A stretch of 64,000 nt of DNA, from the NCBI GenBank assembly GCA_035285325.1, contig JAYKJB010000005.1:1-64000 (forward strand). Reading direction: 5' to 3'. This document shows positions 1 to 64,000 of this stretch, in pieces. The translations under genes and the position numbers were made by a program. This DNA comes from Candidatus Sericytochromatia bacterium. GTDB lineage: Bacteria; Cyanobacteriota; Sericytochromatia; S15B-MN24; JAQBPE01. Positions within the stretch are counted from its first letter, which is position 1; every line of letters begins with the position of its first letter. The notes under the pieces were generated by a model. It was not told where the DNA came from. It did not search any database and saw nothing but the letters and a program-made list of their open reading frames with translations.

Positions 1-2
1 TC

Positions 3-1169
3 GCCGCCGCACCCTCGTCGCCTTTCGGCCCACTGGGCGCGAAGGCGCAACCCGAGGCCCTGATGGTCAAGCTGGCGAGGCCCGTGTCGGCGGCACGCTT
101 GCGCGCGCGACTGGCAGCCGGCAACCCTGCCACCGAGTCGTCGCTCGATCGGGCGCTGGCCCGGATTGACTGGGCGCGCGTCCCGTCGCAGGGCGACGGC
201 TTCCGCGCCGCCCTGCTGGCGGAGCCCGGGGTCGTGGCCGTGCTGCCCAGCCGCACCCTGCGGGCCCTGGGAACGGCTGGTCGCAGGGTCGGCTCCGCTC
301 CGTACAACGATCCTCAGGCGTCGGTGCAGTATGCCCTCGCGCGCGTCGACACGCCCGGCGCGCACGCGGTGACCACTGGCTCGGCTCGCACGACCCTGGC
401 GATCGTCGACACGGGCGTCGATTACCGCCATCCCGACTTTCGAGAGGCGACGGGGGCAGCCACCCGCGTGGTGAAAGGCGAGGACTACGTCAACCTGGAT
501 GGCGACCCGATGGACCGCAACGGACATGGCACGCATTGTGCCGGTATTGCTGCCGCCACGGCCAACAACGGCGTCGGTATCGTGGGGCAGGCGCCGGGCG
601 TGCGGCTGCTGGCCGAACGGGTGCTGGGGGACAACGGCGCCGGCAGCGATGCGGCGGTGGCGGCGGGCATCATTCACGCAACCGACCAGGGCGCCTCGGT
701 GATCAGTCTGAGCTTGGGGGGCCCCGAGGCCGTGCCCGTGATTGACGACGCCGTGCGTTATGCGCAGGCCCGCGGGGTTTTGCTGGTGGCAGCCATGGGC
801 AATGAAGGCGGTTTGCGGCCCTCCTATCCGGCCGCCAATGCGGGGGTGCTGGCCGTGGGGGCAACCGACGCCGCCGATGCGGTGTGCGGCTTCTCCAACC
901 GAGGCGCCTGGATTTCGCTCTGCGCGCCGGGCGATGCGATCCTCTCGACCCTGCCCGGCCCGGCGGGCTACGGTTTGAAGAGCGGCACCTCCATGGCCAC
1001 GCCCTGTGTGGCCGGAGTGGCGGCCCTGCTGCGCGATCGCCACCCCGACTGGTCTCCCGCGCAGGTGCGAGCCAGGCTGGAAGCCACCAGCGACGACTTG
1101 GGCGCGCCCGGCTTCGACCCGATCTTCGGCCACGGACGCCTTAACGCCGGGCGGGCGCTGCGAGGCTGA
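3..1169 (+). CDS. Subtilisin-like serine protease (peptidase S8), 5' end outside window
   Basis: Secreted-type serine endopeptidase of the S8 subtilase family. Counting from the ATG at 63, the catalytic triad is visible: Asp116 (in IVDTGVD), His155 (in NGHGTHCAG) and Ser310 (in SGTSMATP). Asn247 in AMGNEGG is the oxyanion-hole residue. About 80 residues before the catalytic core resemble the end of an inhibitor-type propeptide. The frame is open without a stop to the left edge, so the ATG at 63 is probably internal, and the signal peptide and propeptide start should lie upstream. The C-terminus ends just after the catalytic domain, with no extra domain. Family assignment is firm; substrate and localisation are inferred. 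Confidence 0.9.
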   Translation, partial: AAAPSSPFGPLGAKAQPEALMVKLARPVSAARLRARLAAGNPATESSLDRALARIDWARVPSQGDGFRAALLAEPGVVAVLPSRTLRALGTAGRRVGSAPYNDPQASVQYALARVDTPGAHAVTTGSARTTLAIVDTGVDYRHPDFREATGAATRVVKGEDYVNLDGDPMDRNGHGTHCAGIAAATANNGVGIVGQAPGVRLLAERVLGDNGAGSDAAVAAGIIHATDQGASVISLSLGGPEAVPVIDDAVRYAQARGVLLVAAMGNEGGLRPSYPAANAGVLAVGATDAADAVCGFSNRGAWISLCAPGDAILSTLPGPAGYGLKSGTSMATPCVAGVAALLRDRHPDWSPAQVRARLEATSDDLGAPGFDPIFGHGRLNAGRALRG

Positions 1170-1799
1170 CGCCTGCTCGACGGGCGGCCGCGCGGGCCTG
1201 CCGCCCCTCTGCATCTCGATGCTGAGGCGGCGTCAGGCAAACCCGGCCACGACGGAGTGGGGCCACGGGCCAGGCTGGCGGCTCGCCGGACGTGAGCCCT
1301 TGCCCACTGAGGACCACATGGCTCGCTAGAGGTGAGCCCTCCGCCGCCGGGACGCTAAGGGTCCGCCTGCGACTCCATGGGCCAGATAAGAGATATTATC
1401 TGGGAAGGCGCGAAGGGTGAACGATTTCATGCGGGTTTCCAGCTTTTTTGGGGGTGGTGCCCTGCACGGCTTGTGATTCCAGTTCAGATAATCGGAGGTT
1501 GCGGATGAGCCCGCTCCAAGAGATCGGCCGAGTGTCTGGACGTTGGAACTCGTGCTTGGGTGGTGGGCGGTGTCATTCTCGGACCATGCCTTCCGGGAAT
1601 GAGCCTCGGCCTCGCCGACCCCGGGCAGCCCCAGCTGCTGCCCCATCGGACCCGCTGGTTCGTGCGGCTTGGAATGAGATTCCCTCAAGAAAAGCGTGTG
1701 GGCGTTTGCCTCGTGTCGTGTTGCTTGCGCTACCATGGCCTGAGGCAATTGCTCCGCGTTCCGTGTGGGTGGCCGCCGTGCGAGGGCTGGAGGTCGGTT
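1170..1799. other. 630-bp non-coding stretch, AT-rich in places
   Basis: I see no convincing gene here. Frames that stay open lack family resemblance and a plausible ribosome binding site. The first part has a GC hairpin candidate (GGGCGGC near 1180 pairing with GCCGCCC near 1200) that could end the protease transcript, without a T tract. From about 1380 to 1500 the base composition turns AT-rich and contains the palindrome annotated separately, plus a further TCAGATAATCGGA near 1484. The stretch leads into the HepT/MntA pair and may be part of an acquired island. Confidence 0.5.
1382..1403. promoter_or_regulatory. Perfect 8-bp inverted repeat, operator-like
   Basis: CCAGATAA at 1382-1389 and TTATCTGG at 1396-1403 are exact reverse complements separated by six AT-rich bases. 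No T tract follows, so it is not an obvious terminator. The same half-site TTATCTGG recurs in the AT-rich region near 23.25 kb, which points to a binding site for a dimeric regulator (inference). Confidence 0.45.
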
Positions 1800-2216
1800 T
1801 TGGACCTGGACATTCGCTGGAAACAACGATTCGACAACTTTTCACGGGCGCTTGTGCTGCTGCGAGAACCGTTGCAGCGCGCGCCTGAGTCATTGTCTGC
1901 CCTGGAGCGAGAGGGCACGGTCCAGCGCTTCGAGTACGTGCTCGAGCTGGCCTGGAAGACCCTCAAGGATTACATGGAGGCCCAGGGTGCCATGTTCGAA
2001 CCCGTCACCCCAAAAAATGTCGTAAAAGAAGGCTACGCCGCCAAAATTCTGGCAGATGGGCAGGTCTGGATTGACATGCTCGATCACCGGAACTTGCTGT
2101 CGCACACCTACCGGCAGGTGACCTTCGAGCAGGCCGTGCAGGCCATCCGAGATCGCTATCTGGATGCCTTCGAGGGGCTCCACGCCTGGCTCGGCGCGCG
2201 GTACGATCAGCCGTGA
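1800..2216 (+). CDS. HepT-like toxin / HI0074-family nucleotidyltransferase partner
   Basis: Small all-helical protein of 138 aa in the HI0074/HepT family, the partner of minimal nucleotidyltransferases. The segment RNLLSHTY at residues 97-104 fits the RX4HXY signature. In characterised HepT proteins this forms the HEPN-type RNase active site, and its tyrosine is AMPylated by the cognate MntA antitoxin. I chose the TTG at 1800 because GGAGG at 1789-1793 sits 6 nt upstream and the family fold begins immediately after; the frame is open further upstream without homology. The stop overlaps the next start (GTGA). The family is clear. Whether the pair is an active toxin-antitoxin system or an older HI0073/HI0074-type enzyme is not decided by sequence. 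Confidence 0.82.
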   Translation: MDLDIRWKQRFDNFSRALVLLREPLQRAPESLSALEREGTVQRFEYVLELAWKTLKDYMEAQGAMFEPVTPKNVVKEGYAAKILADGQVWIDMLDHRNLLSHTYRQVTFEQAVQAIRDRYLDAFEGLHAWLGARYDQP

Positions 2217-2524
2217 CCGATGGGACCGGGCTGTCCGAGCAGCACCTGGATCAGATTCGAGGGGTACTAACCCAGTTCCCCACCGTCACCGGAGCCATCC
2301 TGTTCGGCTCGCGAGCCAAGGGCTGCGCCACGCCGCGTTCGGACATCGATCTCGCGCTGGAGGGCATCAGGGAACCCCTCGAGACTGAGCGCATCGCACA
2401 GCAACTTGAGTCCCTGCCCCTGCCCTGGCGCTTCGATGTTCTGGCGCTTGAGACGATCGACCATCCGCCCTTGCTCGCTCATATCGCCAGGGTCGGCCTT
2501 CGGATTTATCAAAGGACCGGCTGA
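2213..2524 (+). CDS. MntA-like minimal nucleotidyltransferase (antitoxin)
   Basis: Minimal nucleotidyltransferase of 103 aa with the full catalytic signature GSX10DXD: Gly32-Ser33 and Asp44-Ile-Asp46. Known MntA proteins transfer AMP to the HepT tyrosine and so neutralise it. The GTG start overlaps the HepT stop by 4 nt, indicating translational coupling. The order (HepT first, NTase second) is one of the two common arrangements. The two genes stand between AT-rich palindromic regions, consistent with a mobile cassette. Confidence 0.82.
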   Translation: MTDGTGLSEQHLDQIRGVLTQFPTVTGAILFGSRAKGCATPRSDIDLALEGIREPLETERIAQQLESLPLPWRFDVLALETIDHPPLLAHIARVGLRIYQRTG

Positions 2525-2608
2525 ACCGTGTGTGCCCCCTTGGATGATCAAGGGCATTTCTGCCCGCCGTGAAGATGGCACTGAGATGAAGCGAGAGTCT
2601 ACGGCGAA

Positions 2609-2631
2609 TATAATCGATAACATTTGTTATC
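2609..2631 (+). promoter_or_regulatory. leuS upstream element: TATAAT plus 7-bp dyad
   Basis: A consensus -10 hexamer TATAAT lies at 2609-2614. It is followed directly by the inverted repeat GATAACA (2616-2622) and TGTTATC (2625-2631). A dyad at the expected transcription start would suit a repressor site. I see no good -35 at 17 bp. The arrangement TATAATCG followed by a TTATC half-site recurs at 23234. The element is about 75 bp before the leuS start. No T-box anticodon stem is recognisable by eye. Confidence 0.45.
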
Positions 2632-2705
2632 AGGAAATATGTCGCCGTATCGTTTCCCAAAACCTGCTAGCATGACCCATCGAAGCCCCCTTGGAGACTT
2701 TTCCC

Positions 2706-5102
<2,397 letters not shown>

Positions 5103-5332
5103 GGCCTGACTCCACGGCCTCGGCACGCCACGCGTAGGCAGCTTGGAGCACTTGCTGGTGGTTCCAGCCGGTGAAGCCAGGCTCGCCCTCGTCTTGGTGG
5201 CCCCGAGCGGGCTCAATTTCACGGCGTTCCCCGCCCCGAGAGGCTGCTTCTGGCGGGTATATAGCCCGCGTGGCTTCAGGCCCTCAGGGCAGTCCTGCAG
5301 GAAGCGCGCGTGGGGCCTCCGTTGACGGGATC

Positions 5333-6448
5333 ATGCACATATTGACAGCTCCTGCGGGTGCCTGGAATCGCTGGCTTGTTCCCGCTGCCGTGGTCGGAAT
5401 CGCCGCTTGCTCGCCGCCCTCGGTCGCCCCGGCGCCTGTGTTGCCTCAATCGGCCACGCCGACGGTGGCGGCCAGTCTGTCTGTCTCCACGGCCTCGCCT
5501 CGCCTCAGGCCGCTCGAACGCGTGATGACCCTGCGCACCGGGGAAGTCCTTTCCGGCAAGGCGCTCGCGCTGGGCTCATTGGCGCCCAACGCGGCGGTCG
5601 TCAGAGCTGAACGTTTTGACGTTTTGGAGGCGCGCATCGCCCTGCTGCCGGTGGCGGTGCTGGCCTTTCGATTGCAGCAAATGACCGTCGAGAAGCCGCT
5701 CCAAGATGCCCTGGTAAGTCCGCTAGGGCCTGATTTCAACTGGGCAGGCGGCAATCCTGGCGCCTACACGGATGAGGCCGGTCGTTTCAGCCTGCGCTTC
5801 GTCTCGCCCTCGACCACGCCTTTCCTGGACGTGCGGGCTCACGTCGGCGGGCGCACCTTCCGGATGTTTGGCTGGACCCGGTCGCGTGAAGGCGTCACGG
5901 TCGACCTGGCCTCGACCCTGGTGGTGCGAGAGGTCCTGAGGTTCCGCCAGCGCAGTGAGAATCTGGCGACGTTCAACGCCATCCGCGATGGGGATGTTGA
6001 GCCGCTGCTCCTGCGCCTTCGTCGGCTGCTTGAAGGCGGGTTGCCGGCCGGGCTCAGCTTTGACCCCTATTCGGTGTCGGTGCCGCTGGGTGACTGGACG
6101 CAGGAAGGTGACCGGGCCGACGGGGCCTTGCGGCTGCTGGATGAACTGGCACGCCGTGACGCCAACGTCTCGCGGGACATCGATCGGCTCTACATGGCCT
6201 GTAATGTTCAGTTTACCGGGATGCGCGATACTGCTCGTCTGGCGGTATCGCGCCCTGGACGGCAAGCCGCCTTTGCCCTGTCTCCCCAGGCCCCCCCGAC
6301 GCCCACGCCCGCGCGCCCACCCACGGCAGCGCCGACGAGCAGCCCCAGCCCCAGCCCGAGTCCGTCGCCATCTGCCAGTCCCAGTCCCGGCCCATCGCCG
6401 TCCGCCAGCCCCAGTCGACCGCCTTCGGCAAGCCCCTCACCTGTTTAA
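5333..6448 (+). CDS. Lipoprotein of unknown function with Pro/Ser-rich tail
   Basis: Protein of 371 aa with a lipoprotein signal: a short N-region, a hydrophobic stretch around residues 14-24, and the lipobox IAAC with Cys26 as the expected lipidation site. The body (about 50-310) is mixed and matches no family I recognise. It includes a segment with a beta-strand look, GNPGAYTDEAGRFSLRF, reminiscent of a carboxypeptidase-regulatory-like fold (weak). The last 60 residues are low-complexity Pro/Ser/Ala/Thr (SPSPSPSPSASPSP). The ATG at 5333 was chosen because the signal peptide begins there. Upstream, a TATATA at 5258 sits in the loop of a GCGGG/CCCGC hairpin and could be a -10, but no -35 is evident. 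Confidence 0.75.
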   Translation: MHILTAPAGAWNRWLVPAAVVGIAACSPPSVAPAPVLPQSATPTVAASLSVSTASPRLRPLERVMTLRTGEVLSGKALALGSLAPNAAVVRAERFDVLEARIALLPVAVLAFRLQQMTVEKPLQDALVSPLGPDFNWAGGNPGAYTDEAGRFSLRFVSPSTTPFLDVRAHVGGRTFRMFGWTRSREGVTVDLASTLVVREVLRFRQRSENLATFNAIRDGDVEPLLLRLRRLLEGGLPAGLSFDPYSVSVPLGDWTQEGDRADGALRLLDELARRDANVSRDIDRLYMACNVQFTGMRDTARLAVSRPGRQAAFALSPQAPPTPTPARPPTAAPTSSPSPSPSPSPSASPSPGPSPSASPSRPPSASPSPV

Positions 6449-6468
6449 CGCGCCCGACCTGCCATCGT

Positions 6469-7710
6469 TCAGGGGTGGTATGCGGCCAGGAAATCGGCCA
6501 GGTGGACCACCTGTACCTCCGGGAGTTGCTGCTGCAGGCCTCGGGCCAGTTGCATCAGGCAGGGCGGATTGGCCGTGATGACTTGGGTCGCGTGCGTGCT
6601 GCGGATGTGGTCGAGCTTGTGATTCAACAGGCTGTCCGAGAGTGCGGCCTGTTTCAGCGTGTAGGTGCCGGCCCCTCCACAGCACCAATCCGCCTCGGGC
6701 AGTTCCACCAGCTCCACGTTGGGTAAACTCGCGAGCAACTGCCGGGGGGCGCTCCGCACGCCTAGCCCGTGGGCCAGATGACACGGATCATGCCAGGTGA
6801 CGCGCACGGCCGGACGCGGACTGGGGGCGGGCAGGCCCACCCGCACCAGGAAACTGGCCAGGTCCGTGGCCTTGGACGCCAGGGTTTGCGCCTCCCCGCG
6901 CTCAGGCAGCAGCGAGCCGTATTCGTGCAGGGTCGCGCCACACCCGCCCGCGTGACTGATGATCGCCTCGAATTCCTGACCCTGCAGCGCGGCCAGGTTG
7001 GCCTCGACCCGTTGGATGGCCCCTGTCCGATCACCTTCATGCAGGTGGACGGCGCCGCAGCAACCGAGTGCCGGCGGCACCCAGACGCGGTAGCCGGCGC
7101 GCGTCAACAAGTGGACGGCTGCCCGGCCCGAGGACGCATAGAGGGCGGAACCGGCACAGCCAGGCAAGAAGGCCACCACACCGCGTTCCGGTCCCTGGGC
7201 CGGTGTCCACTCGGGCAGCCACGAAGCCGGGCGCAAAGGCCCATCAGGCAGCAATTCCAGGGCTCTCGCCAGTCCGCCCGGTAACCAGCCCGGGGCGCGT
7301 CCACGCCGAACCAGCAGGCGCTTGGTCAGGCGCCCCGGGATGGCTGCCAGCGACAGTCGCCGGGCATCCGGCAACACGTCCCGCACGATCTTGCGCCAGG
7401 CGCGCAGCCCCACACCAGCAGGACGGGAGGGCTCGACGTGCTCGGCTCGCACCCGCTCGAGCAGGCTGCCATACTGCACGCCCGCGGGGCAGGCGGTTTC
7501 GCAGGCGCGGCAGCCCACGCAGCTGTCAAAGTGGGGGTTGACCTCCGGACCCGCCTGCAAGCGACCCTCCTCCAGGGCGCGCATGAGGTACAGCCGACCC
7601 CGCGGGGAGGCGGCTTCGTCGCCCGTCTCCCGGTAGGTCGGGCAGCGCGTCAGGCAGAGGCCACAGTGGATGCAGGCATTCAAAAGCTCGGTGTTGGTGG
7701 GTGAGGGCAC
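6469..7710 (-). CDS. glcF: Glycolate dehydrogenase iron-sulfur subunit GlcF
   Basis: Electron-transfer subunit of the three-part glycolate (or related 2-hydroxyacid) dehydrogenase; 413 aa. Two ferredoxin-type 4Fe-4S motifs are intact: Cys13-X2-Cys16-X2-Cys19-X3-Cys23 and Cys64-X2-Cys67-X2-Cys70-X3-Cys74. Two CCG-type domains follow (LGCCGAVHLHEGD and WCCGGAGTY). The GTG at 7710 was chosen over the longer frame because a GGGAGG Shine-Dalgarno lies 8 nt upstream and the start falls 4 nt after the GlcE stop. It is the last gene of the glcDEF operon; electrons probably go to the quinone pool at the membrane. Confidence 0.92.
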   Translation of the reverse strand: MPSPTNTELLNACIHCGLCLTRCPTYRETGDEAASPRGRLYLMRALEEGRLQAGPEVNPHFDSCVGCRACETACPAGVQYGSLLERVRAEHVEPSRPAGVGLRAWRKIVRDVLPDARRLSLAAIPGRLTKRLLVRRGRAPGWLPGGLARALELLPDGPLRPASWLPEWTPAQGPERGVVAFLPGCAGSALYASSGRAAVHLLTRAGYRVWVPPALGCCGAVHLHEGDRTGAIQRVEANLAALQGQEFEAIISHAGGCGATLHEYGSLLPERGEAQTLASKATDLASFLVRVGLPAPSPRPAVRVTWHDPCHLAHGLGVRSAPRQLLASLPNVELVELPEADWCCGGAGTYTLKQAALSDSLLNHKLDHIRSTHATQVITANPPCLMQLARGLQQQLPEVQVVHLADFLAAYHP

Positions 7711-7714
7711 CGGT

Positions 7715-8971
7715 TCAGCCTCCCGCTGCACGGCCGGGCGCGAGGATCCCCTGCGGGTCCCAGGCCAGCTTGAGGGCGCGCATGATCGGGCGATCGGGGC
7801 GTTCCGGCCCCCACACATCCACGAGCCCACCTTTCCAGTTCGTTGGACAAGCCTCCACCATCCAGGTCCCGCGCAGGCGCGTCATCAATGACGCCAGCTC
7901 GGCGAAGAACTCAGCCGGTGCCTCGGGAGCGGTCGCCCAGCCCACGCGCACCACCCCATTGCCCACCTCCCCCCAGAGCGCGCCAGGGGGGCACGAGAGT
8001 GACGCCAGACCTGTCAGCAACTCCGGCACCCGATCGGGTAGGCTGATCAAGCGCAGGCGCAGTGCGCCACTCTGGCGCGGGGTGGAGAGGGACTGCAAGG
8101 CCTCCTGAAACGGGGCGCCGGTGTGATGGGCGATCGCCAGCCCCTGACGCTTGACCAGCGCATCAAACCGTTCGGCTTGCCAACTGACGGTCTCGGCCGC
8201 CCCCTCGAACACCACGGCCAGATACACCCCACGAGCCACGAAGGTGTGGTGGGCCTCCAGCAGACCGGTGGTCAGCGTCAGGGCGTGAGGCGCGAGACCT
8301 TCGGCCTTCACGGCGGCCAGCAGGGGAAAGGTGGCGTCCAGTGGGTCGCAATGCACGACCGAGAGCACCTGCTTGGCGGGCAGCGGGTCCAGCTTGAAAC
8401 AGACGGACGTGATCACCCCGAGCGAACCCAAGGCCCCGATGTGCAGCTTGCCAAGGTCGTAGCCTGCCACGCTCTTCACCACCGGGGCGCCGCTTTGCAC
8501 CAGGTTCCCCTGGGGAGTGACCACCTGCATCCAGAGCAGGCGATCGCGCCACGTGCCGTGACGCAGGCGACGCGGCCCGGCCACCCCGGCGGCGATCGCT
8601 CCCCCCACCGTGGTCCGTTCAGGCGCCTCCACATCCATGGGCAGGCACTGCCCGTACTGGGCCAGCTGGGCGTTCAGGTCGCTCAGCGTCACGCCACTGG
8701 AGACCGTCACCGTCAGGTCGCCGGGAGCGTGCGCGATGGGAGCCCGCAAGGCCGTCAGGTCGAGGGCGGCGTCATAGCGTTGGAGGGCATCTCCCAGCGA
8801 CATGTGGGTGCCGAACCCCCACGGGACCACCGCGAGGCGTTCGCGGGACGCTTCAGCCAGGCATTTCGCCGTGGCCTCGGTCGTGTCTGGCCGCCAGAGT
8901 TGTCCGGGCAGCCGGCCATCGACGCCAAAGGCCTCCAGCGGTCTTGCGGAGGGAAGTTCGGCCTTCAGCAC
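7715..8971 (-). CDS. glcE: Glycolate dehydrogenase FAD-binding subunit GlcE
   Basis: FAD-binding protein of the BBE/FAD_binding_4 (PCMH-type) family; 418 aa, a little longer than typical GlcE. The N-terminal half carries the flavin-binding pattern PWGFGTHMSLGD and later VVKSVAGYDLGKLHIGALGSLGVI, typical of GlcE. It lacks the longer C-terminal oxidase domain found in GlcD. Its start overlaps the GlcD stop by 7 nt, and its stop is 4 nt before GlcF, so the three subunits are translationally linked. Assignment rests on the family pattern plus operon context. Confidence 0.9.
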   Translation of the reverse strand: MLKAELPSARPLEAFGVDGRLPGQLWRPDTTEATAKCLAEASRERLAVVPWGFGTHMSLGDALQRYDAALDLTALRAPIAHAPGDLTVTVSSGVTLSDLNAQLAQYGQCLPMDVEAPERTTVGGAIAAGVAGPRRLRHGTWRDRLLWMQVVTPQGNLVQSGAPVVKSVAGYDLGKLHIGALGSLGVITSVCFKLDPLPAKQVLSVVHCDPLDATFPLLAAVKAEGLAPHALTLTTGLLEAHHTFVARGVYLAVVFEGAAETVSWQAERFDALVKRQGLAIAHHTGAPFQEALQSLSTPRQSGALRLRLISLPDRVPELLTGLASLSCPPGALWGEVGNGVVRVGWATAPEAPAEFFAELASLMTRLRGTWMVEACPTNWKGGLVDVWGPERPDRPIMRALKLAWDPQGILAPGRAAGG

Positions 8972-10410
8972 ATCGGACCTCCTCCCAGTCGACTGGGCCC
9001 TGCCTCGGCACAGCCACGCCGAACGGGAAACAGCTTGCCCGGGTTCATGCGGCCGGTGGGGTCGAAAACCTGCCGCCAGGCTTGCATGGTTTCTCGGTCG
9101 GCCTCATTGAACATCAAGGCCAGGTGGTCACGCTTTTCGATGCCCACCCCATGCTCCCCCGTGATGCTGCCGCCTGCATCGACGCACACCTTCAAAATGG
9201 CTCCTCCAGCGGCCAGCACGCGGTCAACCTGCGCGGGGTCGCGTTCGTCGAACAGCAGGATGGGATGAAGGTTGCCGTCTCCGGCGTGAAACACGTTGGC
9301 GACGCGCAAGCCGTGCGCCTGCGCGATGCTCGCAATGGCCTCCAGGACCTCCGGCAGCTTGGTGCGGGGGATGACGCCATCCATCGTCACCTTGCTGGGA
9401 GCCAGCCGCCCAACGGCCCCGATGGCCTTTTTGCGCGCCAGCCAGAGGCGATCGCGGCTGGCCGCGTCGCTGGCCTGGGTGACCGACACGGCCCCGTGCT
9501 GTTGCAGCAAGCTCGATACGCGGGCAGCGTCAGCGCTGAGACCCGCTTCCAAACCGTCCAGTTCCACGATCAAGGCCGCTCCCGCATCCAGCGGGAGTCC
9601 GATGGCGAAGGCTGCCTCCACGGCCTGGATGATGGCGCCATCGAGCATTTCCAGGGCCGCCGGTAGGATGCCTTGCGCGATGATGGCGGAAACCGCCTGA
9701 CTGGCATCGCGAACGGTGTTGAAGATAGCGAGAAAGGTACAGACGGCGGGTGGCACCGGGGTGAGGCGAACGATCGCCTTGGTGATCACGCCGAGCGTTC
9801 CTTCCGTTCCGATCACGGCGCCGAGCAGATCATAGCCGGGGGTCTCATCCCACTCACTGCCGATCCAGACGACCTCGCCGTCGGGTTGGACCAGTTCTAC
9901 GGCCAGTACATGATTGACCGTGACGCCGTATTTCAGGGTGTGAGGACCACCCGAATTTTCCGCGATATTGCCCCCGATCGTGCAGGCGTGCTGGGAACTC
10001 GGGTCCGGCGCGAAATGCAGCTTGGCTTCCGTCACGGCCTGAGTCAGGTGCAGGTTGACCACGCCCGCCTCGACCGTCGCCCGCTGGTTGGCGCCGTCCA
10101 CGGCGAGGATCCGATTCATGCGCGAGAGGCCAATCAGAATTCCCCCGTGGGCTGGTGTGCTGCCACCTGCCAGGCCCGTTCCTGCTCCTCGCGGGGTCAC
10201 AGGGACGCCGTGGCGCGCGGCGATGCGCATCACGGTGCTGACCTCGCGCGTGCTGGCAGGCAGCACAACCACGCTCGGGGCCCCCTTTTCGATGGTGTAG
10301 GCGTCGCAGTCGTAGGCCAGCCGGTGAGCGGCGTCCCTCCAGACCGAACCGGCGGGGAGGGCTGCTTCCAGCTCCGCCAGCCAAGCAGCTTCGGTTGCTT
10401 GCAGTGTCAT
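8965..10410 (-). CDS. glcD: Glycolate dehydrogenase catalytic subunit GlcD
   Basis: Flavin-dependent 2-hydroxyacid dehydrogenase (VAO/PCMH fold) that oxidises glycolate to glyoxylate, or D-lactate in close homologues; 481 aa. The FAD loop PRGAGTGLAGGSTP and the later IGTEGTLGVIT are intact. The C-terminal domain has VFHAGDGNLHP, expected to bind the metal or carboxylate, and TGEHGVGIEKR. The ATG at 10410 is the most likely start; an upstream in-frame ATG at 10428 is possible and neither has a strong Shine-Dalgarno. The glcD-glcE-glcF order and overlaps favour glycolate dehydrogenase over a lone D-lactate dehydrogenase. Confidence 0.9.
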   Translation of the reverse strand: MTLQATEAAWLAELEAALPAGSVWRDAAHRLAYDCDAYTIEKGAPSVVVLPASTREVSTVMRIAARHGVPVTPRGAGTGLAGGSTPAHGGILIGLSRMNRILAVDGANQRATVEAGVVNLHLTQAVTEAKLHFAPDPSSQHACTIGGNIAENSGGPHTLKYGVTVNHVLAVELVQPDGEVVWIGSEWDETPGYDLLGAVIGTEGTLGVITKAIVRLTPVPPAVCTFLAIFNTVRDASQAVSAIIAQGILPAALEMLDGAIIQAVEAAFAIGLPLDAGAALIVELDGLEAGLSADAARVSSLLQQHGAVSVTQASDAASRDRLWLARKKAIGAVGRLAPSKVTMDGVIPRTKLPEVLEAIASIAQAHGLRVANVFHAGDGNLHPILLFDERDPAQVDRVLAAGGAILKVCVDAGGSITGEHGVGIEKRDHLALMFNEADRETMQAWRQVFDPTGRMNPGKLFPVRRGCAEAGPSRLGGGPMC

Positions 10411-10557
10411 GCCTGGATCATAACGCATTGCCTGCGCCTGCGCTTGCCCCTTCAGCGGAAGAGCAGACACGCCTTTCGCCCTGCTGCTGGCCTTGCCCTG
10501 TCAGGTGACGATCAGCCGTGGGGCACCACGCCAGCGCACGAGGGTGATGGACCTGAA

Positions 10558-10590
10558 GATTAACAATTTATTTACGTTTTGATAACCGAA
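10558..10590. promoter_or_regulatory. AT-rich promoter-like segment between glcD and the LysM gene
   Basis: The only AT-rich block in the 250-bp divergent space, containing TTAACA, TTTACG and GATAACC. It could carry promoters for either flanking unit. I cannot assign a convincing -35/-10 pair. Confidence 0.3.
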
Positions 10591-10660
10591 TACCCCCGAC
10601 GGGCAGCGATAAGCATGGAGGTTCAGCTGCCCATCTGCGTCTGCCAGAAAGGAACCGAAC

Positions 10661-11704
10661 ATGCCCGCTCCGGTTCAAACCGCTAGTGCCCGCATTCCCT
10701 CCTCGCGTTCGACGGGAGAGGGCAGCGTCACGGTTCAGTCGGGCGAAACGCTGTACCGCGTCGCGGCGCGTGCCATGGGATCGGGGGCACGCTGGCGGGA
10801 CCTCTACGAGGCCAATCGGGCGGTGATCGGCAACGACCCTCACCTTCTGCAGGTGGGGATGGTCTTGCGGATTCCCGCCCTGGGCGGTGTCACGCCTCCG
10901 GCTGCCCAGCCGGCTCAAGCGCCCAAGCCTGGCGTTCCCACGGCTCCCAAGAAGCCCAGTGCGCCCACCGCGCCGACGCCTGTTGGACCGGTGGGCCGGC
11001 CGGGCGATCGCGATGGCGATGGGGTGAGCGACCGATACGATGCGTCGCCTGACAATCCGCGCGATCGCCGCTGGAACGAGCAGGCTGCCAAGGAATACGA
11101 GTCGTTCGTGCAGACGCAGACGCGCAAGATGATCGGGCGGGGAGTCGAGATTGACTGTGCCGATTTCGCGATCAAGTTGCTCAGCGACTTTTGCAAGTTG
11201 GTGGGCTTGCCCAATCCGATGGGCAAACAGGCCGATGCATTTCACGCGTATGGGCCTGGCCGGACGGGCGGATTGCCCAATGTGAAGGGGCCGAACTATT
11301 TCTTGCCTGGCCTGAACGCCGACAATTTCGCCAAGCACCACACCAAGGTCGTGAATGATGCGAACGGCAATGGCGTGCGTGGTTATGACCGCCGGACCGG
11401 CGCTGTCGATGTCGAGGATTTGCGCCCGGGAGATGTGCTGTTCTATGACTGGGACAAGGATGGCATCGTCAACCACACCGTTCAGGTGGTCGACGTGAGC
11501 AAGGACGGTCGGGTGACCTTGGCCTTCGGCACTTACGACACCGTGGGGGGTGGCCCCCTGACCTGGGGGGCGCTCGACCTGCAGCCGGTCAGTGAGATGG
11601 TGCTGGAGCCCGGCAGCGCGGAATATCGGCAGTGGCTGGGGGCGGGCAACAACCTGTGGGGCGTGCGCCGAGGAAACTGGATGCCTGACAAGCCCGCCGC
11701 GTGA
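10661..11704 (+). CDS. LysM protein with putative NlpC/P60-like cysteine hydrolase domain
   Basis: Protein of 347 aa in three parts. Residues about 22-72 form a LysM peptidoglycan-binding domain (VTVQSGETLYRVAARAMGSG... LLQVGMVLRIP). Residues 75-115 are a Pro/Ala linker. Residues 116-128 (DRDGDGVSDRYDA) look like a calcium-binding dockerin/thrombospondin-type loop. The C-terminal part has IDCADFA with Cys166 and PGDVLFYD followed by His272 in VNHTVQVV. This is the Cys and His order of NlpC/P60 or CHAP amidases. No classical signal peptide is visible. AGAAAGGAA upstream of the ATG serves as ribosome binding site. The hydrolase assignment is inference from spacing; binding to cell wall is likely. 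Confidence 0.7.
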   Translation: MPAPVQTASARIPSSRSTGEGSVTVQSGETLYRVAARAMGSGARWRDLYEANRAVIGNDPHLLQVGMVLRIPALGGVTPPAAQPAQAPKPGVPTAPKKPSAPTAPTPVGPVGRPGDRDGDGVSDRYDASPDNPRDRRWNEQAAKEYESFVQTQTRKMIGRGVEIDCADFAIKLLSDFCKLVGLPNPMGKQADAFHAYGPGRTGGLPNVKGPNYFLPGLNADNFAKHHTKVVNDANGNGVRGYDRRTGAVDVEDLRPGDVLFYDWDKDGIVNHTVQVVDVSKDGRVTLAFGTYDTVGGGPLTWGALDLQPVSEMVLEPGSAEYRQWLGAGNNLWGVRRGNWMPDKPAA

Positions 11705-11720
11705 GTCCAGGAGGCCTGGC

Positions 11721-12089
11721 CTATTTGGTCAAGGCACCTTGCGAGATCAGGAAGTTCAGGTATGTCTCGAGCTGCTTCAAGCCGTCGGCATTGAGCATCT
11801 CGAGTTTCTTGAGCAGGCTTTTGAGTTCTTCCGGGACGACAATCGGCATCGCCTGTTCGACGTGCTGACGCGCGGCCTTTGCCACCACGTCGGTGCCCTG
11901 CACGAGCCCGCTGGCGAGGTCGGGAATCGTTTCGGCGGCGGGGCGACCCGACAGGAGCGCTTCAAGCGGGCCGACCGCGCCCTTGATGCCCAGCATTTGC
12001 AAGATTTGCTGCTCGGTGACGCCCACTTCACGCGCCCGACTGGCCATGAAGGCGCCGAGCAATTCGATGGGATTGGGGGGCGTGGTCAT
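11721..12089 (-). CDS. Hypothetical helical protein, 122 aa
   Basis: Mostly alpha-helical by composition, with heptad-like leucines near the C-terminus (LKSLLKKLEMLNADGLKQLETYLNFL). It has no signal peptide or membrane segment, and I recognise no family. The start is 25 nt after the stop of the upstream helix-turn-helix gene on the same strand, so the two probably form an operon and the proteins may work together. Confidence 0.6.
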   Translation of the reverse strand: MTTPPNPIELLGAFMASRAREVGVTEQQILQMLGIKGAVGPLEALLSGRPAAETIPDLASGLVQGTDVVAKAARQHVEQAMPIVVPEELKSLLKKLEMLNADGLKQLETYLNFLISQGALTK

Positions 12090-12114
12090 GAGGAGTTCCT
12101 CGCGTCAGGGCGGG

Positions 12115-12381
12115 TCAGAAGAGATCCTGAAGTTTCGGCAGCACGCGACCCGCGCGGCGGCCCGTCAGCGTATCAATGTAGTGCTTCAGGGCCAACACCT
12201 CTCGCCGATGAAAGAAGACCAGACCGTCGATCACCACAAACGGGCGAATCTGCCCCCAGCGTTGATGGTCCTGGAAGGCTGCCGGACTCACGCCGGCCAG
12301 TTCGGCGGCATGGTTCGGCGTCACCAGATCGTCGCTTTCCAACCACACGCGCCAACCCCTCCTGCTCGAGCAGGGTAACAT
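12115..12381 (-). CDS. Small helix-turn-helix protein (excisionase/MerR-like)
   Basis: Protein of 88 aa. The segment LVTPNHAAELAGVSPAAFQDHQRWGQIRPFVVIDGLVFFHRREV fits the winged helix-turn-helix of excisionase/MerR-type DNA binders: helix, turn, recognition helix, then a wing with a conserved position before RREV. It lacks an effector domain. The ATG at 12381 was chosen because the longer frame runs back into the lysS promoter region without homology. It is divergent from lysS with about 90 bp between starts and upstream of the 122-aa gene. DNA binding is inference; autoregulation would be plausible. Confidence 0.65.
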   Translation of the reverse strand: MLPCSSRRGWRVWLESDDLVTPNHAAELAGVSPAAFQDHQRWGQIRPFVVIDGLVFFHRREVLALKHYIDTLTGRRAGRVLPKLQDLF

Positions 12382-12472
12382 AATCGACTCTGGCTTGGAA
12401 ACATGCCTGCCTGCCTGGCTTTCAGGTGCTTTGGCTGGTAGCATGAAGCTTCTTTTTCGACGGAGAACGTGC

Positions 12473-13957
12473 GTGACGATCGATCTCGAACAGTTGCCGG
12501 AACAGGCGCGGGTGCGGCGCACGAAGCTGCAAGCCCTCAAGGAACAAGGCGTGGATGTTTACCCCACGCGCTACGACCGCAGCGTGACGGCGGCGGACCT
12601 GCAGGGACGCTACGAGGCCCTCGAAGCCGGTGCTGACACCGAGGACGTGGTTCGCGTGGCTGGACGCCTGATGGGGCGCCGTGGGCAGGGCAAGCTGGTG
12701 TTCGCGGACCTCGTGGACGAGACCGGCAAGATTCAGATCACCTTCTCCCTGGACAAGTTGGGGACAGCCTGGATGGAGCGCCTCGATTTGCTCGACCTTG
12801 GCGACATTCTCGGGGTTGAAGGGACGGTGCGCCGCACCAAGCGCGGGGAGCTGTCGGTGGCGGCCGGCCAGTGGACCTTCTTGAGCAAATGCCTCAACCC
12901 GTTGCCGGAAAAGTGGCATGGTCTCGCCGATGTGGAACTGCGATATCGCCAGCGCTACCTGGACCTGATCGTCAACCCGGAGACCCGTGATGTGTTTCGC
13001 AAGCGCTCGCTCGTGATCCGGACGTTGCGACGTATGCTGGAAGACAAGGGCTTCATCGAGGTGGAAACCCCGATGCTGCAAGCCATCCCCGGTGGTGCAG
13101 CGGCACGCCCGTTTCATACGCACCACAACGCGCTCGACATGCCTCTGCACCTGCGCATTTCGCCGGAGCTGTACCTCAAGCGGCTGGTCGTGGGGGGATT
13201 CGAAAAGGTCTTCGACCTGAACAAGAACTTTCGGAATGAGGGCATCTCCACCCGTCACAACCCCGAATTCACCATGATGGAGCTTTACCAGGCGTATGTC
13301 GACTACCGGGACATCATGGAACTGACGGAGGAACTGGTCTGTGGCGCCATCGAGGCGGCCTGCGGGGGCCTGAAAATTCCCTACCAGGGGGAGACCCTGG
13401 ACTTCACGCGTCCCTGGCGGCGCGCCACCATGTCCGACCTGATCCAGGAGAAATTGGGCGTGGATGTCGCAGCGATGTCGGTCGAGGAACTGTCCGCCCT
13501 GGCCGCTCGCGTTCAGGCCAAGAAGCCGGCATTGCCGACCCACGGTCATCTGGTCAACGAGATTTTTGAAGCGGTGGCAGAAGGGGACCTGATTCAACCG
13601 ACCTTCGTGATCGATCATCCGGTCGAGATTTCCCCGTTGGCGAAGCGGAAGCCGGAGATGCCACACCTCACGGAACGTTTCGAGGTGTTTGTGGCGGGGC
13701 GCGAACTGGGCAATGCCTTCACCGAGTTGAACGACCCGATCGACCAGCGGGAGCGCTTTGCTGCCCAGCTCAAGGAGCGGGAAGCCGGCAACGACGAGGC
13801 CCACACCATCGATGAGGACTACCTGAACGCCCTGGAACTGGGCTTGCCTCCGACCGGCGGCCTGGGCATCGGCATCGATCGTCTGGTCATGCTGGTCGCG
13901 GACACCGCCTCGATTCGTGATGTGATCCTGTTTCCTCACATGCGTCCGCGTGAATGA
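12473..13957 (+). CDS. lysS: Lysyl-tRNA synthetase, class II
   Basis: Charges tRNA-Lys; 494 aa, normal for LysRS-II. An N-terminal OB-fold anticodon-binding domain (about 55-150) precedes the class II core. Motif 2 is FRNEGISTRHNPEFTMMELY and motif 3 is GLGIGIDRLVML. The GTG at 12473 is preceded by GGAG at 12462-12465 with 7-nt spacing and begins the conserved N-terminal helix, so I preferred it to the TTG-type upstream frame at 12395. Transcribed alone, divergent from the helix-turn-helix unit. Confidence 0.97.
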   Translation: MTIDLEQLPEQARVRRTKLQALKEQGVDVYPTRYDRSVTAADLQGRYEALEAGADTEDVVRVAGRLMGRRGQGKLVFADLVDETGKIQITFSLDKLGTAWMERLDLLDLGDILGVEGTVRRTKRGELSVAAGQWTFLSKCLNPLPEKWHGLADVELRYRQRYLDLIVNPETRDVFRKRSLVIRTLRRMLEDKGFIEVETPMLQAIPGGAAARPFHTHHNALDMPLHLRISPELYLKRLVVGGFEKVFDLNKNFRNEGISTRHNPEFTMMELYQAYVDYRDIMELTEELVCGAIEAACGGLKIPYQGETLDFTRPWRRATMSDLIQEKLGVDVAAMSVEELSALAARVQAKKPALPTHGHLVNEIFEAVAEGDLIQPTFVIDHPVEISPLAKRKPEMPHLTERFEVFVAGRELGNAFTELNDPIDQRERFAAQLKEREAGNDEAHTIDEDYLNALELGLPPTGGLGIGIDRLVMLVADTASIRDVILFPHMRPRE

Positions 13958-14006
13958 TGTCGCTCCTGCCCTGGCTACGGCCTGGCCGTGATTAGCTGAG
14001 CCATCC

Positions 14007-14651
14007 GTGCCCTCCGAAATGCTTGCCCAACTGGCTCGAGCGCGCGTGGTGCCGGTGGTCCGAGCGCCCGACGCGGGTCGCGCCGTGGCAGCCTGTCGGA
14101 CCCTGAAAGCCGGAGGCCTGGCACTTGTGGAAGTGGCGCTCACCACGCCGAATGGCGTCGATGCCATCCGGCAACTTGCCCGAGACGGCTTTCAGGTGGG
14201 GGCCGGCACGGTGATGGATGCCGCCCAGGCCCGTGCGGCGATCGCTGCGGGAGCCTCCTTTGTGGTATCTCCGTGCCTGGTCCCGGAGGTGTTGGCGGTT
14301 GCGCGGGAGGCCGGAGTGCTGGCGATACCAGGTGCCCTGACGCCGACCGAGGTGCAGGCCGCCGCCTCGCTGGGCGTGGAGTTGATCAAGGTCTTTCCGG
14401 TCGCCAGTGTCGGCGGGCCCGCTTACTTGCGCCTGTTGCTGGACCCCTTCCCCTCCCTGCGCTTCTTTCCCAGCGGCGGCGTCGGCCTGGCCGAGGCTGC
14501 TGCCTACTGGGCGTCTGGCGCGGTGGCCCTGGGGGTGGCATCCGCTGTGGCCCCACAGGCGGCGATCGCCGCCAACGACCAGGACCACATCCTGGCCTTG
14601 GCACGACAGTGGAGTGCCCTGGTTCAGAACCACCACGGCCCCACGCACTGA
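14007..14651 (+). CDS. eda: 2-keto-3-deoxy-6-phosphogluconate (KDPG/KHG) aldolase
   Basis: TIM-barrel aldolase of 214 aa cleaving KDPG to pyruvate and glyceraldehyde-3-phosphate, or 4-hydroxy-2-oxoglutarate. Signature residues are in place: Arg19 in VVPVVR, Glu42 in LVEVALTT, the GAGTV loop, the SP and IPGALTP strands, and the Schiff-base Lys128 in ELIKVFPV. FFPSGGV supplies the phosphate-binding end. It follows lysS by about 50 bp on the same strand. No edd or other Entner-Doudoroff gene is nearby, so the pathway cannot be concluded. The GTG at 14007 has only a weak ribosome binding site; an ATG at 14019 is an alternative. Confidence 0.9.
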   Translation: MPSEMLAQLARARVVPVVRAPDAGRAVAACRTLKAGGLALVEVALTTPNGVDAIRQLARDGFQVGAGTVMDAAQARAAIAAGASFVVSPCLVPEVLAVAREAGVLAIPGALTPTEVQAAASLGVELIKVFPVASVGGPAYLRLLLDPFPSLRFFPSGGVGLAEAAAYWASGAVALGVASAVAPQAAIAANDQDHILALARQWSALVQNHHGPTH

Positions 14652-14759
14652 CGGCGAAGGGCACACGAGCACGGGCAAACAGATCACGCGCTGGGGACGG
14701 CAAGCTCAGTGGGGCCTGCGGAACCCAGCGCGTGAAGGTGATCGTGCCGTTGAAACCGC

Positions 14760-16151
14760 TCAGACCTTCTGTTTCAACGTCGACAGGAAGCGGTCGCCGA
14801 CAAAGTTGAGCATGTGGGCAAGCTGCTCCCGCGCCACCAGGGTGTCCTTCAACTCGATGAAGTTGAGGATCAGTTCGCGGAACTCATCACTGGGGGTGGT
14901 CAGCTCATCGAAAGGCAGCGCGAAGAAACGCTCGACGATATCCTGCTCGTTGGCAATCAGCTTTTTCCAAACTTCGTGCAGGTCACGTTCGTCATGCTCG
15001 TAGCGGTTGACCCGGATGGTGTCCAGGTTGAAGGTTCGACGGAAGGATTCCTTGACCTCCTGCTCGTTGAGCGCCTCTTCCCAGATTTTCAGGTTGTCGC
15101 TGGCCGTCAGCATGATAGCTGCGCCCTTCTTTTCCATGCGCTCAAGCTGCTTTTCCTTGACCACCAGTTGTTGCTGCGAGGCCTCCAGGCCCTTGATGCG
15201 CTCGAGCAGGCGCCCGTTTTCCTCGACCAGTCGCGACACCTCTGCGCGAGCGTCTTGCGCTTGGCTGGTGCCTCGCCGCGCCTCTTTCTCCAGCCGATCG
15301 ATCTGCTGCTTGAGCGGCAGAATCTCGTCGCGAACTTTGGAGGTCTTGTCCGCAAAGTCCTGGCGGGACTTTTGCAACTCCCCGATTTCCCGGCGCAGTT
15401 GCGCTTCCACCCGCTGCCAATCGCCGGATTTGGTGTGCAACTCGGCCTTGGCCCGGTCCGTCGCTTCCGCCAGTTCGGCGCGCCGTTTTTCCTTGTTTTC
15501 TTCCAGCAGGCGCTTGAACTTGTTTATTTCCTCCTCCGCCTTGGCAAGCTTGGCGTTCAGGAGACCCTTCTGTTCTTCCATCTCGCGCCGGAGGTCTTCG
15601 ACCACGCTCTCCGGCACGCCACCAGCCACGGCCGTCTCTGCAGCAGGAGCTTCGGTGGCCTCTGCGGCGGGCTTGGCCTTGGGGGGCTTGAGGGTGGTCA
15701 GCACCTTCGCCGGGAATTCATAAGGACCCAGTCGGCCATAGGCATTCACTGGGGCAAATTCCGACGACTTCAGCCACTTCTTGAAGGCTGCCGTGGCGTC
15801 CTTACTCCCGGCCTCGATGGCTTCTTCATCCGCATTTTCAGCAGCGTCGCTGTCTCGCTTGAAGATTTCAGGAAACTCCGGAATGGTGCCCAACGAAGCG
15901 GCGTTGTCCTTGACCCAAGCGCTGAAGACCAGCGCCCGGATCTTCTTGTCCGAGGCGACCAGCGGCGCCAGGAAGGCGTTTACCTGGGCCTCACGGGCCT
16001 TGCCCACCGCCATCTTCTGGGTCCCCAGAAACTGAGGGCGCAGGCGATCGTTGCGCTCGACGAGCTCCTGCTTGCGGCGCAGCCCGAGGCCGCCGAGAAC
16101 CGTCTCGACCGCTTGGTTGAGCGCCTGCGCATCCGTATCCAACTTAGCCAA
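14760..16151 (-). CDS. Coiled-coil protein of unknown function, second gene of two-gene unit
   Basis: Protein of 463 aa with three visible parts. The N-terminal 140 residues are helical and soluble. A linker rich in Ala/Pro/Glu spans about 155-185. A long charged coiled coil runs roughly from 190 to 345 (EEQKGLLNAKLAKAEEEINK, LEKEARRG, LVEENGRLLERIKGL). The C-terminal 115 residues are helical and acidic (FFALPFDELTTPSDEFRELIL). No signal peptide, membrane helix or nucleotide-binding motif is present. Its ATG overlaps the stop of the large upstream gene by 8 nt, indicating coupling and probably a complex. I do not recognise the family. Confidence 0.8.
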   Translation of the reverse strand: MAKLDTDAQALNQAVETVLGGLGLRRKQELVERNDRLRPQFLGTQKMAVGKAREAQVNAFLAPLVASDKKIRALVFSAWVKDNAASLGTIPEFPEIFKRDSDAAENADEEAIEAGSKDATAAFKKWLKSSEFAPVNAYGRLGPYEFPAKVLTTLKPPKAKPAAEATEAPAAETAVAGGVPESVVEDLRREMEEQKGLLNAKLAKAEEEINKFKRLLEENKEKRRAELAEATDRAKAELHTKSGDWQRVEAQLRREIGELQKSRQDFADKTSKVRDEILPLKQQIDRLEKEARRGTSQAQDARAEVSRLVEENGRLLERIKGLEASQQQLVVKEKQLERMEKKGAAIMLTASDNLKIWEEALNEQEVKESFRRTFNLDTIRVNRYEHDERDLHEVWKKLIANEQDIVERFFALPFDELTTPSDEFRELILNFIELKDTLVAREQLAHMLNFVGDRFLSTLKQKV

Positions 16152-19100
16152 TGGAAAGCTCCTTCCGGGCGAACGGCACGAAGAAACACGCGATGGCTTT
16201 GAGGTCCTCGTGGAAGCCTTCGGCGCGCCGCTGACTGAGGAATTGCTGGTATTGAGGGGAGTCGAGCAGCTCGCTCATCCCCAGATCGATGGCAGCCTGG
16301 AAATCCCGCGCGGCAGCCTTGCGTAACCCACGCGCCACCAGGAGCTGCGCTCTCTCGTAGCGAAGCTCCGCGGCCTTCGGGTCGGCGGCGATGCGGTTGT
16401 TCAGCTCCTCGATTTCCGGCTCGAAAGCTGGATTTCGCACTTCGACCGTGCCGGCGGCCATGCCGCCCTGCAAGGTGGGGACAAACGCCTTCACCGTGAC
16501 CACGGGATGATCTTTGCTGCCCGGAATGACCAGGGAAATTTGCCGGTCCAACGACCCGTCGGTATCCACGTCGAGTTTGGTCAGCCGCGTGCCGTCGGGC
16601 GCGAACGCCTCCAGGCGAATTGGCACATCCTCGGGGCCATCGGCCGCGATGTCCAGGACGGCGACTCCGTCGATCAGGTACTCGCTGGCGGCTTCGAATC
16701 GTTGAATGCGGGGGTGCCACACCACGCTGAGCGTGCCGAACGAGCGCCCATCGATGCAGACTTCCAGATCCGTTTCGTGATGGGTCAAACTCCCCGACAA
16801 GCTGCCCAGCGGGAAGGTGGCGAAGCCTTCATAGAACTCCTCCAACAACGGGGGCTGGGAACCGGCCTGCAGGCTACCGTTCTGGCCACCGGCCGCAAAC
16901 AGAACCAGCGTGAGGTGGTCGAGTTCCTCGTGCCCAAGGACGGTTTTCCTGACCCAAGAGCCTTCCTGGTCGTCCAGCAGCCGGAACCCCCCCACGTCGG
17001 GCACGACCGAGACGGGCACCTCCACGGAGGGCACCGCAAAGCGCAACTTGCCCTCCAGGGGACGTGGAGCGAAGGGCGGGTTCTCCATCGCGTCGCGATC
17101 GACGATGGGACGCCCCAGTAGCAGGTCCATTTGACGCAGGCCGCCCGGGAAGCAGGGGACCGAGGCTTTGGCCGAAATGGTATAGACGGCTTCTTCGTCC
17201 ACCAGCCCCTTGGGGGATACAGCCAGGTCTAGTTGGGGCAGCACCAGGAGGTCCCGGCGACCCAAGCTCCGGCCGGCCGCCCGCATCGCCAAGGTGTAGC
17301 GCCCTGCAAAGTCGTGTTCGGGCGGGGCGTCCAAGGCACGACGCACCATCGCCCCCGACAACCGCCGGTTTTCGGCCGGGAAGTTCATCAGCCAGTTGAG
17401 TTCAGCCCACGTCAGAGAGAACAGGGCAACCCCGTCTCGTTCCAGCGTCACCAAGGCTCCGTCCAGCAGGCAGACGTCGTCCACGAACAGACTGTCCACC
17501 GTTGCCACCGTCAGCCCGGACGGGCTCTCGGGAGCAAACACCAGCGGGGCAGGCGCCGAAGGCATGTCGCTGGTCTGCCAGACCCCCTCGATGCGGTAAT
17601 CAAAGTTCCATTGGTGCCGCCCGTCCACATAGATTTCCAGTGGAGCGGTGCCTTCCAGCCAGGTCAAACGATGGAGCTCGTACCCCCCTTGCCGTCCCAA
17701 AGCGGTCACGCCGATGTCGCGCATCTGCATCGCGCCCGTGTTGACCGGACGGGTGGAGAACAGGATGTAACTGCCGCAACCGAACATCCGCGGCGCTTCC
17801 GACGGAGGGGTGAACCCCGCGTCGGCCTCTCCCATCAGCGCCATCTCGGGCAAGGGCAGGCGCCGGCGCAGGGCGCGGCCCGCGTGGGCCAGTTCGCTGC
17901 CGGTGGCATGGTCTTGAAGCACCAGGTCGACGTGACCGGGTTCCGGCGTCGTGAGCAGGAGGGCCTGGTCTGGCAGCTCCCCCATGCCGTCGGCGGAAAG
18001 TTCGAAGGTCAAACGCCCGGAGGTCTCAGCTTGGGGGCACTCCAACTGCACCGTCATTCCGGCGTACTCAGGGAGGCAGACTTTCAGCCCACGCACGCGA
18101 ACCGCCAAACGAGGTCCCACCTCCGCCAGCGTTTCCAGGGCAAGGGTCGAGCCCCAGTGGACCCCCTCGCGGCAGGCCACACTCCGGCCTTCTACCGAGA
18201 CGCGAACCCCGGGCCGCCACGGCGCCACAAAAAGCCAACCGCCCGCCTGCTTGTCATCGAAGAGCGCGCGTCCCCGCTCCAAGCTGGGCCATTCATCCCA
18301 GGTGATGGCGACCTCATCGGCGGAACGACACACGAACTGAGAGCCTACGCGTCCCTGGTTCGGCAGAGCCGCCAGATCCGACAGGTCCAGCCCCTCGTTG
18401 GGGCTGACCAGATAGACTTTGTGCTCGATCCGGTACACCCCCCACTGGGGAACGCCAAAGCACTTGTCTACCATGGCCAAGCTGCCACTCGGCAGGCGCA
18501 CTTCCGCACCCCGCGGGAAACTGGCCAGCACGCGCTGGAACTGGCTGGGGTGCCAGGCCTTGCTCAAACCTTCCTTCAAGATCCGAAGTGCTTCCTCGTC
18601 ACCTTGAAGCAGCTTTTTAGGCTCGATGCCCGTCCAGTTGAGGATCAGGTCCGGTTGGGTGAAGGCATCGTCGAGACGCCAGCGAGGCTGGGTGCGAAGG
18701 CCGACCATCAGGTCGCACAGCTGTTGAATGAACGGGACCACCACGCCAGCGTTGGGGAGCAGGCGAGGGGCCAACGTCTCCAGCAGCGACACTGCGGCAG
18801 GAGGTAGCCCCTGCCGCAGGGACTCGTCTTGAAGTGGCGCCAACGGTTCCTCGCAAGGGTGAAACCAGCGCCAGTAGATCACGAAGTATTCGCAGGCCGC
18901 GATCAGCAAGCCCTTCGGTAATCCAGCCGCCACCAGAAGGGATTCGAGCAATGCCTTGGGGTCGGTGCGCCCAGGGATCGGCAGACCCGCCTCCCGCATG
19001 GCGGTTGGCAGCAGGCGCTCGAACAGGTCCCATTCTGGTTCCTTCCCCATCAACGCCTTGTAGCGAGCCGGGAAGTCAGACAGCCCGTCACCCTGCAGCA

Positions 19101-19365
19101 GGAGACTGCAAATGGCGGCCAAAGCCAGCCTCCGACCGCCCACTTCAAGCCTGGCGTTGTTGGTGATTGGCTCCTCGGGATCCTGCCGGATCAGGGTCGC
19201 CAGGACGGCGGCGAGGTCGGGAAGAATGTCCGTCAGGTCTGTGCCGGCGTAAGGCACACTTCCTGTGACGTGAGCCTGGCGAGTGGCACCGCGCAGACCT
19301 TCCAGGCGTTCCGAAACCTTGACGACGTGTTGTTCGAATTCCGCCGTGGAAAGTAAATCTGGCAT
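16144..19365 (-). CDS. Large multidomain protein of unknown function, first gene of two-gene unit
   Basis: Predicted at 1073 aa from the ATG at 19365. Upstream in-frame starts exist (ATG at 19413 with GGGGGAG close by), but they would run the coding region through the palindromic region. The N-terminal third is helical and Leu/Pro-rich. Residues from about 280 to 950 are beta-rich and look like successive Ig-like or jelly-roll modules (GLKVCLPEYAGMTVQLECPQ, VTLERDGVALFSLTWAELNW). The last 70 residues contain one TPR-like helical pair (AELRYERAQLLVARGLRKAAARDFQ...). I see no Walker motif, nuclease motif, signal peptide or transmembrane helix. The protein is probably cytoplasmic and partners the coiled-coil protein encoded directly after it. 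Confidence 0.78.
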   Translation of the reverse strand: MPDLLSTAEFEQHVVKVSERLEGLRGATRQAHVTGSVPYAGTDLTDILPDLAAVLATLIRQDPEEPITNNARLEVGGRRLALAAICSLLLQGDGLSDFPARYKALMGKEPEWDLFERLLPTAMREAGLPIPGRTDPKALLESLLVAAGLPKGLLIAACEYFVIYWRWFHPCEEPLAPLQDESLRQGLPPAAVSLLETLAPRLLPNAGVVVPFIQQLCDLMVGLRTQPRWRLDDAFTQPDLILNWTGIEPKKLLQGDEEALRILKEGLSKAWHPSQFQRVLASFPRGAEVRLPSGSLAMVDKCFGVPQWGVYRIEHKVYLVSPNEGLDLSDLAALPNQGRVGSQFVCRSADEVAITWDEWPSLERGRALFDDKQAGGWLFVAPWRPGVRVSVEGRSVACREGVHWGSTLALETLAEVGPRLAVRVRGLKVCLPEYAGMTVQLECPQAETSGRLTFELSADGMGELPDQALLLTTPEPGHVDLVLQDHATGSELAHAGRALRRRLPLPEMALMGEADAGFTPPSEAPRMFGCGSYILFSTRPVNTGAMQMRDIGVTALGRQGGYELHRLTWLEGTAPLEIYVDGRHQWNFDYRIEGVWQTSDMPSAPAPLVFAPESPSGLTVATVDSLFVDDVCLLDGALVTLERDGVALFSLTWAELNWLMNFPAENRRLSGAMVRRALDAPPEHDFAGRYTLAMRAAGRSLGRRDLLVLPQLDLAVSPKGLVDEEAVYTISAKASVPCFPGGLRQMDLLLGRPIVDRDAMENPPFAPRPLEGKLRFAVPSVEVPVSVVPDVGGFRLLDDQEGSWVRKTVLGHEELDHLTLVLFAAGGQNGSLQAGSQPPLLEEFYEGFATFPLGSLSGSLTHHETDLEVCIDGRSFGTLSVVWHPRIQRFEAASEYLIDGVAVLDIAADGPEDVPIRLEAFAPDGTRLTKLDVDTDGSLDRQISLVIPGSKDHPVVTVKAFVPTLQGGMAAGTVEVRNPAFEPEIEELNNRIAADPKAAELRYERAQLLVARGLRKAAARDFQAAIDLGMSELLDSPQYQQFLSQRRAEGFHEDLKAIACFFVPFARKELSIG

Positions 19366-19391
19366 GGAGGCGGGAGAATCCTGTTCGAGTA

Positions 19392-19519
19392 ATCTGCCAC
19401 TCTTGGGGCACATCGGCTCCCCCAACGCAGGGGGCATCCGGGCGAGTGCGGCGCGAGAGCAAGGCTCGCTTTGCCCTTCAGTGTACCGCACTTGCCGGAT
19501 TCTGTTGAGAGTGGCAGAT
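19392..19519. repeat. 128-bp palindrome-rich region with 12-bp terminal inverted repeats
   Basis: ATCTGCCACTCT at 19392-19403 and AGAGTGGCAGAT at 19508-19519 are exact reverse complements. Inside lies a second imperfect pair (19441-19451 with 19486-19496, 10 of 11 positions) and an inner hairpin GCGAG/CTCGC (19453-19457 with 19465-19469). It separates the divergent large unknown gene and the tryptophan dioxygenase gene. It could be a shared operator pair, a structured leader RNA, or a small MITE-like insertion. No target-site duplication is obvious. Confidence 0.5.
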
Positions 19520-19561
19520 CATTTCTCTCCTTCGGGTATCTAGGGGAAGAGGAGACCAGCT

Positions 19562-20461
19562 GTGAGCCAAGAACCCGCCGTCTACAAGCCGACTGACCTG
19601 ACCTACGGCAACTACCTGAAAGTGCCTCAGTTGCTATCTTTGCAGCAACTGCAATCCAATCCACCCCATCACGACGAGATGCTCTTCATCGTGATTCACC
19701 AGGCCTATGAGCTTTGGTTCAAGCTGATCCTGCTGGAATTGGAAAACGCCATGGCGTACATGGGGCGCCGGGAAGTGTTGCGGGCTCACCATTTCTTGCG
19801 TCGGGTGGTCGAAATTCAGAAGGTCCTGGTGAGTCAGATTCACATCTTGGAGACGATGACGCCGATCGAGTTTCTCGGCTTCCGTGACCACCTCAATCCA
19901 GCCAGCGGGTTCCAGTCCTTTCAATTTCGTGAACTCGAATTCATCGCTGGACTCGTCGACGAGTCCTACTATGACCACTTCATCGAACAGTCGGGTCTCG
20001 ACAACCTGCGCCAGCGGGCCGCGCATCCGGGGCTGTGGGCCTGCTACCAGAAATTACTGGCAGACCTCGGCTTTCCGGTTCCCGCCCCCATGGCCAATCA
20101 ACCCTCCGAGGGGCCGGAGCGGGACCAACTGTTGAAGGTTCTGGCCTCGCTCTATGAACATCCGGAGGCCCAGATGGAGCTCTACATGCTGTCCGAAGCG
20201 TTGGTGGACTTCGACACGCAACTCGGACTCTGGCGCTTCCACCATGTCAGCGTGGTGGAACGGGTGATTGGTCACAAGGTGGGAACGGGAGGCTCGAGTG
20301 GCTCCGGCTATCTCCGTTCGACGCTGACCAAACGATGCTTTCCTCTGCTCTTCGAAGCCCGCAGTCTGCTGGGCGGCGCTGCAGCGGCGCCCTATGGGGC
20401 ATCTCCCACGGCCGAACGTTCTACGGGTGGTCCTCCGACCGGCGGCTGCCCCTTCCACTGA
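19562..20461 (+). CDS. kynA: Tryptophan 2,3-dioxygenase
   Basis: Heme dioxygenase that opens the indole ring of L-tryptophan to N-formylkynurenine; 299 aa. Conserved segments are present: DEMLFIVIHQAYELWFK with His46 in the substrate pocket, SGFQSFQFRELEF, WRFHHVSVVERVIG with His228 as the probable axial heme ligand, and the substrate-binding GTGGSSG loop. The C-terminus adds about 30 low-complexity residues (Ala/Gly/Pro). The GTG start has GAGGAG upstream. A kynureninase-like gene follows on the same strand after 259 bp, which supports a tryptophan-catabolic role. Confidence 0.95.
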   Translation: MSQEPAVYKPTDLTYGNYLKVPQLLSLQQLQSNPPHHDEMLFIVIHQAYELWFKLILLELENAMAYMGRREVLRAHHFLRRVVEIQKVLVSQIHILETMTPIEFLGFRDHLNPASGFQSFQFRELEFIAGLVDESYYDHFIEQSGLDNLRQRAAHPGLWACYQKLLADLGFPVPAPMANQPSEGPERDQLLKVLASLYEHPEAQMELYMLSEALVDFDTQLGLWRFHHVSVVERVIGHKVGTGGSSGSGYLRSTLTKRCFPLLFEARSLLGGAAAAPYGASPTAERSTGGPPTGGCPFH

Positions 20462-20720
20462 CCCCCGTCCGCCGGCGACCAGCGACGGGCACGTCGACGC
20501 CCGCGGCCTTTCACGTCCATCCGATCAGGTTCAAGACCTTCTGGCAAAGGCTTGCAGGGGTCTGGAATACTCGGCCTGTGGCCCGTGGTTGCTGCTTCTC
20601 CAGAAGCCAGGTATCCTGCCAGAAGGTCCGCCCTCGTCGCGCGCGCTTGCGCGCTCACACGCGCTGCGGCCGGGCCGAACCTGGCATGCAAGCATCCGCA
20701 TCCCCTGAGGAGGACTGACA

Positions 20721-21887
20721 ATGGCGTCGACACCCATCGCGGCCGCGGATCCGTTGCTCGTCTGGCGTGACGAGTTTCCGATCCTCGCTTCCAAAACCTA
20801 TCTGGTCAATCACTCTTTGGGGGCCATGCCTCGCGGCACGCGGCAATCGATGGCGGCCTATGCAGAGCGGTGGGAAGTCGATGGCATTGAGGCCTGGGAC
20901 ACCTGGTTTCCCATGATTCAGGAAACGGGCGACATGGTGGGTCGCCTCATGAATGCCGCTCCCGGCTCGGTCTTGATGCATCAGAACGTGTCCACCCTGC
21001 AGGGGATTCTGGCCAGCTGCTTTGATTTTTCCGGCAAGAAAAATGGGGTGGTCTACGAGGCGATGAACTTCACCACCGTGCATTACTTCTGGCAGGCCCA
21101 GCAACGGGTGGGCGCTCGGGTCACCTTGGTGGAGAGCCCGGACGGCATTCACGTGCCGACCGAACGGATTCTTGAGGCCATCAATGACGACACCTTGGTG
21201 GTCCCGATTTCGCACGTCCTGTTTCAGAGCAACTACGTTCAAGACGCCAAGCCCATCATTGAAAAGGCCCACCGGCACGGGGCCTACGTGATTCTTGATA
21301 CCTACCAATCGGTGGGGATTCTGCCGGTCGACGTGCAGGACCTCGGAGTCGACTTCGTGGTCGGCGGTTCGGTCAAGTGGCTGTGCGGGGGACCCGGGGC
21401 TGCTTATCTCTATGTGCGACCCGACCTGATGTCCCAATTTGAGCCCCGCCAGACAGGCTGGCTGGCCCACAAGGCCCCGTTTGCCTTTCGCATGGATATG
21501 GAATACGCCGATGACGTGTTGCGTTACCTCGGTGGTAGCCCCGGCGTCGCTTCCATGTACGCGGCGCGGGAAGGGTATCGCATCATCGGGGAGGTGGGCA
21601 TCCCGGCCATCCGCGAGAAAAGTCTTCGTCAGACCCGCTTGTTGATGTCCCTGGCGGACGAAGCCGGTCTGACGGTCAGGAATCCACGCGATGATGCGCG
21701 CCGGGGCGGAACGGTCTGCCTGGATTTCCCGGATTCCGCGACCGTCAGCAAAGAATTGCTGCGGCGCGGCTTCCAGCACGACCATCGCCCCCAATGCGGC
21801 ATTCGGGTCTCTCCGCACTTCTACAACACGGATGATGAGGTGCGGGAATTCGTCGAGGCCGTGGTGGCCATCCGGCGCGGCGACTGA
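20721..21887 (+). CDS. kynU: PLP-dependent kynureninase-like hydrolase (class V aminotransferase fold)
   Basis: Fold-type I PLP enzyme of 388 aa. The PLP lysine is most likely Lys219 in GGSVKWLCGGPG, the kynureninase-type context. ILDTYQSVGILPVDV supplies the aspartate that contacts the pyridine nitrogen. The C-terminal GIRVSPHFYNTDDEV is also typical. Kynureninases cleave kynurenine to anthranilate (or 3-hydroxykynurenine to 3-hydroxyanthranilate). The neighbour kynA supports this; other class V enzymes such as isopenicillin-N epimerase-like proteins remain possible. AGGAGGACTGACA precedes the ATG. Confidence 0.8.
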   Translation: MASTPIAAADPLLVWRDEFPILASKTYLVNHSLGAMPRGTRQSMAAYAERWEVDGIEAWDTWFPMIQETGDMVGRLMNAAPGSVLMHQNVSTLQGILASCFDFSGKKNGVVYEAMNFTTVHYFWQAQQRVGARVTLVESPDGIHVPTERILEAINDDTLVVPISHVLFQSNYVQDAKPIIEKAHRHGAYVILDTYQSVGILPVDVQDLGVDFVVGGSVKWLCGGPGAAYLYVRPDLMSQFEPRQTGWLAHKAPFAFRMDMEYADDVLRYLGGSPGVASMYAAREGYRIIGEVGIPAIREKSLRQTRLLMSLADEAGLTVRNPRDDARRGGTVCLDFPDSATVSKELLRRGFQHDHRPQCGIRVSPHFYNTDDEVREFVEAVVAIRRGD

Positions 21888-21915
21888 GGCCTTCGGGGAC
21901 GCCCCCGGTGGCCCA

Positions 21916-22833
21916 TCACTCTCCTTGCGGAGCGGGCTGCCGGGTGCGTCTCCGGCGATAACGCAACGAATATTGCAGGGCGAAGCCGAGCGGATGAAAG
22001 AGCTTCTGGCGTAACGTCAGGTCATCGCTGGTCGACAGACCGATCAGATGAGGCTGGTGGGCCTCCCACAACCAGTTGCTGGCGTGGGCAAGCAAGGCCC
22101 GTGCCAGACCCTTGCCGCGATGCGGTTCACTGATACCCAGGTGGTAGAGGTAGCCGTGACCATCCTCCGGATAGAAAAAGGCCGTGACAGCCCCGGCCAC
22201 TTGGTCAGCGGGGTCCAGGACCAGCATGATCTTCATCCGGTCGGGCTCGAACAGGCGCTGCGGGGTGCTCGGCAGCCGGTAGCCAGGAAAACACTCGTGC
22301 ATCACCATCAGGAAGGGCAACAGCGAGCGCGGCTTGAGGTCGGCGAGGCTGTAACCCTCTGGGACCAAAAACTCGCCCCGGGCGGGCTGATGCGATTCAT
22401 ACACGAAGACCTCTCGACAGGTTTCACAGCCGAGCGTCTCCAGAAAATCATCACCGCGCTGGTTGGTGGAACGTACCCCCACTTCCAGCCACTCCACGCC
22501 CTGTTCGGCCGCCTCATCGGAGATGCGCTCGAAGAGTGAACGCCCGAGCCCCTGACCGCGCCATCCCGAGGCCACGATCGGACCGTCGATCAGGACCACG
22601 CCGCGGCGGGTCGTGCCCGCCGCAAAGGCGACCACCTGGCCGTCTGCGCTCTCTCCTACCCAGGCCTCTGATTCCAGCGCCCGATGGCCATAGTCGGTCT
22701 GAAATTCGGCGACGCTGGCGACGTCCGGCTGACCGCAAGCTGTTTCAGGCTGCGCCGAAGCGTCGACCGCCAGCTGAGCGATGGACTCGAAATCCGCGGG
22801 TTGGTAACGCCGTATCCGCACTGCGGCTGCCAT
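21916..22833 (-). CDS. Tandem GNAT-domain acetyltransferase
   Basis: Protein of 305 aa with two GNAT folds. The first (about 1-150) contains the acetyl-CoA loop SGWRGQGLGRSLFE. The second (about 160-300) contains SEPHRGKGLARALLAHA. Both Q/R-x-x-G-x-G/A loops are intact. The ATG at 22833 has GAAAGG upstream; the frame upstream of it enters the AT-rich intergenic region. The substrate is unknown. It is convergent with the kynureninase-like gene, stops 28 bp apart. Confidence 0.85.
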   Translation of the reverse strand: MAAAVRIRRYQPADFESIAQLAVDASAQPETACGQPDVASVAEFQTDYGHRALESEAWVGESADGQVVAFAAGTTRRGVVLIDGPIVASGWRGQGLGRSLFERISDEAAEQGVEWLEVGVRSTNQRGDDFLETLGCETCREVFVYESHQPARGEFLVPEGYSLADLKPRSLLPFLMVMHECFPGYRLPSTPQRLFEPDRMKIMLVLDPADQVAGAVTAFFYPEDGHGYLYHLGISEPHRGKGLARALLAHASNWLWEAHQPHLIGLSTSDDLTLRQKLFHPLGFALQYSLRYRRRRTRQPAPQGE

Positions 22834-23142
22834 CAAAGACACAACCTTTCCTTTCGATTGTATCCTATCGGAACGATCAGATGAAGCACCTGCCTTCGGC
22901 TGGGAGGCCGATTGACAGCCTTGGGGTGAAGCGGAGCCGAGTCGCCCTCTCCGCCCGGCGAGCACCCAGCTGGCGACGCGTCGTGTGCCCCCCGGGGCAG
23001 GCCGGTCTTATGTCTTTTACGGACGTTGAGCGGAAGGCCTGGCTGTACCTAACCTGGGCCACCGCTCCGCCGACGGCCTGACCCTTTCGTGTTATCTTGC
23101 TCGATAGAGGGAAGGGGTTCGAGGGAGTGGTGATGATTCTCG

Positions 23143-23158
23143 CTTTATCTGGATAAAG
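23143..23158. promoter_or_regulatory. Palindrome CTTTATC-TG-GATAAAG
   Basis: Perfect 7-bp arms with a 2-bp spacer. It contains the TTATCTGG half-site also seen at 1396 and 23246. Probable protein-binding site; no T tract for a terminator. Confidence 0.4.
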
Positions 23159-23233
23159 GCTTGAGCCGCTGAGCCTGAAACTCGAGTCCCGGCTGCGCTT
23201 TCGGGGGAAACTCTGAATCTGGGGCTATGTCCA

Positions 23234-23252
23234 TATAATCGTAATTATCTGG
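23234..23252 (+). promoter_or_regulatory. TATAAT followed by ATAAT/ATTAT dyad and TTATCTGG
   Basis: TATAAT at 23234-23239 overlaps the dyad ATAAT-CGTA-ATTAT (23235-23248), and TTATCTGG occupies 23245-23252. The layout parallels the element in front of leuS (TATAATCG, then TTATC). Likely a regulated -10 region, but no clear -35. Confidence 0.4.
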
Positions 23253-23271
23253 ACCGGGTGGTTCGCGGGTG

Positions 23272-23299
23272 TTGCCAGCTCAGGTCTGCCTGCTAAGAT
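23272..23299 (+). promoter_or_regulatory. Sigma-70-like promoter for the downstream membrane protein
   Basis: TTGCCA at 23272-23277 and TAAGAT at 23294-23299 are separated by 16 bp. The predicted transcript would begin about 75 nt before the GTG at 23381. Confidence 0.45.
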
Positions 23300-23380
23300 G
23301 AGATCGGACCTCGTCAAAGCCTTGGTGGTTCCGCACCATGGGATTGCCACCCCGTGCCCCCCTGCCGAAAGGTCGTGGGC

Positions 23381-23869
23381 GTGTCGTCATCCCCCTTGTC
23401 CGTTTCCGAGGACGCAGACAACGCCGTCGCGTCAACCACTCGGCCGAGCACCTGGTCGGATTCGCTCCGCCCGGGGGCGATCGCCGCTGGCCTGGTGTTC
23501 TTCACGGCGGCGGAGGGCTGCTTTTCCTGGTTGAACCTTTCCTGGGCCTGCCTGGCCGCTGCCCTGCTGTTGCCCTTCATCGCTGCGGCCGTGAGCTTCG
23601 AGGGGGCCTGGCGCCAGACGGGAGGCTTGCTCCTGTCGAGGCATTACTGGGTCGGATTCGTTTTCCACGCAGGACTTTCGTTTGTGGCAGGCTGGCTGGG
23701 CCTTTGCCTGGATCAGGCCACCTGGCTGACCGCGCGCCAGGCCTTGCCCGTGCTGCCATTCGCCGGGCTATTCGCGCTGCTGACGGCGGTGTTTCACGCC
23801 GAAGCGTTCCGGCCGACCGTCGCGCTCGGCCGCGCGTCCTCGACCGGACCGATCAGTCGTCAGCCGTGA
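23381..23869 (+). CDS. Small integral membrane protein, about 162 aa
   Basis: Four hydrophobic segments are visible: AIAAGLVFFTAAEGCFSWL, ACLAAALLLPFIAAAVSF, WVGFVFHAGLSFVAGWLGL and LPVLPFAGLFALLTAVFHA. No family is recognised. The GTG at 23381 was chosen because AAAGG at 23368-23372 is 8 nt upstream; an earlier in-frame GTG at 23354 would add nine residues. The 3' end overlaps the convergent gene by 17 bp. The C-terminal region (GRASSTGPISRQP) is short and soluble. Confidence 0.6.
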   Translation: MSSSPLSVSEDADNAVASTTRPSTWSDSLRPGAIAAGLVFFTAAEGCFSWLNLSWACLAAALLLPFIAAAVSFEGAWRQTGGLLLSRHYWVGFVFHAGLSFVAGWLGLCLDQATWLTARQALPVLPFAGLFALLTAVFHAEAFRPTVALGRASSTGPISRQP

Positions 23870-24362
23870 GGCGCTCCACCAGCGCCTCATAAAAACCCGC
23901 CAGGCTCTCCTCCGGTCCCAAGGCCAGGCGTTTCCGCACGACGTGCAGTGGAAACGCCTCCAGGCCGAGGCGGGGAAAATACAAGGACGCATGCTCCAGA
24001 TCCTGACGGAAGGTCCACTGACCCCCCAGGTGCTCGATCACGGTCTGGCCCAGATAGGCGCCCCAGTTGGCGACCATCGCATCCAGCGCATCGGCATCCT
24101 CGATCGGCTCGGGCCAGACCTCTGTCACCAGGCGGTCGAGGTCTCCCAGGCTCTCCTCCGAGAAGTCCAGCTCCAGGGAGTGTTCATCGAAAAGGGCGGT
24201 CACCTCGAGCACCATCTTGTCACTCAGTTCCGCCATCTCCCGTTCAAACGCCAGGTTGGCAGCCACCTCGGCCACGGGCGTGCCATACAAGGCGTCGGCC
24301 TCGGCCCGGAAGAGGAATTCGGGGGTGCGGTTGATCCGGTTCTTATCGGTCGGCGCGGTCAT
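23853..24362 (-). CDS. Hypothetical acidic protein, 169 aa
   Basis: Soluble, acidic, probably alpha-helical protein. DRLVTEVWPEPIEDADALDAMVANWGAYLGQTVIEHLGGQW resembles small bacterial DUF proteins with a 'WGAYLGE' type motif, but I cannot name the family safely. The ATG overlaps the stop of the GT9 gene (ATGA), and AGGAGGGA lies upstream. It is the last gene of the secA-prfB-glycan cluster; its role there is unknown. Confidence 0.7.
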   Translation of the reverse strand: MTAPTDKNRINRTPEFLFRAEADALYGTPVAEVAANLAFEREMAELSDKMVLEVTALFDEHSLELDFSEESLGDLDRLVTEVWPEPIEDADALDAMVANWGAYLGQTVIEHLGGQWTFRQDLEHASLYFPRLGLEAFPLHVVRKRLALGPEESLAGFYEALVERLTADD

Positions 24363-25435
24363 GAAGGATTTCCCTCCTGGAGCGTTTGCAGGGTGTTCAG
24401 GACGGCGCGTTCGACATCGTCCACGGCATAATCGAGACATTTTGGGGTCTCGCAAGAGCGTTGCCGGTGGTCCCACAGGCAGGGACGGCAGGCTAGCGGT
24501 CCGCTTTGCACCACCGTATGGCCCCCCTCGCGAGGCAGCAGTTTGCTGGGGTCGGTGGGACCGAACAGGGCAATCGTGGGCGTTCCGACGGCCACGCCCA
24601 CGTGCATCGGGGCCGAATCCACTGCCACCAGCGCATCTGCGGCGGCAATCAGACCGGCCAGTTGCCCCATGCTGCTCGTGCGTCCGTAGGCATCGATGCA
24701 GGGGAAGGCCGCGGCGGCTCGAATCTCGCCGATCACGGCGGCATCGTCCGGACCGCCCGCCAGGACCACCTCAAGACCCTGGGCGGTCAGACGACGTCCC
24801 AACGCGATCCAGTTGGCAGGGGTCCAGCCTTTCAGAATCTGCTTCTGGAGCGAGAGCGTGCTCACGCCGGGATGCAGCACCACCCGTGGGGCCGCTCCCC
24901 TGGCACCTTCTGTCTTCAGAAAGTGGTCTGCCCAGGCGCGATCGGCCTCCGGAACCTCCATGCGCGGATTCTCAGGGGCGTGTCCCAGCCAGGCGACGAG
25001 ATCGTGGTACATGTGCGCGGCGTATTGCTGCTTGTTCAGAGGAACGGCGTGCGTCAGCAAGGAAGTCCAGCGGTGTGTGGCGTAACCAATCCGGTGCCGT
25101 GCACCTGTCAGCCAGACCAGCAGGGCCATCAAGGGACTGCTGCCGGCGGTCACGGCCATGTCGTAGCGCTCCCGTCGCAGGGTCCAGACCAGACGCGCGA
25201 ATTCGCGCTTGCTGGGGCGATGCTTGGCATCGAACGTGAACACCTGATCGACGCCGGGATTGAAGGCCATGATGCCCTTGCAGCGGGGTTCGACCAGGGC
25301 AGCCAGGTGAGCCTGCGGCCAGCTTTTCCGCAGGGACTGGATGACGGGAAAGAACAGGATCTCATCGCCGATGCCGCCGAAGTTCACGACGAGGATGCGG
25401 GAGACACGGGGGTCGGAGGGGACAGGATGGCTCAC
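24359..25435 (-). CDS. Glycosyltransferase family 9 (heptosyltransferase-like)
   Basis: GT-B fold transferase of 358 aa of the ADP-heptose:LPS heptosyltransferase family. The N-terminal ILVVNFGGIGDEILFFPVIQSLRKSWP is the characteristic start of GT9. The donor-binding half shows VVLHPGVST..., LAGGPDD and the GLIAAADALVAVDSAPMHVGVAVGTPTIALFGPTDP signature. A C-terminal segment with Cys residues (CRPCLWDHRQRSCETPKCLDYA) is also typical. The GTG start overlaps the previous stop (GTGA). The heptose adenylyltransferase gene two genes upstream suggests the donor is an ADP-heptose; the acceptor is unknown. Confidence 0.9.
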   Translation of the reverse strand: MSHPVPSDPRVSRILVVNFGGIGDEILFFPVIQSLRKSWPQAHLAALVEPRCKGIMAFNPGVDQVFTFDAKHRPSKREFARLVWTLRRERYDMAVTAGSSPLMALLVWLTGARHRIGYATHRWTSLLTHAVPLNKQQYAAHMYHDLVAWLGHAPENPRMEVPEADRAWADHFLKTEGARGAAPRVVLHPGVSTLSLQKQILKGWTPANWIALGRRLTAQGLEVVLAGGPDDAAVIGEIRAAAAFPCIDAYGRTSSMGQLAGLIAAADALVAVDSAPMHVGVAVGTPTIALFGPTDPSKLLPREGGHTVVQSGPLACRPCLWDHRQRSCETPKCLDYAVDDVERAVLNTLQTLQEGNPS

Positions 25436-26862
25436 GGCGACGGATGGACTCCGGAGACGGACGGGGGGGACGGCAGCAGGCTGAGCCGCTCACTGTGGTA
25501 GACGGTCAAGGCGAGTAGCAGCCAGAACTGGAGTTGCACCGCTGGACGATAGTAGACGGTGTCGAACAGGCCCATCACGGCGATCGCCGTCATGCTGGCC
25601 AGCATGGCCACACTGAACCAGCGCGTGGGACGGTCGCCGCGGGCGATGCCGCGCAAGTGCTGAAGTACCACCCAGCCCAGCAGGGTCAGGAATACCAGCA
25701 GGCCGAGGACGCCCATTTCGGCCAGCACCTCCAGGAAGATATTGTAGGCCCCGAGGGCTTCATAGCCGCTGACCATGTACAAGCTGTACATCTTGCGGAA
25801 GGCCGCGTTGCCGATGCCGATGCCGAAGGCCCAGTTGTCCTGGACCATCTGCACCACACCGTGCCAGACATTCACCCGGAACGAATTGGAACTGTGGCCG
25901 CGCAGCGTGAAGATCGAGGCAATCCGGTCGAGCAGAGCTTGCGAGCTGAGGATGCGCCAGACCACCAAACCGCCCACGGCCAAGCCGCCGGTCGCCAGGC
26001 CCGCCAACCAGGCTCGTCGCTGTTTCAGCCACGGCCAGCTGGTGTGCAGGGCCAGGGCCGCAAACACCCCCACGCTGGCCAACCACGCCAGGTAGGCGCC
26101 GCGGCTGTAAGTAAAGAAGATACAGGCCGGAGCGGCGGCGGCCGTGGCGATCGCCAGCCAGCGCCAGCGGCCCGAGCTGGTGGCGGCCGCCGCCAAGGCG
26201 AGCGGAAACACTGGCAGCAGGTAGCCGGCCAGCAGGTTGGGATTCATCAGTGAACCATAGACCCGAGTCAACGGATCGAGCGCTTCCGGATCTTCCCAGT
26301 TGGCCAAGGGCTCAACGCCCACCACCCACTGGTAGATGCCGTAGGCGCTCTCCAGCCCGGCCGTCGTCACGAGGGCCGTGAGCAGAAAGAAGGCGGCCCG
26401 CTCATTCAGCAGCACCTGACGGAAGGAAAAATAGGCGGCCCAATAAACCATCATCTTGGCCAGGCCTTTGAGGCTGGCCAGGAAAAAGGGCGAGAAGGCC
26501 GTGGCCACCAGATGGCAGGCCACATAACTCAGCACCAGCAGGTCCAGCGTGTTGAAGCGGGCGCGTGGCCTGGGGCAATGCAACAGGCGCAGCACGACAC
26601 AGCCGGTTGCCAGCAGGACCAGCACCGCATTAAGACCGGTTCCGACCCAGGGAGAGGCCACCAGCAAGGCCACCAGCATCACCAGCGCCAGATGGTCGGC
26701 CTGTGGCGCGAGCCGGCTGTGGGCCAAAGGAGCCGCCAGGGAGGCGCGAAGCCAGGCTGCCAGGCTGAGCCAGCGCTGGGCCAGCCGGCTGCCAGCCCAG
26801 ACCCGATGACCCGCATCGGGCTCCGCGGTGGTCAGCGCGGGCGGAAAATGAGAGGCCGTCAT
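25432..26862 (-). CDS. IctB/O-antigen ligase (Wzy/WaaL) family membrane protein
   Basis: Polytopic membrane protein of 476 aa with about ten hydrophobic segments and the Wzy_C region. Two stretches match the cyanobacterial IctB subgroup as I know it: the periplasmic VEPLANWEDPEALDPLTRVYGSLMNPNLLAGYLLP and, after RVNVWHGV, GIGIGNAAFRKMYSLYMVSGYEALGAYNIFLE. IctB was first described as a bicarbonate-uptake protein, though the fold is that of O-antigen ligases and polymerases. Lying between heptose and glycosyltransferase genes, it more likely acts in glycan polymerisation or ligation here. One base separates it from the DUF4330 gene. Confidence 0.85.
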   Translation of the reverse strand: MTASHFPPALTTAEPDAGHRVWAGSRLAQRWLSLAAWLRASLAAPLAHSRLAPQADHLALVMLVALLVASPWVGTGLNAVLVLLATGCVVLRLLHCPRPRARFNTLDLLVLSYVACHLVATAFSPFFLASLKGLAKMMVYWAAYFSFRQVLLNERAAFFLLTALVTTAGLESAYGIYQWVVGVEPLANWEDPEALDPLTRVYGSLMNPNLLAGYLLPVFPLALAAAATSSGRWRWLAIATAAAAPACIFFTYSRGAYLAWLASVGVFAALALHTSWPWLKQRRAWLAGLATGGLAVGGLVVWRILSSQALLDRIASIFTLRGHSSNSFRVNVWHGVVQMVQDNWAFGIGIGNAAFRKMYSLYMVSGYEALGAYNIFLEVLAEMGVLGLLVFLTLLGWVVLQHLRGIARGDRPTRWFSVAMLASMTAIAVMGLFDTVYYRPAVQLQFWLLLALTVYHSERLSLLPSPPSVSGVHPSP

Positions 26863-26863
26863 A

Positions 26864-27403
26864 TCAGGGTTGAGTCACGGAAGCCTGACGCGGGTCGACC
26901 ATGCGCACGTCGATCACCGAGCCCTTGAAGCGATACTTGAAGCCTTCCACCTCGATCGGGTTGCCCAACTTGAGCTTCTGACCGCCCCAGACGATGCCGT
27001 CTTCCGTTTCCATGCCGGCGTCGCGCAGCGTCAGCAGCACCTCGGACGCGTAAGGGGCGGTGGGATCGGTGGTGAGGCGCAGATCCTTGCCATCGTTGAT
27101 GGGAATCGCAATCTGCTGGCGCTTGGCCACCACGTTGGCAATCTCGACCTTGTCGTAAGGCTGATTGCGGATGGTGATGAAGGCCTTGTCGCCCACCTTG
27201 AACATGCCCAGATCCTTGATGTTGGCTCGAATCATGACATCCACCTCGGCCGGGCCCTGGCGCACGGCCATGCGCTGCACCGAGGTATGTCCGGTTTTCA
27301 CGGCCACCACCCCGATGACCAGACCGAAGGCGGCCACCGTGATCAGGGCGTCAAGGGCGTTCACGAGGCCGAACAGACGGCCGCGTTCATCTACGAGGGG
27401 CAT
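26864..27403 (-). CDS. DUF4330-type membrane-anchored protein
   Basis: Protein of 179 aa that begins MPLVDERGRLFGLVNALDALITVAAFGLVIGVVAV: a short cytosolic start and one transmembrane helix (about 16-35). An extracytoplasmic beta-rich domain follows, with VGDKAFITIRNQPYDKVEI. This pattern matches DUF4330 proteins, which I know mainly from cyanobacteria. Function unknown. The ATG at 27403 has AAAGGA upstream, and one base separates it from the heptose adenylyltransferase stop. Confidence 0.75.
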   Translation of the reverse strand: MPLVDERGRLFGLVNALDALITVAAFGLVIGVVAVKTGHTSVQRMAVRQGPAEVDVMIRANIKDLGMFKVGDKAFITIRNQPYDKVEIANVVAKRQQIAIPINDGKDLRLTTDPTAPYASEVLLTLRDAGMETEDGIVWGGQKLKLGNPIEVEGFKYRFKGSVIDVRMVDPRQASVTQP

Positions 27404-27404
27404 C

Positions 27405-27917
27405 TCAGTTCCTTTCCGGGGCCTGAATGCGCGCCACCAGATCGGTGGTGGAACGTCCAGGAACGAATGGCACGATGGCGATTTCGCCGCCGTAGGCGCG
27501 CACGGTGGGCGCCTCTGGCAGGCTGTCGGGGGTGTAGTCGCCGCCCTTGGCATAGATGTGAGGCCGCAAGACCTCCAGCAAGGGGGCTGCTGTGGCATCA
27601 GCAAAGACCGTCACGTAGTCCACGCACGCGAGGGCCGCCAGCAATTCCGCCCGCTCCTCCTCGCTGACAATCGGACGGGAGGGGCCTTTCAGGGCCTGCA
27701 CCGACGCGTCGCTGTTCAGTCCGACCACCAGGCGATCGCCGAGGGCCCGCGCCGCCTGCAGGTAGCGGACGTGGCCCACGTGCAGCAGGTCGAAGCAGCC
27801 ATTGGTGAACACGGTCTTTCCGGGCTGGTCGGCCAGCCTCCGCGCGAGCTGGTCAGCAGGTAGGACCTTGGCGGCCGAGTTGAGCACGTGCGCCGCTTCT
27901 CCTTTAGAAATCGTCAC
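27405..27917 (-). CDS. rfaE2: D-glycero-beta-D-manno-heptose 1-phosphate adenylyltransferase (RfaE2/HldE C-terminal type)
   Basis: Nucleotidyltransferase of 170 aa that makes ADP-heptose from heptose-1-phosphate. The family signature TNGCFDLLHVGHVRYLQAA carries the HxGH motif at residues 46-49, and AKGGDYTPDSLPEAPTV is also characteristic. Only the adenylyltransferase domain is present; the kinase half of bifunctional HldE would have to be elsewhere. The GTG at 27917 overlaps the prfB end by 14 nt; GGGAG inside prfB is its likely ribosome binding site. Confidence 0.88.
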   Translation of the reverse strand: MTISKGEAAHVLNSAAKVLPADQLARRLADQPGKTVFTNGCFDLLHVGHVRYLQAARALGDRLVVGLNSDASVQALKGPSRPIVSEEERAELLAALACVDYVTVFADATAAPLLEVLRPHIYAKGGDYTPDSLPEAPTVRAYGGEIAIVPFVPGRSTTDLVARIQAPERN

Positions 27918-29032
27918 CGGCTGCCACTCCCTCGGCCAGCTTGCCGGCCGCCCGCGCCTTCAGATAGGCGTCGATGAAGGGGTCGATCGCCCCATCCAGC
28001 ACGTGTTGAACCTGGCCGGTTTCCTCACCGGTCCGATGATCCTTGACCATGCTGTAAGGGTGCAGCACGTAGGAGCGAATCTGATGCCCCCAGGCCGCTT
28101 CGGTCTGGGGACCCTTGAGGTCGGCCAGCTTTGCCGCATGTTCGGCCATCATGCGATCGAACAGCTTCGCTCGCAGGACGCGCATCGCCGTCTCGCGATT
28201 TTGCAACTGGGAACGCTCATTCTGACAGGACACCACCGTGCCCGTCGGGATATGCGTGACGCGAATGGCCGTTTCGACCTTGTTGACGTTCTGTCCGCCG
28301 GCCCCACCCGAACGAAAGGTGTCGATGCGCAGGTCCTTCGGATCGATCTCGACATCGGCATCCGCCTCGATTTCAGGCACGATGTCCACTCCCGCAAAGG
28401 CCGTCTGGCGCTTGCCCGCTGCATTGAAGGGGGAGATTCGCACCAGGCGATGGGTGCCTTTCTCCGCCAGCAGGCGGCCGTAGGCGTAGGGGCCCGTGAT
28501 GATCAGGGTGGCTCCCTTGATGCCGGCTTCCTCGTTCTCGGAGTAGTCGGTGAGCTCTGCCTTGAAACCGCTCTGCTCGGCCCAGCGGGAATACATCCGC
28601 AGCAGCATGGCCGCCCAGTCACTGGCATCGGTGCCGCCGGCCCCGGCCGCCACCGAAAGGATGGCCGGACTGTTGTCATAGGGCCCGGACAGCAGCTGGG
28701 TCAGTTCCCATTTGTCGACCTCTTGCGTCAGCGTCGCCAAGGTCTGGGAGAGTTCGGCGGCCATGCCCGCGTCTTCTTCGGCGAGGTCAAGCAGCACGTC
28801 CATGTCGTCCATGCTGCGAATCCAACGATTGATCTGGACTTCCTGCGCCTTTAGCTCGTTGAGCTCCTGCATGGTGGTCTGTGCCCGCTTGGGGTCGTTC
28901 CAAAGGTCAGGATCCGCCGCCCGGTGTTCCAGCGCTTCGATGCGCTGCGCCAACCGGGACGGGTCAAAGATGCCTCCTGGCCGAGGCCACACGCTCCGCG
29001 AGCGCCTTGATTTCTTGTCTGGTTTCGTACAT
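27904..29032 (-). CDS. prfB: Peptide chain release factor 2, with programmed +1 frameshift
   Basis: Recognises UAA and UGA stop codons and releases the peptide. The real start is the ATG at 29032, 5 nt after the secA stop. The first 22 codons run to an in-frame TGA at 28964-28966. A +1 shift at CTT-TGA-C continues into the long frame, giving about 375 aa. The RF2-specific SPF motif (RISPFNAAGKR) and the catalytic GGQ (SGGAGGQNVNKVETA) are present. Annotating only the long frame from 28992 would add a false start and lose the true N-terminus. The coordinates span the shift. Confidence 0.95.
28963..28978 (-). promoter_or_regulatory. RF2 autoregulatory +1 frameshift signal
   Basis: On the coding strand AGGAGG-CAT-CTT-TGA-C: an internal Shine-Dalgarno, a 3-nt spacer, the slippery Leu codon and the UGA stop followed by C. 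Spacing and bases match the classical prfB signal. Low RF2 would favour the shift and restore RF2 synthesis. Confidence 0.95.
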
Positions 29033-29037
29033 CGCCT

Positions 29038-31965
29038 TTATTTCCCTTCCGCTGAGTGGGAGTCCACATCGGTACCCGCATCGGCCGCGGTGGTCGTTTG
29101 CGCGCCGTTTTCGGGGCTTTGGCTGAACAGGCGGGCGGCCGGTCCGAACACGAAGGGGGTCTCCTCGTATTTCATGGGCTCCGGTTCCGATTCGGCCTCT
29201 GCTTCCAGCTCAGCCGGCACGGGCAGACCCAGCGCGCGCATCTCGGCCACCAATTCCTCCGGCGACTCGAACCGGGCGATGCCTTCTTCGTCCGCACCTT
29301 GGAAGAACTCCGGCATGATCATCTGGAACGCGCTCGGCGGCGGCTCGTAGACCACCTGCATGTGGAAGACCTGGGCGATGAAGTCGGCCTGGATGGATTT
29401 CATCAGCGCCTGGAAGGTGCTGTAGGCCTCGCGCTTGTACTCAAGCAGGGGGTCTTTTTGGCCATAGGCACGCAGGCCGATACTTTCCCGCAATGAATCG
29501 ATGTCGTGCAGGTGGGCGATCCACTTCTGGTCAATGATCCGAAGCAGCAACTGGAGCTCCAGCTGGCGCATCATCTCGCGGTCCATCGTGGCTTCCTTGG
29601 CCTCGTAGGCGTTGATGGCCTGTTCGACCAGGTGGTTGGCCAACGCATCCGAGCCCATGCCTTCGAGTTCCGCGACACTCAGCATGCGCAGCAACGGCAT
29701 GGCATCGGCCAGGTTGGCGACCAGGCTGTTCAGGTCCCACTCCTGCACCGGCAGGGCAGGGTTCGCGAACTCGGCCGTCACGTCCCGCACGAACTTTTCA
29801 ATCATCCGCAAGGTCACGGGGCGGATGTCTTCACCCTCCAGCACCTTGCGTCGTTCGGCATAGACAATCTTGCGCTGGTTATTCATGACGTCGTCATATT
29901 CCAGCACCTGTTTGCGGATGTTGAAATGGTAAACCTCGACCTTGCGCTGGGCGCCTTCAATCGAGCGGCTGACCATGCCGGAGGTGATGTCCATGTCCTC
30001 ATCGGCCTGCATCTTGTCCATCAGGCCCTTGAGGCGATCGCCACCGAACAGGCGCATCAGGTCGTCTTCCAGGGATAGGAAGAACTTCGAGCTACCCGGG
30101 TCACCCTGGCGGCCGGCGCGCCCACGCAACTGGTTGTCGATGCGTCGGGATTCATGTCGCTCGGTGCCGATGCAGTGCAGACCGCCGATCTCGACCACCT
30201 CGCGCCCGCCGGATTTGCATTCATCCACAAAGTCGTAGATGGCCGCCTTGATCTTGCCGTAGGTCGCGTCGTCCAGTTCGGGGAACTTCTCGCGGTGGAC
30301 CTTGTTGGCCCAGTCCGTATCCTTGCGCAGCAGGGCGCGCGTCAGGTCTTCATAGGGATAAGGTTCCAGGCCCATCTGGGTCAGGAAGTCCTTCGCCATG
30401 AACTCCGCGTTACCCCCCAAGATGATGTCGGTGCCACGACCCGCCATGTTGGTGGCGATTGTGACGGCGCCGCGCTGGCCGGCCTGAGCGATGATCTTGG
30501 CTTCCTGTTCGTGATACTTGGCGTTCAGGACGTTGTGAGGGATGCCCATTTCCTTGAGCAGGTTGCTCAGGTATTCGGACTTCTCGATCGAGACGGTCCC
30601 GACCAGCACGGGGCGACCCGTTTCGTGCATCTCGGCCACTTCGCGCGCGACCGCCCGAAACTTGGCGGGAACGGTCTTGTAAATCGAATCGGGGTGGTCC
30701 TTGCGGATGCGTTCCTTGTTGGTGGGAATGACAGTGACTTCCAAGTTGTAAATCTTGCCGAACTCGGCTTCCTCCGTGGCGGCCGTACCCGTCATGCCCG
30801 CCAGCTTGTCGTACATCCGGAAGTAGTTCTGGAAGGTGATGGTGGCGAGCGTTTGGGTCTCTTCCTGAATCTTGACGGCTTCCTTGGCTTCGATGGCCTG
30901 ATGCAGGCCATCCGAGTAGCGCCGACCGATCATCAGTCGCCCCGTGAACTCGTCGACGATGACAATCTCGTCGAAGCCCTTTTCCTCGTTGTAGCGAACC
31001 ACGTACTCCACGTCGCGCCGGTAGAGTTCCTTCGACCGAAGGGCCTGCACCAGGTGGTGGGCCAGCTCAGGATTGTTCGGGTCATAGAGCTCGGCGACTT
31101 CGAGAATCTGCTCGGCGTGCGCAATGCCCTCCTCGCTGAGCAGGATATTCTTGGTCTTTTCATCGACCTTGTAGTGAGCGTCGCGTTGCAGCATGGGGGC
31201 CACTTTGGCCATCTGAACGTACACATCCGTGCGCTGGTCGAGCTGACCGGAGATGATCAGGGGCGTGCGGGCCTCGTCGACCAGGATCGAGTCAACTTCG
31301 TCGACGATGGCATAGTGCAAGCCTCGCTGAACGCACTCGTGCAGAGAGGTCGCCATGTTGTCGCGCAGGTAGTCGAAACCGAACTCGTTGTTGGTTCCGT
31401 AAGTGATGTCCGCGCCGTAGGAAATCTTTCTCTGGCCGGGATGATAGTGGTGTTGAATCAGGCCCACTTCCAGCCCGAGGGCGCGGTGCAACTGGCCCAT
31501 CCACTCGGAATCTCGCTTGGCCAGGTAGTCGTTGACGGTGATAACGTGAACGCCCTTGCCGGTCAGGGCATTGAGGTAGGAAGGGAGCGTGGCGACGAGC
31601 GTCTTGCCCTCGCCCGTGCGCATCTCGGCGATCTGTCCGCGGTGCAGGATGATGCCACCCACCAACTGGACATCGAAATGCCGCATGTTGAGGACGCGCC
31701 GGCCCGCTTCACGCACGACGGCGAACGCCTCGGGCAGGAGCTCTTCCAGCATCTCCTTCTCAACCTGAGGCTTGTCTTCGGGATTCTTGCCACGCAAAGC
31801 GTTGTCGAGTCGCTGGCGAAACTCAGCCGTCTTGCCGCGCAGGGCCTCATCCGACAGCGCCATCATGTCCTCTTCGAGACTGTTGATGTGGCGGATAATC
31901 GGGTCGAGGCGCTTGACCTTGCGTTCGTTGGGATCTCCGATGATTTTACTGAGCAGTTTGAGCAT
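29038..31965 (-). CDS. secA: Protein translocase ATPase SecA
   Basis: Motor ATPase that drives preproteins through SecYEG; 975 aa. Walker A is MRTGEGKT at residues 115-122, and Walker B is in the AIVDEVDSILVDEARTPLIISG segment. The second helicase-type domain has the expected VTIATNMAGRGTDI and GRAGRQGDPGSS. The C-terminal tail ends in an acidic Thr/Ala-rich stretch and lacks the CxCx8CH zinc motif of the E. coli protein. The ATG at 31965 is preceded by a promoter annotated separately. It is the first gene of a long co-directional cluster. Confidence 0.97.
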   Translation of the reverse strand: MLKLLSKIIGDPNERKVKRLDPIIRHINSLEEDMMALSDEALRGKTAEFRQRLDNALRGKNPEDKPQVEKEMLEELLPEAFAVVREAGRRVLNMRHFDVQLVGGIILHRGQIAEMRTGEGKTLVATLPSYLNALTGKGVHVITVNDYLAKRDSEWMGQLHRALGLEVGLIQHHYHPGQRKISYGADITYGTNNEFGFDYLRDNMATSLHECVQRGLHYAIVDEVDSILVDEARTPLIISGQLDQRTDVYVQMAKVAPMLQRDAHYKVDEKTKNILLSEEGIAHAEQILEVAELYDPNNPELAHHLVQALRSKELYRRDVEYVVRYNEEKGFDEIVIVDEFTGRLMIGRRYSDGLHQAIEAKEAVKIQEETQTLATITFQNYFRMYDKLAGMTGTAATEEAEFGKIYNLEVTVIPTNKERIRKDHPDSIYKTVPAKFRAVAREVAEMHETGRPVLVGTVSIEKSEYLSNLLKEMGIPHNVLNAKYHEQEAKIIAQAGQRGAVTIATNMAGRGTDIILGGNAEFMAKDFLTQMGLEPYPYEDLTRALLRKDTDWANKVHREKFPELDDATYGKIKAAIYDFVDECKSGGREVVEIGGLHCIGTERHESRRIDNQLRGRAGRQGDPGSSKFFLSLEDDLMRLFGGDRLKGLMDKMQADEDMDITSGMVSRSIEGAQRKVEVYHFNIRKQVLEYDDVMNNQRKIVYAERRKVLEGEDIRPVTLRMIEKFVRDVTAEFANPALPVQEWDLNSLVANLADAMPLLRMLSVAELEGMGSDALANHLVEQAINAYEAKEATMDREMMRQLELQLLLRIIDQKWIAHLHDIDSLRESIGLRAYGQKDPLLEYKREAYSTFQALMKSIQADFIAQVFHMQVVYEPPPSAFQMIMPEFFQGADEEGIARFESPEELVAEMRALGLPVPAELEAEAESEPEPMKYEETPFVFGPAARLFSQSPENGAQTTTAADAGTDVDSHSAEGK

Positions 31966-32030
31966 GCGCGGCGTGAAACCCTTTCTTGCGGCCTGCTTGT
32001 CCCGTCATGGCGAGCGCGGACCGACGCCAT

Positions 32031-32060
32031 AGTATAGCAACTCGTGCGCACGATTGCCAA
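32031..32060 (-). promoter_or_regulatory. secA promoter (sigma-70-like)
   Basis: Read on the minus strand: -35 TTGGCA (32055-32060), an 18-bp spacer, then -10 TATACT (32031-32036). Transcription would start about 60 nt before the secA ATG. Confidence 0.6.
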
Positions 32061-32071
32061 AACCCCTTGCC

Positions 32072-32100
32072 TTGACTGGGCCTTGGGCTCACGGTATGAT
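32072..32100 (+). promoter_or_regulatory. rpmE promoter (sigma-70-like)
   Basis: -35 TTGACT (32072-32077), a 17-bp spacer, then -10 TATGAT (32095-32100). It leaves a leader of about 165 nt before rpmE. It faces away from the secA promoter, so the two units share one divergent control region. Confidence 0.65.
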
Positions 32101-32270
32101 TTTGATCCGCTTTTTCAGGGTATCCCGGTCTCCCGTCCTCCCTTGGACGCCCGATGCCCTGGTGTGAGGCCCTCGCAACGCCTTGTGAAGAGCCTTGCTG
32201 GACGGCGATTGGTCGCCGAGGCTGCTTGGAAACCAGCCATATCCCCCCCATCAACGGAGTACACAACGCC

Positions 32271-32555
32271 ATGAAATCGGGCATTCATCCCAACTACACC
32301 CAGGTCAACGTCCTCTGCGTGTGCGGCAACAGCTTCAAGACCGGCACCACCAAGGGCAGTGACATCCGGATTGAAATTTGTGCTGCTTGCCATCCCTTCT
32401 TCACCGGCACGCAGAAGATTGTCGACACGGAAGGCCGCGTCGACCGCTTCATGAAGAAGTTCGAAAGCCAGAACAAGAAGCTCGCCGCGCGTGCGGCCCA
32501 GTCGGCTTCGGCCGCCAAGCCGGCGGCTGAGGCGCCTGCTGAGGCGAAGGCCTGA
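32271..32555 (+). CDS. rpmE: 50S ribosomal protein L31, zinc-binding type
   Basis: Large-subunit protein of 94 aa. The first 65 residues match L31: [22 protein letters not shown], then [26 protein letters not shown]. Four cysteines form the zinc-ribbon (the C+ form). The C-terminus is extended by about 25 residues rich in Ala, Lys, Pro and Glu, longer than in E. coli. Preceded by a strong promoter and followed by an intrinsic terminator, so it is a single-gene unit. Confidence 0.95.
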
Positions 32556-32569
32556 GCCTGAACGGCACC

Positions 32570-32599
32570 GGCAGGACCCACGGGTCCTGCCTTTTTTTT
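32570..32599 (+). terminator. Intrinsic terminator after rpmE
   Basis: GGCAGGACCC (32570-32579) pairs with GGGTCCTGCC (32582-32591), and eight T follow (32592-32599). This is the clearest Rho-independent terminator in the window. It ends 8 bp before the next start codon. Confidence 0.9.
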
Positions 32600-32606
32600 C
32601 ATCTCC

Positions 32607-33134
32607 ATGCCTGACCAGACCGCCCTTGTTGCGAATCCCCGTGTCCGGCTCGCCCGGCCAGGCGAGGCTGCGCTTTTGGCTGAGCTTTGGCTGGCGCTGC
32701 ACCGGGAACACCTGCGCGGTCCGTCTCGGCAGGTGCGCGCGACCCGGCGGAACCGGGAGCTGGCGCAGTCCCACCTGCGTCAGCTGGCCACGTTGAAACA
32801 GGTTTGGGTGCTGGCGTCCCGAGCGGATGTGTTGGGCTATGCCGCAGCCGTGCCCAACCTCAGTCCGGTCGAGATGTGCTTTTCCTCGGCGGCCGTCACC
32901 GACCTGTACTTGCGGCCTGAGTGGCGCGGAAAGGGCTGGGGGCGCCGCCTGTTGCGCCGGGCATTGGCGGACATTCGGCGTCGTGGCCTGGACGCGGTCA
33001 CCATCAGCGTGGCTCACGACAGCCCGGCCCGCAACCTCTATACGGCCGAGGGCTTCACCCCGTGGATGGAAACCCTGCTGCAGCGCTTTGATGGCCCGGT
33101 CCCGTCCCGCCTGGTCGCCCCGGAGGCTCCCTGA
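32607..33134 (+). CDS. GNAT-family N-acetyltransferase
   Basis: Single GNAT domain, 175 aa. The acetyl-CoA loop is RPEWRGKGWGRRLLRRAL, preceded by a VTDLYLRPEW strand and followed by DSPARNLYTAEGFTP, the usual motif B. The substrate is unknown. It starts just after the rpmE terminator and ends 1 nt before rsmE, so it is probably co-transcribed with rsmE. With the terminator so close, its promoter or readthrough source is unclear. Confidence 0.85.
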   Translation: MPDQTALVANPRVRLARPGEAALLAELWLALHREHLRGPSRQVRATRRNRELAQSHLRQLATLKQVWVLASRADVLGYAAAVPNLSPVEMCFSSAAVTDLYLRPEWRGKGWGRRLLRRALADIRRRGLDAVTISVAHDSPARNLYTAEGFTPWMETLLQRFDGPVPSRLVAPEAP

Positions 33135-33135
33135 G

Positions 33136-33879
33136 ATGCCGCGCTTCTTTGTCTCGCCCGAGCACCTACGCCTGGAACCGTCGGGTTCCGGCGAGGCGCA
33201 CCTGGCTGGCGACGATGCCCGCCATGCCGTGCGGGTCCTGCGCCTGAAGGTCGGCGACGCCGTCACGCTGTTGGATGGCGCCGGACGCGAAATGAAAGCG
33301 GTTTTGCGCTCGGAGGGTTTGCCGGAAGTGCGGCTCGAAATCACCGCTGTGCGCCATCACGACTTGCCCGCCAGGCGCTTGGTGCTCGTTCAGGCCCTGG
33401 CGAAGGGCGACAAGTTCGATTGGATCGTCCAGAAGGCCACCGAACTGGGGGTATGGGCCATTCAACCCGTCGCGACTCGCCATTCAGTGGTGAAGCTCGA
33501 TGCCGATGGGGCAGCCCACAAGCGTCAGCGCTGGCAGGCGATCGCCCGTGAGGCGGCCGAGCAGTGTGAACGCCTGGACGTGCCAAATGTCTGGCCACCG
33601 ATGTCGCTGGCCAGCTGGCGCAAGCCCGCCGGCGCAATCTGCCTTCAGCTGGCCGAACGCACGCAGGGCCATTCCCTTTCGGACGCCCTGGTGACCCTGA
33701 CGGATGCGCCGTCACTCTGCTTGTGTGTGGGGCCGGAGGGCGGCTGGGCGCCGGAGGACCTCGTGGGGCTGGCGCCCAACGAGCCGCTGCCGGTCTCCCT
33801 CGGACCCTACATTCTACGCACGGAGACGGCGGGCCTGGCGGCTTTGGCGGTGACCCAAGCGCACTTTGGCTGGGCCTGA
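33136..33879 (+). CDS. rsmE: 16S rRNA m3U1498 methyltransferase RsmE
   Basis: SPOUT-class methyltransferase of 247 aa. An N-terminal PUA-like domain (LAGDDARHAVRVLRLKVGD) precedes the knotted catalytic domain. KFDWIVQKATELGV, EAAEQCER, CVGPEGGWAPED and LGPYILRTETA are the family signatures that form the SAM-binding knot. It methylates U1498 in the decoding centre of 16S rRNA. The start is 1 nt after the GNAT stop. The 3' end runs into a GC hairpin (GGCCTG... CAGGCC) before the convergent SPOR gene. Confidence 0.94.
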   Translation: MPRFFVSPEHLRLEPSGSGEAHLAGDDARHAVRVLRLKVGDAVTLLDGAGREMKAVLRSEGLPEVRLEITAVRHHDLPARRLVLVQALAKGDKFDWIVQKATELGVWAIQPVATRHSVVKLDADGAAHKRQRWQAIAREAAEQCERLDVPNVWPPMSLASWRKPAGAICLQLAERTQGHSLSDALVTLTDAPSLCLCVGPEGGWAPEDLVGLAPNEPLPVSLGPYILRTETAGLAALAVTQAHFGWA

Positions 33880-33907
33880 CCGCGCAACCCCGCAGGCCTG
33901 GCCCACC

Positions 33908-34525
33908 TTAGCGACGCACGGTCACGGGGAAGCCGCGTGCGTTGATCTCATCGGCGACAAAAAACGCGCGGGCGCGGTCGCTGAAGGCGCCAAGCTGAGC
34001 GCGGTAACTTCCTCCATCCCAGACCACCACCGCATTGATGCCCTGGGCTTGGAGTGCCTCCACCTGACGCTGAGCGCCTTCCCGCGTATCGAATGCACCC
34101 ACCTGCACCCGATAGACGGTGGCAGCCCCTCCCGCGTCTCCGGGGTTGTCGGCCGGGGGGAGCGTCCTGTCTCCTGAAGGGGCCTGGAACGCTTCCTGAG
34201 AGCCTCCTGGAGGCACCCCTTCACTGAAGGCCGTCTGTTCCGGCGGGAGGGAAACCGGAATCGGGCCCGGCACCAGGGTGGGGGTGGCGGTCGGTTTGGG
34301 GGAAGGCTTCGGGGAAGGCTTCGGGGTACTGGTGGTGGTGATGATCGGCGTGGCCACCGGAATGGGGGTCGGCTGACGCTGCCCGAGCATCACTGGCTGC
34401 TTGACCGGGACGTTGGAGGTGGCGCCCTGGGTGTAGTGGAAGCCGGCAAAGAACGCGCCGCCACAAGACACCGTCAAGATGGTCCAGTAAGTGGCACTCG
34501 CCAGGATATCGGCCGCGTTTCCCAT
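33908..34525 (-). CDS. SPOR-domain membrane protein
   Basis: Protein of 205 aa: one N-terminal transmembrane helix (about 11-30), a Pro/Thr/Lys-rich linker (STPKPSPKPSPKPTATPT), then a C-terminal SPOR domain of about 70 residues (YRVQVGAFDTREGAQRQVEALQAQG... YRAQLGAFSDRARAFFVADEINARGFPVTV). SPOR domains bind denuded septal peptidoglycan, so a role in division or wall remodelling is likely (inference). It follows valS by 7 nt on the same strand. Confidence 0.88.
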   Translation of the reverse strand: MGNAADILASATYWTILTVSCGGAFFAGFHYTQGATSNVPVKQPVMLGQRQPTPIPVATPIITTTSTPKPSPKPSPKPTATPTLVPGPIPVSLPPEQTAFSEGVPPGGSQEAFQAPSGDRTLPPADNPGDAGGAATVYRVQVGAFDTREGAQRQVEALQAQGINAVVVWDGGSYRAQLGAFSDRARAFFVADEINARGFPVTVRR

Positions 34526-34532
34526 CGAAGGG

Positions 34533-37220
34533 TCAGGCCCACGCCTTCAACTGCGCGTCGAGCGTCTCGATCTGCGTGACGATTTCTTCGGCCCTTGCCC
34601 GCAACTTGTCGACCACCTGGACCGGCGCCTTGGCCACGAAGGCTTCATTGGCGAGCTGTCCGGCCACCCGCTGCTGTTCGTTGCGCAGGGCTCCCAACTC
34701 CTTCTCCAGGCGGCTGCGCTCACGGGCGAGCACGTCGCCGAAAGCTGCCAGGGGAAGAATGACCTGGCTCTCCCCGACCAGGCCCGTCGCCACCTTGTCG
34801 TCGGCGACGGTGGCCTCAGGCTCCAGCACGCGGACCGCCTCGGCCCGCCCCATGCGCGCGATCTGCGGCGCCAAGCGCAGGAAGGCTTCCCGGTCCCCCT
34901 CCGTCGGGATGATGAACACCTCCGGGGCCAGTTTGGCAGGCTCCACCCGCAATTCGGCTCGCATGTTACGGAGCTGGCGCACCGCATCGATCAGCAGACC
35001 CATTTCCCGCTCGGCGGCCTCGTCACGAAGACTCGGGTTGGCCACGGGCCAGGCTCTGCGCAAGAGCGAATTGCACGCCGGAGCCCAGCCACGCGCCACC
35101 AGTAACTGGTGGATTTCTTCGGTGATGAAGGGCATGAAGGGATGAAGCAGGCATAGCAAGGTGTCCATCACCTCGGCCAGCACCTCGCGCACGACGGAAT
35201 CCCCCGCGTCGAGGCGTCCTTTGGCCAGTTCCAGGTACCAGTCACAAAACTCGTTCCAGGTGAACTCGTACAGTGCCGTGGTGGCTTCAGCAAAGGCGTA
35301 GCGTTCAATCTGCGCCGTCACATCGGCCACCAAGCCATGCAGGCGGCTGAGAATCCAGCGATCGACCACCGAATCGGGTGTTGTGCGAGGCTCGCCGCGC
35401 TTGGGCAAGGACGGGGGCGCCAGGCCTTCCGCGGCCGCCTTGGTGAGAATGAAGCGACTGGCGTTCCAGAGTTTGTTGGCGAAATTCCGGTAGGTCTCGA
35501 TCTTCTCTTCTCGGAAGCGCACGTCCTGACTGCTGGTGCCCGCACCCGCCATCCAGTAGCGCACGGCATCGGTGCCGTAACGATCCATGACCACCAGCGG
35601 GTCGATCCCGGTGCCCTTCGACTTGCTCATGCGGCGGCCTTCCGGGTCGAGAATGGTGGCGTGAATGATCACGTCCGAGAAGGGAATCTCATCGCGGAAT
35701 TCAAGCGAGGTGAAGATCATGCGCGCCACCCACAAGTAGATGATGTCGCGCGCGGTCGAGAGGACCTGGGTGGGGTGGAACTTGCGCAGCTCCGGGGTGT
35801 CATCCGGCCAGCCCAGCGTCGCATAGGTCCACAGGGCTGAACTGAACCAGGTGTCGAGCACATCGGCATCCCGCACCAGGTCCCCACCCCCGCACGTCGG
35901 GCACGCCGTCAGGTCGGTCTCAGCCGCGTGAACGTGGCCATTCGGGCAGTACCATACCGGAATCTGATGCCCCCACCAGAGCTGGCGACTGATGTTCCAG
36001 TCCTTGATGTTCCGCATCCAATCGAGGTAAACCTCGCCCCAACGCGGCGGATGAAAGTTGATGGCGCCGCGTTCCACCGCAGCGATGGCGGGACCGGCCA
36101 GTTCGGCCATGCGCACAAACCACTGGTCCGACAGGTACGGTTCCAACACCGTGTCGCAGCGCGAGCAGCGCCCGACGTTGTGCAGATAGTCTTCCTTCTT
36201 GACGAGGTAGCCCCCGGCTTCGAGGTCCGCCACCACCCGCTCGCGCGCCTTCTCGCGACTGAGCCCGGCGTAGGCCCCCGCCGCCTCATTCAGCACCCCC
36301 TTTGGCGTCAGCGTGTTACGGGTTTCCAGCCCATGGCGCTGGCCAATCTCGAAGTCATTCATGTCGTGCGCCGGCGTGATTTTCAGACAACCGGTGCCGA
36401 AATCCGGTTCGACGTGCGCATCGCCAATGACGGGGAGGTCTCGATCCGTTAACGGCAGACGGACGCGCGTTCCCAACAAAGCACGGTACCGCTCGTCTTC
36501 GGGGTGAACGGCCACTGCGACGTCGCCGAACATGGTCTCCGGGCGAACCGTGGCAACCACCACATCGCCCAGACCGTCCACGCGGGGGTAGCGAATGTGA
36601 TAGAGCGCGTCAGCCTGTTCCTTGGCGGCGACTTCCAGGTCGGACAGGCTGGTCAGGCACGACGGGCACCAGTTGATCATGCGGTTGCCGCGGTAAATAT
36701 AGCCCTTGTTGAACAGCAAGACGAAGGCCTTGCGCACGGCGCGACTGTATCCCTCGTCCATGGTGAAGCGCCAGCGGCTGTAGTCGAGGCTCGCGCCCAA
36801 CCGCTTGTATTGGCCATAGATGGCGTCGCCGCTTTCGTTCTTCCATTCCCAGACGCGCGCCAGAAAAGCTTCCCGACCCAGGTCGTGGCGAGTCTGTTTG
36901 GTCTCCTTATACAGCTTCTTCTCGACGACATACTGGGTAGCAATGCCGGCATGGTCCGTGCCGGGCTGCCAGAGCACCTCGAACCCCTGCATGCGCTTGG
37001 TGCGGGCCAGAATGTCCTGTACCGTTCCATTCACGGCGTGCCCCATGTGCAGCGAACCCGTCACGTTGGGAGGCGGGCAAGCCAACACAAAGGCCGGCCG
37101 CGGGCTCTCCACATCGGCGCGGAAGACGCCCAGCGCGTCCCAGCGTTCAACCCAGCGGGCTTCGACCTCCGTGGGTTCGTAGGCTTTGGCAATCTCCAGA
37201 GGCGTCGTCACGTCGGTCAT
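34533..37220 (-). CDS. valS: Valyl-tRNA synthetase
   Basis: Class Ia synthetase of 895 aa, normal length. HIGH appears as HMGH in PPPNVTGSLHMGHAVNGT. KMSKS appears as RMSKSKGTGIDP, with Arg for the first Lys. The editing domain (TVRPETMFGDVAV) and the valine-specific GTDHAGIATQ are present. The C-terminal coiled-coil tRNA arm (RSRLEKELGALRNEQQRVAGQ) is typical of ValRS. The ATG at 37220 begins the known N-terminal pattern (PTEVEARWVERW). It probably shares a transcript with the SPOR gene. Confidence 0.97.
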   Translation of the reverse strand: MTDVTTPLEIAKAYEPTEVEARWVERWDALGVFRADVESPRPAFVLACPPPNVTGSLHMGHAVNGTVQDILARTKRMQGFEVLWQPGTDHAGIATQYVVEKKLYKETKQTRHDLGREAFLARVWEWKNESGDAIYGQYKRLGASLDYSRWRFTMDEGYSRAVRKAFVLLFNKGYIYRGNRMINWCPSCLTSLSDLEVAAKEQADALYHIRYPRVDGLGDVVVATVRPETMFGDVAVAVHPEDERYRALLGTRVRLPLTDRDLPVIGDAHVEPDFGTGCLKITPAHDMNDFEIGQRHGLETRNTLTPKGVLNEAAGAYAGLSREKARERVVADLEAGGYLVKKEDYLHNVGRCSRCDTVLEPYLSDQWFVRMAELAGPAIAAVERGAINFHPPRWGEVYLDWMRNIKDWNISRQLWWGHQIPVWYCPNGHVHAAETDLTACPTCGGGDLVRDADVLDTWFSSALWTYATLGWPDDTPELRKFHPTQVLSTARDIIYLWVARMIFTSLEFRDEIPFSDVIIHATILDPEGRRMSKSKGTGIDPLVVMDRYGTDAVRYWMAGAGTSSQDVRFREEKIETYRNFANKLWNASRFILTKAAAEGLAPPSLPKRGEPRTTPDSVVDRWILSRLHGLVADVTAQIERYAFAEATTALYEFTWNEFCDWYLELAKGRLDAGDSVVREVLAEVMDTLLCLLHPFMPFITEEIHQLLVARGWAPACNSLLRRAWPVANPSLRDEAAEREMGLLIDAVRQLRNMRAELRVEPAKLAPEVFIIPTEGDREAFLRLAPQIARMGRAEAVRVLEPEATVADDKVATGLVGESQVILPLAAFGDVLARERSRLEKELGALRNEQQRVAGQLANEAFVAKAPVQVVDKLRARAEEIVTQIETLDAQLKAWA

Positions 37221-37314
37221 CGTGCTGGTGTTTCCTCACTCAAACACCGGATTCCGGCCGTACGCACGAGCGCAACAGACGAAACCCGGTGAGGGGGGGC
37301 CGGCAATAGAGCCG

Positions 37315-38619
37315 TCAGGCGGTCTCGCCCCGGGGCTTGTTGGCCGGAACAGCGGTGGGTTTCTTGTCGCCCACCACCATCAAGGCAGCGTCCGCACGTT
37401 TACCCACCAGGTCACCCGTGATCACGCACTTCTTGAGGTCCGCGCGACTGGGGGCTTCGAACATGACATCGATCATGATCTCTTCGACAATCGAGCGGAG
37501 CGCGCGAGCGCCCGTTTTGCGCTTGATGGCCTCCTCGGCGATCGCCTGCACGGCGTCTGAGGTGAACTCGAGTTCGACGTCGTCCATCGCCAGCAGGCGC
37601 TTGTACTGCTTGAGGATGGCATTCTTGGGTTCCTGCAGGATCCGAACCAGCGCGGCCTCATCCAACTGATCGAGGGTCGCGATGACCGGAATCCGACCGA
37701 TGAATTCGGGAATCATGCCGTACTTGAGCAAATCTTCCGGAGACAGCGAGCGCAAGGTCTCGCCGATGTCCTTCTGATCCACCGCCTGAACGTTGGCCCC
37801 GAAGCCCACGCTCTTCTTGCCGATCCGGGACTCGATGACCTTGTCGAGGCCCACGAACGCACCACCCACAATGAACAAGATGTTGGTCGTGTCGATCTGG
37901 ATGAACTCCTGGTAGGGATGCTTGCGCCCCCCCTGCGGCGGCACGTTGGCGGTGGTGCCTTCGAGCATCTTCAACAGGGCCTGCTGAACCCCCTCCCCGC
38001 TCACGTCGCGCGTGATGCTCGGATTTTCGGACTTGCGGGCGACCTTGTCGATCTCGTCGATGTAGACAATGCCGCGCTCCGCCTTCTTGACGTCGTAATC
38101 AGACGCCTGAAGCAAACGGAGCAGAATGTTCTCCACGTCCTCGCCGACATAGCCGGCCTCCGTCAGGGTGGTGGCGTCGGCGATGGCAAACGGCACGTTG
38201 ATGACCTTGGCCAGGGTCTGCGCCAGCAACGTCTTGCCCGAACCGGTCGGCCCGATCAGCAAGATGTTGCTCTTCTGGATCTCCACCTCGTCGTCCTGAG
38301 CGGGCGAACTGATGCGCTTGTAATGGTTGTAAACCGCAACGGACAGCACCTTCTTGGCGTTGTCCTGGCCCACGATGTGCGAATCGAGGATCTTTTTGAT
38401 CGTGGCGGGCTTTGGAATGTCACGAATCTCAAGCGGCGGAGCGTCTGCCGCCTTTTGATCTTCGTACAATTCGTCATCGAGGATCTCGTTGCACAGATCG
38501 ACGCACTCGTCGCAGATGTAGACCCCAGGCGCGGTGATGAGCTTGCGCACCTGCTCCTGGGTCTTGCCGCAGAACGAGCACTTGGGGTGCCCTTTCGAGT
38601 CGTCGTACTTGGGGGGCAT
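37315..38619 (-). CDS. clpX: ClpX, ATPase subunit of the Clp protease
   Basis: AAA+ unfoldase of 434 aa that feeds substrates to ClpP. The N-terminal zinc-binding domain has Cys14, Cys17, Cys36 and Cys39. Walker A is GPTGSGKT at 123-130, and Walker B is IVYIDEIDK. The ClpP-contact loop reads KSVGFGANV, so the usual IGF tripeptide is VGF. The ATG at 38619 has GGAGGAA upstream; the longer frame overlaps clpP and lacks homology. It starts 4 nt after the clpP stop. Confidence 0.97.
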
Positions 38620-38623
38620 CGGA

Positions 38624-39280
38624 TCAGGTTCCTCCGGTATCGGTGCCCGTGGCTTCCGGCATGGGGACCTTGTCGGCACCAATGCGGGGCGTGAGCACCT
38701 CGTCGATCAGACCGTAAGCCTTCGCGTCGGATGGGGACATGAAGAAGTCGCGGTCCGTGTCTTTCTCCAGTTTTTCAAGGGGCTGTCCGGTGTGAATGGA
38801 CAGCAGGTCGTTCAGACGGCGCTTGATTCGGAGAATCTCAGCCGCCTGAATCTCAATGTCCGTTGCCTGGCCTTGAGCGCCACCCAGGGGCTGGTGAATC
38901 ATGATACGCGCATTCGGCAACGCGATTCGTTTCCCTGGGGCGCCTGCCGCCAGCAGGAAAGCCCCCATGGAGGCTGCCTGGCCCAGGCAAATGGTGGACA
39001 CCTTCGGTTTGATGTACTGCATCGTGTCGTAGATTGCCATGCCCGCCGTCACCACCCCGCCCGGGCTGTTGATGTAAAGCATGATGTCTTTCTCGGGATC
39101 TTCAGCTTCCAAGAACAGCAGTTGAGCGATGATCAACGATGCGATCGTGTCGTCGATTGGCGTCCCCAGAAAGATGATCCGCTCCTTGAGCAGGCGCGAG
39201 AAGATATCGAAGGAACGTTCGCCACGGCTGGTGGATTCGACCACCATCGGAACGAGACCCATGTGGATGTGAGAGCCCAC
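38624..39280 (-). CDS. clpP: ClpP, proteolytic subunit of the Clp protease
   Basis: Serine protease of 218 aa forming the barrel. The catalytic Ser104 is in [11 protein letters not shown] and His129 in [12 protein letters not shown]; the Asp lies in the DTDRDFFMS segment. The GTG at 39280 was chosen because AGGAGG lies 8 nt upstream; later ATGs at 39262 and 39247 are possible processed starts. It sits between tig and clpX in the usual chaperone-protease order. Confidence 0.96.
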
Positions 39281-39359
39281 TGACTTTTCCTCCTGCCTCT
39301 AGTCTATCGGATACGACAATGCGACGACGACGGTTGCTGGAATGATTTCAGGACCCGAT

Positions 39360-40811
39360 TCAGGCTTCGACCGTCTCTGCGGCCGCATCTTCGGCGGATT
39401 CCGCAGACTTCTTTTTACGGGTGTTCTTCTTGGCTGGCGCCAACTCGGCAGCTGGAGCCTCCGTGGCGGCTTCGGTTTCCTCGCCCTCCGGTTTCGGTGC
39501 GTAGCGAGCGGGGATGGGGCCTTCGCTGACCTTGGCCTTCTCGAGCAGCCAATCCAGAATCTTGTTGGAGAGAACCTCGTCCGCCAGCGTGGTCCAACCA
39601 CCGCTCTGGATCAATTGATTGCGGACGGCGGTGGGATCGACCCGATACATGGCCGCGTACTGGGTGATCTCTTCATCGACTTCTTCCTGGGTCACCGTGA
39701 GGCCTTCGGCCTTGGCCACGGTGCCGAGCGTCAAACTCGTGCGGATGCGCTTGGTCGCTTCCTCACGCAGTTCTTCCCGCCACTTGCCCAGGCGGTCCTG
39801 GGTGAACATCTGGTTGACGTTCATTCCCTGCGCCTGCATCACCTGGAGGTACTGACGCATCAGGAACTCGATCTCCCGGTTGATCATCACCTCGGGAATT
39901 TCCACGTCGGACAGCTCAAGCACTTGGTCAAGAACTTGCTGGCGCAGGAGGTTGTCGCGTCCCTCCTCAGCTTCTTCCGTAAGCTCCTTGGTGACGTGCG
40001 CCCGCAGGTCGTCGACGGTGTTGAAGTCACCGCACGTGGCCGCGAAGGCATCGTCCAGTTGCGGCAGCGTCCGCGCTTGGACTTCCCGCACGGTCACTTC
40101 GAAGGTCGCCGGCTGACCCGCCAGGTTTTCCGCGTGATACTGCTCGGGGAAGGTGACGTCGAAGGCCGTGGATTCTCCGGCCTTCTTGCCAATCAGGTTC
40201 TCCATGAAGCCGTCGATGAAGCGACCCGGTGCGATCTCCGCGCGGAAGTTCTCTGCAGTGCCCCCTTCGAAGGGTTCTTCGGCATCCTTCAGACGGCCTT
40301 TGAAGTCAATCATCGCCACATCGCCCTGCTCGATGGCTTTGTCTGCAGCAACGTAGGTCGCCTTCTGGGATTGCAGCTCGGCAATCTTGGCTTCCACGGC
40401 CGCCGGATCGAGCTCGATCTTGGGCGCTTGGGCCGCCAGATCGGTGTAGGCGCCCTTGAACTCCACCTCAGGGCGGACAGGAACCTGGGCCTTGAAGACC
40501 AGGGCCTTGTCGGTTTCGAATTCCACCACCTCGACGTTTGGACGTTCGATGATTTCGAGCGATTCCTTCTGAACGGCTTCCTCCAGGGCTTCCGGGATGA
40601 GCTTTTCGAGCGCGGTGCTCTTGATGTAATCGGCCCCAACCGTCCGCTCGACGAGTTGGCGCGGCGCCTTGCCCTTGCGGAAACCGGGGATGTTCACCCG
40701 TTGGCTGGCTTGCCGGTAGGCGTGCTCCAGCGCTTTTTTCACGCGGTCGAGGTCAACCTCGACCTCCAGGTGGACCTGGTTCTTTTCTTTCTTTTCGAGC
40801 GTGACCTTCAC
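39360..40811 (-). CDS. tig: Trigger factor
   Basis: Ribosome-associated chaperone and peptidyl-prolyl isomerase of 483 aa. The ribosome-binding signature GFRKGKAPRQLVE is present near residue 45. A PPIase (FKBP-type) middle domain follows (GDVAMIDFKGRL... FPEQYHAENLAG), then the long C-terminal arm. The last 50 residues are Ala/Glu/Lys-rich and extend beyond the usual end. The GTG at 40811 has CAGGAG 8 nt upstream; an in-frame ATG at 40835 has a badly placed ribosome binding site. clpP follows by 79 bp. Confidence 0.96.
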   Translation of the reverse strand: MKVTLEKKEKNQVHLEVEVDLDRVKKALEHAYRQASQRVNIPGFRKGKAPRQLVERTVGADYIKSTALEKLIPEALEEAVQKESLEIIERPNVEVVEFETDKALVFKAQVPVRPEVEFKGAYTDLAAQAPKIELDPAAVEAKIAELQSQKATYVAADKAIEQGDVAMIDFKGRLKDAEEPFEGGTAENFRAEIAPGRFIDGFMENLIGKKAGESTAFDVTFPEQYHAENLAGQPATFEVTVREVQARTLPQLDDAFAATCGDFNTVDDLRAHVTKELTEEAEEGRDNLLRQQVLDQVLELSDVEIPEVMINREIEFLMRQYLQVMQAQGMNVNQMFTQDRLGKWREELREEATKRIRTSLTLGTVAKAEGLTVTQEEVDEEITQYAAMYRVDPTAVRNQLIQSGGWTTLADEVLSNKILDWLLEKAKVSEGPIPARYAPKPEGEETEAATEAPAAELAPAKKNTRKKKSAESAEDAAAETVEA

Positions 40812-40958
40812 GAGTCGAACTCCTGGAAACAGCATGCCCCTCTTGCGGGAGAGGCCGGGCCGGGGCCCCCGGCGGGGTGACGACGAAGGGAGCCGGGAAG
40901 GACAGCTGCGCCGCCCTGCAACCCTGCTCCCGCTGACGCTTCTTAAAAGCTGTCGGTC

Positions 40959-40967
40959 AGTATAACA
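40959..40967 (-). promoter_or_regulatory. tig promoter, extended -10
   Basis: On the minus strand TGTTATACT: a -10 TATACT with the upstream TG of an extended -10. No strong -35. It implies a leader of about 140 nt before the GTG, GC-rich and able to fold. This 348-bp divergent region between tig and typA holds no gene I can support. Confidence 0.5.
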
Positions 40968-41074
40968 CACCTGGGCGCGGCTGGCGCGTGGGACAGCCGA
41001 ACCTGGGCCGCACACCCCGCAAACTCAGGCCTGTTTTGCGGAAATGCCTGCATTCCGATAGCATGGCAGGGTGC

Positions 41075-41094
41075 CCGTCTGTTGGTTCAGACGG
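41075..41094 (+). promoter_or_regulatory. Hairpin in the typA leader
   Basis: CCGTCTG (41075-41081) pairs with CAGACGG (41088-41094) around a TTGGTT loop, about 65 nt before the typA start. No T tract follows. It may be a leader-RNA structure. Confidence 0.35.
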
Positions 41095-41159
41095 CCCGCA
41101 TTCCTGCGCTTCTTCAGTTTCTTGCACTTGAAACCGATCCACGCCCCGACGAGGTTCCC

Positions 41160-42947
41160 TTGAATCATCATATTCGTAACGTCGCCATCATCGCGCACGT
41201 CGACCACGGCAAAACCACCCTGGTCGACGGCTTGCTCAAGCAAGGCGGCGCCTTTCGTGCTCACGAACAGGTTCAGACCTGCGTGATGGACTCCAATGAC
41301 CTCGAACGCGAGCGGGGCATCACCATTCTCGCGAAGAACACCGCCATTTCCTACGGTGAACACAAGATCAACATCGTGGACACCCCTGGGCACGCCGACT
41401 TTGGCGGTGAGGTGGAGCGCGTGTTGGGCATGGTGGACGGCTGCCTGCTGCTGGTGGATGCTTTCGAAGGCCCCATGCCGCAAACCCGTTTTGTCCTGCG
41501 AAAGGCGCTGGAGCAGGGGTTGAAACCGATCCTCGTGGTCAACAAGATCGACCGGGACGGGGCAGACCCCGCTCGGGCGGTGGACCGCGTCCTCGACCTG
41601 TTCATCGAGTTGGGCGCCGATGATGACCAGCTTGAATTTCCGGTGATTTATGCCTCGGGGATCAGCGGGTTCGCCGTCAAGGAGCTGTCCGATGACCGCC
41701 GCGACCTGACTCCGTTGTTCGACGCGATTCTGCAACATGTCCCGCCGCCGCTCGGTGATGAGGGCAAGTCCTTGCAATTGCAGGTTACGACCCTCGATTA
41801 CTCTGAGTACCTGGGCCGCATCATCATCGGACGCATTCATAACGGGGTGGTCCGGCAAGGCGAACAGCTCGTGCTGATTCGGACGGACGGCTCTCACCTG
41901 CGGGGCAAGGTGACCAAACTCTTCTCTTTCTCGGGTCTGAAGCGCCTGGATGTCGAGGAGGCTCGGGCGGGCGACATTGTCGCCGTGGCTGGTTTCCCCG
42001 ATGCCAATATCGGCGAGACCCTCGCGTCGGCCTCTGACCCTCATCCCTTGCCGTTGATTCGCATCGATGAGCCCACCATGCAGATCCGCTTCTCGGTCAA
42101 CGATTCGCCCTTTGCCGGGCGCGAGGGCAAGTTCGTCACCAGTCGTCAGCTGCGCGATCGCCTGACCCGGGAGCTCGAGAGCAACGTGGCCTTGCGCGTC
42201 GATGAAACCGACTCGCCGGACACTTTCCTGCTGTCGGGACGTGGCGAACTTCACCTCGGCGTGCTGTTCGAGACGATGCGGCGAGAGGGGTATGAATTTC
42301 AAATCGGCAAACCCCGCGTGATCCAGAAGCAGATTGACGGGGAGGCCTATGAGCCTTTCGAGACGCTGGTGCTGGACGTGCCCGATTGGGCGGCAGGGGC
42401 CTGCATCGAGCGGTTGGGCACCCGTCGCGCCATGATGCAGCACATGCACAGTGACGGTGTTCGGACCCTGATCGAGTTTCTGGTGCCGGCCCGCGGCCTG
42501 ATTGGTTTCCGCAGCGATTTCATCCGCGTGACCAAGGGCGAGGGGATCCTGAACCACTCGTTCTTTGACTACCAGCCCTTCGCCGGGGAGATCGGCCAGC
42601 AGCGCAACGGAGTCATGATTGCCTGGGAAGACGGCGACGCTACGGCCTACTCCATTCAAAACTTCGAAGATCGCGGGGTGTTTTTCATCAAGCCGGGCAC
42701 CAAGGTCTACAGTGGCATGATCGTCGGCGAGCACAACCGTCCCCAGGACCTCGACGTCAATGTCTGCAAAGCCAAGAAGCTCACCAACATGCGCTCGGCA
42801 GGCGCTGAGGTGCTGACGGCTCTACAGGTGCCCATCGAGATGACCCTGGAGCGCTCGATGGAGTACATCGGTGAGGACGAACTGGTGGAGGTGACGCCGA
42901 CTTCCATTCGCTTGCGCAAGGCCAAGCTCAGCCGCCACGATCGTTGA
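41160..42947 (+). CDS. typA: GTP-binding protein TypA/BipA
   Basis: Translational GTPase of 595 aa related to EF-G that acts on 50S subunit assembly and stress responses. The P-loop AHVDHGKT is at residues 12-19. The switch region [23 protein letters not shown] and [10 protein letters not shown] complete the GTPase. The C-terminal TypA-specific domain follows ([21 protein letters not shown]). The TTG at 41160 fits the conserved N-terminus ([19 protein letters not shown]), with GAGG 5 nt upstream. Alone on its strand and ended by the hairpin at 42972. Confidence 0.96.
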
Positions 42948-42971
42948 GGCGGCTGGGACGGATTGGACGGG

Positions 42972-42992
42972 CGGCGCGCGTTCTGCGCGCCG
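42972..42992. terminator. GC hairpin between convergent typA and aldehyde dehydrogenase genes
   Basis: CGGCGCGC (42972-42979) pairs with GCGCGCCG (42985-42992) around GTTCT. An 8-bp GC stem placed between two converging stop codons suits a bidirectional terminator, although no T tract follows. Confidence 0.55.
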
Positions 42993-42995
42993 CGA

Positions 42996-44474
42996 TCAGT
43001 TCAGGCCCTCGATATAGACCGTCTTCCACTCGGTGTAGAATTCGATAGCTTCCCAGCCAGCCTCCCGACCGCCGAAGCCGGAATCCTTGCAGCCACCGAA
43101 GGGCAGGTGAGGCTCTGAATAGGTGGTGTTCACGTTGACGTGGACCATCCCGACTTCGCTCTCGCGCGCGAAGCGCATGGCGTGCTGGAGGTTGGAGGTG
43201 AAAATCGAGGAGGAGAGCCCGAAGTCGCAGTCGTTGGCGAGGGCGATCGCCGTCTCGAAATCAGCGGCCTCGGTCAGAGCGAGGACCGGTCCGAAAACCT
43301 CCTCACGAAATAGTCGCATACTCGGCGTCACCTGGCTGAACAGGGTCGGCGCGAGGTAATGTCCGTGGGCGTGTTCGCCCGTCCGAAGTGCCTCCCCGCC
43401 AGCCAGACACAAGGCACCATCCGCACGTGCCGCGGCGATATGGCTCAGCACCTCTCGTTGGCGGTTGGCATCCGCGCACGGCCCCATGGTCGTGCCCTCG
43501 TGCAACCCGTCCCCCACCACCACGCGCTGCATCTCCGCCAGTAGCAAGGCCTCGAATTCAGCTCGCACGGGAGCCTCCACGATCACGCGAGAGGTCGCGG
43601 TGCAACGCTGGCCCGTGCTGCCGAAGGCCCCCAACACGGTTTGTCTGGCGGCCAGGGCCAGCTCAGCATCGGCCAGGACCACCAGCGGGTTCTTGCCCCC
43701 CATCTCCATCAGGCAGCGTCCCGTGTGGGCAGCCGTTTGCCGGTAGACCGCCTTGCCGACGTGGGTGGAACCGGTAAAACTGACGGCCTTCACCGTCGGA
43801 TTCTCGGTCAGTTCGAGGCCCACCTCGCTGGCGCCGTACACCATGTTCACCACGCCGTCCGGCACCCCCGCGTCGATGAAACACTCCAACACCAGTCGGG
43901 CCGTGATCGGCGTCAGCGGGGAGGGCTTGAGTACCACCGTGTTGCCGGCCACCAGGGCTGGCGCGATTTTCCAGGCCGGAATCGAGACAGGAAAATTCCA
44001 CGGGGTGATCAGGCCGACCACGCCGAGTGGCTCGCGCACGGTGTAGTTGAAGGCACTGGTGCCCAGCGAGGGAATCGTGCGCCCCACCAGGCGCACCCCT
44101 TCCCCTGCGGCAAACTGCAGGCAGGCGATCGCCCGGTCCACCTCGCCCAGCGACTCCGCCAGCGTCTTGCCCTCTTCACGGGTCAGCGCCCGGGCGATCG
44201 CCTCGCGGCGCTGGCGCATCAGCTGGGCCGCCTCGCCCACGAGGGCGCCGCGACGCGGGGCGGGAACGCGACGCCAGGCGGGGAAGGCGCGTTCGGCCGC
44301 CGTAATCGCCGCCTGGGCCTCGCGCCTGGGGGAATCCGGGGAGCGCCCCAGGCACTCGCGCGTGTCGGCCGGATTCAGGTTGTCGATGAACTGGCTCGCT
44401 GCAGAGGGGTGCCAGGCACCGGCGATGAAGTTCTGGGTGGTGTCGATGGCGTGCTCGATCAAGGATTCTGGCAC
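42996..44474 (-). CDS. NAD(P)-dependent aldehyde dehydrogenase
   Basis: Aldehyde dehydrogenase superfamily, 492 aa. Catalytic Cys291 ([12 protein letters not shown]), general base Glu257 (MEMGGKNP) and Asn160 ([13 protein letters not shown]) are in place. The Rossmann GSTHVG loop lies at 235-240. The sequence is nearest to the alpha-ketoglutaric-semialdehyde / succinate-semialdehyde type, but the substrate cannot be fixed by eye. The GTG at 44474 starts the conserved N-terminus and has AGGAG upstream. Not in an operon with any visible pathway gene. Confidence 0.93.
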
Positions 44475-44664
44475 AGCGGCGGCTCTCCTGGGGGCTGCGA
44501 GGGGCGGCGGAAAATTCCCATTGCGACGAACGGCGGGCACCTGCGAGTGGGGGCCCAGGCCTCCTCAGCATGTACCCGACTTGAAATGGTCGGACACCCT
44601 TGGTACGTTGGGCGTGTGGTGGCCAATCGGCCTGCGTGATACCTGTTTCTCCGGGGTTTGTCAG

Positions 44665-46140
44665 TTGTCTTCCAGCTTGCGCACCGTCCTGGCCCTCGCC
44701 CTGCTGACCTCGGCCGGCGCCTGCACCCGTCCGAAAACCACCGCCACCACGGGCGTCGTGCCGACCGCAACGGCGACGCCGACGGTCGCCCCCGATGCGT
44801 TGCCGACACCTGACGTCGTGGCCACGGCCCCAAGCCCCACGCCCACGCCCGTGCCGACCCCCGTTCCAACGCCGCGCATCACCCTGCTGGAACCAGGAGC
44901 GAGCACGGATTTCAGTCGGCCCGGCCTGCGCATTGCCTTCACGGCAGAGGCCCCGGACGGCAAGCCCATCTCCGCGGTGCGCGTGCTCTACGACGGACGA
45001 GAGCTGGGCACGCTGGCGGGGCCGGGGCCTCTCTTCCGCTTGAACGACTGGAATCCCAACGTCGAAAATAACCTGGCCAACCCGGTCTCCAGCGTGCCCG
45101 TCCCGACCGGGGACCACCTGCTGGCCTTCGAGGCCAGTGACGAGCTGAAGCGCACGGCTCGCCTGGAGGTTCGCTTTTTCAAGCCGATCGCCCTGTCGAC
45201 CTGGCGGGAAATTCTCGGCATGCCGCTGCCGACGAGCCACCACGCCGTGGTGTCGGACGGGGCTGAACCGCCTACTTACAATGCGATCTGGGGTAGCTTG
45301 GACGGCATCGAGAGCAGTGTGGCGCCGCGTAACCAGGTCTTCTCCTTCAAGCCCGGCGGTGATGGCGCCTGGGCGACCCTGGCCCTCAATGGCACCGGCC
45401 TGCCCAAGGCCAGTTTTGCGTTGGCCGCGCATCCGAACGGGCAGACGTTTTACCTCCTGGGGGGGCGCCGGGGCACGTCCGACCTGCAGACGCTCGACGT
45501 GTACGTGCCGTTGCGCAAGACGATCGAGCAGACGAGCGTTTCCCTGATTCAGCCTCGCAGCGACGCGGCGGCAGTCACGCTGGAAAACTACGTGTACGTC
45601 TTCGGCGGCAAAGCCGCCGGGACACCGCTTACCGCCGTTGAGCGCGTGCGCATCGGGGGCGACGGCTTTCCCATCGGTGCGTTCGAGACGCGGGCGCCGG
45701 CCATCAACGCGCGGGTCGGGGCCTACGCGTTTGCGCAAGGCAAAGAGATCTGGCTGATTGGCGGCGGGCATCGCCCGATCGAGGTCTACGACACCGCTAC
45801 CAACAAATGGAGCCTGCTCACCGACGTGGCAGGGCGAACGGTGGGCACCCCTGAGGTGTTTTCATATGCCGCTGTGGTACCGGTGGGGGGCCGGCTGTTC
45901 TTCTTTGGCGGCCTGCGCGACGACGGCCAGCCCACCGAGCGAATCTACGAGTTTGACCCGGTCGGACGGCGCTGGCGCGATATGGGGCCGCTGCCGCAGG
46001 TGGCGGGCGAGCCAGTCGGCCTGCGCCCGGTCAACCGGTTGGCTGCTTTCTACCACGCCGGGTCGTTTTATCTGACGGGAGGCGTGACAAACCCGGCACG
46101 CAGTGCCTCCAATCGGGTGTTTCGAGGCGACACACTGTGA
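44665..46140 (+). CDS. Kelch-repeat lipoprotein (first of two)
   Basis: Surface-type lipoprotein of 491 aa. From the TTG at 44665 the first 20 residues form a signal peptide with Arg6, a hydrophobic core and Cys20 after SAGA. A Pro/Thr spacer (PSPTPTPVPTPVPTP) precedes an Ig-like domain of about 110 residues (STDFSRPGLRI... LYDGRELG... LNDWNP). A Kelch propeller follows with at least five blades (FYLLGG, VYVFGG, IWLIGG, LFFFGG, FYLTGG). The start is uncertain because no strong Shine-Dalgarno is present; a GTG near 44611 is an alternative. Probably a binding protein outside the cell; ligand unknown. Confidence 0.8.
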   Translation: MSSSLRTVLALALLTSAGACTRPKTTATTGVVPTATATPTVAPDALPTPDVVATAPSPTPTPVPTPVPTPRITLLEPGASTDFSRPGLRIAFTAEAPDGKPISAVRVLYDGRELGTLAGPGPLFRLNDWNPNVENNLANPVSSVPVPTGDHLLAFEASDELKRTARLEVRFFKPIALSTWREILGMPLPTSHHAVVSDGAEPPTYNAIWGSLDGIESSVAPRNQVFSFKPGGDGAWATLALNGTGLPKASFALAAHPNGQTFYLLGGRRGTSDLQTLDVYVPLRKTIEQTSVSLIQPRSDAAAVTLENYVYVFGGKAAGTPLTAVERVRIGGDGFPIGAFETRAPAINARVGAYAFAQGKEIWLIGGGHRPIEVYDTATNKWSLLTDVAGRTVGTPEVFSYAAVVPVGGRLFFFGGLRDDGQPTERIYEFDPVGRRWRDMGPLPQVAGEPVGLRPVNRLAAFYHAGSFYLTGGVTNPARSASNRVFRGDTL

Positions 46141-46259
46141 AAACAGCCTGTGCGCGAACCACCAGGAAGTGAGTTCCGCTTGCTCAGAGAATGGGACACC
46201 AATCCACCACAATCTGGTGAGAGCGGCCGTTCTGAACGCATCCGGCTACAACGCAGTCG

Positions 46260-48839
46260 CTAAAAGTAAAGCTCTTCCATAATCAAGCGTGTCTCTGCGA
46301 TGTTAATCGTCCCAGTTGCGCTATCATCTGCGTCGGTGTTGTTATTGCCGACCCCCAGGTTGAGATCGACCTCCAATCGCTGGGGAGCTGTATTCCCGGG
46401 AGTACCGTAATCCAAAATTCCCAGGACGGGGAAACTCGCCGACCAAGCATTGTTGACTGAGCCGTACAGCACTTGCCTGTAGATCGTATTCATGGTTCCC
46501 CCGGCATTCCCGACCCGGACCTCGACCTGAGCGAGTCCAAGTGTGGCCGTGGCAGACCGGGCATGGATCGTTACATAACCAGACACCTTGACGCCCCGGC
46601 CCAGTGGCGTGGCGGTGATACCATTTTGGCCGATCAGGTTGTGGGTACCAGCGATCTTGGTGACGGGGGGCCCCACCGTCAATCCATTGTTGGTGGTGAA
46701 AGATCGGGTTGTGGTATTGGGAGAGTTGACGGTGATCCAACCAGTCTGTGCAACGGTCGAGAAGCGCGCGGCGTTCAAGAGTGGGGCTTGCTCGCCCCCA
46801 ATCCCGACAAAACTGTCGACGGGGAACGGCGTTCCAGCCACTACGTTGCCAGGATAGCCAAGCGGTGTCACGGTCAGGACATTGCCGGCCTTGGAAACCA
46901 GGCGCACGTGGACCCGGTTCGTGTTGGTGGGATGGGACACGATCAGCACACTGTTCGGTACGAAGCTGTCGCCATTGCCCACCGTGATGGTGCCGTTCAC
47001 GCCAAAATTGGTGGTGGTGTACTCAGCGGTGGTCCTGGAGACCGACCCCACGTCGCCCTTGGCTCCCGTTGGGCCCGTCGCCCCTGCGGCCGCGATGTTG
47101 GCGCCGGCGCTGAAGGTCACAGGGAAAGCGGTGTCACTGGGAGACCCCAGGGCGACCAGGCTCAGAACGTTGGTGGCTGGTTTTCCATCGATGCGCGCGT
47201 GGATGCGCGTGGTGCCTTCGGTGACGACCACGAAGCCGCCCACCACGAAGGCCGCGCTGTCGACCACGTTCACGTTGACGGCGCTGGTGTTGTTGGCGGC
47301 GGTGTAGGTGGCAGCCGCCGCGATGGTCGTGATGGGCGAGGAACCCGTGGCGCCCTGCAGGCCTTGGGGGCCCGGCGCGCCGGCTGCGCTGACAAAGGAA
47401 CCGATGGCGAAGGTCTGGGAGGCGGCTGCATCGCCGGTGGCATTCAGGGGCGCAATTCGCAGGGTTCCCGAGGCCTTGCCGTCGACCCGCGCGAAGATAC
47501 GCTTGGCGTTGTCACTGAGCAGAATGGTCGCATTCGGAGCGAAGGCGGTATTATCGGCGACGGTGAGATCCGACACGACCCCGGCGGTGGTGACCGTGTA
47601 GGGGGCCGTGATGGTGGTGAATGGCGTGGCGCCCGGCGCGCCTTGAGGCCCCACCTCGCCCGCGACCGCGATGAAGGTGCCCGCATTGAAGGTGAATCCC
47701 GTGGCCGCGTCGCCGGGGGCGTTCAGCGGCGTGATGTTCAAGGTGGTGGCGGTCTTGGTGTTGAGTCGGGCGTGGATGCGCTGGGTGCCGTTGGTCACGA
47801 TCACCACGCCCTGTTCCACGAAGGCAAGGGTGCTGGAATCCACCGTGATCGTGCCGGCGGTGCCGGCGGGTACGGTGTAGGCGTTGCCGGTGGCAATCTT
47901 TGTCACCGGGGAGGGGCCGACCAACCCTTGGGAGCCTTGGGGCCCCTGCGCCCCCACGACAGCCACGCTGGTGCCGGTGGTGAAGGTGGTTCCGTCCGGG
48001 GCATTGGCCGGCGTGCTGACCGGCAAGAAGGTCAGCTGCGTGGCGGTTTTGCCCTTGAGTTCCACGTAGAGCTTGTTGGTCCCCTGAGAGAGCAGCAGAA
48101 TGCTGCCCTCGATGAAGGGCGCGGTGTTGGCCACGGTCACGGTGGCCTGGGTCGCCGCCGAGGTGTAGTTGGCGGTGGTGTTCGTGATGGGAGAGGCGCC
48201 GACCGTGCCGGGGTCGCCTTGGTTTCCTTTTTCGCCCGGGACACCCTGAACGCCACGCAAACCGGCGATACCCACCGTCGATCCAACCGGGAAGTTGGTA
48301 CCCACCGCGGCGTCGCCCCCGTAGTTCAGGGGCGTGAGCCGCAGGCCCCGCTCGGGGGTGCCGGTCACCAGGGCGTGAAAGCGGCCTGCAACCCCAGCCG
48401 ATACCACCACGATCGCCCCCGGCGCGAAGCCAAGTTCCCGCTCCACGGGGAGGGTCGTGTCAGCGAGGTTGAGGGAGTATGCCGCAGTGGTGACGGTCAC
48501 CGGGTTGGCGCCGGCCGGGCCCTGCTGTCCCACCCCCGTCGGGCCGCGGGCCCCCTCAGGGCCGGTATCGCCCTTGTCTCCCTTCGGTCCAACCCCGCCC
48601 GTGTCCCCCTTGGGTCCAGCCGGACCCGTAGCGCCAGCGGCACCGGGGTCGCCCTTGTCGCCCTTTGGCCCGATCAGCCCGGTGCTGGTGGTGCCCGTGG
48701 CCAGTGAGGCTGGCAGCTTGGCGGCCCGGATGCTGTTGGTGGCGAACGGCAGCGCTCCCCCGCAAGCAGTGGCGTTTAGCGCCAGCAGGGACGACAGGAC
48801 CGTGATGGTGGACCGGGGCGGGAAGCGTCGGGCGGCCAT
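46260..48839 (-). CDS. Collagen-like lipoprotein with six beta-rich repeats
   Basis: Protein of 859 aa. The signal ends in the lipobox ATAC with Cys26. Residues 54-110 are a nearly continuous collagen-like Gly-X-Y region (about 18 triplets, with a break near 103). Six repeats of about 80-90 residues then begin near 113, 216, 310, 405, 501 and 600. Each has a strand-rich body ending in a pattern like RIHARLDGK...L.I.PLN.PGDAA...F..GS, and each is joined to the next by a short Gly-X-Y linker (GPQGLQGATG and similar). A different C-terminal beta domain (685-859) completes it. The layout suggests a rod-like or fibre-forming adhesin. I know no named family for the repeat. Confidence 0.82.
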   Translation of the reverse strand: MAARRFPPRSTITVLSSLLALNATACGGALPFATNSIRAAKLPASLATGTTSTGLIGPKGDKGDPGAAGATGPAGPKGDTGGVGPKGDKGDTGPEGARGPTGVGQQGPAGANPVTVTTAAYSLNLADTTLPVERELGFAPGAIVVVSAGVAGRFHALVTGTPERGLRLTPLNYGGDAAVGTNFPVGSTVGIAGLRGVQGVPGEKGNQGDPGTVGASPITNTTANYTSAATQATVTVANTAPFIEGSILLLSQGTNKLYVELKGKTATQLTFLPVSTPANAPDGTTFTTGTSVAVVGAQGPQGSQGLVGPSPVTKIATGNAYTVPAGTAGTITVDSSTLAFVEQGVVIVTNGTQRIHARLNTKTATTLNITPLNAPGDAATGFTFNAGTFIAVAGEVGPQGAPGATPFTTITAPYTVTTAGVVSDLTVADNTAFAPNATILLSDNAKRIFARVDGKASGTLRIAPLNATGDAAASQTFAIGSFVSAAGAPGPQGLQGATGSSPITTIAAAATYTAANNTSAVNVNVVDSAAFVVGGFVVVTEGTTRIHARIDGKPATNVLSLVALGSPSDTAFPVTFSAGANIAAAGATGPTGAKGDVGSVSRTTAEYTTTNFGVNGTITVGNGDSFVPNSVLIVSHPTNTNRVHVRLVSKAGNVLTVTPLGYPGNVVAGTPFPVDSFVGIGGEQAPLLNAARFSTVAQTGWITVNSPNTTTRSFTTNNGLTVGPPVTKIAGTHNLIGQNGITATPLGRGVKVSGYVTIHARSATATLGLAQVEVRVGNAGGTMNTIYRQVLYGSVNNAWSASFPVLGILDYGTPGNTAPQRLEVDLNLGVGNNNTDADDSATGTINIAETRLIMEELYF

Positions 48840-49153
48840 TTGCTTGACTCCAGAGCTAACTTACCTGAGACATTGCGCATTGAAACGCGAAAACCGTCGG
48901 CGTGGGCACGGCTTGCGGCTTTCTCCGCGAGCCCACTGCCGACCCCGGCGCGTGGGCTCGCGCTGTCCCGTTCGACCTTGCAGGTTGTCCGCTGGTCGGT
49001 CTGCGATCTTGCGCACCCGTCCAACAAATCACAGTTTTCATATGCCACCTTGTTTCATAATGTAACCTGACTACAGAGAACGCTCCGCGCGGCCGACCAT
49101 CATGAGATGGCGGGCGGCCCCTCCGGACCAGCAGGCCAGGAAAGGATCCCTCG
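48840..49153. other. 314-bp divergent intergenic region between the collagen-like and Kelch genes
   Basis: No gene is supported. An AT-rich block near 49030-49070 (CATATGCC, TTGTTTCATAATG) is the only promoter-like part and could serve one or both flanking surface-protein genes. The rest is GC-rich and shows no strong repeat. Confidence 0.45.
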
Positions 49154-50866
49154 GTGTCACGCAAGCCCCAGGACCCATCGAACGAGATGTCCGCAGCGTC
49201 GCTTCACGGGCGTCATTCGCTGGTCGCTTGCCTGTTGCTCACGGCGCTGATGAGTCAGATCGTGGTCGGCTGCGACGACGTGCCCAACACGGTCACGATG
49301 GCTGGCGGCGCCTCCTCGCCCGCACCTTCGCCCTCCCCCTCGGCTTCCGGTTCGCCGGGTGCAGCGGGAGACCCGGCGGCCAGCGGCACGGTTGAGGCCA
49401 ACCCCTCCGCCACGCCGACCGCGGCCACCGATGTGCCCGATTCGGCTCAGCCTGTCGCCAGTGCCTCGGTGCCGGTAATGCCCACGCCCACCCCGCGCCC
49501 GACGCCGGCGCCGCTCAGCACCCCGGTGCCGGCCGTCAAGCTGTCTTTCCTGTCGCCCACGTCGAGCACCGATTTCACTCAGGATAAGATCCAGGTCAAG
49601 TTGAAAATCGAGGTTCCGCTGGGCACGGACATCAAGATCGACCGGATGGCCCTGCTCTATGACGGGGTGGAACTGGAGACCAAGAAGGGGGGGACCGACC
49701 TCGAATTCATTCTGGACGAGTGGAACCCTCACGTGGTGAAGGATTTCAAGGGGTCCAAGGCCTCGGTGGTCACGCCCAAGCGCTTCGGGCAACACACCCT
49801 GCGCGGAGAGGTCTACACCGCGGCGGGCGCCAGGTCCGAGGTCGAATTCACGTTCGACAAGCCTCTGCTGTTCAAGGGGTGGGTCAATACCAGCCCCTAC
49901 AACTTCGCCGTCCTGCCGACGCTGACCCCCCCTCGCGCCCATCATGCCGTGGTCGGGGTCACGCGTCCCAGCAACGGCGATCTGTTCGCCTGGTTCGGCG
50001 TGAGTGCCACCACGCCGGAGTTCGACGGCTTGTTCCGGCTGCCCATCAATCCCACTCTGCCGCGTGGTTGGAGCGCGGAACCGGCGACCGGTACCAACTA
50101 TCGTCGGGCAGCTGGCGTCGCGGGCATTAACAATCTGCTGTATCTGATTGGGGGCGAGGTCCGTACGGGGCCAGGGGCCCTGATTCCTTCCAATGACGTT
50201 TCGGTGTATGACATCACCCGCAACGAGTTCAATGCGGCCGTGCCCGACCTCCCGACCACCCTGGTGGACCCGGCGGTCACGGTCCATCAGGGTTTCCTGT
50301 ATGCCTGCGGAGGCTACCTGGATACCAGCGTATCCAAGACCGTTTCCACGCTCTATCGCATCGAACTGGACGGTTCCGGCGCGGTCAAGGGGCTGGCCTG
50401 GACCAAGCTACCGGATGTCCCGAAAGAGGCAGGCCGCTCCGGTGCGCGCCTGGTCGGCATTGGTCGCAACCTTTACATGGTTGGGGGAACCAAGAAGACC
50501 GGGGTCAAGGACCGAACCATCATGCGTTACAACCTGGACGCCAGTGCCTGGTCCGAGGAGCCGGACCTGCTACCACGCGGCGTCGACCACCCGGTGGCGG
50601 TCAATCTGGCTGAAAAACTTTGGATCTTCGGGGGCGACGACAGCGATGCGACCAAGAGCGTGAGTAGCACAGCCATCCGTTACGACCCCCTGACGCGCAC
50701 GGCGAAGGCGATGGGCGGCGCGGCCGACTTCCCCACCGGTCGCGAGCGAGCCGGCGCCGGATACGCCATCGTCGACAATTACCTGTACGTGGTGGGCGGC
50801 TATGCCTATGACCCGGCGGGTGCCCCGGTGTACCTGTCGGATGTGATTCGCGCCGACGCGCTATGA
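49154..50866 (+). CDS. Kelch-repeat lipoprotein (second, related to the one at 44.7 kb)
   Basis: Lipoprotein of 570 aa with the lipobox VVGC (Cys40 from the GTG at 49154, which has AGGAAAGGA upstream; an ATG at 49187 gives a shorter signal). A long Pro/Ser/Ala spacer is followed by the same Ig-like domain as its paralogue (STDFTQDKIQV... LYDGVELE... LDEWNP). At least five Kelch blades follow (LYLIGG, FLYACGG, LYMVGG, LWIFGG, LYVVGG). The two genes bracket the collagen-like gene. Ligand unknown. Confidence 0.84.
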   Translation: MSRKPQDPSNEMSAASLHGRHSLVACLLLTALMSQIVVGCDDVPNTVTMAGGASSPAPSPSPSASGSPGAAGDPAASGTVEANPSATPTAATDVPDSAQPVASASVPVMPTPTPRPTPAPLSTPVPAVKLSFLSPTSSTDFTQDKIQVKLKIEVPLGTDIKIDRMALLYDGVELETKKGGTDLEFILDEWNPHVVKDFKGSKASVVTPKRFGQHTLRGEVYTAAGARSEVEFTFDKPLLFKGWVNTSPYNFAVLPTLTPPRAHHAVVGVTRPSNGDLFAWFGVSATTPEFDGLFRLPINPTLPRGWSAEPATGTNYRRAAGVAGINNLLYLIGGEVRTGPGALIPSNDVSVYDITRNEFNAAVPDLPTTLVDPAVTVHQGFLYACGGYLDTSVSKTVSTLYRIELDGSGAVKGLAWTKLPDVPKEAGRSGARLVGIGRNLYMVGGTKKTGVKDRTIMRYNLDASAWSEEPDLLPRGVDHPVAVNLAEKLWIFGGDDSDATKSVSSTAIRYDPLTRTAKAMGGAADFPTGRERAGAGYAIVDNYLYVVGGYAYDPAGAPVYLSDVIRADAL

Positions 50867-50871
50867 TCGCG

Positions 50872-50894
50872 TCCAGCCCCATGATGGGGCTGGA
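50872..50894 (+). terminator. Hairpin after the second Kelch gene
   Basis: TCCAGCCCCAT pairs perfectly with ATGGGGCTGGA, starting 5 nt after the stop codon. An 11-bp stem, of which about 9 bp can form around a small loop. No T tract, so termination efficiency is uncertain. Confidence 0.6.
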
Positions 50895-50989
50895 ACCCGG
50901 GTGGTCTGACACGACCGCCTGAATGGAGCGGCGCCCATGTCACGGGCACCGACGTCTTGCTCCGGCGCTTGGAAAGGCGGGTTGGACAC

Positions 50990-51880
50990 GTGGATGCATT
51001 TCAGGCCATCACCCTGGGCATTGTGCAAGGACTGACGGAATTTCTGCCGATCAGCAGCACCGCCCACCTGACGCTGGTGCCGTGGGCGCTTGGCTGGCAG
51101 GACCCGGGGTTGACCTTTGACGTCGCTTTGCACGTGGGCACCTTGGTGGCCGTGACCGTCTACTTCTTTTCCGACCTGCGCCAGCTGGCCGTGGCCTGGC
51201 TGCGCAGCATCTGGGGCTTCTTCCAGCCCCGTCCACCTCGCTCGCTGGGGGCGGCCGCCTTGGAGCCTCCGGCCGAATCGCCCCGCGACCCCTACGGCCT
51301 CCTGGCCTGGCTGGTCATCGCGGGCTCAGTGCCAGCCGTGCTGGCCGGGCTCACGCTGGAGAAGTGGATCGCCACCACCCTGCGGTCGCCGCTGGTGATT
51401 GCCGGCGCCCTGATCGGGGTGGCGGTGCTGATTGCGATGGGCGATCGCCTCACGCGCGCCTCACGAGCCTGGACCAGCATCACCCTCAAGGATGCCTTGC
51501 TGATCGGGTTGGCGCAGGCCTGCGCCCTGGTCCCAGGCGTCTCCCGCAGCGGCGCCACCATGACCATGGGCCTGTTCCTGGGGCTGACGCGCAAGGACGC
51601 CGCCCGCTTCTCCTTCCTGCTGGGCTTCCCCGTGATTCTGGGCAGCACGGTCTTCAAGTTGCGGCACATCTTCGAAGACGCCGCGCTGCAGGCACTGGCG
51701 CCCTGGATGGCGCTGGGCGCCGCCACGGCCGCCATCAGCGGCTATGCTTGCATCCATTTCCTGCTGCGCTTCCTGGCGACTCAGACCATGACCGTGTTCG
51801 TGGTCTACCGGATCCTGCTTGGATTGCTGATCATCGGGCTGGTGCAGGCGGGCCTGCCCTTGCCGATGCACGCGGATTGA
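50990..51880 (+). CDS. uppP: Undecaprenyl-diphosphatase UppP (BacA)
   Basis: Integral membrane enzyme of 296 aa that recycles undecaprenyl diphosphate for peptidoglycan and glycan export. Both catalytic segments are present: EFLPISSTAHL near residue 16 and PGVSRSGATMTMGLFLGLTRKDAARFSFLL in the second half. About eight hydrophobic segments. The GTG at 50990 fits the usual N-terminus (DAFQAITLGIVQGLTEF). A loop at about 80-105 is Pro/Ala-rich and longer than usual. It may be co-transcribed with the short gene that follows. Confidence 0.95.
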   Translation: MDAFQAITLGIVQGLTEFLPISSTAHLTLVPWALGWQDPGLTFDVALHVGTLVAVTVYFFSDLRQLAVAWLRSIWGFFQPRPPRSLGAAALEPPAESPRDPYGLLAWLVIAGSVPAVLAGLTLEKWIATTLRSPLVIAGALIGVAVLIAMGDRLTRASRAWTSITLKDALLIGLAQACALVPGVSRSGATMTMGLFLGLTRKDAARFSFLLGFPVILGSTVFKLRHIFEDAALQALAPWMALGAATAAISGYACIHFLLRFLATQTMTVFVVYRILLGLLIIGLVQAGLPLPMHAD

Positions 51881-51896
51881 CGCGCTGGCATTCCCC

Positions 51897-52103
51897 GTGG
51901 AGCCGATCACCGTCTACTTGCAGGGCCAACCTGTGGGCCTGCGACAGGGCGCCCGGGTCTGGATGCTGGAGGCGCATCTCGAGCCGCCGGACCAGGCCCT
52001 GATGAAGGCCGAACAGGCTTGGTTTTGCGACGCCGCCGGTCACGAACTGGGGTCGCAGGGCGCGCTGGTCGATGGGCAGCGCGTGTTCGTCTGTTATCGC
52101 TGA
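51897..52103 (+). CDS. Small hypothetical protein, 68 aa
   Basis: Begins with GTG 16 nt after uppP and reads MEPITVYLQGQPVGLRQGARVWMLEAHL. It has strand-rich, balanced composition and no membrane segment. It could be a small beta-grasp-like domain such as ThiS/MoaD-type (EPITVYLQGQPV...), but the C-terminal GlyGly is missing. Coding status rests on reading frame, spacing and composition only. Confidence 0.5.
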   Translation: MEPITVYLQGQPVGLRQGARVWMLEAHLEPPDQALMKAEQAWFCDAAGHELGSQGALVDGQRVFVCYR

Positions 52104-52119
52104 CCGTTCGGATTCAGCG

Positions 52120-52710
52120 TCAGTCTTCCCGGCGGTGCCGACGTTCCGTGGCCAGCGCGGTCAGCAGCCAGACGCAACCGGCCAGGGCGATGTTCCGCAC
52201 GAGTTCGTAGATGGCGAAGGTGGTGTAGCGGAGACCGGCCGGGTCAGCCGGCGACAGCGTGCGGTTCATTTCCGAGAGCCAGCGGCCGGTATCGACCACG
52301 CCCCAGAGCACGAAGGCGATCGCCGCCACACGCAGCAGCGGGACCCAGCGCAGGGGCCTGGACAGGGAGGCTCCCACGCCCCGCCGGCGTGCACGCAGGC
52401 CGCGTGGCCGGTCCTGCCCCAGCGCGGCCTCGACGTCCATCAGGGGCATGCCGCCCACGGCAGGAAGGTCCAGTTCGCCGCCGCAGCTCTGACAAGCCGA
52501 CGCATGATGGGGGCTGGATTTCCCACACAGGCTGCAAACCAAGAACGAGCGCGACAGGTCGATGATCTGGGCGGGTTCCGGGCGCTCCTGAGGAATGGGC
52601 AGCTCGTGGAAGCAGTGGCGGCAGCGGCGTGCAATCGGTAAGTTGCTGTTTCCGCACCGTGGGCACGGGGATTCCAGCCTCAGATCCGATTCCGCCATCC
52701 CCTTTTCCAT
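52120..52710 (-). CDS. Zinc-ribbon membrane protein
   Basis: Protein of 196 aa with two zinc-ribbon pairs near the N-terminus (CPRCGNSNLPIARRCRHC and CSLCGKSSPHHASACQSC). A basic region follows, then two transmembrane segments (LRVAAIAFVLWGVVDTGRWL and YELVRNIALAGCVWLLTAL). Function unknown; such proteins often sense or scaffold at the membrane. The ATG at 52710 was preferred over a second ATG at 52698, which lacks room for a ribosome binding site. Confidence 0.7.
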   Translation of the reverse strand: MEKGMAESDLRLESPCPRCGNSNLPIARRCRHCFHELPIPQERPEPAQIIDLSRSFLVCSLCGKSSPHHASACQSCGGELDLPAVGGMPLMDVEAALGQDRPRGLRARRRGVGASLSRPLRWVPLLRVAAIAFVLWGVVDTGRWLSEMNRTLSPADPAGLRYTTFAIYELVRNIALAGCVWLLTALATERRHRRED

Positions 52711-52862
52711 TGCCGTTGCGTCATCTCCCGCGCCCGCGCGACCGGCTGACCCGGTGGCCTGCCCTGTGGGCAGAGGCGCCCTCACGCGTAGATCATAGCA
52801 GGCTCGGGTCGGTCTGCCCAGAGCGAGCGGGAACGGATTCACCCTCGCCGTGCCCGGTGGTC

Positions 52863-53450
52863 TCAGCGTTCTGGCGGTTGCGGTTGCAGTTCAGCCAGCA
52901 CCCTGTCGTAGTGGAGAATTTCCGGCCGCAACTGGGCGACCAGGCGCTTCAGGTGGGGATATCGCTGCACGTAGCGGGGGTGCTTGCGGCCCTTGCGGAT
53001 GTCGTCAATGTGGAAGCAGGCCAGGTCAACGCAACCGATGAAGTGCCAGCGGTAGCCAAAGATTCGGTGCTGCCGACGAAAGGCGTCGATGTCCATCTCC
53101 GACATCCAGAGGAGCTGGTCGATGCGGCGTCGTAGCTTGGTCAGGTCGTCATCGAAGCAGGCCGGATGCGTATGAAACGCTCCGAGGGCCGTCACATCCA
53201 GCGCGTCGGGGTCGCAACGATAGCGAACGCCCACGAGCTTGCGCGTGCTGGAATGGAACACGCCGGTGGTCAGGTTCTGGTAGGCTTGAATCAGGTTCTC
53301 CGCGCCCCCCATCACCCCGCCGCATTCGTCGAACACGTGGATGCCTTCGCGGTGGGCCACCACCCGGTGGTTGCGGTTCGTCAGCGTATTGACCATGTTC
53401 AGGCCAAATTCCTGAACGAATTGTTCGTGGAGGACAGGGTCAATGAACAC
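52863..53450 (-). CDS. JAB/JAMM-like metallohydrolase candidate
   Basis: Protein of 195 aa. ALGAFHTHPACFDDD places His93-X-His95-Pro on a strand as in JAMM/MPN+ metalloproteases. Ser117-X-X-Asp120 follows, but 21 residues after HTHP rather than the usual 7-10. Acidic residues earlier (Glu35, Glu42) could supply the general base. Cysteines and a C-terminal helical part (KHPRYVQRYPHLKRLVAQLRPEILHYD) are extra. The GTG at 53450 has GGAG 10 nt upstream. Family assignment is tentative. Confidence 0.55.
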   Translation of the reverse strand: MFIDPVLHEQFVQEFGLNMVNTLTNRNHRVVAHREGIHVFDECGGVMGGAENLIQAYQNLTTGVFHSSTRKLVGVRYRCDPDALDVTALGAFHTHPACFDDDLTKLRRRIDQLLWMSEMDIDAFRRQHRIFGYRWHFIGCVDLACFHIDDIRKGRKHPRYVQRYPHLKRLVAQLRPEILHYDRVLAELQPQPPER

Positions 53451-53559
53451 GAAGCTGGTTCTCCGACGGCGGCCGTCTGGGCGTGAGCGCACTCCTGCGG
53501 TGAAATTTCGTCCAAAAGTCCACCCAACTGCACCCAACTTTTGTTAAGAGCGCCTTCGC

Positions 53560-54048
53560 TTGTTTGATATTGTGCCCTGGCAAGACGTTCCCCACCTGAG
53601 GCCCCTCGTCAGGCATTTCTTCGATATGGCCGTGCTGGAAGCCTACCCCGAGCTCTTGCAACTGGGGGCCGTGACCCGTCGAGAGCGTCTCGACGCGCTG
53701 CGGGAGCGCCACGAGGAAGTGCCGGACCGGCGCATCTGGCTGGCCAGGCGTGAGCGGGAGGTATGCGGTATGGTCTGGCTGGAGCCCGAGTGGCACCCCA
53801 TCACGGAAGTGGGACACTGGTTGGTCGTCTCTCTGGCCGTTGAGCCCGCCTGGCGACGTCAGGGCATCGCCGGCGGTTTGCTCCGGCACGCGCTGAAAGA
53901 AGCCAACGCCCACGCGCCCCTGCCGGCACGTTTGTTCGTTGCCGCCCACAATACGGCCGCCCGGTCGCTTTATCAGCGGATGGGCTTCACACCCACGACG
54001 CTGGAGCTTCGCCGGACGCCTGAGCCGCCCGCGACGCCCCCCGACTGA
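53560..54048 (+). CDS. GNAT-family N-acetyltransferase
   Basis: Single GNAT domain, 162 aa, with LAVEPAWRRQGIAGGLLRHAL as the acetyl-CoA loop and HNTAARSLYQRMGFTPTT as motif B. It starts at TTG with a weak ribosome binding site; the first residues (FDIVPWQDVPHLRPLVRHFF) fit the fold, so a later start is unlikely. Convergent with the amidase gene, 10 bp apart. Confidence 0.82.
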   Translation: MFDIVPWQDVPHLRPLVRHFFDMAVLEAYPELLQLGAVTRRERLDALRERHEEVPDRRIWLARREREVCGMVWLEPEWHPITEVGHWLVVSLAVEPAWRRQGIAGGLLRHALKEANAHAPLPARLFVAAHNTAARSLYQRMGFTPTTLELRRTPEPPATPPD

Positions 54049-54058
54049 GCGGCTTCCA

Positions 54059-55867
54059 TCAGTGGGTCTTGCCGCGGCTATCCACGAAGGCCTTGATGCC
54101 CGAGGAGATCGCCATGGCGGCCTTTTCCTGGTAAGCAGGATCTCTCAGGAGGGCCTCCTCTTGGGGGTTGGTCAGGTATCCGATCTCGACCAGAGCGGCG
54201 GGCATCCTGGTGTGATGGACCACGTAAAAGTTGTTCTTGCGCACGCCTCGGTCGGGCCGCTGAAGGGTCTTGACCAGCGATCGGTGAATCGATTGGGCCA
54301 GCGGATAGCTCGCATCATTGAAGTAGTAGGTTTCAATGCCATTGACCCCGGTCTGGCTGCCGAAGGAGTTGGCGTGAATGCTCACGTAGACGTTCGAGTC
54401 ATTGCGATTGGCCATCTCCACCCGCGGACGCAGCAGGATCTCCACGTCCCGCAGGCGGGTCATCTGCACGCTGATGCCCAGGGTTTCCAGCCTCTGAGCG
54501 ACCTTGCTGGCCACGGCCAGCGTGACATCCTTTTCGCGGGTGCCTTTGGCGCCGGAGGCCCCATGATCGGTGCCCCCGTGGCCCGGATCAAGCGTGACCC
54601 GTTCTTTACCGGTTCGCTGAAGGGCCAACGTCAGTCTGGTTTCCCCTGCGGACAAGCGAGTTTGGAATCGCACCGGTTGGTCGAGATCAATCGTGAGCTG
54701 GCTTTCTTCCGGCCCCACGGCGCGATGTCGCACCCGAGCGATCAGGCCGTTGTCGATATAGACGGAATCGCGCGGCAAGGCGATTCGCCCCCCTTTGAGC
54801 GTCAGGTAAAGGCGATCCTCGCCGGAGGCGCGCAGGCGATAGCGCAGGCGGGAGCCGGAGGTGAGCGTCAGCAGCCATTCTTCGCCGACCTTGCGTAGCA
54901 TCAGCGGGGCCTTGGGGTCCATCTCACTGATCCCAGGCAAGGGGGGCAGCGAACCCAGTTCCGTGCGACGCGGGGCCGGGGTCTCGAGCGATGTCCGCGA
55001 GAGAAGTGCCTCCGCCGGCGGGCGCAGGGGTGCCCCTTCCCTGGCAGCGCCCCCCCGTTGAGCAGCCCCCTCGTTTCGGGCATTGGCCGGCTCCTCCGGC
55101 TTGCGCCCGAGCAAGGGCTTGAGCAACCAGCCCTCCGCATGGGGCACGACATGGACGCTGGGGGGCCCCTGGAAGGTCACGTCCACCCGGGCGTCCGTGC
55201 CGGCCTGCGTCAGGGCGATTCGTTCGATCCCGGCGGACTGAATTTCAACCGACCCCAGGGCATTGGCGGCCAGGCGGGTGGCGGGGAATATCAGGCGGAG
55301 GCGGGAGCGATCGCCGCCGATGGGCCAGACGTGGCTCCAGTAGGGCCGGCGTCTCGACATCGACAGGAGAAAGCCATCCGGCCCCAACCGGCGCAGGCCG
55401 CGCAAATGAGAAGGCGCCGCCGGAAGGTCCAACACCGGCGCAGCCACGTGCGTATCGAGCGCGATGCGCAGGCCGTCGCGGGTCGGCTCGACCAGCGGGT
55501 CGATCGCCTGCACCAGGTCGAGCACGATCCGCACGGTGGAGGCATCCAGCTGGCCGAGCCGCACCCGCGTGACGCCTCGCCCCGGAACGCCGGGGATACG
55601 CAGCGAAGTGGCCGCCAGCGTGGTGTTGCGCAGGTCGATCACAAAACGTGGGGGGGCCTCCAGGCGCATCACGCGGGGCATCAACGGGCCGCTGCCGTCC
55701 ACGAGGTAGGCTGCCTGAGGGCGATCCCAACGAACCCCTCTCACGACGGCGGGTTCCTCTGCCAGCGCGGGGGAGGGCCACCACGTGGCTCCCGCCGCCA
55801 CGGCCAGGGCGAGCGAGGCTGCCCATCGAATCAGCTGGCGCGTCTTCGCGCGATGATCGGTCCGCAT
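54059..55867 (-). CDS. N-acetylmuramoyl-L-alanine amidase, AMIN plus Amidase_3
   Basis: Exported cell-wall hydrolase of 602 aa. A signal peptide (1-36) is followed by AMIN-like beta domains at about 41-145 and 155-250, a Pro/Ala linker (about 255-310), a third AMIN-like segment (320-418) and the Amidase_3 zinc domain (422-600). Zinc ligands are His430 (LDPGHGG), Glu445 (GTREKD) and His498 (VSIHANS), with catalytic Glu561 (LVEIGYLTN). It cleaves the bond between muramic acid and the stem peptide, probably at the septum. The start is 12 nt after the GerMN gene stop, so the two form an operon. Confidence 0.94.
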   Translation of the reverse strand: MRTDHRAKTRQLIRWAASLALAVAAGATWWPSPALAEEPAVVRGVRWDRPQAAYLVDGSGPLMPRVMRLEAPPRFVIDLRNTTLAATSLRIPGVPGRGVTRVRLGQLDASTVRIVLDLVQAIDPLVEPTRDGLRIALDTHVAAPVLDLPAAPSHLRGLRRLGPDGFLLSMSRRRPYWSHVWPIGGDRSRLRLIFPATRLAANALGSVEIQSAGIERIALTQAGTDARVDVTFQGPPSVHVVPHAEGWLLKPLLGRKPEEPANARNEGAAQRGGAAREGAPLRPPAEALLSRTSLETPAPRRTELGSLPPLPGISEMDPKAPLMLRKVGEEWLLTLTSGSRLRYRLRASGEDRLYLTLKGGRIALPRDSVYIDNGLIARVRHRAVGPEESQLTIDLDQPVRFQTRLSAGETRLTLALQRTGKERVTLDPGHGGTDHGASGAKGTREKDVTLAVASKVAQRLETLGISVQMTRLRDVEILLRPRVEMANRNDSNVYVSIHANSFGSQTGVNGIETYYFNDASYPLAQSIHRSLVKTLQRPDRGVRKNNFYVVHHTRMPAALVEIGYLTNPQEEALLRDPAYQEKAAMAISSGIKAFVDSRGKTH

Positions 55868-55879
55868 CGAGGCCGCCTT

Positions 55880-56818
55880 TCAAGGAGACGCGGCGGGGGC
55901 ACCCGGCGCGTCTTGCACATCGGCGCGGGTGAGCGGGCGGGACAGATCATACGGGCCGGCTTTCCCTCCCACGGGGGATTGATTCCGCGTGAAAGCCACC
56001 CGCTGAACATCCGGGAACTCCGTCAGGGTCAGCACGACCGCTCGCACCTCGATGGTTCGCAGCGTGGGCCCGGAAAACGATTCGCCACACTCCAACTGGA
56101 CGGTGCCATCGCGCAGGGAGCCCCAGCGCAGGTCCTCGGCCCGGCTGCGCAAGGGTGCGAGGAAGGCCGAGGCCTCCCGCCCCGGTCCCCGCAGCAGCTG
56201 GGCCAAGGCATCCCGTGGCGCGGTGCCGGTCTCCGAGAGCAGGTCTGTCTGAACCGGTATCAGGCTGTCTCCGGCCGGATTCGGCCACCAGAACTGTCCC
56301 TTGATCGGGCCTGGCGCCGCGTGGGCGGGCAGCTGATTGGCGACATCGGCAAGGGTCAGTGGGGCGGTCAGGTCGACGTGTTGGGAGGCATAGGGTTGCC
56401 CCTGCGCGTTCTGGAGGGCGATCTGCACGCGGCTGGCCCCGGGGGTGTTTTCCAGCAATGTGCGCACCACGGCCCCCAGTAAGAGCCGCTCGGCCGTGGA
56501 ACCCAGTGGCGCGGCCACCCGCAGTTGCACGTCCCATTGGGGCTCGTTGTAACGGACCGCGAGCAGGTCGACGCCTGAAGGAATCGGTGAGACTCCGGCG
56601 CCATCGAAGGTTTTGAGGGAATGGAAGACCGCACGCGCCCAGTCCTCTCGGCCGGCCGGAAGGCGCAGCGTCCGGCTCGTCGGGATCAGGGCCATGCCCT
56701 GGGCGTCGGCCTGATAGAGCCGAACCGAGCGGTCGGCCGTGGCCGAAAAGCCATACCAGACGAGCCCGGCCAATCCGAGCGAGCCGGCCAGAACCACGAC
56801 CAGGGTGCGAACGCGCAA
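55880..56818 (-). CDS. GerMN-domain membrane-anchored protein
   Basis: Protein of 312 aa with an N-terminal transmembrane helix (5-24) and two GerMN-like modules of about 110 residues (AGREDWARAVFHSLKTF... LLGAVVRTLLENTP; and TAPRDALAQLLRGPGREAS... VRAVVLTLTEFPDVQRVAFT). GerMN domains are known from spore germination proteins and lipoproteins but also occur in non-sporulating bacteria beside amidases. The TTG start has GAGGAAAG close upstream; the exact start is uncertain. Co-transcribed with the amidase that follows. Confidence 0.8.
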   Translation of the reverse strand: MRVRTLVVVLAGSLGLAGLVWYGFSATADRSVRLYQADAQGMALIPTSRTLRLPAGREDWARAVFHSLKTFDGAGVSPIPSGVDLLAVRYNEPQWDVQLRVAAPLGSTAERLLLGAVVRTLLENTPGASRVQIALQNAQGQPYASQHVDLTAPLTLADVANQLPAHAAPGPIKGQFWWPNPAGDSLIPVQTDLLSETGTAPRDALAQLLRGPGREASAFLAPLRSRAEDLRWGSLRDGTVQLECGESFSGPTLRTIEVRAVVLTLTEFPDVQRVAFTRNQSPVGGKAGPYDLSRPLTRADVQDAPGAPAASP

Positions 56819-56949
56819 TCTTTCCTCGAAAACCGATCAACGCAAGCCGGGAATGGGCTCATCGTAACATCTTCCCTCCCGCTTTCGCAGCCTCAGCTTC
56901 CCCTGCTTCCAGCTGCGCCGTTATACTGGTCGCGTCCCGGGGAGTCTGG

Positions 56950-57825
56950 ATGTCTTTGCGCTGCACCTTCTGTCTCATTGTCCTGTTCGCGGTTCTTCCG
57001 CGAGCAGCCTGGGGGGCGGTCGAAGAGCCTGATGCCGACCGCCAGCGTCGGATCGATGCCTTCCAGGACCGGCGTCTGATCATCGAGTCGGATGCGAAGG
57101 ACGCCAAGAACCCGTCCCCGAAGGACAAGTCCGCCAGCCCGGCCCCCTTGCAACTTCGGCAGGGCCCTGACCGGATCTTTCACGTCGACTTTGTGGAATT
57201 GATGGACGACCCGAGTCTGACCCGGGATTGGGAGTGGGAGCGCAACAAGGATTGGGCCTGGTGGCTGGGCAGTGGGTTGGTCGGCCTGCCGCTCGGAGGC
57301 TTGCTGTTCTACCAGAACTTTCGGGGTGAGGGCCCCTTGGCCCTGTTCTCCAGTGGCGGGGGGCAGGCCGTGTCGGGTGCGGCCGATTGGCGGAGCTTCA
57401 CGCTCAGCGTGACCGGTGCGGCCCTGTCGATGTTCGCCACCTATCAGCTGGGCCAATGGTTCGCCGAGACCCTCGATGTGAGCCATCCCGATCGGCTGGA
57501 GGCGCTCTCCATCACCCCGCGCGTGACGGAGTGGAACGAGCGGTTGGGCGAGCGGCTGAACCTCGACCCCAGCGAATGGCCATCCCCCCCCCCACCGCGC
57601 CCGAGCGCGACTCCCACGCCCTCACCCTCGCCCGGCGCCTCGCCGACAGGCGCCCCCACGGCCGCCCCGATGGTCGGTGGGCCCGATGCGAATCCCTATG
57701 GCACGGAGGTCCCTGTGATGCCGACGCCGCTGCCGCTGGCCTCCCCGGGCTCGCTGGTCCTGCCCTCGCCCGCTCCGAGCCCGCGGCCGACGGGGCGATC
57801 GCCTTTTTTTCGGGAGCTTCCCTAA
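56950..57825 (+). CDS. Exported membrane protein with Pro-rich tail, unknown function
   Basis: Protein of 291 aa: a signal peptide (1-22), a charged region, two hydrophobic segments (WWLGSGLVGLPLGGLLFYQ near 105 and FTLSVTGAALSMFATYQLG near 150), then a Pro/Ser/Thr-rich tail of about 80 residues (PSATPTPSPSPGASP...). I recognise no family. The stop overlaps that of the convergent alpha-mannosidase gene by 3 nt (57822-57824 with 57823-57825). Confidence 0.68.
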   Translation: MSLRCTFCLIVLFAVLPRAAWGAVEEPDADRQRRIDAFQDRRLIIESDAKDAKNPSPKDKSASPAPLQLRQGPDRIFHVDFVELMDDPSLTRDWEWERNKDWAWWLGSGLVGLPLGGLLFYQNFRGEGPLALFSSGGGQAVSGAADWRSFTLSVTGAALSMFATYQLGQWFAETLDVSHPDRLEALSITPRVTEWNERLGERLNLDPSEWPSPPPPRPSATPTPSPSPGASPTGAPTAAPMVGGPDANPYGTEVPVMPTPLPLASPGSLVLPSPAPSPRPTGRSPFFRELP

Positions 57826-60410
57826 ACGTCGGCGGGGCGCGCTACCAGCCAGGTTTTGATCGCGTAGGGGCCAAAGCTGACGTGGGTAGGGGCCGCTGGT
57901 TGGTCCGCGGTCAGGGGCGTCTCATCCAGGCGGGCTTCCCGCACGGGACCACAATCCTCCCGCCAGCTGGCCGCCGACTCGACCCGCTGGTCGAACGGAT
58001 TGTAGGCCCGCACGACCAGATGCTGCCCATCCTCACTGCGCTTGAGCGCGCTGAGCACGATCCGAGGATCTGCGAAGCGCACGAATGGTGAAAGCGACAG
58101 GCCCTGGTGGCCCAGCCAGGTGTGAATCGGATTGGCGAAGTGGTGGGCGGGCGCCAGCGCGTCAACGGTTCCTTGCCGCAGGGGAATCAGGGCATAGCGG
58201 AAGATCTGCTCACCGGGACACTGGGCCTCCGGCGTCTCGAAACGCGGCCCGGCACCACCGCCACGGGTTTGCAGGTCGTCGCGCGACAACCAGCCCACGG
58301 CCCGCAGCAAGGTGACGGCCAGGCTGCAATCCTCCTCCGTTCGTCTGACGCTCACCTCATGCAGGCCTTCGGTGGCGATCGCCAGCCCCTGGCCGCTGCT
58401 GCCCACCGCCGCACTGAACAGGCCGACCGGGAACTCGGGCATTACAGCCTCGTGGCCGGCTGCAACCGGCAGTGGTGACGGGGCGACATCGGGCCGAGGG
58501 AAGATTCCGAAGGCTCCCTCGCTGAAGACCTCGGCGTCTGCCTCGGGCACCGTGACAAACAGGCGCAGTCGATGGTCCTGATGGTGGTGAGCGAGGCGGC
58601 TTTCGACCTCGACCCGGTCAGGCCGGAGCCGGAACGTCGCGTGGATTTCGAGGGGCGCCACGGCCTCCCCTCGACCGCTGCGATCGGGGGCCAGGGCCAG
58701 GGGTACATCGGCCGCATAGCACACTTCCAGGCGATCGTCCCCCGGTGTCATCGAGGTGACCAGGCGCTGCCCGGTCAGAAGCAGGCTGACATGAAGGTCC
58801 TCGCGCGGGGGGCTGTGATTGTAAGAATCGCCGGCTTCCCCGTGGTCCTCCAAGCGATGGAGGCGCGCGTAGCGTCGGTTCGCTCGCTTGTCCAGGAGCA
58901 CCACGTCTCCATGCTCCACCGTCAGGCGGAAATGAGCATTCTCCAGTCCGACCTCGGCCACCTCTCCGCCGTTCACGACGAATTCCGTCGGAGAGGAGGC
59001 AGGCTCGACCTGCAGGCATTGACCGCCCCACGCCGGCAAGGAGGCCAGCACGGCCAGGCGATACCGACGCAGCGGATACCAGTCGGGCAAGATGTCGAGT
59101 TCTGCGGCAAACCCGGTGGTATCGCATTGGTCGAGCAGGTGGAAGGGAACCGCATGGCCCGTCTGGTCGCGCAGAATCAGGTGGTCAGGGGCCGGCTTCT
59201 CATCACTGCGTGGCCAATCGACCGTCACCTCCGTCCATTCCTCGCGGGCCCAGCCACTGGGATTGAACAGGCACACCTGGGGAGCCGCGACGGGCCGGCG
59301 CACCTGGTGACCCAACTCGGCCAGAAGTTCCTCGGCCATCTGTTCGACGGCATCAAAGCGCGGCAACATCTCCCGATGGACCTGGTCCACCGAACAGCCA
59401 CAGATCGAGTCGTGGGGATGATTCAGCATCAGGGTGCGCCAGGCGTGGCGCACAAAACGGAAGGGGCGTTCCGCCGCGCGTCCGGACCACCAGGCGTGGG
59501 CGGCCAAGGGTTCCACCAGACGCTCCAGCAGCCGCTGCCCGTGCGCATTGCGCTGCTTCAGGTAAACGCGGCTCGACAGCACCCCCGGCAGCATGTAGGC
59601 GATGCCCACCGGCGTGCGCAACTCCCCGTGCAATTCCGCCACAGCGGTCGTTCCCTCGAAGATTTCCGACAGCGAGGCGATGCGGAGGCGGAATGACGGC
59701 GAGGCGGCGGCAAGACGCTGCACCGTGGCATGCGTGTCGGGACGAGGCCCCATATGGTCTGCCCCGGAGAGCAACCAGGCCCGTTGGTGTCCCTGGAAAG
59801 CGTCCACGTAGGTGGTCAGTCGCGCCAGCCGCTGTTCGTCCGACAACGATTCGACCAGAGGGGTCTGATAGTACCCCTGCGGTAGCCAGGCTGCCTCGGT
59901 GCGCGTGCCGTCTGGCCCCACCCAGGCAAAGCGTGGGGCCGCCGGGTGGGCCCCCCGCCACACCACGGCATGCTGCAGGCCGAAGCCCGCGAGAATCTGG
60001 GGCATCTGGGCGATATGGCCAAACATGTCAGGCAAGTAACCGACGCCAAGGGCCTCGTGATTGACCCCCAATTCGCGTTCTGCCTCCCGGCCCATCAGCA
60101 GGTTGCGGATCAAGGCCTCTCCGCTGACCAGGAACTCGTCCACCAGCACGTACCACGGCCCGAAGGAGAATCGCCCGCTGCCGATGCCAGCGGCAATCTC
60201 ATCGCGACGCTCCGGACAGATGGCCAGGAAGTCATCCACCATCGCCGTTTGACCATCCAGCAAAAAATGCGGCAGGTCGCCGACCAAGACCCCCTCGATC
60301 GCCTCGACCAGGCGATAGCGGTAGCTTTCGAAAGGCCGATACCACTCCCGATCCCAGTGGGTGTGAGGAATGATCAACAGTTCGCCGGGGCGAGTCTCAG
60401 GGCATGACAC
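57822..60410 (-). CDS. Glycoside hydrolase family 38 alpha-mannosidase
   Basis: Large retaining exo-mannosidase-type enzyme of 862 aa. The zinc-binding start is PHTHWDREW (His16, His18, Asp20). The putative nucleophile is Asp128 in GYLPDMFGH. LNHPHDSICGCSVDQVHREM provides the second zinc-binding and substrate region. A long beta-sandwich C-terminal half follows. Close relatives include mannosylglycerate hydrolases, so the substrate is not settled. No signal peptide: probably cytoplasmic. The GTG at 60410 has GGAG 9 nt upstream; the longer upstream frame is unrelated and overlaps the divergent promoter. Confidence 0.92.
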   Translation of the reverse strand: MSCPETRPGELLIIPHTHWDREWYRPFESYRYRLVEAIEGVLVGDLPHFLLDGQTAMVDDFLAICPERRDEIAAGIGSGRFSFGPWYVLVDEFLVSGEALIRNLLMGREAERELGVNHEALGVGYLPDMFGHIAQMPQILAGFGLQHAVVWRGAHPAAPRFAWVGPDGTRTEAAWLPQGYYQTPLVESLSDEQRLARLTTYVDAFQGHQRAWLLSGADHMGPRPDTHATVQRLAAASPSFRLRIASLSEIFEGTTAVAELHGELRTPVGIAYMLPGVLSSRVYLKQRNAHGQRLLERLVEPLAAHAWWSGRAAERPFRFVRHAWRTLMLNHPHDSICGCSVDQVHREMLPRFDAVEQMAEELLAELGHQVRRPVAAPQVCLFNPSGWAREEWTEVTVDWPRSDEKPAPDHLILRDQTGHAVPFHLLDQCDTTGFAAELDILPDWYPLRRYRLAVLASLPAWGGQCLQVEPASSPTEFVVNGGEVAEVGLENAHFRLTVEHGDVVLLDKRANRRYARLHRLEDHGEAGDSYNHSPPREDLHVSLLLTGQRLVTSMTPGDDRLEVCYAADVPLALAPDRSGRGEAVAPLEIHATFRLRPDRVEVESRLAHHHQDHRLRLFVTVPEADAEVFSEGAFGIFPRPDVAPSPLPVAAGHEAVMPEFPVGLFSAAVGSSGQGLAIATEGLHEVSVRRTEEDCSLAVTLLRAVGWLSRDDLQTRGGGAGPRFETPEAQCPGEQIFRYALIPLRQGTVDALAPAHHFANPIHTWLGHQGLSLSPFVRFADPRIVLSALKRSEDGQHLVVRAYNPFDQRVESAASWREDCGPVREARLDETPLTADQPAAPTHVSFGPYAIKTWLVARPADV

Positions 60411-60528
60411 GACGGTTTCTCCGGGGAAGGACCGTGAGGGGCGGTCGCGCCGCCACCTGAAGGCCCCATGGTAGACTACAGACGCAGAAGCGCACGTGTC
60501 GATGCGCACCTTCAGGAGGATCACCGCG

Positions 60529-60867
60529 ATGACCTTGCCCAACGCCGAACGCGTCGGAGAATTGCAGCAAAGCGCCCAGCAACTGGCGAAGCAGGCGCTG
60601 GATACCGCGGAGCTGGGCCTGCGCCTGGTGCGCGCCCAGCTCGAACAAGCCACCGGCCAGCAATCCCCTCAGGTAGCTGCCTTTCAGCGCAACCTGCAAG
60701 ACAATGCCCTGGCCGCCGAAACCAAGGCCAAGGAACTGTTCACGCTGGCCACGCGTTTCATGAACGATCTGAACGACAAGTGGCAGCCTGGTCAGGCGGC
60801 TGCCGCCGCACCTGCGGAAGCAGCCGAAGAGGCGCCGCCGACCCGCACCAAGGTCGACATCGGCTAG
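60529..60867 (+). CDS. Small helical phasin-like protein, 112 aa
   Basis: Amphipathic helical protein (ERVGELQQSAQQLAKQALDTAELGLRLVRAQLEQATGQ... LFTLATRFMNDLNDKW) with an Ala/Glu/Pro-rich tail. The pattern resembles phasins and other surfactant-like helical proteins, but no signature settles it. The ATG at 60529 has AGGAGGATC upstream. Divergent from the mannosidase and convergent with the HD gene. Confidence 0.6.
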   Translation: MTLPNAERVGELQQSAQQLAKQALDTAELGLRLVRAQLEQATGQQSPQVAAFQRNLQDNALAAETKAKELFTLATRFMNDLNDKWQPGQAAAAAPAEAAEEAPPTRTKVDIG

Positions 60868-60873
60868 GTTCCT

Positions 60874-61389
60874 TCAACCCTCGTCGTCACTGGCTGACAG
60901 GTGCGTCAGCCAGTGCGAGAGTTCAGGGTCGGGCGCTTCCGGGGTGGCCACCTGCGCGTAGTGCTTCAGCAACTCCAGCGCGCGGGGACTGGTGCCGGCT
61001 TGCTCGGCGGCCGCAAACCCCAGGGCGTCATGCCAGCGGTAGATGTGCAGGCCGGCCCAGGGCGCGTGGGGATCAGGTTCACCTGCGGACTCCGCTTCGT
61101 CGGGCAGCCAGCGGTCCAGCACCACCCCGGCGCAACGCCAAAACAGGCCGTACCAGGCCGGTTTTCCGCAGTCGTGCAGCAAGGCGGCCTCCAGGACCCA
61201 GGCCGGTGCCTGCCGCCCAGCCAGCCGCGTGGCCACGCGTATCGCGTGGGCTCGATCCGGCCGCGACATCCCTTCAAACAGACGTCGTTGAGCCGGCGTC
61301 AAGCCTTTGCCAGCCCATTCTGCCGGCAACTCGGAGGCGGAGGGCCAGAGGTACCAGAAGACCTGGCGAATGCGCTTGAGCCCTCGCAT
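60874..61389 (-). CDS. HD-domain phosphohydrolase-like protein
   Basis: Protein of 171 aa with the HD signature: His in RPDRAHAIRVATRL and HDCGKP in LEAALLHDCGKPAWYG, and a later His in HIYRWHDALG. HD proteins hydrolyse phosphate esters or act as metal-binding sensors. The substrate is unknown. It lies 19 nt after the site-2 protease gene on the same strand, so it is likely in one unit with it and the CCA-adding enzyme. Confidence 0.82.
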   Translation of the reverse strand: MRGLKRIRQVFWYLWPSASELPAEWAGKGLTPAQRRLFEGMSRPDRAHAIRVATRLAGRQAPAWVLEAALLHDCGKPAWYGLFWRCAGVVLDRWLPDEAESAGEPDPHAPWAGLHIYRWHDALGFAAAEQAGTSPRALELLKHYAQVATPEAPDPELSHWLTHLSASDDEG

Positions 61390-61408
61390 CAATGCCGCAC
61401 CGCCGAAC

Positions 61409-62020
61409 CTAGACCAGCCACTGCATCCCACGCGCCGCCAGCGCATACAGCCAGCGCAGCGGGTTGTTCGCTCCGGGCAACAGCACCAGCACCAGCAGGG
61501 CCACCACGCCGTAGGGTAATAGCCGCTGAAACGCCGGCAGCCAGCGTCGAGGCAGGAGGCTTTCCAGCAGGTTGCCGCCATCGAGCGGGGGAATTGGAAG
61601 CAGATTGAAGACCATCAGCATGAGGTTCAGCGAGAACAGGACCTCGAACCACGTGCTGGCCCCTGCTGGCATCCCGGAAAGGTGAGTCAGCGCCAGCAGC
61701 GCGGCCCAGGCCAAGAGGAAATTGGCGAAGGGGCCGGCCGCCGAGACCAGAAAGGAGCCCAGGCGCGGCCAGCGCAGCTGATTGGGATCGAACGGCACCG
61801 GCTTGGCCCAGCCGAAGCCCGCCAGCAGGATGAACAGGGTGCCGAAAAAGTCCAGGTGAACGAACGGGTTGACCGTGACCCGCCCCGCGTCCCGCGCGGT
61901 GGAGTCACCCAGCCACGTCGCGGTGAGGGCATGTCCGAACTCGTGCAGCGTGATCGAAACGATAAACAGCGGAATCAGCACCGCCAGAAAGACGGGGTCG
62001 TTGACGTGGTTGAAAATCAT
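61409..62020 (-). CDS. Site-2 protease family (peptidase M50) membrane metalloprotease
   Basis: Membrane protein of 203 aa. The zinc motif HEFGH is at residues 26-30 in the first hydrophobic segment (VSITLHEFGHALTATW). The second active-site motif is NLLPIPPLDGGNLLESLLP. No PDZ domain. Proteins of this compact type cut within the membrane; the substrate is unknown. The ATG at 62020 overlaps the CCA-adding enzyme stop (ATGA), so translation is coupled. Confidence 0.92.
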   Translation of the reverse strand: MIFNHVNDPVFLAVLIPLFIVSITLHEFGHALTATWLGDSTARDAGRVTVNPFVHLDFFGTLFILLAGFGWAKPVPFDPNQLRWPRLGSFLVSAAGPFANFLLAWAALLALTHLSGMPAGASTWFEVLFSLNLMLMVFNLLPIPPLDGGNLLESLLPRRWLPAFQRLLPYGVVALLVLVLLPGANNPLRWLYALAARGMQWLV

Positions 62021-64000
62021 GCCTCTGGGACCTTGTTTCCTTCGCGGGCATGCAGGTCGGCCAGGAAGGCCAATTCCTGCGAGGGGGAGACGGTGCCAGC
62101 CAGGCGCGCTTCGAGCAAACGATCCAGGTAGAGGGCATAGCAAGGCCCTGGCGGAACGCCGAGACGTTTGAGATCGTGCCCGCTGACGCTCAATCGGATC
62201 TGCCGCCACGAGGTCCAGTAGCAGAGGACGGATCGCCGCAGCGCTGGTAAACGGGTTCCCAGGAACAGCGCCACCAGCAACCAGGGGGGCAAGCCATCCA
62301 GCTCACGTTGAATTTGAACCGTGGAAGTCGAGGCTGGGAAGCCATAGCGCACGAGTTCCCAGGCGCGCGTCAGTTGCGAGACCTGCTTACCCGCTAGCCG
62401 AAGTCGCTCCGAAACGGCGCTCGCCTCGTGAACGGAGAGGTCGGCCAACAGCAGGGCCAGGTGGGCCAGCCAACGCTCTGGTGTGTCTTCCAGGCCCATT
62501 CGCTGCGCCAAGCGTCCCGCTTGCCACAGGCGCTTCCGAACTGCCGGCGTCCAGGAGAGCTGCGGCGAGATGAACCTCAGCGCGCCCAGTTCGTCCAACC
62601 GATTCAGGCCTGGTACGGGATCCGGCAACGTCAGCAGGCGGGCCAGTTCAGTGCAGGCGCGCTCCCCGGCCGTGCCATCGAAGGTGCCCGTCCCGAGGGC
62701 AAAGCGTGCAAAGGCTTCACTGGCCGTTTCGAGCCGGAACCCCAGGGTCAGCTCGAAACGGACGGCCCGCAGGACCCGGGTGGGGTCTTCGAGAAAGCTC
62801 AGGTTATGCAACACCCGCAACTCACGGCGGGCCATATCACCGAGGGCGTCGAAAAAGTCGATCAGCTGCCCGCGATGTCCGCGATCGATTCGCAGGGCCA
62901 GACAGTTGATCGAGAAATCCCGTCGCGACAGGTCCTGCTTGAGGGAGCTGAATGCCACCTGGGGCAGGGCGCCAGGGCAGGTGTAATGCTCAGTGCGTGC
63001 GGTAGCGACGTCGAGCCGTTTGCCATCGGCGAGGGTCACGTGGGCCGTGCCAAAGGGAGGGTGGGCGTGCACCTGCGCGCCCTCGAAGGCCTGAGCGATC
63101 TGATGGGCAAAGGCGATCCCGTCCGATTCCACCACCACGTCGATGTCCATGTTGGCGCGACCCAGCACCAGGTCGCGCACGGCTCCGCCCACCAGATAGA
63201 CAGGCCGATCGGCGGCCACTTCCCCGACCCGCTCGATCACCGCCAGCCAATCTGCCGGCCAGTGGGCCACCATGCGCTGGCTCATCTCCGTGGTGAGATG
63301 GGCCACCGCGTGGCGTCGGTCGGGTGCCTGGTCGTACTGGGCCCGCAGGATGTCACTGCGGGTCACGATCCCGACCATCGCTTCGCCGCGCATGACCGGC
63401 AGGCGCCCGATATCGCGCCGCACCATCAGGTCTTGCAGGTGTTGCAGGGTGGCGTCTTCCGGGACCGTTTCCAGGCGGGACGTCATGACGTGACGCACCT
63501 CGTCACCCCGCAGGCCGTGACGGGACGCCCGTTCCAGGTCACGCCGAGAGATGACGCCTGCCGGGCGTCCTGCTCGCGTCACCACCAGTCCGCTGTGACC
63601 CAGTTCGTCCAGCAAGCGCACCGCGGCGTCGATCGGCGCCTGAGCGTCGATGGTTCGCACTGGGCTCGACATCAGGTCACAGGCCCGCAACTCGGCCGGG
63701 AGGGACGCTTCCAGGGTGGCGCGCGCGTGGGCGAGCACGTCGCCGAAGGGGATTCCGCGCGCGTGCGCGCTGGCGGCCTGGGGGTGCCCTGCAGGGCCCC
63801 AGGGGGCAAAGAGTCCACGCAGGTCGACCCCCTCGAGACGGCCACGTGCGACCATCTGAGTGCGCGCGTCCCCCATCTCAACCGCCAGCAGCACCGCATC
63901 CACCTCCAGCAGGCCCTGCAGCTTGTCAGCCACCACCGACAAGCCGGCAACGAACTCGGGGACGCGCGCGCCGACGAGCAGGAGCGCGCGGCCGTTCAAC
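62017..64000 (-). CDS. CCA-adding enzyme with CBS domains, 5' end outside window
   Basis: tRNA nucleotidyltransferase that adds the 3' CCA. The visible part (about 660 residues) begins with what looks like the end of a DHH/DHHA1 phosphoesterase domain. Two CBS modules follow (ACDLMSSPVRTIDAQAPIDAAV... and VRHVMTSRLETVPEDATL...). The class II nucleotidyltransferase comes next: VYLVGGAVRDLVLGRANMDIDVVV and RRDFSINCLAL, then the RNA-binding helices. A DHH-CBS-CBS-PolyA_pol order is known from cyanobacteria and some other bacteria. The gene runs off the right edge; the codon at 63999 is an internal TTG. Confidence 0.93.
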   Translation of the reverse strand, partial: LNGRALLLVGARVPEFVAGLSVVADKLQGLLEVDAVLLAVEMGDARTQMVARGRLEGVDLRGLFAPWGPAGHPQAASAHARGIPFGDVLAHARATLEASLPAELRACDLMSSPVRTIDAQAPIDAAVRLLDELGHSGLVVTRAGRPAGVISRRDLERASRHGLRGDEVRHVMTSRLETVPEDATLQHLQDLMVRRDIGRLPVMRGEAMVGIVTRSDILRAQYDQAPDRRHAVAHLTTEMSQRMVAHWPADWLAVIERVGEVAADRPVYLVGGAVRDLVLGRANMDIDVVVESDGIAFAHQIAQAFEGAQVHAHPPFGTAHVTLADGKRLDVATARTEHYTCPGALPQVAFSSLKQDLSRRDFSINCLALRIDRGHRGQLIDFFDALGDMARRELRVLHNLSFLEDPTRVLRAVRFELTLGFRLETASEAFARFALGTGTFDGTAGERACTELARLLTLPDPVPGLNRLDELGALRFISPQLSWTPAVRKRLWQAGRLAQRMGLEDTPERWLAHLALLLADLSVHEASAVSERLRLAGKQVSQLTRAWELVRYGFPASTSTVQIQRELDGLPPWLLVALFLGTRLPALRRSVLCYWTSWRQIRLSVSGHDLKRLGVPPGPCYALYLDRLLEARLAGTVSPSQELAFLADLHAREGNKVPEA

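Follow-up and report, generated by a model that had tools for sequence, protein, structure and literature searches.

A probable collagen-like lipoprotein of a Cyanobacteriota bacterium with repeated modules related to a phage tail-region module

The DNA analysed here is a stretch of 64,000 nucleotides (the window), in which an ALDH gene (minus strand), a Kelch gene (plus), a collagen-like gene (minus), a second Kelch gene (plus), UppP/BacA (plus) and a gene for a zinc-ribbon protein (minus) follow one another. The collagen-like gene (46260-48839, minus strand) is an open reading frame running from 48839 to 46260, which encodes 859 residues plus a stop; it starts with ATG and has GGAG upstream of the start. 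A long plus-strand frame at 46473-48707 was also considered, and was interpreted as a mere shadow frame, antisense to a repeat gene rich in GC. The features of the locus are as follows:

44647..46140, plus strand: flanking lipoprotein with a Kelch propeller (open frame whose start codon is not fixed; synteny)
46260..48839, minus strand: collagen-like modular lipoprotein gene, 859 aa
48762..48839, minus strand: N-terminal signal region, residues 1-26, up to and including the putative lipid cysteine C26 (sequence)
48528..48680, minus strand: first collagen block, residues 54-104, 17 GXY triplets (Pfam, GXY runs)
48264..48506, minus strand: module M1, residues 112-192 (self-alignment, module profile)
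47955..48194, minus strand: module M2, residues 216-295, structure predicted (self-alignment, profile, model)
47661..47912, minus strand: module M3, residues 310-393 (self-alignment, module profile)
47382..47627, minus strand: module M4, residues 405-486 (self-alignment, module profile)
47085..47339, minus strand: module M5, residues 501-585 (self-alignment, module profile)
46800..47045, minus strand: module M6, residues 599-680 (self-alignment, module profile)
46263..46799, minus strand: C-terminal domain, residues 681-859, also present in a related genome's paralog that has no modules
49154..50866, plus strand: second flanking Kelch-propeller lipoprotein (synteny)

The N-terminus of the protein is hydrophobic and ends in LNATA-C26, with the lipobox Ala at −3 and with C26 being the only cysteine of the whole sequence, while the sole Pfam match within the 859 residues is Collagen (PF01391), which at 40.5 bits lies above the curated cut-off of 27.2. 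Both observations agree with the sequence-only reading, which had described a collagen-like lipoprotein with one long Gly-X-Y block. The lone cysteine at the lipobox speaks for lipidation and the Ala at −3 against it, and the protein is a probable lipoprotein. The GXY triplets are distributed over blocks at residues 54-104 (17 triplets), 190-216 (9), 296-310 (5), 394-405 (4), 487-501 (5) and 586-600 (5), so that GXY linkers of 4-9 triplets lie between modules of 80-85 residues each. The same reading had set a C-terminal domain apart, and residues 681-859 are indeed unlike the modules; the model of this domain is poor (pLDDT 52), for which reason the fold search based on it was set aside.

The homology of six β-rich modules was borne out by self-alignment, as all 15 pairs among M1-M6 score between z = 7.3 and 19.6 above shuffles, and in each pair 0 out of 300 shuffles equals the real score. 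Identity among the modules amounts to 22-47%, which indicates that the repeat is old. Their proposed common core, resembling RIHARLDGK and PLN.PGDAA, is clear in M3-M5 and is found only as variants in M1, M2 and M6. The AlphaFold model, which stands for one module (M2) predicted as a monomer, is a six-strand β module with pLDDT 96.4 and pTM 0.84. Comparison of this model with the PDB using Foldseek returned generic barrels only (TM 0.5-0.6), and comparison with a viral library of predicted structures returned large phage proteins at TM 0.85-0.88 and rmsd 1.5-1.7, including a protein of Nodularia phage vB_NspS-kac65v151 and several entries from uncultured Caudovirales titled 'Collagen triple helix repeat'. 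At the sequence level, single modules gave no convincing match to Pfam, PHROG or PDB sequence families, and the matches of the full protein to PHROG tail fibres were discounted, being mostly due to collagen runs. A match to a well-known domain family, which the sequence-only reading had named as speaking against it, was only half obtained: no named family matched, but an unnamed phage module did.

This phage module is found in Nodularia phage gp041 (QBQ73073.1, 1227 aa), which has four copies at 661-1017 of the open frame with GXY linkers between them, belongs to PHROG 31840, annotated 'unknown function', and has its gene downstream of that for the major tail protein. Using the Nodularia phage modules as query, 27 viral contigs were retrieved, and altogether 70 modules were gathered from 33 ORFs in 28 viral loci, with at most six per protein and in alternation with GXY runs. 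Six modules per protein are present in three viral loci (L125, L127 and L130), and in L130 a long protein that, by eye, resembles a tape measure is encoded upstream of the one with six modules. From this genomic context and the titles given to related records, we infer that the module-bearing phage proteins are tail fibres. The view that an alternating layout is uncommon as such is not supported, since gp041 and the three six-module proteins share this plan; within the sets sampled, it is only among cellular proteins that such an arrangement stands out.

The relationship between the two sets of modules was evaluated by profile comparison. Aligned with hhalign, the window modules score 84.8% (E 6.6e-6) against the four phage modules and 95.5% (E 1.5e-8, over 76 columns) against the enlarged phage set, the control with unrelated C-terminal profiles giving 0.4%. 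The phage-module profile matches M1 to M6 in register, M1 being the weakest, with a total of 30.7 bits, the maximum in 500 shuffles of the modules being 5.0 bits; when this profile is run over 7230 ORFs the window protein tops the list and, in the reverse search, a viral module protein ranks first of 1102 viral ORFs (E 3.3e-5). This confirms, at the level of sequence profiles, that the window modules are homologous to the phage tail-region module. The kinship is distant: identity between window and phage modules is 17-25%, and most phage copies conserve Trp28 and a GYY motif that the window modules lack. The latter have Phe or other residues instead and are therefore seen as a divergent branch outside the phage subfamily. 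Searches of single modules against phages and plasmids using tblastn gave nothing convincing; the method is too weak at such a distance and these negatives carry little weight, since with a Nodularia phage sequence as control query it recovered nothing beyond close phages.

As to cellular genomes, the profile of the six modules matched one further genome, of the same family, among 59 relatives, and added nothing convincing from 386 genomes of the phylum; two weak matches were left out of the count, one in G169 (PurD-like) and one in G007, to a different protein whose strand pattern is similar. A whole-protein search of contigs was swamped by the collagen part and gave generic collagen proteins, and the module profile found no module in those 80 loci. 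In scans run without a positive control, the phage profile had no match in 35 genomes of diverse phyla, and the window profile none in 195 genomes of the phylum of locus L071. Within the sets sampled, cellular use of the module looks rare, being confined to two related genomes. Two minor observations were made in the course of these searches. An ORF starting at position 930 of locus L104 (G007:C127), from a genome of the same order, contains repeated segments such as TLTVSDGTKFTVGDILLI that are weakly module-like, and its match (E 1.5e-4 in a three-locus search) is possibly that of a distant relative. Also, a different genome of the phylum has a 1680-aa open frame (L148, G279:C2:1107808-1108071) with one phage-type module (E 1.5e-6) and no collagen in the part read.

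The ortholog in the related genome (L099, 4936-6945) has 669 residues and four modules, and shares with the window protein the lipoprotein start, the collagen block, the GXY linkers and the C-terminal domain. A paralog in that same genome (L107, 1492-2742; 416 aa) lacks the modules, and consists of a lipoprotein start, one long collagen stalk and a C-terminal domain as in the window protein. The module number thus varies as 6, 4 and 0 across three related proteins, and the fact that the paralog without modules and the ortholog with four are built alike points to the stalk and the C-terminal domain as the common frame, in which the modules look like optional inserts.

Around the ortholog the gene order matches that of the window, inverted, and no phage genes are present among the ALDH, Kelch, UppP and zinc-ribbon neighbours. 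The two flanking Kelch lipoproteins are distantly related to each other and have Pro/Thr-rich linkers; within 17 relatives examined, an ortholog of the first Kelch gene is found only in the two genomes with the collagen gene. In addition, Omp85-family genes are present, and hence the cell has an outer membrane, that is, a diderm envelope.

These data were weighed against three other readings of the locus. Since both the modules and their alternation with GXY runs are those of phage proteins, the gene could encode a tail fibre of a phage or prophage, or else a component of an injection device derived from a tail, and no cell-surface protein at all; however, the N-terminus is of lipoprotein type, the synteny with ALDH, Kelch and UppP is kept in a second genome, and the tail sheath family was not found in the window genome while three control genomes were positive, which makes this reading highly improbable. 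Improbable too, if less so, is that small β barrels joined by GXY runs are simply an easy solution that arose by convergence, with no common descent with the phage modules. Such an origin would fit the identity of only 17-25% and the missing Trp and GYY signature, but not a full-length, in-register profile match (E 1.5e-8) with the same position relative to the GXY linkers, nor the failure of shuffled modules and other domains to match the profile.

A further reading deserves more weight, even if we consider it doubtful: that of an envelope scaffold, either a periplasm-spanning or a surface-coat rod, which would hold the two Kelch lipoproteins and would not be an adhesin. Indeed, the collagen gene is found only beside the Kelch pair, both co-occur in the same two genomes, and UppP, a cell-wall lipid gene, is adjacent. 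Nevertheless, UppP may be adjacent by chance, the strand of the Kelch genes is opposite to that of the collagen gene, and the paralog with the same C-terminal domain is located in another neighbourhood, so that the Kelch genes are dispensable for some members.

Among the surface collagen-like proteins of bacteria, the cell-encoded Scl, BclA and Burkholderia Bucl combine a GXY stalk with a non-collagen head and have surface or adhesion roles. To our knowledge, none of these has repeated globular modules in alternation with collagen runs. In this respect Nodularia phage gp041 is closer, having the same module fold (TM 0.88), short GXY linkers and profile homology to the window protein; unlike the latter, it is phage-encoded, has no lipobox, has Trp and GYY motifs in its modules, and differs in its N- and C-terminal parts. 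Another point of comparison is provided by the prophage collagens of E. coli O157, of which EPclA, with one collagen run, is trimeric, has a C-terminal domain that trimerises and shows the CD signal of collagen, and EPclB, with two collagen runs, appears in electron microscopy as globular beads on flexible stalks (PMC3368898). Like the window protein, both have collagen stalks with globular domains between them and at their ends; they are, however, phage-borne and carry PfN, Pf2 and PfC, none of which is matched in Pfam by the window protein.

On the model of the E. coli EPcl prophage collagens, we propose that the window protein would form a trimeric fibre, and the reading we prefer, at a probability of about 0.6, is that of a trimeric surface fibre that is anchored by a lipid, bears an adhesive head at its C-terminal end and owes added length to beads of the phage-fibre type. 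A lipid would be attached to C26 and the protein would be exposed on the external side of the outer membrane; the C-terminal domain would nucleate the trimer and form the distal head, a probable ligand-binding tip. The GXY blocks would zip into a triple helix, the first of them, at 0.86 nm per triplet, being some 15 nm long, and the modules would be beads that set length and stiffness, possibly offering extra binding sites. Trimer formation is plausible, as collagen sequences imply trimers; the linkers of 4-5 triplets are short for a triple helix to be stable unaided. The most likely role is to adhere to another cell, a polymer or a surface, in which the flanking Kelch lipoproteins might take part; a structural partnership with these lipoproteins is the main rival. 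The modules probably came into the collagen lipoprotein from a phage fibre gene through recombination and then multiplied, a direction of transfer that rests on uneven sampling. A more inclusive account is possible and is advanced only tentatively: that one Cyanobacteriota family, probably non-photosynthetic, domesticated a tail-fibre module of phages, turning it into part of a trimeric, lipid-anchored fibre on the cell surface that differs in length between proteins. The gene would sit in a conserved cassette, and the two Kelch propeller lipoproteins would join the fibre in an attachment complex.

The protein is a variant of a building plan already used by phages and not a new kind of protein. 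What the locus adds is that an unnamed phage fibre-like module, absent by sequence from Pfam and from solved structures, is tied to a putative cellular surface protein, which makes it a small testable case of parts that the surface fibres of bacteria have in common with those of phages. The module merits a Pfam entry and a structure.

The window genome has a second protein in which globular modules alternate with GXY linkers (L002, 1078-1836; G000:C48, about 8054-8812). Its modules are two CBM5/12 carbohydrate-binding modules, and it is possibly a phage tail protein.
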